From NCBI GenBank assembly GCA_030837965.1, contig JAUTXP010000014.1, positions 72,605 to 136,604 on the forward strand: 64,000 nucleotides of DNA, in the 5' to 3' direction. The notes beneath the pieces are model-generated. The model made no database searches and was not told the DNA's origin. It worked only from the letters and a program-made list of their open reading frames with translations. The DNA comes from Acidimicrobiaceae bacterium. Its GTDB lineage: Bacteria; Actinomycetota; Acidimicrobiia; Acidimicrobiales; JAUTXP01. The position numbers and the translations under genes were made by a program. Of this stretch, positions 1 to 64,000 are shown piece after piece (within the stretch, counting starts at the first letter, position 1; each line of letters begins with the position of its first letter).

Positions 1-1
1 G

Positions 2-1321
2 CACCCCAACATCCACGGCGGCATCCTGGCCGACCGCTCCAAGCCCGAGCACCTGGCCGCCATCGAGGAGCGGGGCATCGCGCCCATCGACATCGTCGTG
101 TGCAACCTCTATCCGTTCCGGTCCGAGCCCTCGGTCGAGATGATCGACATCGGCGGGCCCACCATGGTGCGGGCCGCGGCCAAGAACTTCGACCACGTGG
201 CTGTCGTCGTGGACCCGGCCGCCTACGGCCCCGTCCTCGACGAGCTGCGCAGGGAGAGCAGCCTGGGGGACCAGACCCGACGGCGACTGGCCCGGGCCGC
301 CTTCGCCCACACGGCCGCCTACGACGCAGTGATCACCACGTGGTTCGACGAGACGTCGCCCACCCCCGAGGCCCTGCCCCCCACCATCCACATCGCGCTG
401 GAGAAGGCCGAGGAGCTGCGCTACGGCGAGAACCCGCACCAGCGGGGCGCCCGCTATCGCAACACGTGCCCGCCCAGTTGGTGGGACACCTACACCCAGC
501 ACGGCGGCAAGGAGCTGTCCTACCTCAACCTCTACGACACTGAGGCCGCGTGGCGGCTGGTGCATGACGTGGGCGGGGCGACCGGGCAGCCCACAGTCGC
601 CATCATCAAGCACGCCAACCCGTGCGGCGTGGCCGTGGCCGAGGACTTGACCACCGCCTACAAGCTGGCCCACGACTGCGACCCGCGCTCGGCCTTCGGC
701 GGCATCGTGGCGTCGAACCAGCCCGTTACCCGCGAGTTCGCCGAGGCCTTGGCGCCGGTCTTCACCGAGGTCGTGGTGGCGCCCGGCTACGGCGAGGGCG
801 CGCTGGACGTGCTGCTGGCCAAGAAGAACATGCGCGTCCTCGAAGCTGAGGCGCCCGGACCGAATGGACTCGACCTGCGCCAGATCAGCGGCGGCTTCCT
901 CGTCCAAGAGCCGCACCGCTTCGAGGCGGGCAGGGACGACTGGCGGGTCGTCACCAAGGTGCAGCCCACCGACGAGCAGTGGCGCGACGCCGAATTGGCA
1001 TGGCGCATCGTGGGCCACGTGAAGTCCAACGCCATCGTGTTGGTGGCGGGCGGACAGGCCGTGGGCATTGGGGCGGGCCAGCAGAACCGGGTCGAGTCGG
1101 GGGAGATCGCGGCGGCCAAGGCCGCGGGCCGGGCCAAGGGCGGGGCCTGCGCGTCGGATGCCTTCTATCCGTTCAGGGACGGGGTCGACGCGGCCGCGGC
1201 CGCGGGCGTGGCCGTGGTCGTCCAGCCCGGAGGGTCGCTGCGCGACGACGAGACCATCGCCGCGGCCGACGAGCTCGGCCTGGCCATGGTCTTCACCGGG
1301 GAAAGGCACTTCCTCCATTGA
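2..1321 (+). CDS. purH: Bifunctional AICAR transformylase / IMP cyclohydrolase, 3' part (5' end outside window)
   Basis: Catalyses the last two steps of de novo IMP synthesis in the cytoplasm: formylation of AICAR with 10-formyl-THF, then ring closure. The frame is open from base 2, so the ORF-track Met at 98 is internal. The first residues, [12 protein letters not shown], belong to the MGS-like cyclohydrolase domain. The transformylase domain follows, with RYGENPHQ near partial residue 140 and the catalytic Lys-His in IIKHANPCG. About 439 residues are present of the usual 510-530, so roughly 80 N-terminal residues are missing. The stop overlaps the folD start (ATTGA), linking purine synthesis to the folate enzyme that makes its cofactor. 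Confidence 0.97.
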
Positions 1322-2178
1322 GCGCGGTCCTGCTTCCGGGCCAGCCCGTGGCCGACGCCGTCTTGGCCGGGCTGCTGCCTCGCATCGAAAAGCTCAAGGC
1401 CGCGGGCAAGACCCCCGGCCTGGCCACCATCCTCGTGGGCGACGACGGGGCCAGCGCCCGGTACGTCGGCATGAAGCAGGCCAAGGCCGCGGAGCTGGGC
1501 TTCACCGCGGCCCATGCCGAGCTGCCCGCCGATGCCACCCAGGCCGACGTGGTGGCGGCCATCCGCAGCTTCAACGACGACGACCGCATCGACGGCATCT
1601 TGTTCCAGCACCCGATCCCCGGCCACCTCGACTACGAGGCCGCGCTGTTCGAGGTCGACCCCGACAAAGACGTGGACGGCGCCCACCCCATGAACATGGG
1701 CAGGCTGGCCTTGGGCATGCCCGGCCCTGTCCCGTGCACTCCCGCGGGCATCGAGGCGTTGCTCGACTACTACGACATCCCGGTGTCCGGACGCGGCGTG
1801 TGCGTGCTGGGTCGGGGCTTCACGTTGGGCAGGCCGTTGTCGATCCTGCTCAGCCAGAAACGGCCCACGGCCAACGCGGCGGTGACGCTGGTGCACACCG
1901 GCGTGCCCGACTGGCCCGAGTACACCAAGCGGGCCGACATCGTGATCGCGGCCGCGGGCGTGCCCGGCATCCTCCAGCCCGAGCACATCACGCCTGGCTG
2001 CGTGGTCATCGGCGGCGGGGTGCGTTACGAAGGCCGCACGCTGCTGCCCGACGTGGACGAGCGCTGCGAGGACGTGGCCGGGTGGATCACGCCTCGCGTG
2101 GGCGGCGTCGGCCCGACCACCATCGCCATGCTGTTCAGGAATGCAGTGGAGGCGGCGGAGCGCAGGCTGCGAGGCTAG
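1318..2178 (+). CDS. folD: Bifunctional methylene-THF dehydrogenase / methenyl-THF cyclohydrolase
   Basis: Interconverts 5,10-methylene-THF and 10-formyl-THF, the formyl donor used by the adjacent PurH. The track ORF starts far upstream at 979, but homology begins at TTG 1318, which overlaps the purH stop and has GGGAAAGG about 11 nt upstream. This gives 286 residues, the normal FolD length. Visible motifs are ARYVGMK with the catalytic lysine region, [15 protein letters not shown], the NADP-site [13 protein letters not shown], and the terminal GGVGPTT. The site glycine-rich loop reads GRGFTLGRP where GRSNIVGRP is usual, a moderate divergence. Confidence 0.95.
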
Positions 2179-2182
2179 CCAG

Positions 2183-3040
2183 ATGGCCAAGATCGGGGAC
2201 CTGTTGCGGGCGGGCCGGACGTTCTCATTCGAGTTCTTCCCGCCCAAGACGGACGAGGAGCAGCGCGTGCTCGTGCAGACGCTGCGGGATCTAGAGCCGC
2301 TCGATCCGTCCTTCGTCTCCGTCACCTATCGGGGCGGGCGCTCGTCGCGGGAGCGCACCACGTCGTTGGTGGCCGGGCTGGCCCAGACCACGTCCCTCAC
2401 GCCGATGGCCCACCTCATCTGCGTGGCCCACACCCGCTTGGAGCTGGCCGAGATCCTGGTCGACTTCCGCAAGGCGGGGCTGGAGAACGTGTTGGCCTTG
2501 GGGGGCGACCCGCCCACCGACCCCGACTCGGCCGATGGCGAGCTGCGGCACGCCATCGACCTGGTCGAGTTGGCCCGGGCCGTGGGCGGCTACTCCATCG
2601 GCGTGGCCGCTCATCCCGAGGGCCATCCCCGATCGGCGTCGAGGGCCGAGGACAGGGATCGGCTGGCCGAGAAGCTGCGGCTGGCCGACTTCGCCATCAC
2701 CCAGTTCTTCTTCCGGGTGGAGGACTACCTGGGCCTGTTGGACGACTTGGAGGCGCGGGGAGTGGACAAGCCCGTCATCCCCGGGATCATGCCCATCACC
2801 AACCTGCGCTCGGTGGGGCGCATGGCCGAGATGTCCGGGTGCGAGGTGCCGGGCGAGGTGGTGGCCCGCATCGAGGCCGCAGGGTCCGACCCCGCTGACA
2901 CATGGCGGGCGGGTGTCGAGGTGGCCACCGAGCTGTGCGAGAAGCTCCTGGCCGAGGGGGCGCCCGGCCTGCACTTCTACACCTTGAACCGGTCGACCGC
3001 GACCCGCGAGATCTACGCCAGCCTCGGCCTGTCCGCCTGA
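2183..3040 (+). CDS. metF: Methylenetetrahydrofolate reductase
   Basis: FAD-dependent TIM-barrel enzyme reducing 5,10-methylene-THF to 5-methyl-THF for methionine synthesis. The N-terminal FEFFPPKT strand is diagnostic, and the later segments VTYRGG, LGGDPP and GIMPI fit the family. The chosen start is ATG 2183, five bases after the folD stop. The track start at 2141 adds 14 residues read inside folD. Length is 285 residues, as expected for the bacterial single-domain form. With purH and folD it makes a three-gene one-carbon operon. Confidence 0.95.
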
Positions 3041-3062
3041 AGGCGGTTCTGACCGGCGGGAC

Positions 3063-3068
3063 TAACCT
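3063..3068 (+). promoter_or_regulatory. -10-like box of icd (leaderless promoter)
   Basis: TAACCT lies 8 nt before the icd ATG in the short metF-icd gap, with no Shine-Dalgarno sequence visible. This TANNNT-to-start spacing recurs in the window and suggests icd is also transcribed alone as a leaderless mRNA. No clear -35 box was identified. Confidence 0.45.
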
Positions 3069-3076
3069 CGCACGCC

Positions 3077-4273
<1,197 letters not shown>

Positions 4274-4337
4274 TCCGTCCCGGCCCTGCGCCCGCGGCTC
4301 GACGGGCGCCGTCGACGACGCAGCTATGCAAGCCGCG

Positions 4338-4775
4338 TCAGGTGGTCGACTCGGCCGCGGTCTTGAGCGAGCGCAGCGTGCGCTCCAGGCCCTTCTGCAA
4401 CTGGCGCCCCCTGAAGACCACCGCGTAGGCCAGTTCCAACAGCGCGGGTCCGTGGGTCTCGAACGACTCCACCACCTCAGTCGACGTTCCATCGGCGCGG
4501 TCGTTGAACTGGTAGCGCCACAACGTGGAGCCGGTGTCGAAGGCGAACACCCGGCCGGGCTCGCACTCGGTCACCTTGGGGGTGGTCGACCATCGAGCCA
4601 CGCCGAGCCGGTTGGCCCCTTTGAACTTGGCGCCCACGGCGGGACCTGTGGCCCCGTCGACCCATTCGCAGCGGTGCGTCTCCGGGCTCCACTCGCCCAT
4701 GCGGGTCACGTCGGAGACCATGGACCAGAGTCGGTCGGCGGGGGCGTTGACGGTCGTGCGGGCTTCACCCTTCAT
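4338..4775 (-). CDS. SRPBCC-family (polyketide cyclase/START-like) protein
   Basis: A 145-residue protein with the helix-grip fold signature: the start [20 protein letters not shown], the GEWSPE segment and the long C-terminal helix. Such proteins bind hydrophobic ligands, but the ligand here cannot be told from sequence. ATG 4775 is preferred over the track start because the family domain begins right there and a TAGACA -10-like box ends 8 nt before it. It is divergent from mdh with 25 bp between start codons. Confidence 0.82.
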
Positions 4776-4789
4776 AGACGCACTGTCTA
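4775..4789. promoter_or_regulatory. Inverted repeat in the SRPBCC-mdh divergent gap
   Basis: TAGAC, five spacer bases, GTCTA lies between the two divergent start codons. On the minus strand it contains a TAGACA -10-like hexamer 8 nt from ATG 4775. It may be an operator or only reflect the promoter sequence. Confidence 0.35.
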
Positions 4790-4800
4790 GCCTCCGGGGC

Positions 4801-5796
4801 ATGCCCGCAACGACCCCAGTGCACGTCACCGTCACCGGCGCGGCCGGCCAGATCGGCTACGCCCTGCTGTTCCGCATCGCCTCCGGCCACCTGCTCGGCC
4901 CCGACCAGCCCGTGGTGTTGCGGCTGCTCGAGATCGAGCCGGCCATGAAGTCGCTCGAAGGCGTGGTGATGGAGCTGGACGACTGCGCCTTCCCGCTGTT
5001 GGCCGACGTGGTGCCCACGTCGGATTTGAAGACGGCGTTCGACGGCACGTCGTGGGCCTTGCTCGTGGGGTCCATCCCTCGCAAGGCGGGCATGGAGCGC
5101 GGCGACCTGCTGAACGTGAATGGCGGCATCTTCAAGCCGCAGGGCCAGGCCATCAACGACAACGCGGCTGACGACGTGCGCATCCTGGTCGTCGGCAACC
5201 CGTGCAACACCAACTGCCTGATCGCCCGATCGAACGCGCCCGATGTGCCTGCCGACCGCTGGTTCGCCATGACCGGGCTGGACCAGAACCGGGCCAAGTC
5301 GCAGTTGGCCAAGCGGGCGGGCGTCCCCGTGGCCGACGTCACCAACGTGGCCATCTGGGGCAACCACTCGGCCACCCAGTACCCCGACTTCCGCAACGCC
5401 CGCATCGGCGGCCGCCCCGCGCCCGAGGTCATCGGCGACGACGAGTGGCTGCAGGGCGACTTCATCTCCACCGTGCAGAAGCGGGGCGCGGCCATCATCG
5501 AGGCGCGGGGCGCGTCCTCGGCCGCGTCCGCCGCCAACGCGGCCATCGACAGCGTGGTCGGCGTGCGCACCAAGACGGCGGCGGGGGACTGCGTGTCGGT
5601 GGCCGTGGCCTCGACCGGCGACTACGGCGTGCCCGAAGGCTTGCAGTTCGGCTACCCGGTGGTGGCCGACGGCAGCGGCGGCTGGACCGTGGCCACCGGC
5701 TTCGAGCACGACGACTTCGCGGCTGACAAGATCCGCATCACCACCGAGGAACTGTTGGCCGAGCGGGACGAGGTCAAGCAGCTCGGCCTCATCTGA
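4801..5796 (+). CDS. mdh: Malate dehydrogenase
   Basis: NAD-dependent oxidation of malate to oxaloacetate. The start ATG 4801 gives 331 residues, typical of the cytosolic-like MDH type of actinobacteria. It has the Rossmann motif [12 protein letters not shown], the NPCNTN loop, the [13 protein letters not shown] helix and the catalytic histidine in [12 protein letters not shown]. The longer track ORF from 4525 reads antisense to the SRPBCC gene and is not real. The 3' end faces the small minus-strand gene at 5859 across a palindromic repeat. Confidence 0.96.
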
Positions 5797-5824
5797 CCGC
5801 CCCACCCGACCGCCCCACCCGAAA

Positions 5825-5854
5825 CTTTCCACAGCAACAGGTGCTGTGGAAAAG
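5825..5854. repeat. Palindromic repeat family A, copy 1
   Basis: Hairpin with arms CTTTCCACAGCA and TGCTGTGGAAAAG around a 5-nt loop, between the convergent ends of mdh and the 5859 gene. Its reverse complement matches the copies at 17182 and 54600 almost base for base (loop CCTGT versus CCTGC). The T-rich end is on the 5' side of the stem on both strands, so it is not a classic intrinsic terminator. Confidence 0.85.
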
Positions 5855-5858
5855 CGCG

Positions 5859-6071
5859 TCAGACGGAGACGGAGACCTGCACCCCGCACTTCTGGAGGTA
5901 GCTGAGCTTTCGGTTGATCGCCTGCTTCCACTCGGCCAGGTCTTGGTCGAAGTGCGCCCGGTCGCCGTCTTCGTAGGCGTGCTCCAACTCGTCGAACGCC
6001 TTGTCCTCGGCATCGAGCAACTGTCGATACCGGACGAGGAAGTGTTCGTCGATCACCTCGGCAAGCGTCAC
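5859..6071 (-). CDS. Small acidic helical protein of unknown function
   Basis: A 70-residue protein rich in Asp/Glu and aromatic residues (EVIDEHFLVRYRQLLDAED, AEWKQAINRKLSYLQKCG). The composition predicts two or three amphipathic helices, with no signal peptide or membrane segment. One cysteine lies near the C-terminus. I do not recognise the family. It is divergent from the DUF2087 regulator by 55 bp, so the two may share a control region. The stop codon lies 5 bp from the family A repeat. Confidence 0.6.
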   Translation of the reverse strand: MTLAEVIDEHFLVRYRQLLDAEDKAFDELEHAYEDGDRAHFDQDLAEWKQAINRKLSYLQKCGVQVSVSV

Positions 6072-6111
6072 AGTGCGGCCCCCTCGTGCTCGGTGGGAAG
6101 TGGGCTCAGCC

Positions 6112-6117
6112 TACCCT
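6112..6117 (+). promoter_or_regulatory. -10-like box of the DUF2087 regulator gene
   Basis: TACCCT lies 9 nt before ATG 6127. There is no Shine-Dalgarno sequence, which is consistent with a leaderless transcript. Confidence 0.4.
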
Positions 6118-6126
6118 TTTGGCCCT

Positions 6127-6732
6127 ATGCGACGGCCAGCCGACGACGCCACCCTGCTCGGCATGCTGGCCGACGAGGCCCGGCTGCGGGCCTTCGCAGC
6201 CGTGGTCCTGGGAGCTCGCACGCCCGCCGCCGTGGCCGAGGCGACCGGCTTGTCGGCCAAGGCCGCGGTCAAGGCGTTGGAGCGGTTGGCGGGCGCCGGG
6301 CTCGTGGTCGACCAGCCCGGCCTGGGCCTCCACGCGGCCACCGAGCCCTTCCAGGCCGCGGCCAGGGCGGCGGCGTCGGCCCGTCCTGAGGTCGATCCCA
6401 CTGCCTTGGGCGCCACGCCCGAGCAGGCCGACGTGCTGCGCAACTTCCTCACCGACGACGGCCGCCTCAGCCATATCCCCGTGGCCCGGGCCAAACGACT
6501 TGTCGTGCTCGACTTCCTGGCCCAACAGTTCGAGCCAGGTCGCAGTTACCCGGAGCGGGACGTGAACTTCATGCTGGGCAAACTGCACAGGGACTATGCC
6601 GCCCTGCGCCGCTACATGGTGGACGACGGCTTTCTGGAACGGCGGGACAACTTCTACTGGCGGGCGGGCGGCACCTTTGAGATCGAGGGTGAGGGCGAGG
6701 TCGACCGCGCCGTCGAGGGCGACCCCGAATAG
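6127..6732 (+). CDS. ArsR-like HTH plus DUF2087 transcriptional regulator
   Basis: 201 residues. The N-terminal winged-helix region (LLGMLADEARLRAFAAVVLG, then AVAEATGLSAKAAVKALERLAGAGLV) looks like an ArsR-type DNA-binding domain. The C-terminal half (ILDFLAQQF-like VVLDFLAQQFEPGRSYPERDVN, then LHRDYAALRRYMVDDGFLER) is the DUF2087 domain found in many bacterial regulators. ATG 6127 is chosen because the domain starts there. Its last 79 bp overlap the 3' end of the convergent gene at 6654. The regulated target is unknown. Confidence 0.85.
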   Translation: MRRPADDATLLGMLADEARLRAFAAVVLGARTPAAVAEATGLSAKAAVKALERLAGAGLVVDQPGLGLHAATEPFQAAARAAASARPEVDPTALGATPEQADVLRNFLTDDGRLSHIPVARAKRLVVLDFLAQQFEPGRSYPERDVNFMLGKLHRDYAALRRYMVDDGFLERRDNFYWRAGGTFEIEGEGEVDRAVEGDPE

Positions 6733-7310
6733 GCGGGCCACGACTCGGCCGCCGCGGCCAAGGCCTCGACGAGCGGCTCGATCGGGTACCGGTGCGGCGT
6801 CAGGCCCCGGGCTCGGGGCGGCAGCTCGATCTGGACGCCGCCCGCCGCGGTGCGGTTCACCGGGTTGTCCTTGTGCATGCCTTGCAGGGTGCGGGGGATG
6901 AGGGCGAGGTCCGACACGATGTCGAGGTGGTCGAGCCCGGCCCGCAGATGCGAGGCCACGTGCTCGGCCAAGGCCCGGTTCGACCCGCCCACCAGCACCC
7001 GGTGCCAATAGCCCTCGCGCCCGAATCCGTGGAGGGCGATGGCCACGTCGACATGGCCGAGGAAGGCGGCCAGCCCTTCAGAGCCGTCGACGTGGTGGGA
7101 GGGGATGTGCCAACGCAGGTCGGCCGGTTGCAACACGGCGTAGAGCGAGGCCCCGGCCCGGGCCGCGGCGTCGGCCGCGATCACGTCGGTCATGCGCTCC
7201 AGCGATCCGCCGTGAAAGGCCATGAACCCGAAGGCCGAGCGCAACTCGACGATCTCCTCCACCCCGGGCGTGGCCAGCAGGTCGGTGAAGGCGGTGGGCG
7301 CAGTGGTCAC
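6654..7310 (-). CDS. Poly-gamma-glutamate hydrolase-like protein (phage PghP/YjqB type)
   Basis: 218 residues resembling the zinc-dependent gamma-PGA hydrolase family. It has an early AFHGGSLERMTD segment (metal ligand region), the conserved HGF of ALHGFGREG, and the LVGGSN motif. Family members cleave poly-gamma-glutamate or related gamma-linked polymers; the substrate here is not shown. No signal peptide is visible. The last roughly 26 codons overlap the convergent regulator gene, and the C-terminal tail there (SPSTARSTSPSPS) looks low-complexity and non-conserved. Confidence 0.7.
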   Translation of the reverse strand: MTTAPTAFTDLLATPGVEEIVELRSAFGFMAFHGGSLERMTDVIAADAAARAGASLYAVLQPADLRWHIPSHHVDGSEGLAAFLGHVDVAIALHGFGREGYWHRVLVGGSNRALAEHVASHLRAGLDHLDIVSDLALIPRTLQGMHKDNPVNRTAAGGVQIELPPRARGLTPHRYPIEPLVEALAAAAESWPAYSGSPSTARSTSPSPSISKVPPARQ

Positions 7311-7314
7311 GGCT

Positions 7315-7701
7315 TCAAGGCCGGCGCCGCAACGGATGGTCCTCGGGCACCTCGATGACGGCGATGCGCACGCCGTCGGGGTCGGCGATCCACATCTCGC
7401 GCAACCCCCATGGCATCAGCTCCGGCGGTTGCACGACGGGCACGCCCGCGGCCGTCAGCTCGTCGTGCACGGCGATCACGTCCCGTACTTGGAACCACAG
7501 GGCCAGGTTGGGGCCGGGCGGCGTGGAGGACCGGCCCGCCACCTCGAGGAAGCCGCCGCCCGTGAAGTACACGATGCCGCCGTGGTCGGGGGGCGAGCCG
7601 TACTCGCGGTAGACGGGCAGCCCGAGGACCTGGCCGTAGAAGCGGTGGGAGCGTTCCGGGTCCGTGGGTCGCAGCAGCACGCGGGCGGACAAGACCTCCA
7701 T
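7315..7701 (-). CDS. VOC-superfamily (glyoxalase/bleomycin resistance-like) protein
   Basis: 128 residues with the paired beta-alpha-beta-beta-beta modules of the vicinal oxygen chelate fold. Module one runs from VLLRPTDPERSHRFYGQVLG and module two from LALWFQVRDVIAVHDELTAAG to the terminal WIADPDGVRIAVIEVPED. The usual metal-site Glu near the end of each module can be placed (FLEVAG, IAVIEV). The substrate is unknown. It is 4 bp upstream of the PGA hydrolase-like gene in transcription order, so probably in the same operon. Confidence 0.85.
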   Translation of the reverse strand: MEVLSARVLLRPTDPERSHRFYGQVLGLPVYREYGSPPDHGGIVYFTGGGFLEVAGRSSTPPGPNLALWFQVRDVIAVHDELTAAGVPVVQPPELMPWGLREMWIADPDGVRIAVIEVPEDHPLRRRP

Positions 7702-7731
7702 GGGCTGGACGCTACGCCGCGGAAAAGGCGG

Positions 7732-8376
7732 TCAGGAGAAGGCGCAGTCGTCCAAGCCGTTGGCCCGGGCGAACAGGTCGGCCCGCCTGCCCGTCGTGAC
7801 CCCTTCGGCCGCCACCTTCTGCTGCCGCTGCGTGCCGCCCCGCACCAGGTCGGCGTATTGATGGCCCAGGTCGTTGTAGCGGTCCCAGTCGGCCAGCCAC
7901 CCCTGCACCGCGGCCTGGTCCTCGCTGTGCACGGGGATGCCACGCAGGTCGTCGGCCAAGGCTTCGAGGCGGTCGGCCACGTCGTCGACCTGACCGGCCA
8001 CCTTCTCGTTGGAGCCGGGGTCCTTGGACTCCGGGGTGCCGGGTCGCGGCCGGTCCTCCTTGAGGGGCTTGAGGATGTCGCGGCAGCGGGCGTTGGCCGC
8101 GCTGATGAAGGACTGGTCGTGCACGGTACGAGGCGGCAGCTTCACGCCCGACGTGAGGGCCTTCACGCTCACGGCGAGGAACAGCAGTCCCGCGATCCCG
8201 CCGAACACGATCCAATGGCGGGCCGGTCTGCCCTTGCGAGTGGCCGTGCCCGCCCACGGCGGCATGTCCCTGCTCTCGCCCGTCCAGCGCTCGCCGTCCC
8301 ACTTGCGCATGCGGCCCGTGGACGCGTCCGGGTACCAGCCCGGCGCGTCGGGCCGACCGGTGGGCCCGGAGATCAA
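7732..8376 (-). CDS. DUF2510-domain single-pass membrane protein
   Basis: 214 residues. The N-terminus has the DUF2510 motif (APGWYPDASTGRMRKWDGERWT), common in actinobacterial membrane proteins. A transmembrane segment HWIVFGGIAGLLFLAVSV lies near residue 60, followed by an extracytoplasmic region of about 140 residues with a cysteine pair (NARCRDIL and the terminal LDDCAFS) that could form a disulfide. Function unknown. It overlaps the SCP2-type gene by 4 bp (ATGA), so the two are translationally coupled. Confidence 0.75.
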   Translation of the reverse strand: MISGPTGRPDAPGWYPDASTGRMRKWDGERWTGESRDMPPWAGTATRKGRPARHWIVFGGIAGLLFLAVSVKALTSGVKLPPRTVHDQSFISAANARCRDILKPLKEDRPRPGTPESKDPGSNEKVAGQVDDVADRLEALADDLRGIPVHSEDQAAVQGWLADWDRYNDLGHQYADLVRGGTQRQQKVAAEGVTTGRRADLFARANGLDDCAFS

Positions 8377-8762
8377 AACGTGGTCCTGTCCCGCAGCCCG
8401 GCGAACACGGCGTCGAGCCCTTGCAGGGACCCTTGGGCGTCGAGCAGGACTCCCACGTTGCCCCCCACCCGGATGCGCCCGGTCATGAACGCGGCCGGGG
8501 CGGGCAGCTCGCCGCTGGCCACGGCCACAGCCGTGCCCCAGTCCTCGGTGATGGTGACGTCGGCCTCAGGATCGTCGCCCACAACGACCTGCACCTCGCC
8601 GCGCCGAACCCGCACGGCGTAACGGATCTCGCCCTCGGGCCCGTCGGTCACCACCTGTTGGATGGTGAGCACGACCCCGGCCGTGTCCGTGCGGATGCGT
8701 TCGTCATCGGCCGTAGCCCGATTGACCTCGTCGAACCACTCGGGACTGAGGTATCGGGCCAC
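8373..8762 (-). CDS. SCP2-type sterol/lipid-binding domain protein
   Basis: 129 residues matching the SCP2 fold: a mixed sheet around GEIRYAVRVRRGEVQVVVGDDPEADVTITEDWGTAVAVASGE, then the conserved AFMTGRIRVGGNVG loop. Such domains bind acyl chains or sterol-like lipids. The protein is soluble, with no signal peptide. It is the first gene of a minus-strand run with the DUF2510 and VOC proteins. The ligand is not inferable. Confidence 0.8.
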   Translation of the reverse strand: MARYLSPEWFDEVNRATADDERIRTDTAGVVLTIQQVVTDGPEGEIRYAVRVRRGEVQVVVGDDPEADVTITEDWGTAVAVASGELPAPAAFMTGRIRVGGNVGVLLDAQGSLQGLDAVFAGLRDRTTF

Positions 8763-8805
8763 GGCCGATGGTTTAGCCGTTCGGCGAGCGAGGGTTCTAA
8801 GTGGT

Positions 8806-10548
8806 CTAGGCCGTCACGATGTAGAAGTAGACGTCCCAGGCGGCCAGCGAGGTGCCGGACCAGTTCTGGCGCCCGACCGGCAGCGTGTCCACTGCGCCCG
8901 TGGCGTAGTACTGGCCACCGGAGTCCCGGGACGACCAGCCCCCGTCGTCGTCGAAGTACTCGGCGTCGAACCGCCACGTGGTGCCCTTCAGCATGCGGCC
9001 CTTCCACACCGTCTCGGACTCGACGACGCCGTTGTTCTTGGCGTCCACGCCGATATCGACCCAGCTATGCGCGGCGCGGGAGTAGTGCGAGCTGTCGTCG
9101 GGCGAGCCGCGGAAGATGGTGCCCGCGTAGCCGTCCCTGCCCGCATGGATGGTGAACTGGGCCTCGGTGTTGCAGCAGGGCTCGAGCGTGTCGTCGAGCC
9201 AGGCCTTGTCCAGCCCGAAGGTCACCAACCGGGTCTGGCCGACCTCCGACGTGGCGCCGTTGAGCGAGACGCGGAAGGTGTTGGTGCCGCCCTTGGCGTC
9301 GGGCGCGGTGGACGTGTAGTAGTCCTGGCCGTCGAGGTCGTCGGACAGCATGACGTTGGTGAAGAAGACGGTGGACACCGCCTCCCGGGCACCAAACGGG
9401 TCCGACTCCCACACATCCAGCTTCACGTCCATGCGCGGGCTGGTGCCGGGCAGGTTGATGGCGGCCGAGAGGGGACCGGTGTTGCCCCAGTTCTGCGTGA
9501 AGGGCGCGTCACGCGTATAGGCGATGGTGTTGAGGAACTGATAGCCGTCGTTGTTGCCGTCCGGGTCGACGTAGACGTCGAAGCGGAAGTCGTCGGACGT
9601 GCCGAAGTCATGGTCCTGGACGATGTTGGCGTACTCGATCCTGATGGTCGCGGTGCCCGCCAGGTTGGCCTGCCCCGTGCCCGTCTGGGTCGACGTGAAG
9701 TCGAGGGCTTGAATGGTGAGGTCGATGGGGGCGTCGGCCGTCACCAATTCGCCGTGGTGGTTGTTGACCAGCGACTGCACTGAGCCAGTCATGAACGGCG
9801 ACTCGGCGGGCACGACCCCGTCGAACCCGTGCTGGATGCCGTCGCCGTTGTAGTCGTATTTGAAGAACTGGAGATAGGTCGGGTCGCCGCCGACCGTCGT
9901 GTAGAACTCGCCCGCAGGCTGGGTGGTGCCCATCAACTGGAGGAACTTCGAGTTGGGCGCCATGTCGCCGCCCGTGGTGTTCCAGTTGCCGAATCCGCCG
10001 ATGGTGCCCGGAACCCAGCCCTCCCACGTGCCGTGGTTGGGCGTACCCAACATCACGAGGTCGTCGACGCGGGCTTTCCAGTTGGTGTCCACGTCGGCCA
10101 CGCCGTCGCCGTACCAGCCCGTGGTGCTGGACCAGTTGTCGACGTCTGCCCCCGGCTTCTCCAACAGGAAGCGGGCGACCAGGCCACCCATCGAGTGGGC
10201 CACGATGTCGACCTTTTGGGTGTTGGCGTCGTAGCCGTTGGCCGTGAGCGCGGCTTTGATCTTCTGCTGCACGATCTTCCCGGCCACATAGCTGATGTGC
10301 TGGCCCGCGGCGGTGGGCGCATAGCTCATGGCCTGGACGCCGGGCGTGGCCGAGTCGAAGTCGAGGACGGTGAAGCCCTGGGCCTGAAGCTTGGGGATCA
10401 TCTCGGTGAAGGTGGCGGCCGAGCCGTGCCAGCCGGGGATGAGGACGATGGGGTAGTTGCCCTCATGGGCCCGGGCAGGCGCCGTGAGGCTGGGGGCCAC
10501 CCCGAGCAGGAGGGCGGCGCCGAGCACGGCGCGCAGAAAACGTCGCAA
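8806..10548 (-). CDS. Secreted alpha/beta-hydrolase (triacylglycerol lipase-like) with C-terminal beta domain
   Basis: 580 residues. A Sec signal peptide covers about residues 1-27 (RFLRAVLGAALLLGV, cleavage after ARA). The oxyanion region PGWHG at 37-42 and nucleophile elbow AHSMGG with Ser119 define a class I-type lipase/esterase. NGDG-like segments (YNGDGIQHGFDGVVP, DPDGNNDGY) suggest calcium sites. The C-terminal half is beta-rich with CC and DSGGQYYATG segments and may be an adhesion or lid domain. It is transcribed alone and is divergent from the YhhN gene. Secretion and lipase fold are well supported; the substrate is not. Confidence 0.82.
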   Translation of the reverse strand: MRRFLRAVLGAALLLGVAPSLTAPARAHEGNYPIVLIPGWHGSAATFTEMIPKLQAQGFTVLDFDSATPGVQAMSYAPTAAGQHISYVAGKIVQQKIKAALTANGYDANTQKVDIVAHSMGGLVARFLLEKPGADVDNWSSTTGWYGDGVADVDTNWKARVDDLVMLGTPNHGTWEGWVPGTIGGFGNWNTTGGDMAPNSKFLQLMGTTQPAGEFYTTVGGDPTYLQFFKYDYNGDGIQHGFDGVVPAESPFMTGSVQSLVNNHHGELVTADAPIDLTIQALDFTSTQTGTGQANLAGTATIRIEYANIVQDHDFGTSDDFRFDVYVDPDGNNDGYQFLNTIAYTRDAPFTQNWGNTGPLSAAINLPGTSPRMDVKLDVWESDPFGAREAVSTVFFTNVMLSDDLDGQDYYTSTAPDAKGGTNTFRVSLNGATSEVGQTRLVTFGLDKAWLDDTLEPCCNTEAQFTIHAGRDGYAGTIFRGSPDDSSHYSRAAHSWVDIGVDAKNNGVVESETVWKGRMLKGTTWRFDAEYFDDDGGWSSRDSGGQYYATGAVDTLPVGRQNWSGTSLAAWDVYFYIVTA

Positions 10549-10643
10549 GACAGGTCCTTTCGATGGGGCAGGGGGCGGGGGTCAGAGAGTCCTGCGGCGA
10601 CGAAAGGCGACAGTCATGCGGCGTTTTGCGGAACGATAACTGC

Positions 10644-11273
10644 ATGACTCGATTATTGATACCCGCCATTTCGGGGGTATTCGCGGTGGCCGACTGGGTG
10701 GCGGTGCACCGCCGGCAGCGGTCATTGGAGTATTTCTGCAAGCCCGCGGTGATGGTCGCGCTGCTGGCCGCAGCCCTGGCCTTGCACCCGGAATCGACCG
10801 GGCAACGGGCCTGGTTCGTGGCCGCCTTGGCGCTGTCATTGGCAGGCGACGTGTTCTTGATGCTGCCCCGCGACCGGTTCGTGTTCGGGTTGGGATCGTT
10901 CCTGTTGGCCCATCTGGCATACATCGGCGGACTCCGGTTGGAGCCGGGCGGACTGTCGACCGCTCGCTTCCTGGGCGGGGTCGAGGTGGTGGCCGTGGCC
11001 TTCGCCGTCTTCGGGCGGCCGGTGCTGCGGGCGGTCGGCCCGTCGTCCCTTCGAGGGCCGGTGGTGGCCTACATGGCCGTCATCTCGGTGATGGTCGCCT
11101 TCGCCGCGGCCACGGGGGACTGGCTCGCCCTGGTGGGCGCGACCCTCTTCTACGTCTCCGACGCCTCGATCGCGTGGAACCGTTTCGTCAACCCCTTCCC
11201 TTCGGCCAAGGTGGTGATCATCGTGACCTACCACCTGGCCCAGTTCGCCCTCGTCGCCTCGCTCCTCACGTGA
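10644..11273 (+). CDS. YhhN-family membrane protein (lysoplasmalogenase-like)
   Basis: 209 residues starting at ATG 10644. There are about eight hydrophobic helices with the family signatures: DWVAVHRRQRSLEYFCKPAVM near the N-terminus, ALALSLAGDVFLMLP, and the C-terminal LFYVSDASIAWNRF. Eukaryotic homologue TMEM86 hydrolyses the vinyl-ether bond of lysoplasmalogens; bacterial activity is inferred only by family. The last codons overlap the next gene by GTGA, indicating coupling. Confidence 0.85.
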   Translation: MTRLLIPAISGVFAVADWVAVHRRQRSLEYFCKPAVMVALLAAALALHPESTGQRAWFVAALALSLAGDVFLMLPRDRFVFGLGSFLLAHLAYIGGLRLEPGGLSTARFLGGVEVVAVAFAVFGRPVLRAVGPSSLRGPVVAYMAVISVMVAFAAATGDWLALVGATLFYVSDASIAWNRFVNPFPSAKVVIIVTYHLAQFALVASLLT

Positions 11274-11758
11274 GTGGCCGGGCGGTTGCCCTCGACTTCT
11301 GGTCGGACGACGTGGCTGGGTTCGCAGGGCTCTGGATCGACGGGCGACGGGCCGAGTACTGGGCCGGGTTGGTGGGCCGCGGACGGCCGTACGTCCTGGT
11401 GAAGGAGTTGGACGTGGTGCCGCCGCGAAGGGCCGACTCGTGGGAGATCAGGGCCGAGGGGCTGTGGGCCGATCACAACTGCGAGACGGCGGGGGAGCAC
11501 TGGTCGTTCGGGCTGGAGGCTTTCGGTCTGGCCTTCGATTCGGCCGACGACGCGCTGCACGCGGACTGGGGCGACCGCATGGCCCTGGGGCTGGACGTGG
11601 AGTGGGAGGCCCCGGACGTGGTGCACGGCGAGGTGCTGGTGGGGTCGGAGCGCATCGCCTTCGACGGGTCGGGCCGCTTCAGCACCGACGCCGACGCAGG
11701 CACGGGAGCCGACCACTGGCGCCGCTGGGTCGCCTGGCCGGCCGACCTTGCGCCCTGA
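11270..11758 (+). CDS. Unrecognised beta-rich protein coupled to the YhhN gene
   Basis: 162 residues from GTG 11270, whose codon overlaps the upstream stop. The track start 96 bp earlier lies inside the YhhN gene. Sequence alternates Trp/Gly/Asp-rich strands (LDFWSDDVAGFAGLWIDG, HWSFGLEAFGLAFDSADDALH, WRRWVAWPADLAP). No signal peptide and no membrane segment. It resembles lipocalin-like or DUF-type beta sandwich proteins of actinobacteria, but I cannot assign a family. Coupling suggests a role linked to the YhhN protein. Confidence 0.65.
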   Translation: MSGRAVALDFWSDDVAGFAGLWIDGRRAEYWAGLVGRGRPYVLVKELDVVPPRRADSWEIRAEGLWADHNCETAGEHWSFGLEAFGLAFDSADDALHADWGDRMALGLDVEWEAPDVVHGEVLVGSERIAFDGSGRFSTDADAGTGADHWRRWVAWPADLAP

Positions 11759-11809
11759 GACCTGACCGCCTGACCCCTAACGCCTTCCCCGCTGTCGTCC
11801 GTGGCCTTT

Positions 11810-11862
11810 CGCATTTGGGTGCAGTTCGGTCGGGTTTTGCGACACATGTGCGCCCAAATGCG
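11810..11862. repeat. Stem-loop repeat family B, copy 1
   Basis: Arms CGCATTTGGGTGC and GCGCCCAAATGCG (12 of 13 paired) enclose a 27-nt loop in the convergent gap after the 11270 gene. A second copy with identical loop length and similar loop sequence lies at 50954. Confidence 0.8.
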
Positions 11863-11865
11863 TAA

Positions 11866-11891
11866 GACCGCGGTCTGATCTGACCGCGGTC
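11866..11891. repeat. Two copies of the 10-bp palindrome GACCGCGGTC
   Basis: The perfect palindrome occurs at 11866-11875 and 11882-11891, start to start 16 bp apart, directly after the family B stem-loop and before the end of the minus-strand gene at 11910. It could be a protein-binding pair or part of a terminator. Confidence 0.7.
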
Positions 11892-11909
11892 TGGCCGCGC
11901 CCGGCGGTG

Positions 11910-13484
11910 TTACTGCTGGCGGGGGTGGAGCGGGGGCGCGAAGGGCGTGAGCAGGGTGTCGCGCGTGGCCGCGTCGATGACGCCGGTGATGGGCAGGCGG
12001 GCGGCCCGCTGGTAGTCGGCCACCGCCGCGGCCGTCGGCGCGTCCCACGCCGCGGTGACGGGCGCCGGGAAGCCCAGGCTGGTCAGCAGGGTCTGGTAAG
12101 CCCGGATCTGCGGGGCGGACAGCGGCTTGGCCGGATCGGCCGGGAGCATGAACTCGGCCGAGTCCCGCACTGCGTCCCACGCCTGTTGGTCTGCGTGCTG
12201 CCACGACCACCACGAAACGCTTGCCGCCCCCGCCTTCTCGGCCGACTGCATGAAGGCGATGATCTGGTCACGGGACGGCACGCCCGCGGGCCCGCCCTCC
12301 GAAGCGCCGTCGTAGGCCTGTCCGACCGGGATGATGGGCCGGTCCAACGGGGCCAGCTTGGCGATGGTGTCGGCCACGGTGGCGGCCGGGTCGTTGCCCA
12401 TCCAATAGACCATCGGGGCGATGGCGTCGAAGTGGGCGGCGATCTCGGCGAAGGGGTAGGTCACCAGCGCGGCGGAGGGCCGGGGCACGGTTGCGATCAG
12501 CGGGAAGGCAGGGCCCACCGCATCGCGCAGCTTCTCGCCGTACACGAAGCCGGTGATGTTGTTGATGTTGACGCCCATGCTCCGCAGCTCGATGTCCGAC
12601 GCGAAGCCGTCGATGCGATGGCCGTCGGGCGTGAGGTAGGTGATGGCGGCCACGGCCCGGTTCACATCGCTGTCGATGTCGTTGAGGTAGGGGAAGTCCC
12701 ACCCGTAGACCCGGATGCCGGCGGCGTGGGCCGCGGGGAGCAGGTGGTTCAAGAAGTCGGCGGCCACGAAGCCGCCCTTCAGCGTGCCGGTGCGCACATA
12801 CACATGCGTGAGCCCGGTGAGCTTGGCCCGGGCCACGATGGCCTCGGCGTTGCCGCCCTCGGTGCGCTCTGGCTGCCAGATCCACATGCCCTTGCCCACA
12901 GGCAGGGCGCCCCGGTTGGTGGGGATGGTTCGGGGCGCGGGGGCGGGCGCCGCGGTCGGGGCGGGAACGGCCGGGCCTTGGCCGCCGGTGGCAGGGACCA
13001 CGCCCTCGGTGGGCGTGCCCGGGGCCGCGGCCGCGGCGGGGTCCTCCTGGGCCAGGGCTTGGAGCCGGGCGGGGGCTTGCGTCGAGGCCAGCCGGTCGAT
13101 GGGCACCCGGTCATGGGCTCCGCCCAAGGTGGCGAAGGCGGCCATGGAGACGATGCCGAGCATGGCGGTGAGGGCCGTGGTCGTGCGGGCCAGCCGGGCG
13201 GCCCGGGCCGGACGGAGCAGGTCGGGACGAAAGCCCTCGACGCGGGCGGCGACGAGGTCGAGGCGCTGAACCAGGCCGACCAGCACGCCGGCGACCAGGC
13301 CGGCACACCGATCGACGAACAGCGGCAACGCGGCCCAGAACCCGTCGACCCGCTTCGGGATGCCCCGGCGGACGACCTCGTCGCGCAGGCGCTCGGCGTC
13401 GCCGTCGAGCAGTTCAGCCGCATGCCGAAGATCGGCAGCGAGCGTGTTGGCGAGGCGGCGGGTGCGGTGGATGAGTGCAGACAT
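11910..13484 (-). CDS. Membrane-anchored glycoside-hydrolase-like TIM-barrel protein with peptidoglycan-binding domain
   Basis: 524 residues. A cytoplasmic N-terminal part (about 1-105) is followed by a transmembrane segment near 105-125 (TTALTAMLGIVSMAAFATLGG). A Pro/Ala-rich linker (to about 205) leads to a barrel resembling DUF4015/GH-like domains (GMWIWQPERTEGGNAE, GIRVYGWDFPYLND, GFASDIEL, APMVYWMG). The last 70 residues (LSAPQIRAYQTLLTSLGFPAPVTAAWDAPTAAAVADYQR...) form a PG_binding_1-type domain. Extracytoplasmic action at the cell wall is likely. The substrate and catalytic residues are not established. Confidence 0.75.
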   Translation of the reverse strand: MSALIHRTRRLANTLAADLRHAAELLDGDAERLRDEVVRRGIPKRVDGFWAALPLFVDRCAGLVAGVLVGLVQRLDLVAARVEGFRPDLLRPARAARLARTTTALTAMLGIVSMAAFATLGGAHDRVPIDRLASTQAPARLQALAQEDPAAAAAPGTPTEGVVPATGGQGPAVPAPTAAPAPAPRTIPTNRGALPVGKGMWIWQPERTEGGNAEAIVARAKLTGLTHVYVRTGTLKGGFVAADFLNHLLPAAHAAGIRVYGWDFPYLNDIDSDVNRAVAAITYLTPDGHRIDGFASDIELRSMGVNINNITGFVYGEKLRDAVGPAFPLIATVPRPSAALVTYPFAEIAAHFDAIAPMVYWMGNDPAATVADTIAKLAPLDRPIIPVGQAYDGASEGGPAGVPSRDQIIAFMQSAEKAGAASVSWWSWQHADQQAWDAVRDSAEFMLPADPAKPLSAPQIRAYQTLLTSLGFPAPVTAAWDAPTAAAVADYQRAARLPITGVIDAATRDTLLTPFAPPLHPRQQ

Positions 13485-13618
13485 GTGTGGTCCGGGATCG
13501 CCCGCGGACCACGTCCGCTTCCCCTCCCCCGTGAGTTATCGGCGGCTCTGACCATGACTGAAGAGCCGACGTGGGACTAGTTAGACCTCGGACCCCCGTT
13601 TTCCTGTGCCCGATGGCG

Positions 13619-13677
13619 TCCTCCAGACAACTCTGGAGGACATACCCCCGCGAATCCGACACCTATGTCCTCCAGAC
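13619..13677. repeat. Nested inverted repeats, family D (TCTGGAGGAC core)
   Basis: In the 249-bp gap between sdhB and the 11910 gene, GTCCTCCAGA (13619) pairs with TCTGGAGGAC (13633) over a 4-nt loop. TCTGGAGGACATA (13633) can alternatively pair perfectly with TATGTCCTCCAGA (13665) over 19 nt. These are mutually exclusive hairpins. The same 13-mer recurs at 26416 and the core at 39651. The rest of the gap shows nothing else recognisable. Confidence 0.85.
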
Positions 13678-13732
13678 GGAGAAGGTCGAGGACGGGGGCG
13701 GCGGCGGGCGGCGGCGGTGCCTGCAGGGCGGG

Positions 13733-14487
13733 TCAGGCCCGTTTCATCCCGCGGCCCGCGCGGGACCGGATGAGGTCGCGGTTCAGGAAGGAGATGACGT
13801 CCATGGGGATCTCGGCCGGGCACACGGCCGAGCACTCGCCGATGTTGGTGCAGCTTCCGAACCCGAGCCGGTCGTGGGTCTCCACCATCTCCGACACCCG
13901 GTCGTAGCGCTCGGGCTGGCCCTGCGGCAGCACGCCCAGGTGCATCACCTTGGCCGACATGAAGAGCATGGCCGAGGCGTTGGGGCACGCGGCCACACAG
14001 GCCCCGCAGCCGATGCAGGCCGCCGCGTCCAGCGCCGTCTCGGCCACTGCCTGCCCCACCGGTGCCGAGTTGGCCTCCGGTGCCGAGCCCGTCGAAACGC
14101 TGACGAAGCCGCCCGCCTGGACGATCTGGTCCAATGCCGACCGGTTGACCACCAGGTCGCGCACGACCGGGAAGGCCCGGGCCCGCCACGGCTCGATGGT
14201 GATGGTGTCGCCGTCTTTGAACTTGCGCATGTGCAGTTGGCAGACGGTGGCGCCGTGGTCTGGCCCATGGGCCTGGCCGTTGATGACGCAGCCGCACATG
14301 CCGCAGATCCCCTCGCGGCAGTCGCTGTCGAAGGCGATGGGGTCCTCGCCCTTCAGGGTCAGCTCCTCGTTCACCACGTCGAGCATCTCCAGGAACGACA
14401 TGTCCGGGCTGATGTCACGCGCCTCGTAGGCGACCATGGCGCCCTTGTCGTTGGCGCTCTTCTGCCGCCACACCTTGAGGGTGAGGT

Positions 14488-14491
<4 letters not shown>
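13733..14491 (-). CDS. sdhB: Succinate dehydrogenase / fumarate reductase iron-sulfur subunit
   Basis: Electron-transfer subunit of complex II, 252 residues. Cysteine motifs are complete: [11 protein letters not shown] for [2Fe-2S], [12 protein letters not shown] for [4Fe-4S], and [12 protein letters not shown] for [3Fe-4S]. The 629-residue track ORF extends into sdhA in another frame. The real start is GTG 14491, overlapping the sdhA stop (GTGA), so SdhB is translationally coupled to SdhA. It is last in the sdhCAB order. Confidence 0.96.
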
Positions 14492-16443
<1,952 letters not shown>

Positions 16444-17127
16444 CTACTTCACCAATCTGAAGAGGACGGCAAGGGGCACGATGCTGTACCCGCCCGCGAT
16501 GACGACGGCCAGAGCGGTGGCCCCGCGGCGGATGGTGCGGTCCCAGCGGGCCTGGTTCACGCCGAGCGTCTGGGTCACGCTCCAGGTGCCGTGGTACAGG
16601 TGCATGGCCAAGGCGAACATGGCGGCCAGGTAGATCACCGTGACCGGCACGCGGGTGAAGCCGGTGATGAGGTTGTGGTACACCTCGCCGCGCTGGAAGT
16701 CCGGGTGCACCCCCCACGTGAAGTCGGCCAGGTGGAACACGATGAACAGGAGCAAGGCGGTGCCGCCCCAGCGCATGGTGCGCGCCGCCGGGTTCTTGCG
16801 CACCGGCTCGGTGTACTCGTAGCCGATGGGCCGGGCCCGCCTGCTTTGCTGCATCAACTGGTAGGTCAGGGTGATGTGGATCACCACCGCGGAGATCAGC
16901 ACCAGCCGCAGGGTCCACAGGACGAACGAGCGGGGGAAGATGGGCTCGCCCATGTCCCGCAGGAACTCGCCGTAGTGGTTGATGGGCTCGCGGCCGAGGA
17001 ACACCTTGAGGTTCCCCACCATGTGGGCGAACACGAAGCCGACGCCGATGAGCCCGGTGGCGGCCACGGCCACCTTCTTGCCCACGCTGGTCCGGCCCCC
17101 GGCCGCCGCGGTGATCGATGCAGTCAT
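16444..17127 (-). CDS. sdhC: Succinate dehydrogenase cytochrome b558 subunit
   Basis: 227-residue membrane anchor of the single-polypeptide b558 family with five predicted helices, so no sdhD is expected or present. Histidines for heme ligation occur in the helices (FVFAHMVGN, VIHITLTYQ, VFHLADFTW, ALAMHLYHG). ATG 17127 is chosen because the track start at 17190 is a GTG inside the family A palindrome. First gene of sdhCAB, reducing menaquinone from succinate. Confidence 0.92.
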   Translation of the reverse strand: MTASITAAAGGRTSVGKKVAVAATGLIGVGFVFAHMVGNLKVFLGREPINHYGEFLRDMGEPIFPRSFVLWTLRLVLISAVVIHITLTYQLMQQSRRARPIGYEYTEPVRKNPAARTMRWGGTALLLFIVFHLADFTWGVHPDFQRGEVYHNLITGFTRVPVTVIYLAAMFALAMHLYHGTWSVTQTLGVNQARWDRTIRRGATALAVVIAGGYSIVPLAVLFRLVK

Positions 17128-17181
17128 CGCGGCGAAGCTTTGCACAGCGCCCCTGCCTCCCCACCACTGCACCCCCTCCGA

Positions 17182-17212
17182 CTTTTCCACAGCACCTGCT
17201 GCTGTGGAAAAG
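17182..17212. repeat. Palindromic repeat family A, copy 2
   Basis: A 31-nt element with 13-nt arms CTTTTCCACAGCA and TGCTGTGGAAAAG around the loop CCTGC, lying between the sdhC start and the stop codon of the GH2 gene, 2 bp from that stop. It is identical over 31 nt to the copy at 54602. Confidence 0.9.
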
Positions 17213-17213
17213 A

Positions 17214-19370
17214 TCAGGCTGGCGCCTGGTCGGTGGTGAAGCGGTTGGTCGCCTTGACGCCGTCGGCGGCCGACAGCTCGAGGTCGAGGACGAGCAACGT
17301 GACGCCGTCGGGCACCACGAACGAGACCGTGCCGATGCGCGCCACCGAGTCCGCGTCCACGTCACCCGCCCACGACCATTCGTGCGACCCGCCGGGCCAC
17401 GACAACACGGCCCGCACGCGGCCGTCGACGATGGGCGTGCGCAGGTCCGACACGACATGCACGTCCAGCGCCAGCGCGTCGCCTCCCGCGACCTGGGCGG
17501 GCACGGCGTCGGCCACCACGATCACCGGTGCACAGGCCGCGGCCAGCGCGTCGTACCCGGCCTTGGGCGAGCGGTCGACGCCCAGCACGGACCACGTGGC
17601 CCCGGGCGCGCCGTCGGCGAACATCAAGTGGGAGAAGCCGCCGGTGGGCCGGTACTTGAGCCGACGCAGCGTCTCGACTGTCCGCCGCACGACCACCGCC
17701 TGGTACTCCTGGGTGGCGTCCCGCCAGTCCTCGAACGACGAGAACCCAGAGCGCGGGACATGGCGCTCGATCTCGCCGGCGACGGTATCCCCGCCCGCGC
17801 CCTCGGTCCACTCCCGCCAGTCCGCCTCAGTCCACCCCGTGGGCACGGATCGGGCGCCGAACTCGGACACGAAGCGGGCCATGCGGGGCCACGCCGCCAG
17901 GTAGCCGGCCACGTCCCGCCACGACCCGCGGTGCCAGCCGAAGAACAGGTGCGAGTCGGTGCCGCCGCTCACCAGCCCGGGCAGCACGCCGGAATGGGCC
18001 ACCACCGGACGCGACCCGTCGGCCCGCTCGAAGGCCCGCTTCACCGACGAGTCCAGCACCGTCTTGTTCCACGTCGGCACCTGTTGCAGCACGACCCGCT
18101 TGAACGACCGGGCCGCCTCCGGCGCCGCGGCCGGGTCCATGGCCATGGGCTCGTTGTGGCCGCACCACACGGCGATGGACGGATGGTGGCCGAGCAGGTC
18201 GACGGCCTCTCTGGCCTGGCGGGCGGCCTGCTTGCGGATGCCCCGCGCGTACCCCCACTGCAACGGGAAGTCCTGCCACAGCAGCATGCCGTGGCGGTCG
18301 GCCGCCTCGTACAGCTCGGGCCTGCTGATGTGGGCGCCCAGCCGCAACAGGTCGAGGCCTGCGTCGCGGGCCAACAGCACGTCTCGCTCGAAGTCAGCGG
18401 CATGGGCGCAGGCCAGATCCATGCGCGTCGGCCCTTGGACCGAGCCCTTCAAGAACAGGCGCTCGCCGTTGACGGTGAACACGAAGTCCTTCATGGCGAC
18501 GTGGCGAAGACCAGTCCGCAACGACCGCGAGTCGCTCGCCGTCTCGGGCTGGCCCGTCCCGTTGACGATCGACACGGACACGTCCACGTCGGTCATCGTC
18601 TGCGGCCCCAACGACCACGGCCACCACAGGTCCGGCCCCTCGACGAACACGTTCCACGACACCCGGTTCTCGCCCGCGGCCACGGGCTGTTCCAGCTCGT
18701 GCTCGACCGAGCCGACCGTCGTCCGCAGCCTCACGACCGCTGCCTCGGCCGCGTCGAGGACGGCCCGCAGGGACACGACGGCGCGCTCCTCGGACGCCTC
18801 CGGGCACAAGGCCCGCAGCCTGGCGATGCGCACCGGGCCCGACTGCTCGACGCGCACGTCGCGCCAGATGCCGCCCGGGTTCCATCCGGGATCCAGGAAG
18901 TCGGAGTGCTGGAACGTGCCCGTGATGTTGCGCTTGGCCCTCGGGTCACCCGGTCTGCTGCACGCCACCTCCACGGCCAGCACGTGCTCCCCGTCGGACC
19001 GGCCGGACGGGGACGACAAGGCCTGGGTCACCTCGAAGGCGTGCGGGAAGAAGTAGCCCTCGGTGTCGCCCACATACGAGCCGTCGAGCCAGACGTCGCT
19101 CTGGTAGAAGACGCCGTCGAATACCAGCCACGACCGCTGCCCGGTCGGAGCCGTGGGCCACCCGAACCTCCGTCGATACAGGAGGGGCCCGTCGCTTTCG
19201 GCGAAGGCCGAGGTCGAGCGCCAGTGGGATGGGACCTCGATCTCGGCCCAGGACGAGTCGTCGAAGTCAGGTTCCGGGTAGGCCCGGCGCAAGGCCTCGT
19301 CTGCCTCTGCCGCCCGCCACGCCCCGTGTGGCCCGCCGCTCAGGCCCACGTCCACCGGCAGGCGGTTCAC
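17214..19370 (-). CDS. Glycoside hydrolase family 2 protein (beta-mannosidase-like)
   Basis: 718 residues from GTG 19370. The first 359 residues of the 1077-residue track ORF are an out-of-frame shadow of the upstream gene. It has a GH2 N-terminal sugar-binding domain (WLVFDGVFYQSDVWLDGSYVG), an immunoglobulin-like middle, and a TIM barrel with the acid/base in WCGHNEP and the likely nucleophile Glu in RFVSEFGARS. The gene begins within the stop of the LPATG protein gene (GTGA overlap), so the two are co-translated. No signal peptide is visible, so it is probably cytoplasmic. Mannoside specificity is a family-level guess. Confidence 0.85.
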   Translation of the reverse strand: MNRLPVDVGLSGGPHGAWRAAEADEALRRAYPEPDFDDSSWAEIEVPSHWRSTSAFAESDGPLLYRRRFGWPTAPTGQRSWLVFDGVFYQSDVWLDGSYVGDTEGYFFPHAFEVTQALSSPSGRSDGEHVLAVEVACSRPGDPRAKRNITGTFQHSDFLDPGWNPGGIWRDVRVEQSGPVRIARLRALCPEASEERAVVSLRAVLDAAEAAVVRLRTTVGSVEHELEQPVAAGENRVSWNVFVEGPDLWWPWSLGPQTMTDVDVSVSIVNGTGQPETASDSRSLRTGLRHVAMKDFVFTVNGERLFLKGSVQGPTRMDLACAHAADFERDVLLARDAGLDLLRLGAHISRPELYEAADRHGMLLWQDFPLQWGYARGIRKQAARQAREAVDLLGHHPSIAVWCGHNEPMAMDPAAAPEAARSFKRVVLQQVPTWNKTVLDSSVKRAFERADGSRPVVAHSGVLPGLVSGGTDSHLFFGWHRGSWRDVAGYLAAWPRMARFVSEFGARSVPTGWTEADWREWTEGAGGDTVAGEIERHVPRSGFSSFEDWRDATQEYQAVVVRRTVETLRRLKYRPTGGFSHLMFADGAPGATWSVLGVDRSPKAGYDALAAACAPVIVVADAVPAQVAGGDALALDVHVVSDLRTPIVDGRVRAVLSWPGGSHEWSWAGDVDADSVARIGTVSFVVPDGVTLLVLDLELSAADGVKATNRFTTDQAPA

Positions 19371-22075
19371 CCCTCGCGCCGCGCGCCCGCCAGCCGGCGT
19401 CGGCCGGCGGTCAGGCCCAGCCCCAGCATCCCCAGGCCCAAGCCGATCAAGGCCCAGTCGCCCAGGTCGCCGGTGGCAGGCAGGGTGCCGCTGCCGCCCG
19501 CCGCGCCCGGCGTCCCGCCCGGGCCGTTGCCGCCCTTCAAGATGTCCTGGGCGCCGGGGCCGGCCAGGGCCACGTCGAAGGTGGGCGTGGCGTCGACCGT
19601 GATGGGCGCGGTGTTGAGGGTCACCATCTGGTCCTGGGGGCCGATAAGCGCGTAGCTGCCGACGGAGTACAGCGGTGAGTTCACGGTGGGCGAGCCGATG
19701 GCCTCCAACGGCACGTCGATGACGATGGCCCCGTCCTCCACCTTGCCCGTGGCCGCGGTAAGCGGCTGGTACGTGTTGCCCATGACCCCGCCGGAAGCGG
19801 GCGACAGCATGCCCTCGTCGTTCGAGACCTTGCCCGAGAAGAACGTGGGCGTGGTCGAGCCCGCGGGGACGTTGGCCCCCACGTACCAGGCGTTGCCGCC
19901 GAAGTCCCAGCGGGTGATGTACTTGGCCTGCTGCAACTGGGAGAGGTCGTCCATGCCCGTGGGGATGGCGCCCACCTTCGACGAGTCCGCCACGCGCATA
20001 CGCACCGTCGCCGTCTTGGCATCCTTGATCTCGATGGTGGTGCCGAGCAGGTCGAGCCCTTGCTGGTTGGACGCGGTGAGGAGCTTCTTCCCGGCGATGG
20101 GGTAGAGGGCGTCGCCCGCAGGGTCGCCCACGCCGTTGACCCGCTTGCCCAACAGGACGCCAGGCTTGCCGTCGAACAGGCTCGGGCCGGTGGCCTGCCT
20201 GGCCACCTTCACGAACGGGAGGCCGGTGGCGTTGCGGGTGTCGCTCCAGACGAAGCCGAGGTGGCCCTGCCTGTCCAGCGAGACGTCGAAGTAGTCGAGC
20301 AGGTTGCGGTTGCCCGGCTTGGCGGGCGAGGGCTGGGCCACGCACGCCGTCCCCGAGGTGCAGATGTTGTCGTCGTGGTTGGCCTGATGGGCGATCACGC
20401 TCTGGTGGAACGACGGGCTCTTGCACGGCGTGGCGTCCCATTGGCACAGCGCGTTGTACGAGGTGGAGACGAACGGATACCAGCCGCCTTGGCCGGTGAG
20501 GACGTGGTCGGGGTCGATCGCGTCGGCCGCGGTTCCGTAATAGGACACGGCGATCTTGCCCGGCGAGCCCGCGACCACATCAGGGAAGATGGTCACGGTC
20601 AACGGGTCGCCGTCGACGATGACCGGAGTCGACCACTTGGAGGCCGGTGCGGCGGCGTTGGCCGGGTCCGCGGCCAGGCTCGTCGACAACCACGTGTGCT
20701 CGGTGTTGCTCTCCGCCCACGTGATGTAGAGGTTGCCCGCACTGTCGATCTGGAGCTTGTTCATGCTGCGCACGCTGGCCGTGTTGGGGATGCGGTGATC
20801 GGTCCAGTTGGCGCCGTCGTCGGTGGACACGGCCACGTGGAAGGTGCCCAGGTCGTCCAAGCCGTTGAGCACATGGGCGATGTAGCTGACGTAGAGCGTG
20901 TGGTTGTGAGGCCCGCCGGTGTTGTCGATCACCAGCGCTCCGCTCTGGGTCACGTTCTGGAAGCCGATGGCGGGCGGCTGCCACGTGCCCGTCGTCCCGC
21001 CGGTGGTGCTGTGGCTGATGCACTCGGCCACCACCGGCACATGGAAGGCGAGGAACACGTCGTTGGTGCCCTTGTACGACGCCAGCCACTGGCGGTCGAC
21101 CGGCGCGCACGGGGCGCTCACGACGGGGTCGGTGTGGTTGGTGTCGAAGGACACGCCGTGGTCGAACGAGGAAGCCACCGCTTGCGCGCCGAGCGACTCC
21201 TGTGACGCGAAGTAGACGTTGCCGTTCCCCTCGTTGACGTTCACGTCCGTATCGCCGCCCCCGCCCGTCGTGCACATGGGGACCTGTCGGCCCGCGCAGA
21301 CCAGGCCCGCGTTGGACGGGTCGCCCGCGTCCGCGTAGCGCTTGCGGAACGTCAGCCCGCCGTCGTCGGATCTGAAGAGCACGCCGATGTTGGTGCGGCT
21401 CGACACGGGCCAGTCCACAAAGGCGCGCGAGCCGTCGGTGGTGGCGTCGAAGTTGAGGCCCGGCTCGCCGCCGAAGACGAGCGGGTCGACGACCGTGGCC
21501 GCGGTGAACTGCAAGAGGTTGTCGTTGGCCGAGTTGGGGTTGCGAGGCGGCTTGGCCGCGCTGGCCGCGGACGTGGTGGTGACGGTGAGCGAGCCCTTGT
21601 AGGGCTGGTCGCTGGTGTTGATCGATCCGCACGCGAGGACCTTGTAGGTGCCCGCCTTCAAGTTGGCGGCCACTGCCGTCTCGGTCGTCTCCGCGCCGTC
21701 GTTGCGGGCCACCACGGTGCCGTCCGGGGCCAGCACGGTGATGACCTCGTCGTTGTAAGCGGCGTCGGCCTGCGCGTTGGTGGGCGTCCACGTGATGGAG
21801 AACTTGAAGTTCGCCGACCGCGTGTCGTAGAAGCCGCTAGGCAAGGTGAACGTGACCGCGAAGGCATCGGCGAAGGTGTCGTCCGAGCACTGCCCCGTCA
21901 CGTTGGGCGGGGCCACCGGGATGGTGCCCGTCCACGAGGCCGAGGCCGTGCCTCCCGGGTTGGCGGGGACGGCCACCGTTCCTGAGGACGGGTTGGCCGC
22001 GAAGAGGGGCGAGGTGAGGGCGCCGACGAGGCCGACGGCGGCGGCCACGACGGCCGCTTTGGTTGTTCTGCGCAC
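19367..22075 (-). CDS. Secreted BNR/sialidase-like repeat protein with LPATG sortase signal
   Basis: 902 residues with a Sec signal peptide (AAVVAAAVGLVGALTSPLFAA). An N-terminal beta domain (about 30-170) is followed by a propeller with Asp-box repeats (RSDDGGLTFRK, STDDGANWTDH). The C-terminus is a textbook sorting signal: LPATG at about 865-869, a hydrophobic helix, then RRRLAGARR. It should be anchored to the cell wall by a sortase; a class E sortase is encoded at 49940. Propeller proteins of this type can be glycosidases or binding proteins; catalytic Asp/Tyr/Glu residues were not verified. It is coupled to the GH2 glycosidase gene. Confidence 0.85.
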   Translation of the reverse strand: MRRTTKAAVVAAAVGLVGALTSPLFAANPSSGTVAVPANPGGTASASWTGTIPVAPPNVTGQCSDDTFADAFAVTFTLPSGFYDTRSANFKFSITWTPTNAQADAAYNDEVITVLAPDGTVVARNDGAETTETAVAANLKAGTYKVLACGSINTSDQPYKGSLTVTTTSAASAAKPPRNPNSANDNLLQFTAATVVDPLVFGGEPGLNFDATTDGSRAFVDWPVSSRTNIGVLFRSDDGGLTFRKRYADAGDPSNAGLVCAGRQVPMCTTGGGGDTDVNVNEGNGNVYFASQESLGAQAVASSFDHGVSFDTNHTDPVVSAPCAPVDRQWLASYKGTNDVFLAFHVPVVAECISHSTTGGTTGTWQPPAIGFQNVTQSGALVIDNTGGPHNHTLYVSYIAHVLNGLDDLGTFHVAVSTDDGANWTDHRIPNTASVRSMNKLQIDSAGNLYITWAESNTEHTWLSTSLAADPANAAAPASKWSTPVIVDGDPLTVTIFPDVVAGSPGKIAVSYYGTAADAIDPDHVLTGQGGWYPFVSTSYNALCQWDATPCKSPSFHQSVIAHQANHDDNICTSGTACVAQPSPAKPGNRNLLDYFDVSLDRQGHLGFVWSDTRNATGLPFVKVARQATGPSLFDGKPGVLLGKRVNGVGDPAGDALYPIAGKKLLTASNQQGLDLLGTTIEIKDAKTATVRMRVADSSKVGAIPTGMDDLSQLQQAKYITRWDFGGNAWYVGANVPAGSTTPTFFSGKVSNDEGMLSPASGGVMGNTYQPLTAATGKVEDGAIVIDVPLEAIGSPTVNSPLYSVGSYALIGPQDQMVTLNTAPITVDATPTFDVALAGPGAQDILKGGNGPGGTPGAAGGSGTLPATGDLGDWALIGLGLGMLGLGLTAGRRRLAGARREG

Positions 22076-22084
22076 CCGGTCACG

Positions 22085-22825
22085 CTACCCGGCTTCAGGT
22101 TCGAACAGCCCCAGCACGCCCAGTCCCCCGGCCGCGGGCCTGACCGTCACCCGGTAGCCGCCGGAGAGCTGCACGCCGTCGACATGGGAGGCGCGTTCGT
22201 CAGTCGGAGTGCGCACGCCGACCCTTCCCTCGATGTGCACGACGCCGGGACCCTCGATGGTCAGCGGACCGCCGGGCAGGGCCAAGAAGGCGCCCCCGTG
22301 GGTGGACATGACCGTGGTCTCGTCGGCCGTGAAGTCGACGCTGGGGCGAGACGTGGCCAGGCCGGACACACCCACGGCCACGGGCGAAAGCACCGAGTAG
22401 CGGCCAGGCGCGAAGGCGTGGGTCGGCCCGTCGAGGCTCCAGCGGATGCCCGCCCCGTCGACCTCCACCTTGGACCCGGACACGTCCAGTGCCCCCGCCC
22501 CCGCCCCCGCGGCCCGCAGGACGAGCGGCGTGCCGCCGTCCCACACGATGGTGGAGCGCTTGTTCCCCACCAGCGCGTTGGCGATGGTGGCGCCGCCCGC
22601 GCCCCGCTGGGGCACGTTGAGGGTGAGGGGCAGCGGAACCGGCGCGGTGTTGGCGGGCTCGGCCCGGAGCGCGGTGGCCGTTCCCCTGACCTCGGTCTGC
22701 CCCAGCCGCAGCCTGGTCTCGTCGGTGGGGACCTTGCGGACGGTCCTCGGCCGGTGGTCCAACGCCACTGCAACCAGCCCGAACACGAGCAGCGCGGCGA
22801 TGGTCGTGGCGAGGAAGCCTTTCAT
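22085..22825 (-). CDS. Membrane-anchored extracytoplasmic protein of unknown function
   Basis: 246 residues with an N-terminal uncleaved signal/anchor (GFLATTIAALLVFGLVAVAL), then a beta-rich region with many Gly/Ala/Val repeats (TIANALVGNKRSTIVWDGGTPLVLRAAGAG, GGAFLALPGGPLTIEGPGVVHIEG). The parallel-beta style of the latter half suggests a beta-helix or FecR-like sheet, but I do not recognise the family. It is divergent from the MoxR-type gene by 24 bp and lies just upstream of the LPATG protein gene in transcription order. Confidence 0.65.
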   Translation of the reverse strand: MKGFLATTIAALLVFGLVAVALDHRPRTVRKVPTDETRLRLGQTEVRGTATALRAEPANTAPVPLPLTLNVPQRGAGGATIANALVGNKRSTIVWDGGTPLVLRAAGAGAGALDVSGSKVEVDGAGIRWSLDGPTHAFAPGRYSVLSPVAVGVSGLATSRPSVDFTADETTVMSTHGGAFLALPGGPLTIEGPGVVHIEGRVGVRTPTDERASHVDGVQLSGGYRVTVRPAAGGLGVLGLFEPEAG

Positions 22826-22837
22826 CCGGGGCGAGCG

Positions 22838-22843
22838 TAGATT
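22838..22843 (+). promoter_or_regulatory. -10-like box of the MoxR-type gene (leaderless)
   Basis: TAGATT ends 6 nt before ATG 22850 with no Shine-Dalgarno sequence, a strong example of the leaderless arrangement in this window. Confidence 0.5.
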
Positions 22844-22849
22844 GGCCCC

Positions 22850-24250
22850 ATGAGCTCTCGACCGGCGACCTTGGGGCAGCTACGCGACTCAGGATGGGAG
22901 TCCGTGCCCGTCAAGGAGGAGGTCAGGCGCAACGCCGCGGCCCGCATCGCCGAGGGCAAGCCCCTGGTCGACGGCGTGCTGGGTTACCAGGACACCGTCC
23001 TGCCCCAGTTGGAGAACGCGCTGTTGGCGGGCCACGACATCATCTTCCTGGGCGAGCGGGGACAGGCCAAGACCCGCATGATCCGCTCGCTCACCGGCCT
23101 GCTGGACGAGTGGCTCCCGATCGTGGCCGGCAGCGAGATCAACGACGACCCGTACACGCCGGTGTCCAAGCACGCCCGCGACCTGGTGGCCGAGAAGGGC
23201 GAGGACACGCCGATCGAGTGGATCCATCGGTCGGCCCGGTTCGGCGAGAAGCTGGCCACGCCGGACACGTCGATCGCCGACCTCATCGGCGAGGTCGACC
23301 CCATCAAGGTGGCCGAGGGCCGGTACCTGTCGGACGAGCTGACCTTGCACTACGGCCTGGTGCCGCGCACCAACCGCGGCGTGTTCGCCATCAACGAGCT
23401 GCCCGACCTGGCCGAGCGCATCCAGGTCGGCCTGCTGAATGTGTTGGAAGAGCGGGACGTGCAGGTGCGTGGCTACAAGATCCGCCTGCCCCTGGACGTG
23501 ATGCTGGTGGCGTCGGCCAACCCGGAGGACTACACCAACAGGGGCCGCATCATCACGCCGTTGAAGGACCGCTTCGGCGCCCAGATCCGAACGCACTACC
23601 CGCTCGACGTGGCCACCGAGCTGGACGTGGTGCGCCAGGAGTCGACGCCGTTGGAGGCGTTGGGGCTGCGGGTGCAGGTGCCCGAGTTCATGTCCGAGAT
23701 CGTGGGCACGCTCACCCATCTGGCCCGGGCCAGCGCCCACGTCAACCAGCGCTCCGGCGTCTCCGTGCGGCTGTCGATCGCCAACCACGAGACGCTGATC
23801 GCCAACGCGGCCCGTCGGGCCTTGCGGCTGGGCGAGAAGGACGTGGTGCCGCGCGTGAGCGACCTGGATGCGCTGGCCGCGTCGACCGCGGGCAAGGTCG
23901 AGATCGAGACGCTGGAGGACGGGCGCGACGAGCAGATCATCGAGCGGCTGTTGAAGTCCGCCGTCCTCACCGTGTTCAAGGAGCGCTGCCCGATGGAGCG
24001 CTTCCGCGATGTGGTCGGGGCCTTCGACGAGGGCACCGTGCTGCACACCGGCGACGACGTTTCGTCCACCCGCTACGTCGAGGCCCTTGCCTCCATGCCC
24101 GCGTTGCGAGGCCCGGTGATGGAGTTGGCGGGCAGCGAGACGCCCGCAGCCGTGGCCAGCGCCACGGAGTTCGTGCTCGAGGGGCTGCACCTGTCGAAGC
24201 GGCTCAACAAGGAGGAGGCGGGCGGCCGGGCCACCTACCGCGGCCGATGA
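22850..24250 (+). CDS. MoxR / magnesium-chelatase-ChlI-like AAA+ ATPase
   Basis: 466 residues. Walker A is GERGQAKT at 68-75; the Walker B and sensor region includes FAINELPDL and VASANPEDYTNRGRIITPL, typical of the MoxR/BchI clade. It acts as a chaperone-like ATPase with the VWA protein encoded 4 bp downstream. The pair is conserved in actinobacteria and other phyla. It is not a chlorophyll enzyme as no other pigment genes are present. Substrate complex unknown. Confidence 0.88.
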   Translation: MSSRPATLGQLRDSGWESVPVKEEVRRNAAARIAEGKPLVDGVLGYQDTVLPQLENALLAGHDIIFLGERGQAKTRMIRSLTGLLDEWLPIVAGSEINDDPYTPVSKHARDLVAEKGEDTPIEWIHRSARFGEKLATPDTSIADLIGEVDPIKVAEGRYLSDELTLHYGLVPRTNRGVFAINELPDLAERIQVGLLNVLEERDVQVRGYKIRLPLDVMLVASANPEDYTNRGRIITPLKDRFGAQIRTHYPLDVATELDVVRQESTPLEALGLRVQVPEFMSEIVGTLTHLARASAHVNQRSGVSVRLSIANHETLIANAARRALRLGEKDVVPRVSDLDALAASTAGKVEIETLEDGRDEQIIERLLKSAVLTVFKERCPMERFRDVVGAFDEGTVLHTGDDVSSTRYVEALASMPALRGPVMELAGSETPAAVASATEFVLEGLHLSKRLNKEEAGGRATYRGR

Positions 24251-24254
24251 CCTG

Positions 24255-26282
24255 ATGCCCGTGCGCTACAAGTACTCGCGCTGGGACGGCACCCAGGTCG
24301 GCTTCGAGCTCGATGCCGACGACGTGCTGTCGCAGATGACGGACGACCTGCTCTACCACGGCGACCTCAACGCGGCGTTGAAGCGCATGCTGCAACAGGG
24401 CTTCTCCGATCGGAACAACGAACGCATCGCCGGCATCCGCGAGCTGTTGGAGAAGCTGAAGCGGCGGCGGCGTGACGAGTTGGAGCGCTACGACCTGGGC
24501 GGGGTCTACGACGACATCGCCGAGCAGATCCGCGAGGTCGTGGACATGGAGCGCGAGGGCATCGACTCGCTGGTCGACGAGGCCCGGCAGTCGGACGACG
24601 AGCGGCGCCAGGAGATCACCGACGAGGTGGCGTCCGAGCGCAGGCTGCAACTGGACATGCTTCCTCCGGACCTGGCCGGGATGGTCCGCGGCCTCCAGGA
24701 GTACGAGTTCACCTCGAGCGAGGCCCGTGAGAAGTTCGACTCGTTGATGGACCAGCTCCGCGAGCAGCTCATGCAGAGCTACTTCAACCAGATGGCCGGG
24801 GCCATGTCGGGCGTGTCGCCCGAGCAGATGCAGCGCATGAAGGACATGTTCAACGCGCTCAACTCGATGCTGGAGATGCGAGAGGCCGGGCAGGACACCA
24901 CGGGTGCCTTCGACCAGTTCATGCAGGAGTACGGCGACTTCTTCCCCGAGAACCCGCAGACGCTGGACGAGCTGCTGGAGGGCCTGGCCCGCCAGATGGC
25001 GGCCATGCAGTCGATGCTCAACTCGATGACGCCGGAGCAGCGGGCCCAGCTTCAGGGCCTGGCCCAGCAGTTGTTGGAGGACATGGACCTGCGCTGGCAG
25101 ATGGATCGGCTGGGGGCCAACCTGCGGTCCGCGTTCCCCGGCGCGGGCTGGGAGCGGGTGTACGACTTCTCCGGCCAGGACCCGCTCGGGTTCGCCGAGG
25201 CCGCGTCCCTCATGGACCAGTTGGGCGACATCGACCAGTTGGAGAACCTCCTGCGCTCGGCCACGTCGCCAGGCGCGCTGGCCGACGTGGACCTTGACCG
25301 GGCCAGGCAGTTACTGGGCGACGACGCGGCGAGGTCGTTGGAGCGGCTGGCCGAGCTGACCAAGATGCTGGAGGAGTCGGGCCTGATCGAGCAGCGCGAG
25401 GGCCGATTGGAGCTGACGCCCAAAGGCATGCGGCGCGTCGGCGCCAACGCACTGTCGGACCTGTTCACCAAGCTGGCCAGGGACCGCTTGGGCCGCCACC
25501 AACAGGACAGGGCCGGCGTCGGGCACGAGCGGTCGTACGAGACCAAGGCCTACGAGTTCGGCGACCCGTTCAACCTCTCGATCGAGCGGACGGTGCGCAA
25601 TGCGCTGGTGCGCACCGGCGGCGGTGTGCCAGTGCAGTTGTCGCCGGACGACTTCGAGGTGGAGCGGACCGAGACGCTGGTGCGGACGTCGACCGTGCTG
25701 ATGCTTGACCTGTCGCTGTCCATGCCCATGCGCGACAACTTCTTGGCCGCCAAGAAGGTGGCCATGGCCCTCCACTCGCTCATCACCACGCAGTTCCCGC
25801 GGGACTTCCTCGGCATCGTCGGGTTCAGCGAGGTGGCCCGCGAGCTGAAGCCCGAGCAGTTGCCCGAGGTCTCGTGGGACTTCGTCTACGGCACCAACAT
25901 GCAGCACGCGTTCGTGCTGTCCCGCCGGATGCTGGCCCGCCAGAGCGGGACCAAGCAGATCATCATGATCACCGACGGCGAGCCCACGGCTCACGTGATG
26001 GCCGACGGGAACGTGTTCTTCAACTACCCGCCCGTGCAGGAGACGGTCGACGCCACGTTGTCCGAGGTGGCCCGCTGCACGCGTGAGGGGATTCGCATCA
26101 ACACGTTCATGCTCGACGCCACGTCGTACCTGCGCGACTTCGTGGAGAAGCTGACCCGGATGAACCGGGGCCGGGCCTTCTTCACCACGCCGGAGACGCT
26201 GGGCGACTACGTGCTGGTGGACTTCATCGAGCAAAAGCGGGCCCAGCGCGCCGGGGCCGCTTCCGCGAACCGGAGGACATAG
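24255..26282 (+). CDS. VWA-domain protein, partner of the MoxR-type ATPase
   Basis: 675 residues. A long helical N-terminal half (LSQMTDDLLYHGDLNAALKRMLQQG, many Gln/Met-rich coiled segments) leads to a C-terminal von Willebrand factor A domain with a complete MIDAS start, DLSLSMP near residue 482, and later TDGEPTAH. There is no membrane helix. The architecture matches the ChlD/CoxE-like partners of MoxR ATPases, which together remodel or metallate a client protein. The stop codon lies inside the left arm of repeat D2. Confidence 0.85.
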   Translation: MPVRYKYSRWDGTQVGFELDADDVLSQMTDDLLYHGDLNAALKRMLQQGFSDRNNERIAGIRELLEKLKRRRRDELERYDLGGVYDDIAEQIREVVDMEREGIDSLVDEARQSDDERRQEITDEVASERRLQLDMLPPDLAGMVRGLQEYEFTSSEAREKFDSLMDQLREQLMQSYFNQMAGAMSGVSPEQMQRMKDMFNALNSMLEMREAGQDTTGAFDQFMQEYGDFFPENPQTLDELLEGLARQMAAMQSMLNSMTPEQRAQLQGLAQQLLEDMDLRWQMDRLGANLRSAFPGAGWERVYDFSGQDPLGFAEAASLMDQLGDIDQLENLLRSATSPGALADVDLDRARQLLGDDAARSLERLAELTKMLEESGLIEQREGRLELTPKGMRRVGANALSDLFTKLARDRLGRHQQDRAGVGHERSYETKAYEFGDPFNLSIERTVRNALVRTGGGVPVQLSPDDFEVERTETLVRTSTVLMLDLSLSMPMRDNFLAAKKVAMALHSLITTQFPRDFLGIVGFSEVARELKPEQLPEVSWDFVYGTNMQHAFVLSRRMLARQSGTKQIIMITDGEPTAHVMADGNVFFNYPPVQETVDATLSEVARCTREGIRINTFMLDATSYLRDFVEKLTRMNRGRAFFTTPETLGDYVLVDFIEQKRAQRAGAASANRRT

Positions 26283-26428
26283 AGGGCGAGCCGATTGGCG
26301 AGCCCGTGGCCCGAGCGGCCCGGCGGCGAAGCCGCCAAGAGCGGGGAGTGCAGCGGCCATCGCCCGGAGGCGGACGCCGGAGGGCGGGTACGGCGTGACC
26401 TATCCGCTGGCCCTCTATGTCCTCCAGA
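26272..26428. repeat. Long-range inverted repeat, family D copy 2, with inner hairpins
   Basis: GGAGGACATAGAGGGC (26272) and GCCCTCTATGTCCTCC (26410) are perfect 16-bp complements bracketing the convergent gap between the VWA gene and pdtaS. The right arm continues as CAGA, completing the same 13-mer TATGTCCTCCAGA seen at 13665. Inside is a GGCGGC-GAA-GCCGCC hairpin and a direct repeat GGCGAGCC, likely terminator structures. Confidence 0.85.
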
Positions 26429-26450
26429 TGCGCGTATGGGGGCGGTGTGG

Positions 26451-27950
26451 TCAGGGCTGGGGGGCGAGCGGGATGCGCACCAGTGCCGTCGTCCCGCCGT
26501 CGGTCCACATCTCGATGGTCCCGTCCAACTGGCCGGTCACCAGGTTTCGCACGATGGACAGGCCCAGGCTGGTCGAGTCGTCGATGGTGAAGCCGTCCGG
26601 CAGGCCTCGCCCGTTGTCGCACACCTTGACCACCAGTTCCACGCCCTCGTTGACGAGCGAGACCTCCACCGTCTGGTCGACGGCCGGCTCGGCGCCCGAG
26701 TGGGCGTCTGAGCCAGAGACTGAGTCGGCGCCGGAGACCGAGTCGGGGTCGGGGTCGAAGGCGTGCTCCACCGCGTTCTGCAGCAGCTCGGTCAGAGCCA
26801 CGGCCAACGGCGTGGCCGTCTCCGCGGGCAATTCCCCGGCATCGCCGCTCACGTTGATGCGAACCGGCCGGTCGCTCACCACCGCGTCCTTGGCCATGCG
26901 CACGACCTGCTCCACGATCTCGCCGAACGGCACCTGCTGGCCCGGCTCGCGCGACAGGATCTCGTGGACCAAGGCAATGGACCGGATGCGCCGCTCCGCC
27001 TCCTCCAACGCCGTCTTGCCCTCGCCCGGTGGCAGCCGACGAGCCTGAAGCCGCAGCAACGACGAGATGGTCTGGAGGTTGTTCTTGACTCGGTGATGGA
27101 CCTCGCGGATGGTCTCGTCCTTGGACAGGAGCAGCCGGTCCCTGCGGCGCACGTCGGTGACGTCGCGCATGAGGACCAATGCGCCGGTGACCTCGCTGTG
27201 CTCGAGCATGGGGATGCATCGCAGCAGCACGGTCGACTCGGGCCGCTCGATCTCCTCCGTGATCGGGATGGCCTCGAAGAACGCCCGCTGCACGGCCGTC
27301 TCGTCCACGCCCAACTCGTCCAGCCGCATGCCCTCGGTGTTCGAGTAGATCCCCATGCGGTGCAAGGCGTTGATGGCGTTGGGCGACGCGTATTCGATGC
27401 GGCCGTGCGAGTCGAGGACGAGCACGCCGTCGCCCACTCGGGGCGCCTCCTCGGCTGGTCCCTCGTCGGCCTCGAAGGGGAACTCGCCGTTGAGGATCAT
27501 GCGGGCGAAGCGGTCGAAGATCTGGACGTACACCCGCTCCAACTCGCCCGGCCGGCGGCCCACGGCCAAGGCCGACTCGCGGGTCAGCACGGCCAGCAGC
27601 TCGCCCCGCCACCGCACAGGGATGCACTGGATCTTGGCCCGCTCGCCACGCGACGGCAGCGAGATCTCGCCCTCCACCAATTGCGACTGGCGCCAGGCCC
27701 TGGCGACCAACGGCCGCTCGACCTCGTCCATCATCACGCCCACCAGGTCCTCGTGGTGCAGCGTCTGGCTCGTGGTCGGGCGCATCTGGCCGTAGACCTG
27801 GAACCGGGCGTTGTCGGGGCCGGGGGCGGGCACGAACAACAGCAGGTCGGCGAAGCACAGGTCGGCCAACATGCCCCACGACGCCATGAGCCGGCGCAGG
27901 TGGGCGTGGCCCTCGTCGGGGATGGAGAACAGCTCGCCCTGCTGCGCCAT
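26451..27950 (-). CDS. pdtaS: PdtaS-type sensor histidine kinase
   Basis: 499 residues from ATG 27950. An N-terminal GAF-like domain (about 1-165), a PAS domain (about 175-270, GVLVLDSHGRIEYASPNAINAL), and a HisKA_2 dimerisation helix with EVHHRVKNNLQTISSLLRLQARR near residue 282 are followed by a HATPase domain (ELLQNAVEHAF, VCDNGRGLPDG, LGLSIVRNLV). Cytoplasmic, no membrane helix. In mycobacteria PdtaS signals to the RNA-binding antiterminator PdtaR; no response regulator is adjacent here. A 35-residue acidic Ser/Gly/Asp insertion interrupts the ATP-binding domain after the N box. Confidence 0.9.
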   Translation of the reverse strand: MAQQGELFSIPDEGHAHLRRLMASWGMLADLCFADLLLFVPAPGPDNARFQVYGQMRPTTSQTLHHEDLVGVMMDEVERPLVARAWRQSQLVEGEISLPSRGERAKIQCIPVRWRGELLAVLTRESALAVGRRPGELERVYVQIFDRFARMILNGEFPFEADEGPAEEAPRVGDGVLVLDSHGRIEYASPNAINALHRMGIYSNTEGMRLDELGVDETAVQRAFFEAIPITEEIERPESTVLLRCIPMLEHSEVTGALVLMRDVTDVRRRDRLLLSKDETIREVHHRVKNNLQTISSLLRLQARRLPPGEGKTALEEAERRIRSIALVHEILSREPGQQVPFGEIVEQVVRMAKDAVVSDRPVRINVSGDAGELPAETATPLAVALTELLQNAVEHAFDPDPDSVSGADSVSGSDAHSGAEPAVDQTVEVSLVNEGVELVVKVCDNGRGLPDGFTIDDSTSLGLSIVRNLVTGQLDGTIEMWTDGGTTALVRIPLAPQP

Positions 27951-27963
27951 CAGATCGCAACCA

Positions 27964-28836
27964 TCAGATGGCAACCAGGCGACGGTGCCTGCCCCGGAAC
28001 GAGGCCAGCTTCTCGTAGCCCGCACTGCTCAACAGCGCTCGCAGGTCGTCGGCCCGGTCGGCCACGTGCGACAGGCCGTGGGCATCGGACGCAGTGGTCA
28101 CGGGCACGCCCCGTTGGCGGAAGCGGGCCAGCAGCGGCGGGGCCGGGTAGGCCTCGCCGATGGGCTTGCGCCAGCCCGCGGACGACACCTCGACGGCCAT
28201 GCCGCTCGCCGCCGCGGCCTCGGCCATGCGGTCGTAGAACTCGTCGGGCACGGCGGGGACGCGGCCGGTGAGCTTGCACAGGTCGGGGTGGGCCAGCACG
28301 TCGCACACGCCGGAGTCGGCCAACTCCTCCAAGGCCCGCGTGTACGCGGCCCACACGTCCTCGGTCGTGCGCCGGTCCCATTCCGCGGCCACCACCTCGT
28401 CCTCGAAGTAGTCGAACCCCCACGCGCCGATCCAATGGACAGACCCCAACAGCACGTCGAACGGATAGCCGTCGAGGAGCGCGGCGACCTTGTCCATACG
28501 GTCCGGGTAGTAGTCGACCTCGAGGCCGACGACGACGGGCAGACCCGAGCGCTTGGCCCGCAGCACCACGTCGACGTACTCGTCCAGGTCGGCGTGGGCG
28601 TGCTCGTCCCAGTAGGCGGCCATGCCCGACCGCACCTCGGGACCGACCGTCGCGTCGTCGTCCCAGAAGCCGCGCAGCACGGCGTCGGCCTGTCGGAACC
28701 TGAACAAGTGCTCGGTCAGCGCGATCTCGTGTACGCCCACGGCCGCGGCCCGCTCGCAGTAAGCGGTCAGCTCGTCGATGGTGGGCGCCGCGGCCTGCTG
28801 CCCGTGGGGCCACAGGTGCAGGTGATAGTCGAGCAC
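27964..28836 (-). CDS. PHP-domain phosphoesterase (histidinol-phosphatase-like)
   Basis: 290 residues with the metal-binding motifs of the PHP superfamily: DYHLHLWPHG at the N-terminus, ALTEHLFRF, GLEVDYYPDR, GSVHWIG, LAHPDLCKL and the terminal SDAHG. These match the HisK-type histidinol phosphatase family. Histidine biosynthesis is a plausible role but no other his genes are near, so another phosphomonoester is possible. It precedes pdtaS by 13 bp and could be co-transcribed with it. Confidence 0.85.
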   Translation of the reverse strand: MLDYHLHLWPHGQQAAAPTIDELTAYCERAAAVGVHEIALTEHLFRFRQADAVLRGFWDDDATVGPEVRSGMAAYWDEHAHADLDEYVDVVLRAKRSGLPVVVGLEVDYYPDRMDKVAALLDGYPFDVLLGSVHWIGAWGFDYFEDEVVAAEWDRRTTEDVWAAYTRALEELADSGVCDVLAHPDLCKLTGRVPAVPDEFYDRMAEAAAASGMAVEVSSAGWRKPIGEAYPAPPLLARFRQRGVPVTTASDAHGLSHVADRADDLRALLSSAGYEKLASFRGRHRRLVAI

Positions 28837-28875
28837 GTCAGCCAGTCTTGTCGACGCTCAGTCCGGCATGGGAGC

Positions 28876-28903
28876 GCGATCGCCGGGTACCCGAAATCGC
28901 GAT
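28876..28903. repeat. Three 8-bp perfect palindromes in 28 bp
   Basis: GCGATCGC, GGGTACCC and ATCGCGAT follow each other within 28 bp in the gap upstream of the PHP gene and downstream of the PIN gene. CGCGAT and ATCGCG also pair across the middle palindrome. Nothing else is recognisable in this 161-bp gap. Confidence 0.6.
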
Positions 28904-28997
28904 CCTCTTGTCGTTGACGACCCCGACGCGTGCTGGGCTGCCCCATTCACCGCGCCGATCCCGTTCGACACCGTCTCTGGACCGGCTGAGGCGTCAG

Positions 28998-29375
28998 TCA
29001 AACGCGCCGTATCGCAAGAGGCGTCGGCAGTTGGTCCGACAGACGACGCAGATCGTCAGGGTCTGAAGTGAGCACCGCCGCGAAGACCGTGGCCGCGCTA
29101 AGCACGACGTGAGCGTCGACGACATCCGACATGCCCGATCCGGCGAGAAGGGTTCCCACCGCGTGGGCATCGTCTGCCAAGAACGGCACGACGGAGCAGC
29201 CCCTGAGGAATCGTCGTAACTGTGCCTGTCGCGGGGAGCGGCTCACTTGGGCAACGACCGGTGCAGTCGTCACCGGAACCAACCCGACTTCGAGCCGTAC
29301 CCGGTGATCGGCCCAAACTTCCCGGTCATTGCGGTCCGCGGCGACGAGCACGCCGGCGTCGTAGACGACGCTCAC
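28998..29375 (-). CDS. PIN-domain toxin of a VapBC-like system
   Basis: 125 residues from GTG 29375 (the 199-residue track ORF has an out-of-frame extension over the antitoxin gene). It has the PIN acidic residues: Asp in VVYDAGVLVAADRND, an acidic middle position, DVVDAHVV near 85, and TSDPDDLRRL near 105. PIN toxins cleave RNA with Mg2+. It overlaps the antitoxin gene by 50 bp and is translated in a different frame, a standard toxin-antitoxin arrangement. Confidence 0.82.
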   Translation of the reverse strand: MSVVYDAGVLVAADRNDREVWADHRVRLEVGLVPVTTAPVVAQVSRSPRQAQLRRFLRGCSVVPFLADDAHAVGTLLAGSGMSDVVDAHVVLSAATVFAAVLTSDPDDLRRLSDQLPTPLAIRRV

Positions 29376-29640
29376 GCGGAGCGAGGATGGGCGGACGCGC
29401 GACCTCGTCGGCGATGCGCGCCCGTGCGTCGTCAAGCTCATCCGCGGTAAACGCGCCGTGGTCCTTCTCCCACTCGGCCACGGCGAGCAGCCCGTCTCGT
29501 ACGAGCAGCGCTCGCCGGGCCGCTTCGGTGAGCCAGGCCGACACGCTGACCCCTTCGTCGGCGGCAGCGGCGACGACTTGCTCGTGGACGTCGGCATCGA
29601 CGGTGATGGCCAGCTTCGGCGACGGCTTTCCCCGCGGCAT
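29326..29640 (-). CDS. Ribbon-helix-helix-type antitoxin partner of the PIN toxin
   Basis: 104 residues. The N-terminal PSPKLAITVDADVHEQVVAAAADEGVSVSAWLTEAARRALLVRDG is an RHH DNA-binding domain; the C-terminal half should wrap the toxin. The final 17 residues (RERRLRRRRARRRGPQ) come from the region overlapping the toxin gene and are strongly basic. It is first in the operon, so it probably represses its own promoter. Confidence 0.82.
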   Translation of the reverse strand: MPRGKPSPKLAITVDADVHEQVVAAAADEGVSVSAWLTEAARRALLVRDGLLAVAEWEKDHGAFTADELDDARARIADEVARPPILAPRERRLRRRRARRRGPQ

Positions 29641-29744
29641 ACAGAAGCTCTACTACCACGGAATGACCGTTGTCATAAGTCGTCTGTCAGGGCCAATCCG
29701 GCTGGGGACAGGCGTGCCCTGCCATCCACGCTCTCATCTCGGAA

Positions 29745-29758
29745 TCAGCGCGACAAGT
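29745..29758 (-). repeat. Half-copy of palindrome family C
   Basis: On the minus strand ACTTGTCGCGCTGA, 14 nt, is identical to the left arm of the palindrome at 35021 and likewise touches a gene's stop codon. The rest of this 117-bp gap shows nothing recognisable. Confidence 0.6.
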
Positions 29759-30393
29759 CACTTCTTGCGGACGAGGGTGACGCCGTCGCGCACGGTGAGC
29801 TGCACGCACACCACCCGGTCGTCGGCGGCCACGTGGTCGTTGAACGCCTTGATGGCCCTGGTGTTCTCGTCGTCGTCATCGCTGACGACGCGCCCGCTCC
29901 ACAGCGTGTTGTCCGCGGCGATGAGCCCGCCCGTCGACAGCTTGGGCAGGACGGCCTCGTAGTAGTTGCGGTAGTTGGGCTTGTCGGCGTCGATGAACAC
30001 GAAGTCGAACGGCCCGTCGAGCGCGGCAATGGTGTCGAGGGCGGGACCGAGCCGGAACTCGATGCGGTCGGCGACGCCCGCGTCGGCGGCGTGGCGCCGG
30101 GCGACTGCGTTCGACGTCTCGTCCACATCGCACGTGATGATGCGCCCGTCCGGCGGCAGGGCCGCGGCCATGGAGATGGACGAGTAGCCCGTGAAGGTGC
30201 CGATCTCCAGCACCAGCGTGGGCCGCAGCGCGAAGACGAGCATCTCCAAGAAACGGCCTTCCAGGGTGCCCACCATCATCCCGTGGGCTGGAAAGTCGCG
30301 GGTGGTCTCCTCGGCCAGCGCGGCCAACACCGGCGTCGGGGGCGACGTGTGCGCCTCCGCGTAGGCGTCGATGGCGGGGTCGATCTCGATCAT
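29758..30393 (-). CDS. SAM-dependent O-methyltransferase (caffeoyl-CoA OMT family)
   Basis: 211 residues of the cation-dependent class I methyltransferase type: SAM motif VLEIGTFTGYSSISMAAALP, acidic loop ITCDVDE, metal-binding FVFIDADKPNYRNYY, and ADNTLWSGRV. These enzymes methylate catechol-like hydroxyls; the substrate is not known. The start overlaps the stop of the ArsA-like gene (ATGA), so it ends the lgt-DUF3107-ArsA-ArsA transcription unit. Confidence 0.88.
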   Translation of the reverse strand: MIEIDPAIDAYAEAHTSPPTPVLAALAEETTRDFPAHGMMVGTLEGRFLEMLVFALRPTLVLEIGTFTGYSSISMAAALPPDGRIITCDVDETSNAVARRHAADAGVADRIEFRLGPALDTIAALDGPFDFVFIDADKPNYRNYYEAVLPKLSTGGLIAADNTLWSGRVVSDDDDENTRAIKAFNDHVAADDRVVCVQLTVRDGVTLVRKK

Positions 30394-31547
30394 GACCAGA
30401 TCCTCTCTCCGAGTCGGAGCAGTCCGGCGAGGTCGAAGATGTCGACCTCGAAGTAGGGGACGGTGGCGACCACGTCTGGGGCCACGGCCAACTCCGAGCG
30501 CTGCTCAGCCTCGCGCTGGGCCACCACCTGGAAGCGAAGGAAGCTCTCCGCGATTTCGACCAGCACCCTGCGCACTAAGGCCGCGTCTCCGATGTCAGGC
30601 CCGAGCTTGGCCGCCAACTCGCCCGCCTGCTTCTCCATCACCGCGGCTGCCGCGGCCGCGCCCTCGTCGAGCAGGTACGAGGGCAGCACCTTGTTGAGCA
30701 CGACCGCGCCCAAGTGGAACTTCTTGTCCTGCAAGACGTCGATGAAGAACTCGGCTTCGTGCAGTGGGGCGGCCTCCAACGTGGACACCACGAGGAAGGT
30801 GGTGCGCTTGTCGTGCAGCAGCCGAGTGACGGCATCGGCCCGCTCCACGAAGCCAGGGGCCATGGTCTGGAACAGGCCGAAGAACTCGGCCACGTCTTCG
30901 AGGAACTCGGTGCCGAGGATGCGGTCGGCCACCGTGTAGAAGGGCTTGGACGCGAAGCTCACGATGCGGCTGCGGTAGGGCGCGGTGAGCAGGCGCAGGA
31001 ACCGGCTGGAGAAGAACTCGGCCATGCGCTGCGGGGCTTCGAGGAAGTCGAGGGCATTGCGGGTGGGCGGCGTGTCCACCACGATCAAGTCGTACTCGCC
31101 TTCGCAGTGCAGCTCGTACAGCCGCTCCATGGCGATGTACTCGTGGCTCTGCACGAAGCGGCTGCTGATGTTGTCGTACAGCTTGTTGTCGAGGATGGCC
31201 TGGGCCGTCCGCCGGTCGGGCGCGTGTCTGGCCACCAGCGCGTCCCACGACTCCTTGGTGTCGAGCATGGCCGCGAACAACTGGCCCCGCGGCTTGACGC
31301 CCGCCGCCGCGAAGGCCTCGGACGGGACCTGCTTCTCGGTGTTGCCGAAGCCCTCCAGGCCCAGCGCGTTGGCCAGGCGCTTGGCCGGGTCGACAGTGAG
31401 GACGAGCACCTTGCCACCGTGGCGCACCGCGGCCATGGCGGCCAGCGACGCGGCCGTGGTCGTCTTGCCCACGCCCCCGGACCCGCACGAGATCACGACC
31501 TCTTTGGAGGCCAGCAACTGCTCGATGGATGCGGGGCGGGCGGGCAT
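30390..31547 (-). CDS. ArsA/GET3-like ATPase, paralogue 1
   Basis: 385 residues with a deviant Walker A CGSGGVGKTT at 21-30 and switch region VVDTPPTRNALDF. It is paralogous to the next gene; the two look like the tandem anion-transporter-ATPase pair conserved in actinobacteria (Rv3679/Rv3680 in M. tuberculosis, described as bacterial GET3-like BagA/BagB). There is no arsenic gene nearby, so an arsenite pump role is unlikely. A role in membrane or envelope protein handling is an inference. Confidence 0.85.
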   Translation of the reverse strand: MPARPASIEQLLASKEVVISCGSGGVGKTTTAASLAAMAAVRHGGKVLVLTVDPAKRLANALGLEGFGNTEKQVPSEAFAAAGVKPRGQLFAAMLDTKESWDALVARHAPDRRTAQAILDNKLYDNISSRFVQSHEYIAMERLYELHCEGEYDLIVVDTPPTRNALDFLEAPQRMAEFFSSRFLRLLTAPYRSRIVSFASKPFYTVADRILGTEFLEDVAEFFGLFQTMAPGFVERADAVTRLLHDKRTTFLVVSTLEAAPLHEAEFFIDVLQDKKFHLGAVVLNKVLPSYLLDEGAAAAAAVMEKQAGELAAKLGPDIGDAALVRRVLVEIAESFLRFQVVAQREAEQRSELAVAPDVVATVPYFEVDIFDLAGLLRLGERIWS

Positions 31548-31568
31548 GAGGAGTCTGGCGACGGGCCG

Positions 31569-32516
31569 TCAGTAGCCCAGCTCGGCGGCCAGTGCTTCGG
31601 CCACCTGGCGGGTGGTGCGAAGGCCGTGGGAGCGGGTGAAGAGGTAGGGGACGTAGAGCAGCGGGATGCTGCGGTCGATCTCGTGGCGCAGCCGTTCCAG
31701 ATGGCCGGCGCGGGTGCGGCGCAGGGTCACGGCCAGTCGAGCCGCCTCCACGATCGGGGCCACCGAGCCACCGACGGCACCCGACAGCGCGGCGACCGCG
31801 TCGGGCTCGGCCAGTCGATCGAAGACCTCCTCCTCGCCTCGGCCGAACAGCTCGGGCAGCACCCGGTTCACGACGATGGCGGCCAGCTTCACGCTGGTCT
31901 CCTGCTCGACCCGGTGGGACAGGTCGATGGTCTCGCTCACCGGCATCTCCTCCGGCGTGGCCACGATCACCAGGCCGGTGCGCTCGGGGTCCGACAAGAT
32001 GTCGAGCATCCAGCCCGTCTGGCTGCGGACCAGGCCGACCTTCACCAGTTCGTTGATGGCCTCGGGCGCGGCGAGCTGCCCGACGATGTGGCCGGTGGGC
32101 GAGGCGTCGACCACGACGAGGTCGTAGTTCTCCTCGCGGACCTCATAGGTGAGCTTGCCCACGGTGAGGATCTCCTTCACCCCGGGCGCGGCGGTGGCCA
32201 CGAACTCGAAGATGCGGGCCAGCGGTCCGATGCGGGCCATCACCGGGAGGCGAAGGTTGATGCTCAGGTACTCCTTCAGCGACTCCTCCGTGTCCATGGA
32301 CATGGCGTAGAGGTTGCGCTCGACCTCACCGGGCTGGAACTTGGTGGGGCCGGTCTCGAAGAAGGCGCTGAGGTTGCCCTTGGCGTCGACCTCGCAGACG
32401 AGCGTGCGCTTGCCCCGCTCCGCAGCCAGCAGGGCCAGGCCCGCGGCCACCGTCGACTTGCCCACGCCCCCCTTGCCGGTGACGAAGACCAGCTTGCGGT
32501 CGAGGAGGTCCTTCAC
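31569..32516 (-). CDS. ArsA/GET3-like ATPase, paralogue 2
   Basis: 315 residues with Walker A GKGGVGKS at 14-21, switch I DAKGNLSAFFETGP and switch II VVDASPTGHIVGQLAAP. It is the upstream member of the tandem pair and probably forms a heterodimer with paralogue 1, as its mycobacterial counterpart does. The gap to paralogue 1 is 21 bp. Both lack a second ATPase half, so the active unit should be a dimer. Confidence 0.85.
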   Translation of the reverse strand: MKDLLDRKLVFVTGKGGVGKSTVAAGLALLAAERGKRTLVCEVDAKGNLSAFFETGPTKFQPGEVERNLYAMSMDTEESLKEYLSINLRLPVMARIGPLARIFEFVATAAPGVKEILTVGKLTYEVREENYDLVVVDASPTGHIVGQLAAPEAINELVKVGLVRSQTGWMLDILSDPERTGLVIVATPEEMPVSETIDLSHRVEQETSVKLAAIVVNRVLPELFGRGEEEVFDRLAEPDAVAALSGAVGGSVAPIVEAARLAVTLRRTRAGHLERLRHEIDRSIPLLYVPYLFTRSHGLRTTRQVAEALAAELGY

Positions 32517-32519
32517 CCC

Positions 32520-32753
32520 TTAACCGCTGCTGAAGCCGACCCGGCGCTCATCGTCGCGTCCGCTGATCTCCACGTAGGCCACCTTGGCCGAAGGGATGCC
32601 GACCCGCCTGCCCCGACGGTCCGTAAGCCAGAGGATGGCGTCGCTGGCGATGGCCTGCTCGACCTGCTTGACCAGCGCGTCGCGATCGGCGTCCTCGGGG
32701 AACTCGAGCTCGATCTCCTTCGGCGCATAGGTGACACCGATGCGGACCTCCAC
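32520..32753 (-). CDS. DUF3107 protein
   Basis: 77 residues that match the actinobacterial DUF3107 family throughout: VRIGVTYAPKEIELEFPED, then RRGRRVGIPSAKVAYVEIS. The C-terminus is GFSSG. It is a small cytoplasmic protein of unknown function. It lies 3 bp upstream of the ArsA-like pair and 3 bp downstream of lgt, which suggests one operon. Confidence 0.88.
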   Translation of the reverse strand: MEVRIGVTYAPKEIELEFPEDADRDALVKQVEQAIASDAILWLTDRRGRRVGIPSAKVAYVEISGRDDERRVGFSSG

Positions 32754-32756
32754 TCG

Positions 32757-33761
32757 CTACTCCTCTCGCTCGGCCGACGCGGCCTCCTCGACCGCTGCGG
32801 GGTCGCCTACGGCCCAATCGTCGACGGCTTGGTCGTCGTCTTGGTTTTCGTCGGGCTCGTCGTGTTGCGCCCCGGGCTCGGCCATCGTAGGCAACTCGTC
32901 CCACCTTCCCCATTTGGGCGTGCGGCGCACAAACGACAGATGCCACATGCACAACAGCACGGTGAGGATGGCCGTGATCTGGCTGCCGGTCAGGCCGAAG
33001 TGGCGGGTGTCCTCTCTGAGGAAGTCCTCGATGATGCGCTGCACCCCGTACCACGCGCCGAAGACCGAGATGAGAAAGCCGTCGTAGTGGTCAGGCCTGC
33101 GGCGGCGGAGGAACAACAGGCCGGCCAAGAGGACGGTGACGAGAATCAAGTCGTACAGCGCGGTCTGGTGGACGATGGTGCCGGGCACGCAGCGCTGCGC
33201 CGTCTCGATGTCGGCCGGGGGGCACTTGTAGCCGAGGAAGAACGTGGTCGGCTTGCCCAGGTGGTCGCCCACGATCAGATCGCCGATGCGGCCCACGAAC
33301 ACGCCCAAGGCCATGCCGGGCGCGGCCGCGTCCATCACCTTCCAGAACGAGAGCCGGCGCTTTCGCATCTCGGGGAGGGCCAGGAGGATGGCGCCGAAGA
33401 ACCCGCCGAGCAGCGAGATGCCGCCCTTCCAGACCTGGAGCGCCTCCATCGGGCTGCTGTAGTCGCCCAGGTGGTTGACGACGTAGGCCAGCCGGGCGCC
33501 GAGGATGGCGCCGATGGCCGCCCTGGTCAGCAGCGAGTAGACGTCGTCCTCGGTGATGCCCTTGCGCTTGGCCGCAGGCAGCATGAGCCGGGCGCCCAAC
33601 AGAAAGCCGACGGCGATGCCCACGCCGTGGGGCGAGATGGACAGCGGCCCCAGCTTGACGTGGACCAGCGGGTGGTAGGAGATCGTGGCCAAGCTGGTGT
33701 GGCGGGCGATGGTGGCGTGGGTGGCGATGGTGGCGATGGTGGCGAGGGCCATTGCCCGCAT
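32757..33761 (-). CDS. lgt: Prolipoprotein diacylglyceryl transferase
   Basis: 334 residues, seven membrane helices. It transfers diacylglycerol to the lipobox cysteine of prolipoproteins. Motifs: ISPHGVGIAVGFLLGARL with the essential His, GARLAYVVNHLGDY, and GVFVGRIGDLIVGDHLGKPT, the actinobacterial form of the Lgt signature (Asp where Asn is common). The C-terminus is a 50-residue acidic tail. The N-terminal roughly 25 residues (LATIATIATHATIARHTSLATI) come from a 9-bp tandem repeat, so the real start may lie further in. Confidence 0.92.
   Translation of the reverse strand: MRAMALATIATIATHATIARHTSLATISYHPLVHVKLGPLSISPHGVGIAVGFLLGARLMLPAAKRKGITEDDVYSLLTRAAIGAILGARLAYVVNHLGDYSSPMEALQVWKGGISLLGGFFGAILLALPEMRKRRLSFWKVMDAAAPGMALGVFVGRIGDLIVGDHLGKPTTFFLGYKCPPADIETAQRCVPGTIVHQTALYDLILVTVLLAGLLFLRRRRPDHYDGFLISVFGAWYGVQRIIEDFLREDTRHFGLTGSQITAILTVLLCMWHLSFVRRTPKWGRWDELPTMAEPGAQHDEPDENQDDDQAVDDWAVGDPAAVEEAASAEREE
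33702..33749. repeat. GGTGGCGAT-type 9-bp tandem repeat in the lgt 5' end
   Basis: Four to five imperfect copies of GGTGGCGAT in the coding start of lgt. The unit is a multiple of three, so copy-number change would lengthen the N-terminus without a frameshift. Confidence 0.7.
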
Positions 33762-33828
33762 TCTTATTGGCCCGTGCCCGTGCTTCTCGGCCCGTTGCCC
33801 ATGGCCGGTCCGCGTCGCGCCCCGTCGG

Positions 33829-33834
33829 TATGGT
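33829..33834 (+). promoter_or_regulatory. -10-like box of the dNTPase gene (leaderless)
   Basis: TATGGT ends 7 nt before ATG 33842; no Shine-Dalgarno sequence is seen. Confidence 0.45.
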
Positions 33835-33841
33835 CGGGGTC

Positions 33842-34987
33842 ATGGAACCGAGCGACCGGGCCGCGGCCTGGGCCCACACCATGAGCGGGCACCAGACGGG
33901 CTCGTTGGTGCAGGCCCACGCCGGGAGCGAGGCCAAGGTCGGGGCGGTGGCGCCCTTCGACCGGGAGGCTCGGGAGGAGGCGGAGGACGCGGTGTTGGCC
34001 GCGGGCGCCACCCGGGCTCGCGGCGCCGGGGCGCGGCTGCGGGTGGAGGAGCCGGACCGGTACCGCACCTGCTTCGAGCGGGACAGGGACCGCATCCTGC
34101 ACTCGGCCGCCTTTCGGCGGCTGGCGGGCAAGACGCAGGTGTTCATCTTCCCCGAGGACCATCAACGCACGCGGCTGACCCATGCGTTGGAGGTGGCCCA
34201 GGTGGCGGGGTCGCTGGCCCGGGCCCTGCGGCTGAACGTGGCCTTGACCGAGGCCATCGCGCTGGGGCACGACTGCGGGCACGGACCCGGCGGGCACGCG
34301 TCCGAGGACGCCTTCGCCCCGTTCGTGGAGGGCGGTTACGACCACGCCGTCTGGGGCGCCGACGTGGTGCTGGCCCCGCTCAACCTGTGCGCGGAGACGC
34401 TCGACGGCGTGCGCAACCATTCGTGGTCGCGGCCCGCGCCTTCGACCCCCGAGGGCGAGGTCGTGTCGTGGGCCGACCGCATCGCCTACGTCTGCCACGA
34501 CTTCGAGGACGCGGTGCGGGCCGGCATCGTAACCGGCTCGATGCTGCCCGACGTGGTGCGCGAGCGTTGCGGCCACGTCCACAGCAGGCAGTTGGGCGCC
34601 TTCATCGACGCCGTCGTGCAAGCGGTGGCGGACACGGGGCGTGTGGGCATGGCCCCACCGATGGCCGAGGCCCTGGCCGAGTTCCGACGCTTCAACTACG
34701 AGCGCATCTACATGCGGCCCGCCTCGGTCACCCAGGGCGACGCCGTCGTGCGGGTGTTGCAGGCCCTGGTCGACTTCTACGCCGACCGGCCCAACACGCT
34801 CCCCCTGGACGGGGCGGGCCCCACGGGTCCTGCGTCGGGCGGGTGGGCGGCCGGGAGCGCGGAAGCCTTGCGGGAGGCGGTCACCTACGTGGCGGGCATG
34901 ACCGACCGGTTCGCCCTGGCCCAAGCCGTGGCCCATTTGGGTTGGGACCCGGCCCGACTCCCCTTCGCCCCCAACCCGCTCTCCTAG
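33842..34987 (+). CDS. dgt: dGTPase-like HD-domain triphosphohydrolase
   Basis: 381 residues from ATG 33842. The metal-binding HD motifs are clear: THALEVAQVAGSLAR, then GHDCGHGPGGHASED, and later WADRIAYVCHDFEDA. The preceding YRTCFERDRDRILHSAAFRRLAGKTQVF is the deoxyguanosine-triphosphatase family signature. It hydrolyses dNTPs to nucleoside and triphosphate. In many actinobacteria dgt precedes dnaG; dnaG is not here. The end faces the cytochrome b gene over palindrome family C. Confidence 0.9.
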   Translation: MEPSDRAAAWAHTMSGHQTGSLVQAHAGSEAKVGAVAPFDREAREEAEDAVLAAGATRARGAGARLRVEEPDRYRTCFERDRDRILHSAAFRRLAGKTQVFIFPEDHQRTRLTHALEVAQVAGSLARALRLNVALTEAIALGHDCGHGPGGHASEDAFAPFVEGGYDHAVWGADVVLAPLNLCAETLDGVRNHSWSRPAPSTPEGEVVSWADRIAYVCHDFEDAVRAGIVTGSMLPDVVRERCGHVHSRQLGAFIDAVVQAVADTGRVGMAPPMAEALAEFRRFNYERIYMRPASVTQGDAVVRVLQALVDFYADRPNTLPLDGAGPTGPASGGWAAGSAEALREAVTYVAGMTDRFALAQAVAHLGWDPARLPFAPNPLS

Positions 34988-35020
34988 CCCCCGCCCGCCA
35001 GCCCGCCAGCCGCAACCCGA

Positions 35021-35062
35021 CTTGTCGCGCTGAGTGCCATATATGGCATTGAGCGCGACAAG
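35021..35062. repeat. 42-nt near-perfect palindrome, family C
   Basis: Two 21-nt arms meet without a loop (CTTGTCGCGCTGAGTGCCATA and its near complement, 19 of 21 paired) in the convergent gap of dgt and the cytochrome b gene. Its outer 14 nt recur at 29745. Confidence 0.8.
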
Positions 35063-35076
35063 ACTGGCCGGGCCGG

Positions 35077-35718
35077 TCAGTCGGAGGGCATGTCGTCGTG
35101 CCAGCGAGGGTGGTGATGGGCGGCCCAGGCCCCGTCGACGTCCCCGCCGACCATCCCCCGCAAGGCCACCGGGTCGGAGACGGCCTTGACGATGTGGCCC
35201 ACGATGGCGAAGACCAGCACCGTCGCCACCCAGTCGTGCACAAAGGTGGCGCCCGTGCGCCACGACAGGTCGAACGAGCGGGGCCAGCGCATGATCGACC
35301 CGGTCAGCAGCATCACGGGGATGGCGCCCGCGGTGAACGCCGCGTTCAGCTTCTGGCCCGGATGGAATTTGCCCAGCCGCACCGACCGGTCCCGGCCCAG
35401 CGTCCGGAACCACCGTCGGTCGTCGGCCAGCCAGCGGTTCAGTCGTCCGAAGTCCGACCGCAGGCCGCGGCCCCACCGCCCCGCCGCGCCCACCACGACC
35501 GGCAGCGGCAGCAACAGCCCGGCCCACACGTGCACGTCCTTCACCGTCTCGCGCCGCCCGACCAACACCGACAGCGGCCCGAAGGACAACACCAGCCCGC
35601 TCGACAGCAGCACCAGGAACAGCGTGGCGTTGGCCCAGTGCACCACTCGGGTGGCCACGTCGAACCGGCGCACTCGCACCGGCACCTGGCCGATGAAGGG
35701 CTCAGACAGGCTCGTCAT
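35077..35718 (-). CDS. Cytochrome b561-like membrane subunit (formate dehydrogenase gamma / MsrQ-type)
   Basis: 213 residues, four predicted helices. Heme-ligand histidines occur in RVVHWANATLFLVLLSSG, VHVWAGLLLPLP, FVHDWVATVLVFAIVGHIVKA. It belongs to the Ni-hydrogenase/FDH cytochrome b fold and overlaps the molybdoenzyme gene by 17 bp. It likely feeds electrons between the quinone pool and that periplasmic enzyme. The tail (GAWAAHHHPRWHDDMPSD) is hydrophilic and His-rich. Confidence 0.82.
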   Translation of the reverse strand: MTSLSEPFIGQVPVRVRRFDVATRVVHWANATLFLVLLSSGLVLSFGPLSVLVGRRETVKDVHVWAGLLLPLPVVVGAAGRWGRGLRSDFGRLNRWLADDRRWFRTLGRDRSVRLGKFHPGQKLNAAFTAGAIPVMLLTGSIMRWPRSFDLSWRTGATFVHDWVATVLVFAIVGHIVKAVSDPVALRGMVGGDVDGAWAAHHHPRWHDDMPSD

Positions 35719-36466
35719 CGCGCCCGTTCGACGTGCCGATCCACGCGTCCACGTCGTAGCCCCGCCGCTCCCAATACCCCTCTTGCACCCGGTCGGTGAC
35801 CTCGATCCCCGACAGCCATTTGCACGACTTGTAGCCGTACATGGGCGCCACGTATAGGCGCACGGGCCCGCCGTGGGCCCTCGATATGGGCCCGCCCTGC
35901 ATGCTGTACGCCACCATCACATCGGGCCTGCGGGCCTGCTCCATGGTCAGGCTCTCCGTGTACGAGCCGTCGAACGACGTGAACCGAACCGCCGTGGCCC
36001 GGGTCCCCCGCGCCCCGCCGGCCTGCACGCCTGCCCGGTCCAGCACGTCGGCCAGGCGAACACCGACCCACGGCACCTGGTGCACGCGCCAACCCGTCAC
36101 ACACTGAAAGTCCTTGGTGAGCGACGTGGCGGGCATGGCCCGCAAGTCGGCCACGGACAACGAGGCGGGCCGATCGACCAGGCCGCCGACGGTCAGCCGA
36201 TATGAGGCCTCGTCGGCCGATGGCAGCGAGCCCGTCACCGTGTAGATGCGAAAGCCGCCGCCCGCGGGCAACAGGTCGGAAAGCCCCGTGCGGTCAGCCG
36301 CGGTGATGGGGGCCAACAGCCTGCTCAGCGCGTCGGACAGTCGAGCACCGACGAGCACACCGCCGACGCCGAGCCCGAGCATCCCCAGCACGATCCGCCG
36401 CCCCACCGGCGCACCCGGGTCCACCACTTCAGCCTCGGCCGGCGTGGCCGGGCCGGTGTCATCCAT
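35702..36466 (-). CDS. Sulfite-oxidase-family molybdoenzyme with Tat-like/anchor N-terminus
   Basis: 254 residues from ATG 36466. An N-terminal VGRRIVLGMLGLGVGGVLVGARL hydrophobic segment with twin arginines suggests Tat export or anchoring. The Mo-cofactor fold includes LPSADEASYRLTVGG, LTKDFQCVTGWRV with the molybdenum-ligand Cys, RFTSFDGSYTESLT, and GYKSCKWLSGIEV. With the overlapping cytochrome b it resembles an MsrPQ-like methionine sulfoxide reductase pair. That function is inferred. A -10 box TACTGT lies 8 nt upstream. Confidence 0.83.
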   Translation of the reverse strand: MDDTGPATPAEAEVVDPGAPVGRRIVLGMLGLGVGGVLVGARLSDALSRLLAPITAADRTGLSDLLPAGGGFRIYTVTGSLPSADEASYRLTVGGLVDRPASLSVADLRAMPATSLTKDFQCVTGWRVHQVPWVGVRLADVLDRAGVQAGGARGTRATAVRFTSFDGSYTESLTMEQARRPDVMVAYSMQGGPISRAHGGPVRLYVAPMYGYKSCKWLSGIEVTDRVQEGYWERRGYDVDAWIGTSNGRDDEPV

Positions 36467-36474
36467 CACGGCCA

Positions 36475-36480
36475 ACAGTA
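36475..36480 (-). promoter_or_regulatory. -10-like box of the molybdoenzyme gene (leaderless)
   Basis: On the minus strand TACTGT ends 8 nt before ATG 36466. It supports ATG 36466 over the TTG at 36475 used in the ORF track. Confidence 0.45.
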
Positions 36481-36512
36481 CGGAGCCGGTGGCCCCTCGG
36501 TACGTCGGGCGC

Positions 36513-37691
36513 CTAGTTGATGCGCAACTCGGGCCGGAACACCCGGGCCGGGCCCATGTTGTCGATCTCCTTGGCCAGCGCCGCGAACGCCTGCGCGGCC
36601 TCGCCGTCCGGGTCCGACGCCGTCACCGGCAGCCCCACGTCGCCGCCCTCACGCAGGGCGGGCACGAGCGGCACCTGGGCCAGCAGGGGCACGCCCAACT
36701 CCTCGGACAGGACCGACCCGCCGCCTGCGCCGAACAGCTCATACCGGTGGCCGTCGTCGCCCGTGAACCAGGACATGTTCTCGATCACGCCTCGCAGCGG
36801 GAGGTTGATCTTCTTGGCCATGTAGGCCGTGCGCTGGGCGACGCGCTGGGCCGCGGCTTGCGGGGTGGTCACCACGAAGACCTCGGACTTGGGCAGGTAC
36901 TGGGCCATGGACAAGGCCACGTCGCCGGTGCCGGGCGGCATGTCGATCACGAGGTAGTCGAGGTCGCCCCAGTACACGTCGGTCAGGAACTGCTCCAGCG
37001 CCTTGTGCAGCATGGGGCCGCGCCACATCACCGGTTGGTTCTCCTCCACGAAGAACCCGATGGAGATGACCTTCACGCCGTAGGCCACGGGCGGGACCAG
37101 CAGGCCGTCGATGACGACGGGCTCTTGATCAATCCCCATCATCTTCGGGATGGAGAAGCCGTACACGTCGGCGTCGAGGATCCCGACCTCCCGACCCATC
37201 TTGGCCAGGGCCAACGCGGTGTTGACCGTGACCGACGACTTGCCCACGCCGCCCTTGCCCGACGTCATGCCGATCACACGCGTGCGCGAGCCGTCAGCCA
37301 TGAACGGGTTGGTGCGACCCTCCTCGTGGCCGAGCCGCTGGCCCTGACCGCCGTGACCGCCCCCGTGGGCGTGGCCCTCGTGGCCGCTTCCCGCCCCGGC
37401 GGCGCCGCCAGACAGCTTGTTGCGGAGGGCCTCGCGCTCGGCATCGGTCATGACCGTCAGGTCGACGTCGACGGCATCGACGCCGGCCAGCCCGCCCACT
37501 GCGGCGGTGACCCGGCTGGTGATCTCGGCCCGCAGCGGACAGCCCGCCACCGTCAGCGCCACCACCACCCGAACCTGTCCGCCCGCCACGTCGACGGACT
37601 TGACCATGTCCAACTCGACGATGCTGCGGTGAAGCTCGGGGTCCTGCACAGGGCGGAGGGCTTCGAGGACCTCGGCTTCGGTGACCGGCAT
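36513..37691 (-). CDS. mrp: Mrp/ApbC-family iron-sulfur cluster carrier ATPase
   Basis: 392 residues: an N-terminal MIP18/DUF59 domain (about 1-80), a His/Gly-rich linker (about 100-122), and a ParA-like ATPase with Walker A GKGGVGKSS at 145-153. The ENMSWF segment that usually precedes a CXXC cluster-binding pair is followed by TGDDGH, so the cysteine pair is absent here. It is divergent from the SufR-like regulator and next to a cysteine desulfurase, consistent with Fe-S assembly. Confidence 0.9.
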   Translation of the reverse strand: MPVTEAEVLEALRPVQDPELHRSIVELDMVKSVDVAGGQVRVVVALTVAGCPLRAEITSRVTAAVGGLAGVDAVDVDLTVMTDAEREALRNKLSGGAAGAGSGHEGHAHGGGHGGQGQRLGHEEGRTNPFMADGSRTRVIGMTSGKGGVGKSSVTVNTALALAKMGREVGILDADVYGFSIPKMMGIDQEPVVIDGLLVPPVAYGVKVISIGFFVEENQPVMWRGPMLHKALEQFLTDVYWGDLDYLVIDMPPGTGDVALSMAQYLPKSEVFVVTTPQAAAQRVAQRTAYMAKKINLPLRGVIENMSWFTGDDGHRYELFGAGGGSVLSEELGVPLLAQVPLVPALREGGDVGLPVTASDPDGEAAQAFAALAKEIDNMGPARVFRPELRIN

Positions 37692-37721
37692 TGGGGGAGC
37701 GCCTCCTAATTTCCACTACGG

Positions 37722-37738
37722 CGATAGGTAGAATATCG
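37722..37738 (+). promoter_or_regulatory. Candidate operator CGATA-N7-TATCG overlapping the -10 of the SufR-like gene
   Basis: CGATA and TATCG are perfect 5-bp inverted repeats around 7 nt. They enclose TAGAAT (37729-37734), a -10 box 7 nt before GTG 37742. A dimeric repressor bound here would block the regulator's own promoter and could affect the divergent mrp. Confidence 0.5.
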
Positions 37739-37741
37739 ACC

Positions 37742-38494
37742 GTGGGTTCATTACCCCTCACCGAGCGTCCGTTGGACGACCGGGAGTTCGCCGCCGCAGT
37801 GGCCGCCGTCACCAACGCATTCGGTGACCCCACCCGGCGCGACATCTACCTCTTCGCCAGGGAGACGCCGCTTGGCGTGACCGCGGCCCAGGTGGCCCAG
37901 CGCTTCGACCTGCACCCCAACGTGGCCCGCCACCACCTCGACAAGCTGGCCGCGGGCGGCTACCTCGACGTGCACGTCGAGCGCGGCGCGGAGCGGGGCC
38001 CGGACGAGCCGGGCCGGGCAGGCCGTCCGTCGAAGATGTATCAAGTGCCCGACAAGGCCTTGTCCACCGGGCTCGAGTTTCCGGGCCGCAGGGACGAGCT
38101 GCTCATCACCCTCCTGGGCCGGGCCCTCGCCCTCATCCCAGACGACCAGGCCGAAGCCATGGCCGAGCAGGTCGGCGAGGATTACGGCCGGACTCTCGCC
38201 GCCTCCATGTCCCCGGCCGACGGGCACCGCAGCTTCCGCACCGCGCTGCACGCGGTGGCCGACGCTCTCACCGCCCACGGCTTCGCGGCCCACACCGAGC
38301 CCAGGGGCGGGTCGCTGGCCATCGTGTCCGAGCACTGTCCGTTCGGCGACGCCGCCACCCAGCACCCGGTGATGTGCGCGGTCGACCGGGGCATCGTGCG
38401 GGGCATGCTGGCAGGCCTCTACGGCGACACCACCCCGGCCACCACGGCGTCGCGCGCCCAGGGCGACGAGGCCTGCGTCACCAGCCTCTCCTAG
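37742..38494 (+). CDS. SufR-like winged-helix regulator
   Basis: 250 residues from GTG 37742 (the track start runs into mrp). The N-terminal winged helix (AFGDPTRRDIYLFARE, VAQRFDLHPNVARHHLDKLAAGGYL) and C-terminal sensor half with EHCPFGDAATQHPVMCAVDRG match the SufR/DeoR-like family, where conserved cysteines hold a 4Fe-4S or similar cluster. It lies between mrp and a cysteine desulfurase, which supports control of Fe-S assembly. SUF genes themselves are not in the window. Confidence 0.82.
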   Translation: MGSLPLTERPLDDREFAAAVAAVTNAFGDPTRRDIYLFARETPLGVTAAQVAQRFDLHPNVARHHLDKLAAGGYLDVHVERGAERGPDEPGRAGRPSKMYQVPDKALSTGLEFPGRRDELLITLLGRALALIPDDQAEAMAEQVGEDYGRTLAASMSPADGHRSFRTALHAVADALTAHGFAAHTEPRGGSLAIVSEHCPFGDAATQHPVMCAVDRGIVRGMLAGLYGDTTPATTASRAQGDEACVTSLS

Positions 38495-38508
38495 CGGCGG
38501 GCGCCTGA

Positions 38509-39630
38509 TTGCCCCGCCACTACCTCGACCACGCGTCCACCTCGCCCGCGCGCCCCGCAGTCGTCGAGGCCATGCTGCCCTGGCTCACCGGCGACGGGGC
38601 GGGCGACCCGGGCCGGGTGCACACCGAGGGGCGGATGGCCAGGGCCGCCATCGAGGACGCCCGCGAGCAGGTGGCCGTCTTGTTGGGCGCCCGGCCCCGC
38701 GAGGTCGTCTTCACCAGTGGGGCGACCGAGGCGGCCAACGCCGCGGTCTGGGGCGCAGCCCGTCGTCGGCCCGAAGGCTTGATGGCGTATGCGGAGGTGG
38801 AGCACTCGGCCGTGCGCGACGCCTCGGCTCGGCACCGCAGCACCGTCGTCCCGGTGGACCGCACTGGACGAATCGACCCGGCCGCGTTGTCCAACCTCGA
38901 CCCGGCCGACGTGGCCCTGGTCCACTGCCAGTGGGGCAACCACGAGGTGGGCACGTTGCAACCGGTTGCGCAGGTCGTGGAGTGGTGCCGGGCCCACGAG
39001 GTGCTCGTGCACATCGACGCGGCCCAGGCCGCCGGCCGCGTGCCCATCGACTTCGACGGGTTGGGGGCAGACCTCATGTCGGTCAGCGCCCACAAGCTGG
39101 GCGGGCCCAAAGGCGTGGGCGCGCTGCTGGTGCGCCGCGGCCTGCGGCTGGACCCGATGCTGGTCGGCGGCGAGCAGGAGCGGGCCCGCCGGGCCGGGCT
39201 GGAGAACGTGCCCGGCATCGTGGGCTTCGGCGCCGCCGCCCGAGCACTCTCAGAGTGCCTGCTCCAAGAGTGCGAGCGGTCACTCCAACAGTCGGAGCGG
39301 TTGCTCACACGGTTGGAGCAGATGCTCGGCGTGCACGCGTTCACGCCCGCCGACCGGGCGCTTCGACTGCCGCACATCGCCTGCTTCGCGGTCGACGGGG
39401 TGGAAGCCGAGCCCGTGCTGCTGGGACTGGACCAGGCGGGGATCGCGGCTCACTCGGGGTCGGCGTGCTCGTCCGAGTCGCTGGAGCCGTCGCCCGTGCT
39501 CGAGGCCATGGGCGTCGACGCGGACCACTCGCTTCGCTTCAGCGTGGGATGGTCGACCACCGAGGCGGACGTCGACGCTGCGATCGACGCCCTGCCTCGT
39601 GTCGTCGAGCGGCTGCGCGCCCTGCGCTGA
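38509..39630 (+). CDS. Cysteine desulfurase (NifS/IscS-like)
   Basis: 373 residues from TTG 38509, 14 bp after the SufR-like gene. PLP Lys is in SAHKLGGPKG at 196; the persulfide cysteine is Cys320 in SGSACSSES, the short loop of class I enzymes. DHASTSP near the N-terminus and HIDAAQAAG are conserved. It supplies sulfur for Fe-S clusters or tRNA thiolation. In actinobacteria a similar enzyme usually precedes mnmA; here the next gene is convergent. Confidence 0.9.
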   Translation: MPRHYLDHASTSPARPAVVEAMLPWLTGDGAGDPGRVHTEGRMARAAIEDAREQVAVLLGARPREVVFTSGATEAANAAVWGAARRRPEGLMAYAEVEHSAVRDASARHRSTVVPVDRTGRIDPAALSNLDPADVALVHCQWGNHEVGTLQPVAQVVEWCRAHEVLVHIDAAQAAGRVPIDFDGLGADLMSVSAHKLGGPKGVGALLVRRGLRLDPMLVGGEQERARRAGLENVPGIVGFGAAARALSECLLQECERSLQQSERLLTRLEQMLGVHAFTPADRALRLPHIACFAVDGVEAEPVLLGLDQAGIAAHSGSACSSESLEPSPVLEAMGVDADHSLRFSVGWSTTEADVDAAIDALPRVVERLRALR

Positions 39631-39650
39631 GCGGCAGTCAACCCCACGCG

Positions 39651-39660
39651 TCTGGAGGAC
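39651..39660. repeat. Family D core TCTGGAGGAC
   Basis: The 10-nt core of the repeat at 13633 occurs here in the 44-bp convergent gap between the cysteine desulfurase and the molybdoenzyme gene, without a clear second arm. Confidence 0.4.
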
Positions 39661-39674
39661 CGGCGGCGGGTGAG

Positions 39675-40310
39675 TCAGTCGCCCCAGTAGCGCTGTTCGA
39701 GGAACGGGTCGCCGTACATGTGGTAGCCGTTGCGCTCCCAGAAGCCGGGGGCGTCGGCGGCCATGAACTCCACGCCCCGAAGCCACTTGGCCGACTTCCA
39801 GAAGTAGAGCCGGGGCACGAAGGCCCGCAGTGGATAGCCGTGCTCCGGCTCCAATGGCCGCCCGTCGAACTCGTAGGCCAGCAGGCACCGGGGTTGGCCC
39901 TGCTCGTCCACGCCCCGTACGTCGTCAAGGGGCACGTTGGCCGTGAACCCGTACTCCGAGTGCCACATGACGTGGGTGGCCGACGGGTCGACCGACACGA
40001 GGTCGAGCATGGCGTCGAAGGCCACGCCTCGCCAGACCGTGTCGAACTTGGACCACTTGGTGACGCAGTGGATGTCGACCGTGGCCTCAGCCGCAGGCAA
40101 GGCCCGCAACTCGTCCCACGACAAGGTGCGCTCGCGCTCGACCAGGCCGAAGACCTTGAAGTCCCAGTCGGCCAGGTCCTCATAGACAGGGACGCTGCCT
40201 GCATGCAGGACCGGGAAGCGCTCGGTGAAGTACTGGCCGGGCGGCAGTCGGGCCGGGTCGATGCCCCGTTCTTCGAGCGACTTGCGATTTCGGTCGAAGA
40301 AGCCAGCCAC
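39675..40310 (-). CDS. Sulfite-oxidase-like molybdoenzyme, cytoplasmic type
   Basis: 211 residues, no signal peptide. Molybdopterin-fold signatures are LPPGQYFTERFPVLHAG, VDIHCVTKWSKFD with the Mo-ligand Cys, GFTANVPLDDVRG, and FWKSAKWLRGVEF. It is a paralogue of the 35702 protein but lacks an export signal. It is divergent from azlC by 17 bp. The natural substrate is unknown; many genomes carry this family as sulfite oxidase-like oxidoreductases. Confidence 0.85.
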   Translation of the reverse strand: MAGFFDRNRKSLEERGIDPARLPPGQYFTERFPVLHAGSVPVYEDLADWDFKVFGLVERERTLSWDELRALPAAEATVDIHCVTKWSKFDTVWRGVAFDAMLDLVSVDPSATHVMWHSEYGFTANVPLDDVRGVDEQGQPRCLLAYEFDGRPLEPEHGYPLRAFVPRLYFWKSAKWLRGVEFMAADAPGFWERNGYHMYGDPFLEQRYWGD

Positions 40311-40315
40311 ATCCC

Positions 40316-40321
40316 TATCCT
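40316..40321 (+). promoter_or_regulatory. -10-like box of azlC
   Basis: TATCCT ends 6 nt before GTG 40328, a leaderless arrangement. Confidence 0.4.
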
Positions 40322-40327
40322 TTCACG

Positions 40328-41059
40328 GTGCTTCGCGCCCCCCGACCCGTCGTGCTCGCCGCCCTGCCCGTCGTCACGGCGGTCGGCGTGTTCGGCATCT
40401 CGTACGGCGTGCTGGGCGTGGCCGCGGGCATCCCAGGGTGGCAGCTGGTCGTGATGTCGATGACCGTGTTCGCCGGATCGTCCCAGTTCGCAGCGGTGTC
40501 GGCCCTGGGCGGGGCGGGCGGGGCAATCGGCGCCATCGTGTCGGGCGGGCTGTTGAACACTCGGTATCTGGCGACCGGCACGGCGGCCGGTCGAGTGCTT
40601 CCCGGCGGCAGGATTCGACGGGCCTTGCTCGGCCAACTGGTAGTGGACGAGAGCTATGCCCTGGGCGTGGCCGTGGGCGGGCCAGACAGTCCCGACCCGG
40701 ACGCCATGCTCGCGGCCGGCTCGATGGAGTGGCTGGCGTGGGTGGTGGGATCGGCGATCGGTGTGCTCATCGGGCCGGTGGTGGGCGACCCGATGCGGCT
40801 GGGGCTGGACGCCGCCTTCCCGGCCATGTTCGTGGCCTTGCTGTGGCCGCTGCTCGACCGGCCGGGGGCCCGGCGGTGTGCGCTGGGCGGTGCACTGGCC
40901 GTGGCCGTCGTCGCCCCGCTGGCGCCTGGCGGACTGGAACTGGCGGCGGCGGGCGTGGTCGGGCTCATCCTCGCAGGGGACGGCGACTCCCCAGGAGGCG
41001 CCGGCAATGCGGGCGATGCCGGCAATGCGGGCGATGCGGCGTTGGGCGGGCCGGCATGA
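40328..41059 (+). CDS. azlC: AzlC-family branched-chain amino acid exporter, large subunit
   Basis: 243 residues from GTG 40328, about seven membrane helices. Signatures: GISYGVLGVAAGIPGWQLVVMSMTVFAGSSQFAAV and GLLNTRYLATGTAAG, then DESYALG. With AzlD it exports hydrophobic amino acids such as leucine or analogues. The C-terminal tail carries an Asn/Ala/Gly/Asp repeat (GNAGDAGNAGDA) encoded by a short DNA repeat. Confidence 0.9.
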   Translation: MLRAPRPVVLAALPVVTAVGVFGISYGVLGVAAGIPGWQLVVMSMTVFAGSSQFAAVSALGGAGGAIGAIVSGGLLNTRYLATGTAAGRVLPGGRIRRALLGQLVVDESYALGVAVGGPDSPDPDAMLAAGSMEWLAWVVGSAIGVLIGPVVGDPMRLGLDAAFPAMFVALLWPLLDRPGARRCALGGALAVAVVAPLAPGGLELAAAGVVGLILAGDGDSPGGAGNAGDAGNAGDAALGGPA

Positions 41060-41355
41060 GCGAGTCGATGCTCGCCCTCGTCGGGCTGACCGCCGTCACC
41101 GTGGTCTTCAAGGGCGCGGGCCCCATGCTCCACCGCGTGCCCGAGCCCCTGGCCCGCCGACTGGCCGGGCTGGCGCCCGCCCTCCTGGCCGGACTGGTGA
41201 TGAGCGAGGTCATCGGGCGCAACGGCCTGCCCCACGTCGACGCCAAGATGGCAGGTGTGGCCGGGGCCGTCGGGCTGGCCTCCCGCCGGGCCCCGCTGGC
41301 CGTGTGTGTGGTCGCGGGCGCGGCGGTGGCCGCCCTCCTCCGCCTCGTCACCTGA
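41056..41355 (+). CDS. azlD: AzlD-family small subunit of the amino acid exporter
   Basis: 99 residues and about four helices, starting within the azlC stop (ATGA overlap). AzlD signatures are LTAVTVVFKGAGPMLHRVPEPLARRLAGLAPALLAGLV. It forms the exporter complex with AzlC in the cytoplasmic membrane. Confidence 0.88.
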   Translation: MSESMLALVGLTAVTVVFKGAGPMLHRVPEPLARRLAGLAPALLAGLVMSEVIGRNGLPHVDAKMAGVAGAVGLASRRAPLAVCVVAGAAVAALLRLVT

Positions 41356-41422
41356 GTCACCTGATCGCCCGGCCGCCGGTCCCCGGCCCGCCGGGACGAC
41401 AAGGGCGATGGCGCAACGGCGA

Positions 41423-41833
41423 TCAGCTCACACAGAACTCGTTGCCCTCCGGGTCCTGCATCACGAAGTGGACCTCGTGGAAGGGCCCGAAGTCGCCCTC
41501 GTAACGGACCTGCACGGTGGCCCCCAACTCGACCAGCCGCTGCACCTCGGCATCCAGCCCGGCCTCGCCGGACTTCACATCGACGTGCAGTCGGTTCTTG
41601 CCCACCTTGCCTTCGGGCACCCGCTGGAAGAACATCCGGGGCCGCACGCCATCGGGGTCCGACGCCGCGCTGCGAGCGCCGAACTCGGCGTCGGGCAGGC
41701 CGTTCTCGCGCATCCACTTGACCGTGTCGTCGTCCCACTCCCACTCGAGCTTGTAGCCCAAGGCCTCGGCCCAGAACCGGGCTAGCGGCTCGGGGTCGGC
41801 GCAGTCGAACACCACTTGCAATGAATGGGCCAT
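41423..41833 (-). CDS. VOC-superfamily protein
   Basis: 136 residues from ATG 41833. The sequence begins LQVVFDCADPEPLARFWAEALGYKLEW, typical of the glyoxalase-like domain with metal/substrate region HVDVKSG and the terminal MQDPEGNEFCV. It starts 1 nt into the stop of the AtuA-like small gene (TGATG), so it is coupled to it. The substrate may relate to terpenoid or acyl-CoA catabolism, but this is only positional. Confidence 0.85.
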   Translation of the reverse strand: MAHSLQVVFDCADPEPLARFWAEALGYKLEWEWDDDTVKWMRENGLPDAEFGARSAASDPDGVRPRMFFQRVPEGKVGKNRLHVDVKSGEAGLDAEVQRLVELGATVQVRYEGDFGPFHEVHFVMQDPEGNEFCVS

Positions 41834-42213
41834 CACGTCCTCCATGCGTCGAGCGGCGCCCGCCTGCCCCTGCGGACCGACGCGGCCGCCACTTCGTCCG
41901 GCACCTCGATCTCCAAGCGCAACAAGGCGGCGCCGAAGGTCTTGCCCAGGTTGTCGCTGCGCAGGCTGCGGGGCGCGCCCCCGCCCAGCGCGGCCTGCAT
42001 CACGAACTTCAAGGCCCACACATTGGCTGCCTCGTAGCGCACGACCTCGCCTTGCACCAGTGATCCAAAGAGGGCCTTGACCCGTTCGGCCGTGACCTCG
42101 GCCTTGATCACCTCGAAGGCGGCCTCGTCGTCGGCGAACAACGACAGGTCGCTGATGTCGCCCTTGTCGCCGGACCGGGCCCCGCACAGGTCGCGCAACG
42201 GGATGCGGGCCAT
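41833..42213 (-). CDS. AtuA-like C-terminal (ferredoxin-fold) protein
   Basis: 126 residues from ATG 42213, matching the small domain that forms the C-terminus of AtuA-type proteins (ARIPLRDLCGARSGDKGDISDLSLFA, then FVMQAALGGGAPRSLRSDNLGKTFGAALL). It is encoded separately here, 4 bp downstream of the large AtuA gene. The 257-residue track ORF is an out-of-frame extension. Confidence 0.85.
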   Translation of the reverse strand: MARIPLRDLCGARSGDKGDISDLSLFADDEAAFEVIKAEVTAERVKALFGSLVQGEVVRYEAANVWALKFVMQAALGGGAPRSLRSDNLGKTFGAALLRLEIEVPDEVAAASVRRGRRAPLDAWRT

Positions 42214-42217
42214 GACC

Positions 42218-43534
42218 TCAGACCTCCTGCACGTCGACGCGGACCTGGGCGTCGACCAACGCCTTGTCGACGGGGAACGGGTCGACGGCCAGCAGTTGCG
42301 TGGGCTTGCCGCCCCGGTCCCTGCCGGTGCCGCTGATGGTGGGCGGGCCGGACAGGCCGAGCACGCCCACCGACCGCGCCACTGCGCTAGCCGTCTCCGC
42401 GTCGGCGCAGCGCCACGCCAGCCTGCCCACGACCTCCGGCGGCTCACAGTCGGACCGCTCGCCCCAGTAGGCGCCCGCGCCGAAGAACTCCTCGCACCAC
42501 TCATCGACGACCACGCCGCGCTGCTCGGCCTTGGTCCTGATGAAGTGCAGCGCGGCCCTGGCCTTGGCCTCCGCGTCCGGCCATGAGTAGGCCATGCGCA
42601 CCTCACCGGACCATCCGGCAGGCGTACAGCGCAATGCCTTGTACGAGGCGGGCGGCGGCCCGCCCCGCGCCCCGCTGACGCGCACCCGATCGCGGCCTTG
42701 GTCCTCGACCGCGAGCGAGGTGAAGTCGGCCGTTGCGTCGGGGTTGAGATAGTGCGCCGGGTCGTGCACCTCGTAGAGCAACTGCTCGCGCACGGTGTCG
42801 AACGTGACCATGCCGCCGGTCTTGTCGGGCTTGGTGATGACGGCCGAGCCGTCGGCCTCGCACTCGGCCAAGGGAAAGCCCACCCGCATCGGGTCCGGGT
42901 TCTCCCACCACGCGCCCGAGTAGTTGCCGCCCGCGACCTGGCCGCTGCACTCCAGCAAGTGGCCGATGGCCACGCCCGCGGCCAAACGGTCCCAGTCCTC
43001 CCACGACCACCCGAACTCGTGCACCAGCGGGGCCACGAACAACGACGCGTCGGCCACCCGGCCGGTGATCACCACGTCGGCCCCCTGTTGCAGCGCATCG
43101 ACGATGGGCCGCGCCCCCAGGTAGGCGTTGGCGAACAGCGTGTCGTCGGGCAGGTCGATCACGCCCTGTTCGGCCAAGGGCCGGACGTCGTCGCCCACCA
43201 CAGTGGCGACCTTCAAGCCATTCGCCCCTGCCGCCTTGGCTGCGGCCACCGCGGCCCGTCCCGCGGCGATGGGATTGATCCCGCCTGCGTTGGTGATGAA
43301 CTTCGTGCGCCCGTCGAGGATGTGGGGCAGGGCCACTCGCAAGTACAGCGGCAGGTCACGCGTGTAGCCGAGCGACTCGTCCCGCTGACGGTCCTTCTGC
43401 AAGATGGCCAAGGTGAGTTCGGCCAACGCCTCGCACACGAGGTAGTCGACGCCCGCATCGAGCACGTCGGCAACCGGCTCGATCCCGTCGCCGTAGAAGC
43501 CCTGTCCGCCGCCGATGCGCACGGTGCCCGTCAC
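42218..43534 (-). CDS. AtuA-family acyclic terpene utilisation protein (DUF1446)
   Basis: 438 residues. DUF1446 signatures: RIGGGQGFYGDGIEPV at the N-terminus, CEALAELTLAIL, NAGGINP, GLKVATVVGDDV, and ADVVITGRVADASLFVAP. AtuA in Pseudomonas belongs to the citronellol/geraniol acyl-CoA pathway, but no AtuCF or other partner is nearby, so the pathway is open. It starts 10 bp after the ccm operon ends, in the same direction. Confidence 0.85.
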   Translation of the reverse strand: MTGTVRIGGGQGFYGDGIEPVADVLDAGVDYLVCEALAELTLAILQKDRQRDESLGYTRDLPLYLRVALPHILDGRTKFITNAGGINPIAAGRAAVAAAKAAGANGLKVATVVGDDVRPLAEQGVIDLPDDTLFANAYLGARPIVDALQQGADVVITGRVADASLFVAPLVHEFGWSWEDWDRLAAGVAIGHLLECSGQVAGGNYSGAWWENPDPMRVGFPLAECEADGSAVITKPDKTGGMVTFDTVREQLLYEVHDPAHYLNPDATADFTSLAVEDQGRDRVRVSGARGGPPPASYKALRCTPAGWSGEVRMAYSWPDAEAKARAALHFIRTKAEQRGVVVDEWCEEFFGAGAYWGERSDCEPPEVVGRLAWRCADAETASAVARSVGVLGLSGPPTISGTGRDRGGKPTQLLAVDPFPVDKALVDAQVRVDVQEV

Positions 43535-43543
43535 GCCCCGAAG

Positions 43544-44731
43544 CTACCCGCCTGGCGGACCGCCGCCCGCGCCCGTGCCGACCGCCTGCTTGGCCGCGTC
43601 CAGCTCCTGTTGCACCAACGACGCCATGTCCGGCTCGCCCCCGCCGGAGAGGAAGGCCTCGAACTCCGGGATGGCTCCAGCCGCGTCGTGCTTGTCCCGC
43701 AGCAGGATCTCGCCTCGGAAGAAGTGGGCGTCCGGGTATTTCGGGTCGGCCGCGATGGCGCGCTCCACATAGGAGAGGCCCTTGTCGATCAAGGCCGGAT
43801 CGGACCCGGACCGTCCGGCCAGCCGCACCAGCCAGCCCCGGTAGGCCAGCGCCTGCGCGTTCTGCGGGTCGTCCTTGATGACCTGGTCGTAGAGCTTGAT
43901 GGCATCGAGCAGCTTGCCCTGGCCTGCCAGCGCGGCAGCCCGAGCAAGGCGCTCGCCGGACGTTTCCGTGATCCCGCCCGCCACCGTCTGCCCCGGCACC
44001 CGCTCCCCGGCGGTGCGGGCCACGGCCATGCCCGCCACGCCCGCCAGGGCCAGCACGCCCGCGCCCACGACGACGGGCCGAAGCGGCCGACGCGTTCGCG
44101 TCGGGGACACGACTCGGTCGCCGCGCAGCCGGGCCGCGGCGCGAGCGGTGTAGTCGTCCCGCAAGGCCGAGTAGTCGGCGTCCTCGATATCGCCCGCGGC
44201 CCGCTCGCGGTCCAAGTCGGCCAACGATGTCAACAGGAAGGCCAGCTCCTCGTCCTCGTCGGCGCCTTCGCCTTGCTGTCCGCCAAGCGCGGCCGCGACC
44301 AACGACCGGTCCTCCTCGCTCACCGCCGGACCGCCGACGCGCCGACGCCGCCAACCGCGGAACACGACCACCAGTCCGGCCAGGCCCAGCACGCCGCCCG
44401 CGACAGGCAAGGCCCAGACCAGGGCGCTGACGCCGGACGACTGGGGCCGCAACAAGATGTCCTGCCCGTAGCGGTCGACCAGATAGGCCCGCACCTGCGC
44501 GTCCGAGTAGCCCGCCTCGACCTGCGACTTGATCTGGGCCCGGATGGCCTCGGACGCGGGCGCGTCCGACTCGTCAGCCGACAGGCTCTCGCACGTCGGG
44601 CAGCGCACCTCCTTGGCGATGTGCAGGACGCGCTCGTTGACCGTCGGCGTGTGACCGCCGCGCAGCGAGCCCGCCACCACCGCGCCCGCCATCACGACAG
44701 CCAGCACCAGCACGGGGAGCCAGCGCTTCAC
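43544..44731 (-). CDS. ccmH: CcmH-CcmI fusion: apocytochrome c handling protein
   Basis: 395 residues from GTG 44731. The CcmH part has a signal anchor and the redox pair in EVRCPTCESL at 44-47, then a second helix near 105-125. A CcmI-like part follows: another membrane helix (VVVGAGVLALAGVAGMAV) and TPR repeats (LDAIKLYDQVIKDDPQNAQALAYRGW, LSYVERAIAADPKYPDAHFFRG). CcmH reduces and CcmI holds apocytochrome for CcmF. Encoding both in one chain is less usual than separate genes. It overlaps ccmG by 4 bp. Confidence 0.88.
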   Translation of the reverse strand: MKRWLPVLVLAVVMAGAVVAGSLRGGHTPTVNERVLHIAKEVRCPTCESLSADESDAPASEAIRAQIKSQVEAGYSDAQVRAYLVDRYGQDILLRPQSSGVSALVWALPVAGGVLGLAGLVVVFRGWRRRRVGGPAVSEEDRSLVAAALGGQQGEGADEDEELAFLLTSLADLDRERAAGDIEDADYSALRDDYTARAAARLRGDRVVSPTRTRRPLRPVVVGAGVLALAGVAGMAVARTAGERVPGQTVAGGITETSGERLARAAALAGQGKLLDAIKLYDQVIKDDPQNAQALAYRGWLVRLAGRSGSDPALIDKGLSYVERAIAADPKYPDAHFFRGEILLRDKHDAAGAIPEFEAFLSGGGEPDMASLVQQELDAAKQAVGTGAGGGPPGG

Positions 44732-45321
44732 GGCCTGCCTCCTCGCAACGCCCGGTCGGCTTGGGCCAACAGCCGCTCCAGTCCCACGTCGCTCACGCCG
44801 CCCACGACGCGTGTCAGCACGATGCCGTCGGGCGAGACGAGGAACGACTCGGGCACACCTCGCACGCCCCAGTCGACCTTGGCCGCCTCGTCCTCCACCA
44901 CCGGCCAGCCCCCGCCCCGCTCGTCGAAGAACCGGCGCACGTCGGCGGGCTCGTCCCTGTAGACCACCGAGACCACGGCCGCGTCGCCCGCGGCCTGATG
45001 GCGCTCGAAGAACAATCGCAACTGCGGATGCTCCTGCACACACGGGATGCACCACGTGGCGAAGAAGTTCACCAACACGTACTTGCCCTGTTGGGCGGAC
45101 AAGGCGAATCGGGACCCGTCCAGTCCCGGCCCAGACACGTCGGGCGCCGGACGGCCGATGAGCCGAGACGGCGCCACTCTGTCGGCCGCGGGCTTGCGGG
45201 TGGCCAGCACGCCGACGAACAAGGCAATGGTCAGCCCCACAGCCACCGCCGCGTACAGCGCGGTGCGTCGACGGGGCCGGTCGTCGACTGGCCCGGACTG
45301 CTCGTGCACTGCCGCGGTCAT
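44728..45321 (-). CDS. ccmG: CcmG/DsbE thiol:disulfide protein
   Basis: 197 residues. A membrane anchor at about 20-40 is followed by a thioredoxin fold with CIPC at 91-94 (NFFATWCIPCVQEHPQ) and the cis-Pro region GVPESFLVSPDG. It keeps the CXXCH cysteines of apocytochrome c reduced, taking electrons from CcdA, which is encoded at 51088. It overlaps ccmF by 4 bp. Confidence 0.92.
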   Translation of the reverse strand: MTAAVHEQSGPVDDRPRRRTALYAAVAVGLTIALFVGVLATRKPAADRVAPSRLIGRPAPDVSGPGLDGSRFALSAQQGKYVLVNFFATWCIPCVQEHPQLRLFFERHQAAGDAAVVSVVYRDEPADVRRFFDERGGGWPVVEDEAAKVDWGVRGVPESFLVSPDGIVLTRVVGGVSDVGLERLLAQADRALRGGRP

Positions 45322-47288
45322 GCCGGAGCGAGCTCGGGTTCCTCTTCGGCCACGGGCACAGGCTCAGAGGCGGGCGCGGTAGGACGGCGCCTGCGCCCGG
45401 GAAGGGCCGCCATCAGCGTGCCCACGGCCATGATCCCGCCGCCCACCCAGAGCCACATGATCAACGGCTGCACGATGACGCCGATCACCACCGTGCCGCC
45501 CGGCTCGCGCGGCGGCGTCACCAGCGTGAGGTACACGTCGTCGACTCCGGTTGTGCGCACCGACGGCGTCCCGATGGCGTCGTTGGCGAACGGGAACTTG
45601 TTGAGAGCTGGGCGGAACACGCGTCCGCCGTCCACGCGCACGTCGGCCACGATCGACTTCTTGTTCGGATGGTCGACCTGCTTGGCCCCGAGATAGGTGA
45701 CGGTATGGCCGGCCAGTCGGGCCGACTCGCCTTCGGCCAGGCGGAACTGGTGGCGATGTCCGTAAGACGAGCTGGCCGCGAAGGCAACGGCGATGACGAC
45801 CACGCCGACGTGCACGACCATCCCGCCGTTGGCCCGCCCGAACAAGCCGTGCAGCCCTTGCCGGCGCGTCGACAAGAGCAGTTGCCTGCCCGCGCCCGCG
45901 GCCGCGAACGCGCCGAGGCCGAAGGCCAGCAGCGGCGCCGCGCCTCGAAGGCCGAAGGCGACGCACAACACGACGGTGGACGCGGCCACCGTCAACGGCC
46001 ATTGCAGCCGATGGCGCAACAGCTCGCTGCCCGCCTTCCGCCATGGGAGCGCGGGCGCGACCGCCATGAGGAACAGCAGCGTGAAGCCGATGGGCCTGGT
46101 CATGCGGTCGAAGTACGGACGGCCCACCGACAGCCGGTCGCCGTTCAGGGCCTCGGCGATGAGCGGGAACACCGTTCCCAGCAGGACCACGAAGGCGAAG
46201 GCTGCGAACAGCATGTTGTTGGCGAGGAAGGCCCCTTCTCGCGACACCGGCGAGTCCATGGTGCCCGGCGATCGCAGGCGGTCGCCTCGCCAGCCGATGA
46301 GGCCGACGCCGACGGCCACGATCACCGCGAAAAAGGTGAGGATGGCGGGCCCGATGGGCGACTCCGTGAACGCGTGCACCGAGTCGAGCACGCCCGAGCG
46401 GGTGAGGAACGTGCCCAGGATGGTGAGGCTGAACGTGGCCAGCAGCAGCGACAGGTTCCAGACCCGCAGCATCCCGCGGCGCTCCTGCACCATCACCGAA
46501 TGGATGAATGCGGTACCGGTCAGCCACGGGAGGAACGACGCGTTCTCAACCGGGTCCCACGCCCAGTACCCGCCCCAGCCGAGAACCTCGTACGACCACC
46601 AGGCGCCGAGAACGATGCCGACGGTGAGGAAGCCCCACGCGAACAGCGTCCAGCGCCGGGTCTCGACCAGCCAGCCCTCCCCGACCCGGCCCGTCACCAG
46701 CGCGGCCACCGCGAACGCGAAGGGCACGGTGAAGCCGACGTAGCCCAGGTAGAGCATGGGCGGGTGGAACGCGACCAGTGGATGGTTCTGCAGCAGCGGG
46801 TTCGGGCCGGGGCCGTCGGTGGGCAGCACGCCGGAGAGCTGCTTGAACGGGTTGGCCGGGCCCAGCATGAGCCCGAAGAAGAAGGCGGCCACCACGAACA
46901 TCACCAGCAGGGCCCAGCCCACCATCGGGTCGGCCTGCCGGTTCTTGAACCGGTGGGCCACTGACGCGGTGTAGCCCGCCAGTACCAGCGACCACAGCAG
47001 GATCGAGCCTTCCAAGGCCGACCACATGCCGGTGATGCAGAACAGCAGCGGCGTGGTCGTGCTGTTGTTGTCGGCCACGTACTTCAGGGAGAAGTCGTGG
47101 GTGATCAAGGCCCGCTGCATGGCCAGCACCGCCACCAATGCCGCGCCCAGGAGCAGCCAGACATAGATGCGCCCGCCCCGCAGGATGGCGGCCCTGCCCT
47201 TGGCCAATCCGAAGGCCATGGTCCCTGCCCCGGTGAGGGCGGCGAGGAATCCGAGGAGGACGGCGCTTTGGCCGAGAAGCGCGTTCAT
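45318..47288 (-). CDS. ccmF: Cytochrome c heme lyase subunit CcmF
   Basis: 656 residues, about 15 membrane helices. The WWD domain is WGGYWAWDPVENASFLPWLTGTAFIHS. Heme-ligand His regions ITHDFSLKYVADNNS and HPPMLYLGYVGF are intact. It ligates heme from holo-CcmE to apocytochrome c outside the membrane. The C-terminal tail is hydrophilic and Glu/Pro-rich. Confidence 0.94.
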   Translation of the reverse strand: MNALLGQSAVLLGFLAALTGAGTMAFGLAKGRAAILRGGRIYVWLLLGAALVAVLAMQRALITHDFSLKYVADNNSTTTPLLFCITGMWSALEGSILLWSLVLAGYTASVAHRFKNRQADPMVGWALLVMFVVAAFFFGLMLGPANPFKQLSGVLPTDGPGPNPLLQNHPLVAFHPPMLYLGYVGFTVPFAFAVAALVTGRVGEGWLVETRRWTLFAWGFLTVGIVLGAWWSYEVLGWGGYWAWDPVENASFLPWLTGTAFIHSVMVQERRGMLRVWNLSLLLATFSLTILGTFLTRSGVLDSVHAFTESPIGPAILTFFAVIVAVGVGLIGWRGDRLRSPGTMDSPVSREGAFLANNMLFAAFAFVVLLGTVFPLIAEALNGDRLSVGRPYFDRMTRPIGFTLLFLMAVAPALPWRKAGSELLRHRLQWPLTVAASTVVLCVAFGLRGAAPLLAFGLGAFAAAGAGRQLLLSTRRQGLHGLFGRANGGMVVHVGVVVIAVAFAASSSYGHRHQFRLAEGESARLAGHTVTYLGAKQVDHPNKKSIVADVRVDGGRVFRPALNKFPFANDAIGTPSVRTTGVDDVYLTLVTPPREPGGTVVIGVIVQPLIMWLWVGGGIMAVGTLMAALPGRRRRPTAPASEPVPVAEEEPELAPA

Positions 47289-47720
47289 CTACTGGTTACT
47301 TGCGTCGCCGCTGGTCGTGGAGTCGGTCGGATAATCCTTGACCCGGTCCGGGTTCTTCACTCGGTACGACTCGGTGTGCCTCACCATGATGCGGTCGCTG
47401 GCGTAGTGCGAGCCCTCCCACCGTCCTTCCAGCACGACAGGGATGCCGGGCTTGAAGGTGGAGGGCTGGTTCCCTTGGTGCACGACGTCGATGCGCGTGC
47501 CCTTATTCTCGATGGTGAAGTCGACCTTGTCGCCCCGCTCCACGAGGTCGGACGCCACGGTGCCCTCGACGCGGAACCGCCGCGTGCCCAGGTCGGCCTT
47601 GTCGCGCACGGCCTCGTCGGCCGTCTTGAAGAACACGGTCGCGTTGCCGAGCCCTTGGAACACCAGGAACCCGAGCGCGCCCAGGATGACGGCCGACGCG
47701 ATCCACAGCCTGCGGTTCAT
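47289..47720 (-). CDS. ccmE: Heme chaperone CcmE
   Basis: 143 residues from ATG 47720. One N-terminal membrane anchor and an OB fold with VEGTVASDLV, GDKVDFTIENKG, VVLEGRW. The heme-binding motif is HTESY (H115, Y119), the classical HXXXY type rather than the cysteine variant. CcmE receives heme from CcmABCD and gives it to CcmF. It abuts ccmF. Confidence 0.93.
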   Translation of the reverse strand: MNRRLWIASAVILGALGFLVFQGLGNATVFFKTADEAVRDKADLGTRRFRVEGTVASDLVERGDKVDFTIENKGTRIDVVHQGNQPSTFKPGIPVVLEGRWEGSHYASDRIMVRHTESYRVKNPDRVKDYPTDSTTSGDASNQ

Positions 47721-47806
47721 ACCCGCCGTCCTCGGCGCACGACGTAGAGGGCGTAGAGCGCGAGCGTCCCCACGGTGATGGCGTAGCCCGCACCGACGTA
47801 TCCCAT
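47717..47806 (-). CDS. ccmD: CcmD-like small membrane protein
   Basis: 29 residues, below normal annotation cut-offs. Single helix GAGYAITVGTLALYALYVVRRGRR with the cytoplasmic basic end expected of CcmD. It starts in the ccmC stop (TAATG) and ends overlapping the ccmE start (ATGA). Position and topology rather than sequence similarity identify it. CcmD helps release holo-CcmE. Confidence 0.8.
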   Translation of the reverse strand: MGYVGAGYAITVGTLALYALYVVRRGRRV

Positions 47807-48540
47807 TACCGGCCCACCGCCGTCGTCGTTGTCGCCGCCCCGGCTTCGGCCCTGCGCTCGGCGATGGCCGCATCCAGCGAGCGGTCGCCCGCCTCGTCCA
47901 TGGCCCGCTCCACGCGGAAGCGGTGCATGGTCAGCCACGCGTACGTCAACGTGATGGCGACGAAGCCGAGCAGCATTACCGCGATGTAGTTGCCGTCCAG
48001 GTTCTCCTTGGGCGTGAGGGTGAGTGACTGGCGCTGATGCAACGTGCGCCACCACTGCACGGCGAAGTGGTCGATGGGCACGACGGTGACGGCCAGGAGG
48101 GCGGCGATGGCGCTGCGCTTGGCGTTGGTGTCAGGGTCGCCGCCCACCCTTCGCAGGGCGAGGTAGCCGAGGAAGAGGAACAGCATCAGCGCGGTCAGCG
48201 TGAGGCGCGCGTCCCAGACCCACCACACGCCCCACGTGGGCCTGCCCCAGATGGAACCGGTGATCAGGGTGAGGGCGGTGAAGACCACACCCACCTCGGC
48301 CGAGGCACCCGCGATGTGGTCCCAGCGCCGGGCGCGGGTGCGAGGCAGGAGGTAGGCGGCGCTGGCCAGCGCGGTCACGCCGAACGAGAGGTACGAAGCC
48401 CACGCCAGTGGCGGGTGGATGGCGATGAGGCGGACGTAGTCGCCCTGCTCCTGCGTGGGCGGCAGGCCCAGGCCGAGCACGACGGTGGTGGCCAGCGTGA
48501 TCAGCGCCGCTCCTCCCACCAGTCGCGTCAGGGTGCTCAT
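47806..48540 (-). CDS. ccmC: Heme-handling protein CcmC
   Basis: 244 residues from ATG 48540, six helices. The WWD-type motif is GRPTWGVWWVWDARLT; flanking heme-ligand histidines are in AIHPPLAWASY and VPIDHFAVQWWRTLHQ. It delivers heme to CcmE. The C-terminal 35 residues are a hydrophilic extension. Confidence 0.92.
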   Translation of the reverse strand: MSTLTRLVGGAALITLATTVVLGLGLPPTQEQGDYVRLIAIHPPLAWASYLSFGVTALASAAYLLPRTRARRWDHIAGASAEVGVVFTALTLITGSIWGRPTWGVWWVWDARLTLTALMLFLFLGYLALRRVGGDPDTNAKRSAIAALLAVTVVPIDHFAVQWWRTLHQRQSLTLTPKENLDGNYIAVMLLGFVAITLTYAWLTMHRFRVERAMDEAGDRSLDAAIAERRAEAGAATTTTAVGR

Positions 48541-49208
48541 GCCTCCTCCAAGAGGGTCTCGAAGGCCAAGACCCCGAACGTCGTGTAGATCACGGCGAAG
48601 ACGCTCAACAGGCGCACCCAAGGCCAGGCGTCGGACACCGGGGTGATGTCGAGCGCCGCTTCCGTCGCTCTGGTGGCGGCCAGCAGGACCGGCGCCACCA
48701 CCGGCAACAGTAGGAGGGGCAAGAGGGTTTCCCGCACTCGGAGGCCGGCGGCCAGCATGCCGTAGACCACGCCTGCGGCGGCCAGGCCCACCGTGGCCGC
48801 GGCGGCGGTGGCCATCACGATCACGGCCCGGTGCACGTCGGCGTCGTAGAGCAGCACCACGAAGACACCGAGCAACAGCTCCAAGGCCAGTAGTTGCAAG
48901 GCCACTGCGCCCGCCTTGCCCAAGAAGATGCCTGCCGGGTCGAGGCCGGAGAGGCGCAGCCCGTCACGCGCGCTGTCGGCCGACTCGACCGCGAAGCTGC
49001 GTTGCACGGCCAGCAGCGAGGCGAAGAGCACGGCCACCCAGAACAGGCCCGGCGCCGCTCGTTGCAGCACGCCCCGGTCGGGGTCGAGGGCGAAGGCGAA
49101 CAGCACCAGGACGAGAACGCCGAAGGGCGCGATCTGGTTCGTGGCCACGCGTGACCGGGCCTCGATGCGCAGGTCCTTGCCCGCCATGAGGGCGGCGTCA
49201 CGCCACAT
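48537..49208 (-). CDS. ccmB: Heme exporter-type ABC permease CcmB
   Basis: 223 residues with six helices, starting at ATG 49208 inside the ccmA end (11-bp overlap). The N-terminus AGKDLRIEARSRVATNQIAPFGVLVLVLFAFAL is the CcmB signature. With CcmA it powers release of holo-CcmE from CcmC. Confidence 0.9.
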   Translation of the reverse strand: MWRDAALMAGKDLRIEARSRVATNQIAPFGVLVLVLFAFALDPDRGVLQRAAPGLFWVAVLFASLLAVQRSFAVESADSARDGLRLSGLDPAGIFLGKAGAVALQLLALELLLGVFVVLLYDADVHRAVIVMATAAAATVGLAAAGVVYGMLAAGLRVRETLLPLLLLPVVAPVLLAATRATEAALDITPVSDAWPWVRLLSVFAVIYTTFGVLAFETLLEEA

Positions 49209-49869
49209 GCACTCGGTCCTGCTCGTGGACATGGCCGCCCGCCATGACGAGGGTGCGGTGGGCCAACGCCGTGGCCCGGTCGATCTCGTGCGAGGCCAGC
49301 ACCACGGCCGCGCCCGCGGCGGCCGCGTCCTTGACGATGGCGTCGACCGTGTCCCTGCTCTCGGCATCGAGCCCGGCGTGCGGCTCGTCGAGCAGCCACA
49401 GCTCGGGCGCTTTGGCCAAGACCACGGCGAGCGCGGTGCGTCGGCGCTGGCCGGTGGAGAGGCGGCCGACGGCGACAGTGCGCAGGCGCGTGTGCAGGCC
49501 CAGTCGCTCCAAGGCCCTGCCCGTGGCGGCATGCGGGTCGGGCAGGCCCGCGGCCTTCACCGCGAAGCGGACGTTGTCCTCGACGGTGAGGTCGTCGTAC
49601 AAGAAGCCCGCGTGACCGAGCAGCCCGATGTGGCGGCGTACGTCTCGACGGCCACGGCCCGTCCGCAGGTCGTGGCCGAGGACGTGGGCCTCGCCTTGGG
49701 CCACAGGCAGGAGGCCCGCGCAGGCCCGCAGGAGGCTGGTCTTGCCCGCCCCGTTTGCCCCCTGCACGAGGACGACCTCACCGGGATCGACGTCGAGGTC
49801 GACGCCGGCGAGGGCGGGGAAGCGGCCAAGGAGCGCCACAGCGGCACGGAAGCGGACGGCGGGAGCCAT
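49198..49869 (-). CDS. ccmA: ABC ATPase CcmA
   Basis: 223 residues from ATG 49869 (an upstream ATG at 49914 is possible). Walker A is GANGAGKTS; the signature LSTGQRRR and Walker B LWLLDEPHAGLD follow. It is the first gene of the ccm operon, divergent from the sortase gene with about 70 bp between starts. Confidence 0.9.
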   Translation of the reverse strand: MAPAVRFRAAVALLGRFPALAGVDLDVDPGEVVLVQGANGAGKTSLLRACAGLLPVAQGEAHVLGHDLRTGRGRRDVRRHIGLLGHAGFLYDDLTVEDNVRFAVKAAGLPDPHAATGRALERLGLHTRLRTVAVGRLSTGQRRRTALAVVLAKAPELWLLDEPHAGLDAESRDTVDAIVKDAAAAGAAVVLASHEIDRATALAHRTLVMAGGHVHEQDRVHVA

Positions 49870-49927
49870 GGGGAACGGTGCCAATGGTACGAGGGGGCGG
49901 CGCGACGGTTCCATGCGAGGGCGCCGC

Positions 49928-49933
49928 TACCGT
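49928..49933 (+). promoter_or_regulatory. -10-like box of the sortase gene (leaderless)
   Basis: TACCGT ends 6 nt before ATG 49940; no Shine-Dalgarno sequence. Confidence 0.4.
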
Positions 49934-49939
49934 GGCCGG

Positions 49940-50917
49940 ATGGACTGGCGTCGGTGGGTGGGGGGCCTCGGGCGCACGTTGATCGCGGCGGGCACGCTGA
50001 TCCTGCTGTTCGTCGTGTACCAGCTTTGGGGCACCGGCATCGCCGAGGCCCGCAGCCAGCGGGGCCTGGTCGACGACTTCCGCCGGGCCCATCCCGGCCT
50101 GGCTCGGGGCGGGCCCAGTACCACTGGTGTGCCCGGCCCGGAGCCGACGACCACCACCACCTTCCCCGACGCGCCCGGCCCGGCCCCCACCGGCTCGGCC
50201 GTGGCCATCATCCGCATCCCCAAGATCGGGGTGGACAAGGCCGTGGTCGAAGGGGTGGCCCTGTCCGACCTCAAGAAGGGGCCCGGGCACTACTCGGCCA
50301 CGCCCATGCCGGGCCAGCCCGGCAACGCGGCCATCGCCGGGCACCGGACCACGTACGGGGCGCCCTTCTACCGGCTGGACGAGCTGTCCAAGGGCGACAA
50401 GATCTACGTCACCACTCCCCAGGGGGCGTTCGAGTACCACGTGCGCGAGACGCAGGTGGTGAAGCCGTCAGACGTGTTCGTGCTCGACTCCACGCCCGAC
50501 AACCGGCTCACCCTGACCACCTGCAACCCGCGGTTCTCGGCCCGCCAGCGCATGGTCGTGGTGTCCGACTTGATCGGCCCGGCCGCGCCCGCGCCGCCGC
50601 CGTCGGCCGTCGTCCCTGGTCCCGGCCCCGAGGGCGGAGACAACCCGGTGGTAGGGAGCACGACCACCACCACGACTGGGTCGGGCACTGAGTCCGAGCC
50701 CGGCTCGCAGTTCGAAGGCGGCCTGTCCGGCCAGCGTGCCCCCAAGGGACCGGCGCTGTTGTGGGGACTGGCCGCCGCGCTGGTGGCATTCGGCGTGTGG
50801 GTCCTGTCTCGGCGCTGGCGGCGCTGGCCTGCGTACCTGTTGGGCGCCCCGGTGTTCTTGCTCGTGCTGTTCGTGTTCTTCGAGAACTTCAGCCGCCTCC
50901 TGCCCGCCAACTTCTAA
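49940..50917 (+). CDS. Class E-type sortase
   Basis: 325 residues from ATG 49940. An N-terminal anchor (LIAAGTLILLFVVYQLWG) and a Pro/Thr linker lead to a sortase barrel with catalytic His135 (AGHRTTYGAPFYRL), Cys195 (LTLTTCNPRFS) and Arg202. Class E is suggested by the N-anchored layout and the TLTTCNP motif. Two further C-terminal helices (about 277-295 and 301-319) are an extra feature. A candidate substrate with LPATG is encoded at 19367. Confidence 0.88.
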   Translation: MDWRRWVGGLGRTLIAAGTLILLFVVYQLWGTGIAEARSQRGLVDDFRRAHPGLARGGPSTTGVPGPEPTTTTTFPDAPGPAPTGSAVAIIRIPKIGVDKAVVEGVALSDLKKGPGHYSATPMPGQPGNAAIAGHRTTYGAPFYRLDELSKGDKIYVTTPQGAFEYHVRETQVVKPSDVFVLDSTPDNRLTLTTCNPRFSARQRMVVVSDLIGPAAPAPPPSAVVPGPGPEGGDNPVVGSTTTTTTGSGTESEPGSQFEGGLSGQRAPKGPALLWGLAAALVAFGVWVLSRRWRRWPAYLLGAPVFLLVLFVFFENFSRLLPANF

Positions 50918-50953
50918 AGCCCCCGCCCGCCCCGCCGCCGCCCCCACGCCGCC

Positions 50954-51014
50954 TTCTCGCATTTGGGCGTACTTGCGTCGACTCTTCCGCCAGAACCACG
51001 CCCAAATGCGAGAA
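50954..51014. repeat. Stem-loop repeat family B, copy 2
   Basis: A perfect 17-bp inverted repeat (left arm TTCTCGCATTTGGGCGT) encloses a 27-nt loop between the convergent sortase and ccdA genes. Copy 1 at 11810 has the same arm core, the same loop length, and 15 of 27 loop bases in common. Confidence 0.88.
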
Positions 51015-51087
51015 CAACCACCGCCGGCGGGCGTGCGGGCCGGGGCCGGCGCCGGGGTCGGGTCGGGCCCCAGGCAGGGCGGGCGTT

Positions 51088-51855
51088 TTAGATCTTGGCC
51101 AGGCGGTCCAGGCCGACGCGCTCCATCCACCGCAGGATCGTGGCCGACATGCGGTTCACCTCCCCGGCGAACAGCAGCAAACCGAACGCCACCAGCAGCA
51201 CGCCCGACACCAGGTTGATGATCCGGTAGTGCCGCTTCACCCAAGCGAACGCGGTCGTCAGCCGCCCGAACGCCAGCCCGGTCACCACGAACGGCACGCC
51301 CAGCCCGAGCGAGTAGAAGAACAGCAACAAGATGCCCTGCGTGAGCTGCGCCCCAGTCGCGGCGTAGATCAGGATGGGCCCGAGCACGGGGCCGATGCAC
51401 GGCGTCCACCCGAAGGCGAAGGCCATCCCCATCACGGGCGCGCCCCAGTCGCCCAGTCGGGACGGCGAGATGTGGAACCGTCGCTCCGTCTGCATGACCC
51501 GGGGCGAGATGAACCCGGCCAGGAACAGCCCCATCACCACGATCACCGCGCCGCTGAGCTGCTCGAGGCCGCGCTGATGGTCCTGCAACGTGCGACCCAC
51601 CGTGCTCGCGGCCGCGCCCAACGACACGAACACCACGGTGAACCCGAGCACGAACAGCACGGTCGAGCGCAGGATCTGCCGGGTGTCGGCCTTGGTCTGC
51701 ACAGACAACTGCCCGGCACTCACCCCCGACATCAGCGAGATGTAGCCCGGTACGAGCGGCAGCACGCAAGGCGACAGGAACGACAGCATCCCCGCACCGA
51801 AGGCGCCGAGCCACCCCAACGGCCCGGTCGACAGCGCCAACAGCAACGCCACCAC
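51088..51855 (-). CDS. ccdA: Thiol-redox membrane protein CcdA
   Basis: 255 residues, six helices. The redox cysteines are C30 in FLSPCVLPLVPGY and C153 in GWTPCIGPVLG. It carries reducing power from cytoplasmic thioredoxin to CcmG for cytochrome c maturation. It follows the enoyl-CoA hydratase gene by 6 bp in the same direction and is separated from the ccm operon by the sortase. Confidence 0.93.
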   Translation of the reverse strand: MVALLLALSTGPLGWLGAFGAGMLSFLSPCVLPLVPGYISLMSGVSAGQLSVQTKADTRQILRSTVLFVLGFTVVFVSLGAAASTVGRTLQDHQRGLEQLSGAVIVVMGLFLAGFISPRVMQTERRFHISPSRLGDWGAPVMGMAFAFGWTPCIGPVLGPILIYAATGAQLTQGILLLFFYSLGLGVPFVVTGLAFGRLTTAFAWVKRHYRIINLVSGVLLVAFGLLLFAGEVNRMSATILRWMERVGLDRLAKI

Positions 51856-51861
51856 GCCCGC

Positions 51862-52596
51862 CTATCGGCCCTGGAACCGGGGCGTCCTGCGCTCCCGGAA
51901 TGCGGCCATCCCCTCGGCCAGGTCCTCGCTCCCCCACGCCCGGCGCACGGCCTCATCAACCGACGGATCGTCGGCCGCCGCCTCCAACCGGGTCAGCGCC
52001 AGCTTGTGGCCGGCCATGGTCAGCGGGGCCAGCTTTGACGCCATCGAATCGGCCCACGCCAGGGCGTCGTCCAGCCCGCCGAGCCGATGCACCAGGCCGA
52101 GCGACAGGGCCTGCTCGCCCGACACCTCCTCGGCGGCCAACAGCATCCCCTGCGCAGGCCCGAAGCCAGCGAGCCGGGCCAGACGCTGCACGGTCCAATG
52201 GTCGACCATCAGGCCCAGCTTGGCCGCGGGGATGCCGAAGCGGGCATCGGCCGCGGCCACCCGCAAGTCGCAGGCCACGGCCAACTGCGTGCCCGCGCCC
52301 AGGGCGGCGCCGGACACCGCGGCCAGCACCGGGACCGGCACCGAGACGAGCGCGTCCAGCAACGATCGCAACGCGCCCCGAAAGTCCGAGTCCTCCACGC
52401 CCTGCAAGTCCGCGCCGGCACAGAAGTGGCCGCCCGCCCCAGTCAGGACAACGACACGCACCCCCTCGGCCACGAACGACCTGAGCCCGTCCTCCAGCTC
52501 GACGCACGACTGCGTGTCCACCGCGTTGCGCCGCTCGGGCCGCTCGATGGTCAACACCCCGACGCGCCCGTCGGCCTGCGAGTCCCGACCGATCAC
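51862..52596 (-). CDS. Enoyl-CoA hydratase/isomerase family protein
   Basis: 244 residues. Crotonase signatures: LTIERPERRNAVD, GAGGHFCAGADLQG with the oxyanion hole, and AVSGAALGAGTQLAVACDLRVAA. The start GTG 52596 is the last possible one in an 8-bp GATCACCC tandem repeat, so copy-number change could alter the 5' end. It probably acts in fatty acid or amino acid acyl-CoA degradation. Confidence 0.87.
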   Translation of the reverse strand: MIGRDSQADGRVGVLTIERPERRNAVDTQSCVELEDGLRSFVAEGVRVVVLTGAGGHFCAGADLQGVEDSDFRGALRSLLDALVSVPVPVLAAVSGAALGAGTQLAVACDLRVAAADARFGIPAAKLGLMVDHWTVQRLARLAGFGPAQGMLLAAEEVSGEQALSLGLVHRLGGLDDALAWADSMASKLAPLTMAGHKLALTRLEAAADDPSVDEAVRRAWGSEDLAEGMAAFRERRTPRFQGR

Positions 52597-52628
52597 CCGA
52601 TCACCCGATCACCCGATCACCCGATCAC
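52591..52628. repeat. Tandem GATCACCC 8-bp repeat at a start codon
   Basis: Four full copies plus a partial copy of GATCACCC cover the start of the enoyl-CoA hydratase gene and the gap to the biotin carrier gene. The unit is not a multiple of three. On the minus strand each unit contains GTG. Confidence 0.85.
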
Positions 52629-52660
52629 GACAGTCACGGCGACCGCCGAGGTCGCGGCGA

Positions 52661-52891
52661 TCACTCGATCACGGCGATGAGGTCGCCCTCCTGGATCTGG
52701 TCGTCGGGTTTGACCCGGACGTCGGTCACCGTGCCCGCCACAGGCGCCTCGACCGGGATCTCCATCTTCATCGACTCCAGGATGGCGAGGGTGTCCCCCT
52801 CGGCCACGCTCTGGCCCGGCTCCACGTGCACTTGCCACACGTTGGCCGTGATTTCAGCGCGAACCTCGGTCACCAGGGCAGGATAGGCCAC
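52661..52891 (-). CDS. Biotin/lipoyl-attachment carrier protein (BCCP-like)
   Basis: 76 residues from GTG 52891, with AAGGAG 11 nt upstream. The whole protein is one biotinyl domain with the lysine in ESMKMEIP (K42). Stand-alone domains of this size serve acyl-CoA carboxylases in actinobacteria; the beta chain at 54661 is a possible partner. Its start codon abuts that of the divergent GlsB-like gene (CAC|GTG). Confidence 0.88.
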   Translation of the reverse strand: MAYPALVTEVRAEITANVWQVHVEPGQSVAEGDTLAILESMKMEIPVEAPVAGTVTDVRVKPDDQIQEGDLIAVIE

Positions 52892-53137
52892 GTGTTCCTC
52901 ATCTCCTTGGTGATCGGCGGCCTTGTGATCGGCGCTCTGGGCAGGCTGGCCATCCCCGGCCCCAACCCCATGAGCATCGGCATGACCATCCTCGTGGGCA
53001 TCGGCGGGTCGCTCGTCGGCGGCGCCGTGGGCTACGTCCTCACCGGCGGGCGCCGCCCGGGCGGGTGGGTGCTGGCCGTACTCAGCGCCGCGGGTATCGT
53101 CTGGCTCATACAACGCCCCAGACGCAGCGCCGTCTAG
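52892..53137 (+). CDS. GlsB/YeaQ/YmgE-family small membrane protein
   Basis: 81 residues, two or three helices: LISLVIGGLVIGALGRLAIPGPNPMSIGMTILVGIGGSLVGG. This is the transglycosylase-associated/stress membrane protein family of unknown mechanism. GTG 52892 directly abuts the opposite start codon of the BCCP gene. Its stop lies in a 15-bp tandem duplication (GCCGTCTAGCCCTTG, 53129-53163). Confidence 0.8.
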   Translation: MFLISLVIGGLVIGALGRLAIPGPNPMSIGMTILVGIGGSLVGGAVGYVLTGGRRPGGWVLAVLSAAGIVWLIQRPRRSAV

Positions 53138-53163
53138 CCCTTGGCCGTCTAGCCCTTGGCCGT
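53129..53163. repeat. 15-bp tandem duplication at the glsB-like stop
   Basis: GCCGTCTAGCCCTTG occurs twice plus a third partial copy. The first copy holds the gene's TAG. A CCAGACC...GGTCTGG hairpin follows, spanning the gmd stop codon. Confidence 0.75.
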
Positions 53164-53185
53164 GCAGCCGGCCAACCCAGACCGG

Positions 53186-54169
53186 CTATCGGGTCTGGTG
53201 GGCCAAGGCGTCGATGTCGGCGTCCACCATCATCTCCACCAACGAGGCGAAGTCGACCTCGGGCGTCCAGCCCAGCACGTCACGCGCCTTGGCCGAGTCG
53301 CCGACCAACAGGTCGACCTCGGCCGGTCGGAAGAAGCGCTCGTCGATCTCGACGTGGTCCTCCCACTTCAGCCCGGCCCGGGAGAAGGCGATGTCGCAGA
53401 ACTCCCGCACGGCATGGGTCTCGTTGGTCGACACCACGAAGTCGCTGGGCTCGTCCTGCTGGAGCATGAGCCACATGGCCCGGACGTAGTCCCCCGCGAA
53501 GCCCCAGTCCCGTTGGGCGTCGAGGTTCCCGAGGGCGAGCTTGTCCTGAAGGCCGTGCTTGATGCGGGCCACCGCATGGGTGATCTTGCGGGTCACGAAC
53601 TCCAACCCGCGGCGGGGCGACTCGTGGTTGAACAGGATCCCGCTCGACGCGTGCAGGCCGTAGGACTCCCGGTAGTTCACGGTGATCCAGTGGCCGTAGA
53701 GCTTGGCCACTCCGTAGGGACTTCGGGGGTAGAACGGCGTGCTCTCTCGTTGCGGGACCTCGACCACCTTGCCGAACATCTCGCTCGACGAGGCCTGGTA
53801 GAAGCGGATCTCGGGGTCGACGATGCGGATGGCGTCGAGGACCCGCGTGACCCCGAGGGCAGTCGTCTCGCCGGTGAGCACGGGCTGGGCGAACGACGTC
53901 TGCACGAACGACTGGGCGGCCAGGTTGTAGACCTCGCTGGGCCGGTACTCCCGAAGCACATGGATGATGGACGCCTCGTCCAGCAAGTCCCCCTGGGCCC
54001 GCGGATCGAGGATCAACCGGTCCTGGATGTGGGCGATGCGCTCGAAGTTCAGCGTGCTGCTGCGCCGGATCATGCCGACCACCTCGTAGCCCTGGTCGAG
54101 CAGCAGCTCGGCGAGGTAGGAGCCGTCCTGGCCGGTGATGCCGGTGATGAGGGCGCGTCGTGCGGGCAT
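53186..54169 (-). CDS. gmd: GDP-mannose 4,6-dehydratase
   Basis: 327 residues, SDR fold: nucleotide motif [10 protein letters not shown], catalytic Ser/Glu in SSSEMFG, Tyr152 and Lys156 in YGVAKL, and the family [14 protein letters not shown] segment. It converts GDP-mannose to GDP-4-keto-6-deoxymannose for fucose, rhamnose or perosamine derivatives in surface glycans. The usual partner reductase is not adjacent. Confidence 0.94.
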
Positions 54170-54282
54170 CCCCTTGTTCTACTGGCTGGCCCAGGGGCGT
54201 CTGCTAACTCAGGTAGCACCTGGCCGAATCCCTGGGGCGCGGCTCGCCCAAGCCACCACCGCCAGCACCCCCACCACCGCCA

Positions 54283-54552
54283 TCAGGGTGGCGGCTCCAA
54301 GCCCGTGACCAGCTCGCTCGGGTCCACGCCGAGGGCCTTGGCCAGTTTGAGCACGGTGCCGATGGTCGGGTCGTGGCGGCCCTGCTCGATGAAGCCCACA
54401 TAGGTCCGGTGGATGCCCGCCCGCTCGGCCAGCACCTCCTGCGAGACGATCGTGCGCCCCGGCGGCGGCGGAAGGGCCAACCGCCTGCGCCTGACGCGGT
54501 CGGCCAGCTCGACCAGGTAGGGCTTGCGGGGCCGGGGCATGACCCGGCCCAT
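54283..54552 (-). CDS. Small XRE-type HTH protein
   Basis: 89 residues. The helix-turn-helix is SQEVLAERAGIHRTYVGFIEQGRHDPTIGTVLKLAKALGV. No second domain. It could be a repressor of a nearby gene; it is downstream of and co-directional with the carboxylase gene after repeat A3. ATG 54540 is an alternative start. Confidence 0.82.
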   Translation of the reverse strand: MGRVMPRPRKPYLVELADRVRRRRLALPPPPGRTIVSQEVLAERAGIHRTYVGFIEQGRHDPTIGTVLKLAKALGVDPSELVTGLEPPP

Positions 54553-54599
54553 GGGAGCCGGGTGCTGACCATGCGTCTACAGACGACACATAGCAACCC

Positions 54600-54634
54600 A
54601 ACTTTTCCACAGCACCTGCTGCTGTGGAAAAGTT
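54600..54634. repeat. Palindromic repeat family A, copy 3
   Basis: Perfect 15-bp arms (AACTTTTCCACAGCA) around CCTGC, 26 bp downstream of the carboxylase stop. The central 31 nt equal copy 2. Confidence 0.9.
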
Positions 54635-54660
54635 CGCGGGTAGGGCGACCAGGGCGTCGG

Positions 54661-56241
54661 TCAGACGGGCAGGACGCCGTGCTTGCGCCAGGGGCGCTGC
54701 ACCTGCTTGGTGCGCGACGCCTGGAGGCCGCGCCAGATGGCCAGGCGGGTCTCGGCCGGGTCGATGATGTCGTCCACCTGCGCGTGCCCGGCCGCGATGT
54801 ACGGGTCGATGTTCTTGCGCAACTGGTCGGCCATGGCCAGGCGGGTCTCGTCGCGCTCCTTGCCCTCGGGGATGGCGTCCAACTGCTTGCGCATGATGAT
54901 GTTGACCATCCCGTCCGGCCCCATCACCGCGATCTCGGCCGTCGGCCAGGCCGCGATGTAGTCGGCCTCGTACGCCGTCCCGTTCATCACGAAGTACCCG
55001 GCGCCGTAGGCCTTGCGCAGCACGATGGTCACCTTGGGCACGGTCGCCTCGGACACGGCGAACAGCATCTTGGCCCCGTGCCGGATGATGCCCTGCTTCT
55101 CGACAGCCGACCCCACGATGAACCCGGGGACGTCTTGCAGGAACACGAGCGGGATGCCAAAGGCGTCGCACAGCCACACGAACCGGGCCGCCTTGTCGGC
55201 CGAGTTCACGTCCAGCGTCCCGCCCAGCACCTTGGGCTGCGAGGCCACGATCCCCACCGGCTGTCCGCCCACGCGAGCGAACGCGGTGATCACGTTCTTG
55301 GCCCACTCGGGCTTCATCGGGAAGACCTCGCCGTCGTCCACCACCGCCTCGATGACGCGGTACATGTCGTAGGCCCGGCGGGGCGCGGTGGGGACGATGT
55401 CGTACAGCTCCTCGCATCGACGGTCGACCGGGTCGCTGCACTGGCGCACGGGCGGCGACTCCTGGTTGTGCGAAGGAAAGAACGACAAGTAGCGACGGAT
55501 GGTCTGAAGGCACGACGCGTCGTCCTCCACCTCCAGGTCGGCCACGCCGCTGACCTTGGTGTGGACGCCAGACCCGCCCATCTCCTCCTCGCTCACGTCC
55601 TCGCCCGTGGCCGCCTTGACCAGATGCCGACCGCCCAAGGCCATGGACGAGTTGCCTTTCACCATGGGGATGAAGTCGGCCAACGCAGGGATGTAGGCCG
55701 TGCCCGCGGCGCAGTGCCCGAGCATGGCCGCGACCTGCGGCACCACGCCCGACAGCGTGACCTGCTCGCGGAACAGCGCCCCCGCGGCCGCGAACGTGGA
55801 GCCGGTCGACTGTTGGATGCGGGCGCCCGCGGAGTCGAGCAGCCACACCATGGGGATGCGCTGACGCTCGGCCAGCTCGCGCATGCGCGCCGTCTTGTGC
55901 TCCCCCACCCCGCCCATCGACCCGGCCATGACGGTGAAGTCGTACGCCATGACCGCGACGCGCCGGCCGTCGATCAACCCGATGCCCGCCACCATGCCGT
56001 CCGCGGCCAGGTACCCCTTGTCGGCTTGCAACTGCGGGTCCATGGAGTCGGCCAGCAACCCGTACTCGATGAACGTGCCCGCGTCGACCAGCGCGTCGAT
56101 GCGCTCGCGCACCGGCCATTTGCCCAACGACCGCTGCCGCTCGACGCGCTCGGGGCCGCCCATGGCGTAGGCCCGCTCGCGTCGGCCACGCAGGTCCTCG
56201 ACGAGCGGCTTCCAGTCGTGCAGGGACGGGTCGTCAGCCAC
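54661..56241 (-). CDS. Acyl-CoA carboxylase carboxyltransferase (beta) subunit
   Basis: 526 residues from GTG 56241, which overlaps the hydratase stop by 1 nt. Carboxyltransferase signatures: WLLDSAGARIQQSTGS, GTAYIPALADFIPMVKG, LQDVPGFIVGSAVEKQGIIRHGAKMLFAVSEATVPKVTIVLRKAYGAGYFVMNG. It resembles propionyl- or methylcrotonyl/geranyl-type beta chains; the acyl specificity is not determined. The neighbouring hydratase and the biotin carrier at 52661 suggest acyl-CoA catabolism. No biotin carboxylase subunit is in the window. Confidence 0.9.
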   Translation of the reverse strand: MADDPSLHDWKPLVEDLRGRRERAYAMGGPERVERQRSLGKWPVRERIDALVDAGTFIEYGLLADSMDPQLQADKGYLAADGMVAGIGLIDGRRVAVMAYDFTVMAGSMGGVGEHKTARMRELAERQRIPMVWLLDSAGARIQQSTGSTFAAAGALFREQVTLSGVVPQVAAMLGHCAAGTAYIPALADFIPMVKGNSSMALGGRHLVKAATGEDVSEEEMGGSGVHTKVSGVADLEVEDDASCLQTIRRYLSFFPSHNQESPPVRQCSDPVDRRCEELYDIVPTAPRRAYDMYRVIEAVVDDGEVFPMKPEWAKNVITAFARVGGQPVGIVASQPKVLGGTLDVNSADKAARFVWLCDAFGIPLVFLQDVPGFIVGSAVEKQGIIRHGAKMLFAVSEATVPKVTIVLRKAYGAGYFVMNGTAYEADYIAAWPTAEIAVMGPDGMVNIIMRKQLDAIPEGKERDETRLAMADQLRKNIDPYIAAGHAQVDDIIDPAETRLAIWRGLQASRTKQVQRPWRKHGVLPV

Positions 56242-57020
56242 TAGCGGCCTTTCCATTGAGGCGCTCGCTTCTCGACGAACGCGGTGATGCCTTCCTTCGA
56301 GTCCTCGGTCATGGTGGTGAGGGTGAGCATCGGGTGCAGGAGCTTGAGGGCCTCGGCCGCCCCTTGGTCCCACACCGCGTAGAACGAGTCGCGACCGAGC
56401 TTGACGATGGCGGGCGACTTGGACGCCAGCGCGCCGGCCAGATCGGCCACGGCCGCGTCCAACTCGTCGACCGGGACGACCCGATTCACGAACCCGATGC
56501 GCTCGGCCTCGTCGGCTTTGACCCGCCTGCCGGTGAGCATCAGCTCCAACACCTTCTTGGGCGGCATCGACCGCACCAGCGGCACCGTGATCATGTACGG
56601 CCACAGGCCCACGTCGATCTCGGGCGTGCCGAATTGGGCATCGTCGGCGGCCACCACGAAGTCATGGGCCAACGCCAGCCCGAACCCGCCCGCTAACGCG
56701 TAGCCGCGGATGCGCGCAATCGTCGGCTTGCCCAACATCCACATGTCGTTGAAGAGCCGGGCCAACTCCCCCCTGCCCTCGTGCAGGTCGACAAACCCTG
56801 CGCCCTCGGCCATCCCGGTGAGGTCGGCGCCCGCGCAGTACGCCTTGTCGCCCGCGCCGGTGGTCACGATCACGCGCACGTCGGGGTCGTCCTTGGCCAC
56901 GGCCAGCAGTCGCCGCATCTCGCGCAATACGTCCCACGACATGGCGTTGCGGCGCTCCGGGCGGTTGATGGTGATGCGGCCGATCCCGTCGGCCACCTCC
57001 CAGAGAACCTCTTCGGACAT
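56241..57020 (-). CDS. Enoyl-CoA hydratase/isomerase family protein
   Basis: 259 residues. Crotonase motifs: RITINRPERRNAMSWDVL, GAGDKAYCAGADLTGM, IRGYALAGGFGLALAHDFVVAAD, and FGTPEIDVGLWPYM. It is translated just ahead of the carboxylase beta chain in one operon, so a hydratase/carboxylase pathway for branched acyl-CoAs is plausible. Confidence 0.9.
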   Translation of the reverse strand: MSEEVLWEVADGIGRITINRPERRNAMSWDVLREMRRLLAVAKDDPDVRVIVTTGAGDKAYCAGADLTGMAEGAGFVDLHEGRGELARLFNDMWMLGKPTIARIRGYALAGGFGLALAHDFVVAADDAQFGTPEIDVGLWPYMITVPLVRSMPPKKVLELMLTGRRVKADEAERIGFVNRVVPVDELDAAVADLAGALASKSPAIVKLGRDSFYAVWDQGAAEALKLLHPMLTLTTMTEDSKEGITAFVEKRAPQWKGR

Positions 57021-57046
57021 AGGGCCGGACGGTAGCCTCAGGAGAG

Positions 57047-57556
57047 ATGCGCTTCACGACCGTCGCCCTCGTCGCGGGCGTGGTGGCGGGCCTGCTCGCA
57101 GGCGGACGCCTGGCCAACCTGGGCCGGCGCGGCTTCCGAGGCTGGCCGTTCCTGGCCGCGGGCCTGGTCCTGCCGCTCCTCCCGAACGCCGGCGCGCTGG
57201 GCGCGTCCTACCTCTGCTTGTTGGCCTTCGCGCTGCTCAACCTGCGGGTGCCCGGCATGGGACTGCTGGCCGTGGGACTGGGCCTGAACGCGTTGGTCGT
57301 GGGCGTCAACGCAGGGATGCCCGTGCACCAGGGCGACGCCGCCCTGTCGGGGAAGCACCACGCGGAGACGGGCTCCGACTCGCTCACCTTCTTGGACGAC
57401 CGCGTGCCCGTCGACCCGCTGGACGAGGTGCTGTCCTTCGGCGATCTGGTGCTGGCCGTGGGCCTGGTGGTGACCGCCTCTTCACTGGTGCGGCGCCCAC
57501 CCGAAGGGCGCCACGCTCAACTGGCCGAGGAGAGCGCGGGACCGCGGCTGAGATAA
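57047..57556 (+). CDS. DUF5317-type membrane protein
   Basis: 169 residues with about four helices. The segment ALNLRVPGMGLLAVGLGLNALVVGVNAGMPV followed by HAETGSDSLTFLDDRVPVDPLDEVLSFGDLVLAVGLV matches the DUF5317 family of gram-positive bacteria, which is unknown in function. AGGAGAG precedes ATG 57047. The last 40 bp overlap the convergent gene at 57517. Confidence 0.82.
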   Translation: MRFTTVALVAGVVAGLLAGGRLANLGRRGFRGWPFLAAGLVLPLLPNAGALGASYLCLLAFALLNLRVPGMGLLAVGLGLNALVVGVNAGMPVHQGDAALSGKHHAETGSDSLTFLDDRVPVDPLDEVLSFGDLVLAVGLVVTASSLVRRPPEGRHAQLAEESAGPRLR

Positions 57557-58125
57557 CGGTTGAGCGCATGCAGGGTGGCGCGTGCGGCCGCCTCCTCCAC
57601 GCTCGACCCGCGGGCCACGCCATAGCGGGTGCCGCCCGCGTCCTCGGGCTCGAGGATCACGATGACGGCGTGCTCCGTCTCGCTCCCCACCGGTGCGGCC
57701 GCAGCCTCGACCCGAAAAGGGAGGACGGCGCCCAGGTCGCTCAAGGCCCGCAAGGTGGCGTCCACTGCGTCGGAGGGCGATCCGGCCGAGGCCCGACCCA
57801 CCGTCTGCACCCCTTGGTGGGCCAGGTGGACCTCCATCTCCTGCGAGAAGCGCTCCACCCGGACCGACACGAGCTGGACCCGCCCGCGATCGGCCGAGGC
57901 CATCGACTGCACCTCGTGGATGTCGACCACCACGGCCCGGGCCACCGAGGCGCGCGCGTGCTGCACGACCTGGCGGCGCAAGGCGGCGATGCCAGACGTG
58001 ACTTCGGCCTCGACGTGGACGACGAGGGCGTCGTCCTCCTCGGTGAAACCGACGCCAGCCACACCGGGCAGCCGGCGCAAGGCGAGTTCCAGCCGATCGA
58101 GCGGCGTGGCGCGCAGCGAATTCAC
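57517..58125 (-). CDS. Protein with LeuA-regulatory-domain-like C-terminus
   Basis: 202 residues without membrane helices. Residues about 1-85 (LDRLELALRRLPGVAGVGFTEEDDALVVHVEAE) look like a ferredoxin-like or ACT-type fold. Residues about 110-195 (GSPSDAVDATLRALSDL, VIVILEPEDAGGTRYGVARGSSVEEAAARATLHALNRYL) follow the pattern of the isopropylmalate synthase allosteric domain, without the catalytic barrel. It is coupled to the GGDEF gene by ATGA overlap. The homology is a pattern judgement, not a search result. Confidence 0.6.
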   Translation of the reverse strand: MNSLRATPLDRLELALRRLPGVAGVGFTEEDDALVVHVEAEVTSGIAALRRQVVQHARASVARAVVVDIHEVQSMASADRGRVQLVSVRVERFSQEMEVHLAHQGVQTVGRASAGSPSDAVDATLRALSDLGAVLPFRVEAAAAPVGSETEHAVIVILEPEDAGGTRYGVARGSSVEEAAARATLHALNRYLSRGPALSSAS

Positions 58126-58979
58126 CGCGCCCGCTTGGCCTGGTAGAGGCGCTCGTCGGCCAGTCGGTAGAGCTCATTGACGTCGGTGGCCTCGTCGGGG
58201 GCCAGGGCCACGCCGACGGAGAACCCGGTCTCGCTGGACTGGAGGATGCCGCCCAGTGCGCCGCGCAGACGGGCCACGATGGCGTCGATCGTCTCGAGCT
58301 GGCTGTTGGCCAGGATGATGGCGAACTCGTCGCCGCCGATGCGCGCCGCGATGTCGCCCGATCGCAGCGAGTGCCGCAGCGCGGAGCCGATGGCCCGCAG
58401 CACGCGGTCGCCGCCGTCGTGGCCGTGCTTGTCGTTGATGATCTTGAAATTGTCGAGGTCCAACAGGGCCAAGCCGAAGGGCCACCCGTAGCGCAGGCTG
58501 CGCGACGAGGCCTGGCTCAACAGGTCGTCGAAGGACCGCCGGTTCATCAGCCCGGTCAGCGCGTCGTGGCTGGCGTCGTGGCGCAACAGCTCCAACTGAA
58601 GGGCCACGGCGGACAGGTGGGTCACCACCGTCTCCAGCTCGTCGTCGCCGTGGTCGGGGATGGTGTGCAGGCCTGCGGGCATCTCCACCAGCGGCCGCAG
58701 CGGCCAGTCGGATGCGGGCCTGCGTCCGGCCCGGAAGACCTGGCGGCCCAGGGTCACGTCGTCGATGACCACGGCTGCGTCGTGCCAGCCCGCGTCGTCG
58801 ATGAGCCGGTCGAGGAGGTCGTAGATGAAACCCAGCCCCGAGTCCGCGTGGGCCAGATCCTGCGTCAGGGTCGACAAGCTCATCGGCAGGCCCATGCCTT
58901 CCGACTCACTCAACCCGCTCATGTTTTCCGCTACGACCCGACGCAGTCCGCGTCGACGTACGGCACCGACCTGGCTCAT
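58122..58979 (-). CDS. GGDEF-domain diguanylate cyclase
   Basis: 285 residues from ATG 58979 (the longer track ORF is upstream shadow). The N-terminal about 130 residues form a small sensory-like region (GLGFIYDLLDRLIDDAGWHDAAVVIDDVTLGRQVF), then the GGDEF domain starts at HDALTGLMNRRSF with the active-site RIGGDEFAI near 212-217. It should make c-di-GMP. It has no EAL domain and no membrane helix. ATG 58922 is an alternative start. Confidence 0.9.
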   Translation of the reverse strand: MSQVGAVRRRGLRRVVAENMSGLSESEGMGLPMSLSTLTQDLAHADSGLGFIYDLLDRLIDDAGWHDAAVVIDDVTLGRQVFRAGRRPASDWPLRPLVEMPAGLHTIPDHGDDELETVVTHLSAVALQLELLRHDASHDALTGLMNRRSFDDLLSQASSRSLRYGWPFGLALLDLDNFKIINDKHGHDGGDRVLRAIGSALRHSLRSGDIAARIGGDEFAIILANSQLETIDAIVARLRGALGGILQSSETGFSVGVALAPDEATDVNELYRLADERLYQAKRAR

Positions 58980-59111
58980 GTCCACCCCGCGTCGCCTGCG
59001 GAACGTTGTTCGCCACCCAGCGCGGCAATCCCTGTTTGTGAGTGACGGTCGACCCCCGTAGATCGTACGCAAAGTGGTCGAATCAAGGCCAACCAGACAT
59101 ACCTTTCCCGA

Positions 59112-60230
59112 GTGGCCCGCACACTTACCTTCATCTCGTTTCGACTGGGCCTGCACGACGGTGTTTCCCGCGAAGCAGCCAAATGGATTGAAGCGGTCAG
59201 AACGCTGGGGTGGAGGGTGAAGACGGTGGCGGGCGAAGGACCAGTGGACGTGTGCGTGCCCGGCCTGGCCATCGGTGAGGGTGAGGGGGCTGCGGGGGGT
59301 TTGGTCGATGAGGCGGGGTTGGTCGAGGCGGGGTTGGTTAAGGACGTGGCCGACGCGCTGGCCGACGCCGACGTGGTGATCGTGGAGAACCTGTGCTCGC
59401 TGCCGCTGGTGCCCGCGGCGTGGGCTGCGGTGGCCCAGGTGTTGCGGGGCCGACCGGCCCTGCTCCGCCACCACGACCTGCCCTGGCAGCGTGAGCGGTT
59501 CCGAGGCCGGCCCGCGCCGCCGGATAACCCGGCATGGGTCCACGTGACCATCAACCGGATGAGCGAGGAGGAGTTGCGCGAGCGGGGCATTGCGTGCACA
59601 ACGGTCTACAACGCATTCGACACCGATGTCGTCCCCGTGGGTCGCCACGAAGCCCGGGCCGTATTGGGATTGGAGGAGCTGGCAGGCGGGCGGACGATCG
59701 TGTTGCAACCGACACGGGCCATTGCCAGAAAAGGCGTTCCCGACGGGTTGCGACTGGCCGAGGAGCTGGGCGCGCTGTATTGGCTGACCGGCTCGGCCGA
59801 GGAGGGGTACGGGCCCACACTCTCCGCGTTGTTCGCCCGCGCCCGCGTGCCCGTGCTGCATCGCCCCGTCGAGGACGTGGCCTTGGCCTACGCCGCGGCC
59901 GACCTGATCGCCTTCCCTTCGACATTCGAGGGCTTCGGCAACCCCGTGGTGGAGTCGGCCGTCCACCGCCGGCCCGCAGCGGTGGCGTCGTATCCCGTGC
60001 TGGAGGAGCTGCGAGCGTTCGGCTTTCAGTGGCTGCCCGCCCTGTCGCCCGCCGTCGTGCGCGAGTGGCTTGAGTCGCCGTCTTCATCGTCATCGTCGGC
60101 GTCCGCTGCGCAGCGTCGGCGGCAGGCGGTGGTCGACCACAACCTCGCCGTCGCCAAGCGCCACTTCTCGTTGGCTGCCCTCCCCGATCGGCTGGCCGCG
60201 CTCTTCGAGGAACAAGGATGGGCCCCGTGA
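59112..60230 (+). CDS. GT4-like glycosyltransferase
   Basis: 372 residues from GTG 59112. C-terminal Rossmann signatures: VLQPTRAIARKGVPDGLRLAEEL, then YAAADLIAFPSTFEGFGNPVVESAVHRRPAA, the E-x7-E donor-binding motif of GT4 enzymes. The N-terminal domain has RHHDLPWQRERFRG. It probably makes a surface glycan or glycolipid. A serine run (SPSSSSSSASAAQ) interrupts a loop near the C-terminus. Confidence 0.86.
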   Translation: MARTLTFISFRLGLHDGVSREAAKWIEAVRTLGWRVKTVAGEGPVDVCVPGLAIGEGEGAAGGLVDEAGLVEAGLVKDVADALADADVVIVENLCSLPLVPAAWAAVAQVLRGRPALLRHHDLPWQRERFRGRPAPPDNPAWVHVTINRMSEEELRERGIACTTVYNAFDTDVVPVGRHEARAVLGLEELAGGRTIVLQPTRAIARKGVPDGLRLAEELGALYWLTGSAEEGYGPTLSALFARARVPVLHRPVEDVALAYAAADLIAFPSTFEGFGNPVVESAVHRRPAAVASYPVLEELRAFGFQWLPALSPAVVREWLESPSSSSSSASAAQRRRQAVVDHNLAVAKRHFSLAALPDRLAALFEEQGWAP

Positions 60231-60481
60231 CCGACGACCCCGTCCTGCGCCGACGGGCCCGCGTGGCCGCGTTGGTGGCGTGGGGGATGCGGGCGGGCTA
60301 CGGCTTTCTGGCCGTCGCCGTCATCGTCTTTGTCATCGGCGCCGTCGGCCGCTTCACGCCCTTGTTGACCTCGGTGGTGACGCTGGCCATGGCCGGGTGC
60401 ACGTTGACCCTGGCCCCGTCGATCGTCTTCGCCTATGCCGTGCGGGCGGCCGAGAGGGAGGACAGGGAGCAGGGGCACTAG
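60218..60481 (+). CDS. Small two-helix membrane protein
   Basis: 87 residues overlapping the glycosyltransferase gene by 13 bp. Helices: ALVAWGMRAGYGFLAVAVIVFVIGAVG and LLTSVVTLAMAGCTLTLAPSIVFAYAV; the C-terminus is charged. No family recognised. Coupling suggests a membrane partner of the glycosyltransferase. Confidence 0.65.
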   Translation: MGPVTDDPVLRRRARVAALVAWGMRAGYGFLAVAVIVFVIGAVGRFTPLLTSVVTLAMAGCTLTLAPSIVFAYAVRAAEREDREQGH

Positions 60482-60522
60482 ATTTTCGGCGTTCGCTGAA
60501 GCAGCAAAGGGGAGGACCCGCC

Positions 60523-61635
60523 ATGGCCAAGGCCGCCGTGATGACCGGCATCGACCAGCCGCTCGAGATCCGTGATGACATCGAGGTCGAGGCGCCCAGA
60601 GCGGGTGAATTGAAGGTGCGCATGGCCGCTTCCGGCGTGTGCCATTCGGACCTGTCCATGCAGAACGGCACGATGATGGCGGCGACGCCGATCGTGCTGG
60701 GGCATGAGGGGGCGGGGATCGTCGAAGAGGTCGGCGAAGGCGTCACGTCGATCAAGCCGGGCGACAAGGTCATCATCTCCTGGGTGCCCCAGTGCGGCGA
60801 GTGCTTCTTCTGCCAGCGGGAGCAGGGCTACCTGTGCGAGCAGGCCAACGCCGCACTGGCCACCGGCGGCCTGTTGGACGGGACCACGCGCATGACCTCG
60901 CAGGGCGCGCCGCTGTTCCAGATGGCGGCCAGCGGGACGTTCTCGGAGGTGACGATCATCCCGGCCATCGGGGCGGTCAAGATCCCCGGCGACATCGACA
61001 TGAGGGTTGCCGCCCTGATCGGGTGCGGCGTGCTGACCGGCACCGGTGCGGCCATGAACACGGCCAACATCAAGAAGGGCGATGTGGTCGCCGTGGTCGG
61101 TTGTGGCGGTGTCGGCCTCAACGTCATCCAAGGCGCTCGCATCAAGGGCGCGGGCGAGATCATCGCCGTGGACATGAATGAGACCAAGCTGCAAATGGCC
61201 AAGGAGTTTGGGGCCACTGCCACCGTCAATGCCTCGCAGTCGGACCCGGTCAGCCAGGTCATGGAGATGACCGGCCAGCGGGGCGCCGACGTGGCCTTCG
61301 AGGTCATCGGCTTGCAGCAGACGATCGACCAGACCATCACCATGGTGCGGCGGGGCGGTCAGGCCATCCTGGTCGGCGTGCCCAAGATGGACGCCATGGT
61401 CAACGTGCCCGCCTTCTTCGGCGTGGTGCTGGCCGAGAAGACGATCAAGGGATGCTGGTACGGGTCGTCCAACGTGCAAAAGGACGTGCCCAAGCTGATC
61501 GAGCTCTACAAGTCGGGGCAGCTCAAGCTGGACGAGCTGATCTCGCGCACGATCACGGTCGAGCAGGTCAACGAGGCGTTCGACGCCATGAAGACCGGCG
61601 AGGTGGCCCGCTCAGTCATCGAGTACTCGGTCTGA
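60523..61635 (+). CDS. Zinc-dependent alcohol dehydrogenase
   Basis: 370 residues. Catalytic zinc ligands Cys40 (SGVCHSDL) and the His of VLGHEGAGIVEEVGEG; structural zinc cysteines in PQCGECFFCQREQGYLCEQ; NAD-binding VVGCGGVGLNVIQGARIKGAGEIIAVD. It resembles the class III-like/NDMA-dependent group of actinobacterial ADHs. AAAGGGGAGG 7 nt before ATG 60523 is a strong ribosome-binding site, unlike its leaderless neighbours. Confidence 0.92.
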   Translation: MAKAAVMTGIDQPLEIRDDIEVEAPRAGELKVRMAASGVCHSDLSMQNGTMMAATPIVLGHEGAGIVEEVGEGVTSIKPGDKVIISWVPQCGECFFCQREQGYLCEQANAALATGGLLDGTTRMTSQGAPLFQMAASGTFSEVTIIPAIGAVKIPGDIDMRVAALIGCGVLTGTGAAMNTANIKKGDVVAVVGCGGVGLNVIQGARIKGAGEIIAVDMNETKLQMAKEFGATATVNASQSDPVSQVMEMTGQRGADVAFEVIGLQQTIDQTITMVRRGGQAILVGVPKMDAMVNVPAFFGVVLAEKTIKGCWYGSSNVQKDVPKLIELYKSGQLKLDELISRTITVEQVNEAFDAMKTGEVARSVIEYSV

Positions 61636-61960
61636 GGCGCGGCCGTCGTTCGGCACAGGTCTTGGCGTCTACTCGCTAGTTGCCGTATGAGGGGCCGCTC
61701 TCCGTCCGGCGGTACCGGCGGCGGCGGGCCTTGGCCGACAGCAGGGTGATGCCTGCCCGGGTGGCGGGCAACGGCCGGAGGGGTTCCGGCGGGCGTCGGC
61801 TGTCCGGCGCTGGAAGCTGTCGGGGCGATCTCACGCAACGTGATTTCCCCACTCGGGCGTCGGTTCCTGCGCGCTCGGACATTTCGGACCGCTCGTCCGC
61901 TGCCGTGGTCGGCGCTTGCCGCCCGCCGCGTGCTGGGCGGTTTGTTACCCTTCGGTAACC
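61636..61960. other. 325-bp gap between the alcohol dehydrogenase and tetR-like gene
   Basis: No convincing gene. A minus-strand frame at 61676-61882 (68 residues, ending AKARRRRYRRTESGPSYGN) is the best small ORF but has no family resemblance or clear ribosome-binding site. The last 17 bp form the TetR operator-like palindrome. Confidence 0.5.
61944..61959 (+). promoter_or_regulatory. Palindrome GTTACC-CTTC-GGTAAC upstream of the TetR-type gene
   Basis: The 6-bp inverted repeat ends 1 nt before ATG 61961 and contains TACCCT, a -10-like box 9 nt from the start. It is the likely autoregulatory operator and the core promoter. A GGTAAC half-site also appears near 62678. Confidence 0.55.
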
Positions 61961-62548
61961 ATGCAGGCCCGCCTCCCCGCCGCCCGCCGCAGGCGTCAAC
62001 TGCTCGACGTCGCCCTCCGCTCGTTCGCCGACCGAGGCTTCCACCAGACGTCGATGGACGACGTGGCCGAGGCCGCGGGCGTCACCAAGCCGGTCCTGTA
62101 CCAGCATTTCGCGTCCAAGCGGGACCTCTACCTCGAACTGTTGGACGACGTGGGCGGGCGCATGATGGACGCCATCGCCAAGGCCGTCGCGGCCGCCCAC
62201 GGGCCCCGACAGCAGGTCGAGGCCGGGTTCGGCGCCTACTTCCGCTTCGTGGCCGACGAGGCCGACGCCTTTCAGCTCCTGTTCGGCACGGGGACGCAGC
62301 GCGACGAAGACTTCGAGCGCGCCGTCAGCCGGGTCGAAGAGTCCATCGCCGAGGCCGTCGCCGTGTTCATCGTGGCCGACATCGAGCCCGAGCACCGCCG
62401 CCTGCTGGCCCACGGCCTGGTCGGCCTGGCCGAAGGCACCAGCCGCCTCTGGCTGGCCGACGGTATGCCCTCGGCCCCCGACCTCCTCGCCCGCCGCATC
62501 GCCGAGCTGGCCTGGGCCGGCCTACGCGGCGTCAGCCGCGCCGACTGA
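61961..62548 (+). CDS. TetR-family transcriptional regulator
   Basis: 195 residues from ATG 61961. HTH: RQLLDVALRSFADRGFHQTSMDDVAEAAGVTKPVLYQHFASKRDLYLELL. The C-terminal ligand domain is the type often found in fatty-acid or redox regulators (AYFRFVADEADAFQLLFG), but the ligand is unknown. Divergent target unknown; the alcohol dehydrogenase upstream is co-directional. It is the last typical high-GC gene before the composition change. Confidence 0.9.
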   Translation: MQARLPAARRRRQLLDVALRSFADRGFHQTSMDDVAEAAGVTKPVLYQHFASKRDLYLELLDDVGGRMMDAIAKAVAAAHGPRQQVEAGFGAYFRFVADEADAFQLLFGTGTQRDEDFERAVSRVEESIAEAVAVFIVADIEPEHRRLLAHGLVGLAEGTSRLWLADGMPSAPDLLARRIAELAWAGLRGVSRAD

Positions 62549-62709
62549 CCCCAGGCTCGCCCTCGGGCGGGACGAGAATTTCGAAAAAGCCTGACACACA
62601 TTCCCCCGCGCAGCGTACTGACTGTTGAAGTGTGTAGACCAAGGAGGCACTTTGTAATTCGTTCAGCCTGTCACGGTTGGTAACAAAAACCATGCCAGGC
62701 CGAGCCCAT

Positions 62710-62909
62710 GCGCCCGTAGCTCAAGAGGTAAACGGGTCAGCGCGGGAAGCAATCGAGTGGCGCTCTTTTGCGGGGGATCCTCTTACTAGCCCGCGTTTTC
62801 TGCTCCCACCAAGAGCATTTTCGAGCAATACAGCGAGCTTACCCAACCAGGCCTCAAGAGCATTGGACTTGTAATCCGATAGATGTGGGTTCGAATCCCA
62901 CCGGGCGTA
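62710..62909 (+). tRNA. tRNA-Thr(UGU) with a 127-bp insertion in the D-loop
   Basis: The 5' half (62710-62730) is GCGCCCG-TA-GCTC-AAGAGGTA: acceptor strand, D-stem and D-loop with the GG pair. The 3' half (62858-62909) has GAGC (D-stem), an anticodon arm TTGGA-CTTGTAA-TCCGA (anticodon TGT), T-arm GTGGG-TTCGAAT-CCCAC and acceptor CGGGCGT-A. Acceptor strands pair 7 of 7 (one G-T). Joined, they give a normal 73-nt tRNA-Thr without encoded CCA. The 127 bp between (62731-62857) interrupt it exactly between the D-loop and the 3' D-stem. Whether it is spliced or the gene is dead cannot be told from sequence. Confidence 0.75.
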
Positions 62910-62913
62910 CTCA

Positions 62914-62937
62914 CCGAAGGGCGTTTCTGAGTCCTTC
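62914..62937 (+). terminator. Hairpin after the tRNA-Thr gene
   Basis: CGAAGG and CCTTCG pair around 12 nt, 5 bp after the tRNA 3' end. There is no T-run, so termination is only possible. The following 150 bp to the small reading frame show nothing clear. Confidence 0.4.
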
Positions 62938-63090
62938 GTCACGTACCAGTGCGTAGTGGCACGATTGCAGGATCGAGGAGGCCGTCTCGCGTCAGCGTTT
63001 GCCGGCTCAGAGTTCGGCCTTCCTCAAACGGTGAGGCAAGGCGCCGGGGTGGCGGCATTCGTCGCTGGCCCTGTTCCTGGGGGAAGGCAC

Positions 63091-63207
63091 ATGGGACCGA
63101 ACGACGACGCGAGCATTGTGGCCACCGTCCGGCCACCCGTCCGTAAGCGGACGACTATCACTGCCGCGGAGGCGAGTAGACGACTCACGCAGGCGGTCCG
63201 GCAGTGA
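63091..63207 (+). CDS. 38-residue peptide coupled to the ArgRS-like gene
   Basis: ATG 63091 is preceded by GGGGGAAGG, 3 nt before it, a better ribosome-binding site than most in the window. The product (MGPNDDASIVATV, then RPPVRKRTTITAAEASRRLTQAVRQ) is Arg-rich in its second half. Its stop overlaps the GTG of the ArgRS-like gene (GTGA). The longer 83-residue track ORF from 62956 is less likely. It may be a leader peptide or a peptide substrate; the function is unknown. Confidence 0.55.
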   Translation: MGPNDDASIVATVRPPVRKRTTITAAEASRRLTQAVRQ

Positions 63208-64000
63208 CTGTGACCCGCGAGATCGTTGTCAATCCCGCCGCGGCGCGGCTGGAGGAAGTCTTGCGCGGCGCGCCGGCCCCAGAGGGGATGGACTTCAGCA
63301 CCCTTCGCGTCGAGCCTCATCCCCGAGGGGTGCCGGCCGATTTCCGCGTCGACGCGCGGGCCGCAATGCAAAATGGCGAGTCGGTAGCCACGGCCTGTAC
63401 GGCCGTGGCGGATGCCATCAGCGGTCTTGCCGAGATCAATGCAGTGACCGTGGTCCCGCCAAATGTGTATCTGGCGCCCACCACCGACGCGCTGGCGCGT
63501 GGCGTTATCGACGCCGTCTTGTCAAACCCGACGCGCTTTGGCGGAAGCCCGGTCGATCAGCCCTTGTACTACATCGTCGGGTTCTCTGGGCCAAACGTGA
63601 ACAAGCCACTGCATTTGGGCCATCTGCGGAACAACTTCGTCGGGATGGCCGTGGCCAACCTGCTGGCCGACAAGGGGCACACCGTCGAGCGGCAGGCTCC
63701 CCACTGTGACTGGGGTGTCCACATCGCCCAGGCGCTTCTCGCCTGGAAGAAGTGGGGCGATGGAACGACGCCCGAGATGCTGGGCGAGAAGGGCGACCAT
63801 TTCGTGGGACGCCATTACGTGCTTTTTCACCAGCGAGTCACCCCCACGCTCGAGGCCGAGGCGACGGCCATGATGAAGGCCCTCGAGGACGGGGACCAGA
63901 GCCTGTGGGCGGAGAACCATCGTTTCACCCAATGGGCAGACAAAGGCATCCGGGAGACGTACGCGCGGATCGGCACGCGTATGGACGCCATCTACTACGA
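63204..64000 (+). CDS. Divergent arginyl-tRNA-synthetase-like protein, 5' part (cut by window end)
   Basis: The frame is open from GTG 63204 to the last base (265 codons seen); it is not in the ORF track because it has no stop. Residues about 110-170 (YYIVGFSGPNVNKPLHLGHLRNNFVG, then GHTVERQAPHCDWGVHI) match the class I catalytic core of ArgRS with HLGH as the HIGH motif, and EKGDHFVGRHYVLF fits the following helices. The N-terminal 100 residues differ from housekeeping ArgRS. Codons such as GTT, CTT, AAT, ATC/ATT mixes are less GC-biased than in neighbours. It is probably a paralogue used outside translation or an acquired synthetase. Confidence 0.8.
   Translation, partial: MTVTREIVVNPAAARLEEVLRGAPAPEGMDFSTLRVEPHPRGVPADFRVDARAAMQNGESVATACTAVADAISGLAEINAVTVVPPNVYLAPTTDALARGVIDAVLSNPTRFGGSPVDQPLYYIVGFSGPNVNKPLHLGHLRNNFVGMAVANLLADKGHTVERQAPHCDWGVHIAQALLAWKKWGDGTTPEMLGEKGDHFVGRHYVLFHQRVTPTLEAEATAMMKALEDGDQSLWAENHRFTQWADKGIRETYARIGTRMDAIYY

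What the first reader, a model, noticed from the sequence alone, without database searches (positions are those of the whole stretch)
63091..64000. Small Arg-rich peptide translationally coupled to a divergent ArgRS paralogue
A 38-codon frame with a strong ribosome-binding site ends in GTGA overlapping the start of an ArgRS-like gene whose catalytic core is recognisable but whose N-terminus and motif details differ from housekeeping enzymes. ArgRS paralogues outside translation are known in tRNA-dependent natural-product pathways (for example arginine-containing cyclodipeptides in fungi), and other synthetase relatives modify peptides. Alternatives are an attenuation leader peptide or simple acquired resistance-type synthetase. 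The rest of the operon lies beyond the window.
Basis: partly seen in the sequence, partly recalled or inferred. Interest (0 to 1): 0.8.

Follow-up and report, generated by a model that had tools for sequence, protein, structure and literature searches.

The report
ArgRS-like enzyme with private tRNA
A rare group of actinobacteria carries a repurposed arginyl-tRNA synthetase together with its own extra tRNA, which often bears an added hairpin in the D-loop; the pair looks like a private supply line that loads an unusual amino acid onto tRNA for making a small molecule rather than proteins.

Summary
The ArgRS-like gene is real: 567 aa, starting at 63204 and ending beyond the window. It is one of three ArgRS-type genes in the genome. 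The others are a normal housekeeping argS and a second paralogue fused to an amino-acid N-hydroxylase. The paralogues form a clade outside the housekeeping enzymes. They keep the adenylation motifs, but all five have changed the arginine pocket (Tyr347 to Val, Gln375 to Trp, Asp351 lost) and deleted the loop leading into the anticodon-binding domain.

The 38-codon frame exists, but its codon use is in the non-coding range, no relative conserves it, and such a frame arises in about 12% of random upstreams.

At 62710-62909 lies an extra tRNA with a 127-nt D-loop insertion. All four genomes with the paralogue carry a related extra tRNA; three have the D-loop insertion, whose signature was absent from the 393 other genomes searched. 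All tested helices pair, with compensatory changes.

In relatives the pair sits with an SbnA-type diaminopropionate enzyme, ATP-grasp, lyase, kinase, formyltransferase and D-aminoacyl-tRNA deacylase. Best reading: a private synthetase-tRNA pair charging a non-arginine amino acid for tRNA-dependent biosynthesis. Charging is not shown.

The parts
62710..62909 (+). Extra tRNA(-like) gene, anticodon UGU by cloverleaf; core 62710-62730 and 62858-62909, acceptor stem GCGCCCG/CGGGCGU, discriminator A, no encoded CCA
   Evidence: Rfam tRNA match over gathering score; missed by ARAGORN; covarying core; genome already has a full set of canonical tRNAs including Thr GGT, CGT and TGT
62731..62857 (+). 127-nt insertion in the D-loop, ends AACGGG...CCTCAA shared with relatives, predicted to extend the D-arm as an extra structured arm
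   Evidence: whole-RNA fold z = -2.0
63204..64000 (+). ArgRS-like synthetase, GTG start; full length 567 aa, continues past the window to contig C25 position 137511 (window-equivalent 64907)
63091..63207 (+).
61958..62548 (+). TetR-type regulator upstream; link to the pair unknown
   Evidence: ORF; TetR assignment is my own reading of the sequence, not a family search

Best explanation
The locus encodes a private synthetase-tRNA pair. An ArgRS-derived enzyme activates a non-arginine, probably small or diamino amino acid (diaminopropionate or a derivative in the best-annotated relatives). It transfers the amino acid to the dedicated tRNA encoded just upstream, recognised by its own features rather than by an arginine anticodon. 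The charged tRNA feeds an aminoacyl-tRNA-dependent biosynthetic step, not ordinary translation. Shown here: the genes, the re-specified pocket, structural conservation of the tRNA, and linkage or co-occurrence of tRNA and synthetase. Inferred: charging, the amino acid, the acceptor and the product.
For: Synthetase: five paralogues in four genomes form one clade, support 100/100. HLGH, MRSR and the PN of the SPN motif are kept. Residues equivalent to yeast Tyr347 (V in 5/5), Asp351 (W/Q/L/L/F) and Gln375 (W in 5/5) are changed while an acidic residue at Glu294 is kept; the GNTGP loop is deleted; the 12 housekeeping enzymes keep the three residues and the loop. The predicted fold matches the yeast ArgRS-tRNA complex 1f7u over its full length. 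tRNA: a member lies 294 nt upstream here, 45 nt upstream in AC_25 (L013), and at the head of the operon in G079 and G788. This genome has two paralogues and two such tRNAs (C25, C77). In 397 genomes of the order the long-D-loop pattern occurs in 3, all among the 4 that have the synthetase. Core: 105/105 cells paired, 8 pairs with double changes, 0/500 shuffles as high. Pathway: G079/G788 operon SbnA-like PALP, ATP-grasp ligase, ASL-like lyase, GHMP kinase, D-aminoacyl-tRNA deacylase, formyltransferase, ArgRS-like. SbnA above its cut-off overlaps the synthetase gene in L013. The C61 paralogue is fused to a Lys/Orn N-monooxygenase.
Against: No charging data. Only four genomes, at least two of them MAGs. 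The window locus itself shows no biosynthetic gene except a luciferase-like monooxygenase. The tRNA of AC_25 lacks the insertion and has anticodon UAA. C61 has no tRNA next to it and C77 no synthetase; their pairing is only arithmetic. No known aminoacyl-tRNA-consuming enzyme (PEARL, GNAT, CDPS) was recognised. The pattern used was derived from three of the matching tRNAs, so that co-occurrence count is partly circular.
Confidence: 0.58

Rival explanations
1. tRNA-independent amide ligase: like MshC (from CysRS), the enzyme adenylates an amino acid and passes it directly to a small-molecule amine; the tRNA is a neighbour with another role.
For: Anticodon-binding region diverged (DALR_1 below cut-off or undetected) and the GNTGP loop is deleted; MshC is among the structural matches (as for any related class I synthetase); one relative's operon contains an ATP-grasp ligase.
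Against: The N-terminal and C-terminal helical regions are retained with a full-length match to ArgRS-tRNA, whereas MshC is truncated; recurrent dedicated tRNA; tRNA deacylase in the operon.
Confidence: 0.2
2. The pair is used on the ribosome: the tRNA (UGU or UAA) inserts an extra amino acid at the rare codons ACA or UUA, a natural expansion of the code.
For: Intact anticodon arms; ACA and UUA are rare codons in GC-rich genomes (established knowledge); dedicated synthetase-tRNA pairs are otherwise known mainly from pyrrolysine.
Against: Would compete with the canonical tRNA-Thr(UGU); large D-loop inserts; anticodon not constant; formyltransferase and deacylase in the operon fit off-ribosome use better (inference).
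Confidence: 0.07
3. A second, resistance-type or horizontally acquired arginyl-tRNA synthetase for normal translation.
For: ArgRS fold and active-site motifs.
Against: Arg-binding residues replaced in all five; argS equivalog score far below cut-off; housekeeping argS present.
Confidence: 0.04
4. One reading: a 38-residue peptide translationally coupled to the synthetase, as attenuation leader or substrate.
For: SD-like sequence and GTGA overlap.
Against: Non-coding codon score, no conservation, 12% chance frequency.
Confidence: 0.05

Closest known systems
SbzA, IleRS-like enzyme of SB-203208/altemicidin biosynthesis (PMC12945691)
   Same: Synthetase paralogue working in natural-product biosynthesis with aminoacyl-tRNA
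   Different: SbzA uses the Ile-tRNA made by the canonical IleRS; here the family has its own tRNA and derives from ArgRS
PylRS/tRNA-Pyl
   Same: Dedicated synthetase plus dedicated tRNA with unusual structure, with biosynthetic genes nearby (from my knowledge)
   Different: Class II synthetase, ribosomal UAG decoding; here class I ArgRS-derived, anticodon UGU or UAA, biosynthetic context
MshC, CysRS-derived ligase of mycothiol synthesis
   Same: Class I synthetase repurposed in actinobacteria (from my knowledge)
   Different: tRNA-independent and truncated; here full-length ArgRS architecture with a linked tRNA
Hydrazine synthetases (MetRS-like plus cupin plus N-hydroxylase; PMC11705231)
   Same: The C61 paralogue is fused to an N-hydroxylase and lies about 7 kb from a cupin, a MetRS-like protein and a DAO-type oxidase
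   Different: That review has no mention of ArgRS or arginyl; the window locus lacks these genes
Fungal arginine-containing cyclodipeptide synthases
   Same: Arginine-related, tRNA-dependent chemistry
   Different: Not compared by sequence; here the arginine pocket is changed

Membership tests
Functional arginyl-tRNA synthetase | Class I catalytic domain with HIGH and KMSKS-type motifs | tested here: met
   HLGH, MRSR, PF00750
Functional arginyl-tRNA synthetase | Arg-binding Tyr347, Asp351, Gln375 (yeast numbering) | tested here: not met
   V, W/Q/L/L/F and W in the paralogues; kept in 12/12 housekeeping rows
Functional arginyl-tRNA synthetase | argS equivalog score TIGR00456 >= 261.65 | tested here: not met
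   145.8 bits; housekeeping 454.2
Functional arginyl-tRNA synthetase | Charges tRNA-Arg with arginine | not testable with these tools
   needs biochemistry
tRNA | Cloverleaf with acceptor, D, anticodon and T stems, conserved across relatives | tested here: met
   21 pairs, 100% of cells, compensatory changes
tRNA | Expressed, processed and aminoacylated | not testable with these tools
   needs RNA-seq and a charging assay
Dedicated aaRS-tRNA pair | tRNA is additional to the canonical set | tested here: met
   G000 has 49 other tRNAs including Thr TGT; in the other genomes not fully tested
Dedicated aaRS-tRNA pair | Linkage or co-occurrence with the synthetase | tested here: met
   adjacent or at the operon head in all four genomes; long-D-loop pattern in 3/4 genomes with the paralogue and 0/393 without
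Hydrazine synthetase pathway | cupin, MetRS-like and N-hydroxylase encoded together | tested here: inconclusive
   present on contig C61 but the N-hydroxylase fusion is about 7 kb away; absent at the window locus
MshC-like ligase | truncated synthetase lacking the anticodon-binding domain | tested here: inconclusive
   C-terminal helices retained in the model, but loop deleted and DALR_1 below cut-off

The most novel reading that the evidence does not exclude
A naturally orthogonal, ArgRS-derived synthetase with a five-armed tRNA (hairpin in the D-loop) that charges a non-proteinogenic amino acid: a private aminoacyl-tRNA channel separated from translation and used in several different biosynthetic operons.
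Probability: 0.45. Interest if true: 0.92.

Novelty: new variant of a known kind. Interest (0 to 1): 0.82.

Why it matters
Natural synthetase-tRNA pairs outside the standard twenty are very few. A class I, ArgRS-derived pair with a structurally marked tRNA would show how cells can insulate an extra aminoacyl-tRNA from the ribosome, would point to unknown tRNA-dependent metabolites, and could give a new orthogonal pair for engineering.

Tried and rejected
Peptide as partner: rejected on codon score, no conservation and chance frequency.

Housekeeping or resistance ArgRS: rejected on pocket residues, equivalog score and tree.

Decayed tRNA or chance match: rejected because the acceptor, anticodon and T stems covary across five sequences and the insertion ends are shared.

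Self-splicing intron: no Rfam intron match in the window region at E <= 1 and the insert is short; other splicing is not excluded.

An early reading of the pocket (Tyr kept, Asp to Met; written in my first notebook entry) was off by one column and was corrected with the 17-row alignment.

Literature searches for ArgRS in hydrazine or other clusters, and for dedicated or pseudo-tRNAs in clusters, gave nothing relevant in the open-access library; this is not proof of absence. Searching plasmids found only Bacteroidota ArgRS-like matches, two annotated argS. A sigma-70 promoter scan of the window region found nothing.

Full report
Observation. The 38-codon frame and the GTGA overlap are in the sequence as described. 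Reading past the window end on the same contig (C25) gives a complete 567-aa ArgRS-like protein, followed 82 nt later by a luciferase-like monooxygenase and then genes on the opposite strand. The peptide is weak: its codon score is below 99% of coding windows, no other locus has it, and about 12% of random upstreams of the same composition give such a frame.

The enzyme. The genome holds three ArgRS-type genes. One is a normal 630-aa argS (C54). One is the window gene. One is a 1112-aa protein on C61 whose N-terminal part is 44% identical to the window protein and whose C-terminal part is a lysine/ornithine N-monooxygenase. Searches of 395 genomes of the class, 397 of the phylum and 397 of the order (overlapping samples), plus a scan of a collection of 84,980 species, gave relatives in only three further genomes: G079, G788 (= MAG 0813_bin7) and G765 (= MAG AC_25). 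The five proteins form one clade, support 100/100, against housekeeping ArgRS of Bacteroidota, two candidate phyla and the genome's own; long branches mean the deeper position is unsure. By sequence they resemble Bacteroidota-type ArgRS more than the genome's own. The model (mean pLDDT 78) matches yeast ArgRS with tRNA (1f7u) along its length.

Pocket. Aligned with 12 housekeeping enzymes, and with yeast ArgRS through the profile alignment, the positions of Tyr347, Asp351 and Gln375, which contact bound arginine in yeast ArgRS (my knowledge of that structure), are V/V/V/V/V, W/Q/L/L/F and W/W/W/W/W. The Glu294 position stays acidic and the Asn of SPN is kept. A segment of about 10 residues (GNTGP) before the anticodon-binding helices is deleted. 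Adenylation is therefore likely kept but arginine unlikely. A smaller amino acid with an amino group would fit a tryptophan-filled pocket with an acidic residue (inference).

The tRNA. Rfam detects a tRNA at window 62836-62901. The full element is 62710-62909: perfect acceptor stem, anticodon arm with UGU, T arm, and a 127-nt insertion in the D-loop. ARAGORN misses it. The genome has 49 other tRNAs, including all three threonine anticodons. In AC_25 a tRNA (UAA, no insertion) lies 45 nt before the synthetase. In G079 a tRNA with an 18-nt D-loop insertion lies at the head of the operon, followed by a strong terminator. G788 has a 96% identical one in the same place. The small inserts contain GGC-GUAA-GCC and GGC-GAAA-GCC, i.e. 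hairpins with GNRA tetraloops (sequences and folds). A second long-insert tRNA (172 nt) lies on C77 of the window's genome, so that genome has two synthetases and two tRNAs. The shared signature GTAGCTYAAn(1-2)GGTnAACGGG is found in 3 of 397 genomes of the order, all with the synthetase, and in none of the 393 without it; the pattern was built from these tRNAs, so this shows restriction more than independent co-occurrence. With inserts removed, all 21 pairs form in all five RNAs, 8 pairs show changes on both sides, and no shuffle reaches this. ARAGORN names the G079 and G788 tRNAs Leu(taa); the 5-bp anticodon stem gives UGU, and I prefer that reading.

Context. G079 (and G788 where its contigs reach): tRNA, SbnA-like PALP, ATP-grasp amino-acid ligase, argininosuccinate-lyase-like enzyme (the ATP-grasp and lyase match the two halves of PRK02186), GHMP kinase, D-aminoacyl-tRNA deacylase (PF04414), formyltransferase, ArgRS-like. 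AC_25: tRNA, ArgRS-like, SbnA above its cut-off. C61: the ArgRS-N-hydroxylase fusion is followed by a FAD-linked oxidoreductase and lies about 7 kb from a cupin, MetRS-like and DAO cassette like those of hydrazine synthesis (PMC11705231). A kinase, SbnA-like enzyme and lyase could make a 2,3-diamino acid (inference from family chemistry); a tRNA deacylase and a formyltransferase beside a synthetase suggest handling of charged tRNA.

Interpretation. I conclude, at 0.58, that this is a private synthetase-tRNA pair for tRNA-dependent biosynthesis. Linkage, structural conservation of the RNA and pocket change are shown; charging, substrate, acceptor and product are inferred. The closest precedent in function, SbzA, uses a standard tRNA (PMC12945691). 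I found no report of an ArgRS-derived enzyme with its own tRNA in the open-access library, which does not exclude one.

Noticed in passing
L005:10025-13363 (-), contig C61 of the same genome: ArgRS-like domain fused to a lysine/ornithine-type N-monooxygenase (1112 aa), followed by a FAD-linked oxidoreductase
   Followed up: partly
L007:13926-14264, L005:240-1805, L005:1757-2842 (contig C61): Cupin, MetRS-like and DAO oxidase genes overlapping one another, like a split hydrazine synthetase with its oxidase
   Followed up: partly
L072:9301-9545 (contig C77): Second tRNA-like gene with a 172-nt D-loop insertion and an encoded CCA, without a synthetase nearby; neighbours are an MOSC-like gene and an unknown 382-aa protein
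   Followed up: partly
L012:1692-2606, and the G079 operon in L011: D-aminoacyl-tRNA deacylase of the PF04414 family (best known from archaea and plants) in an actinobacterial operon
   Followed up: partly
L011:3767-4978 and L012:2-679: ATP-grasp and argininosuccinate-lyase-like enzymes as separate genes matching the two halves of PRK02186
   Followed up: no
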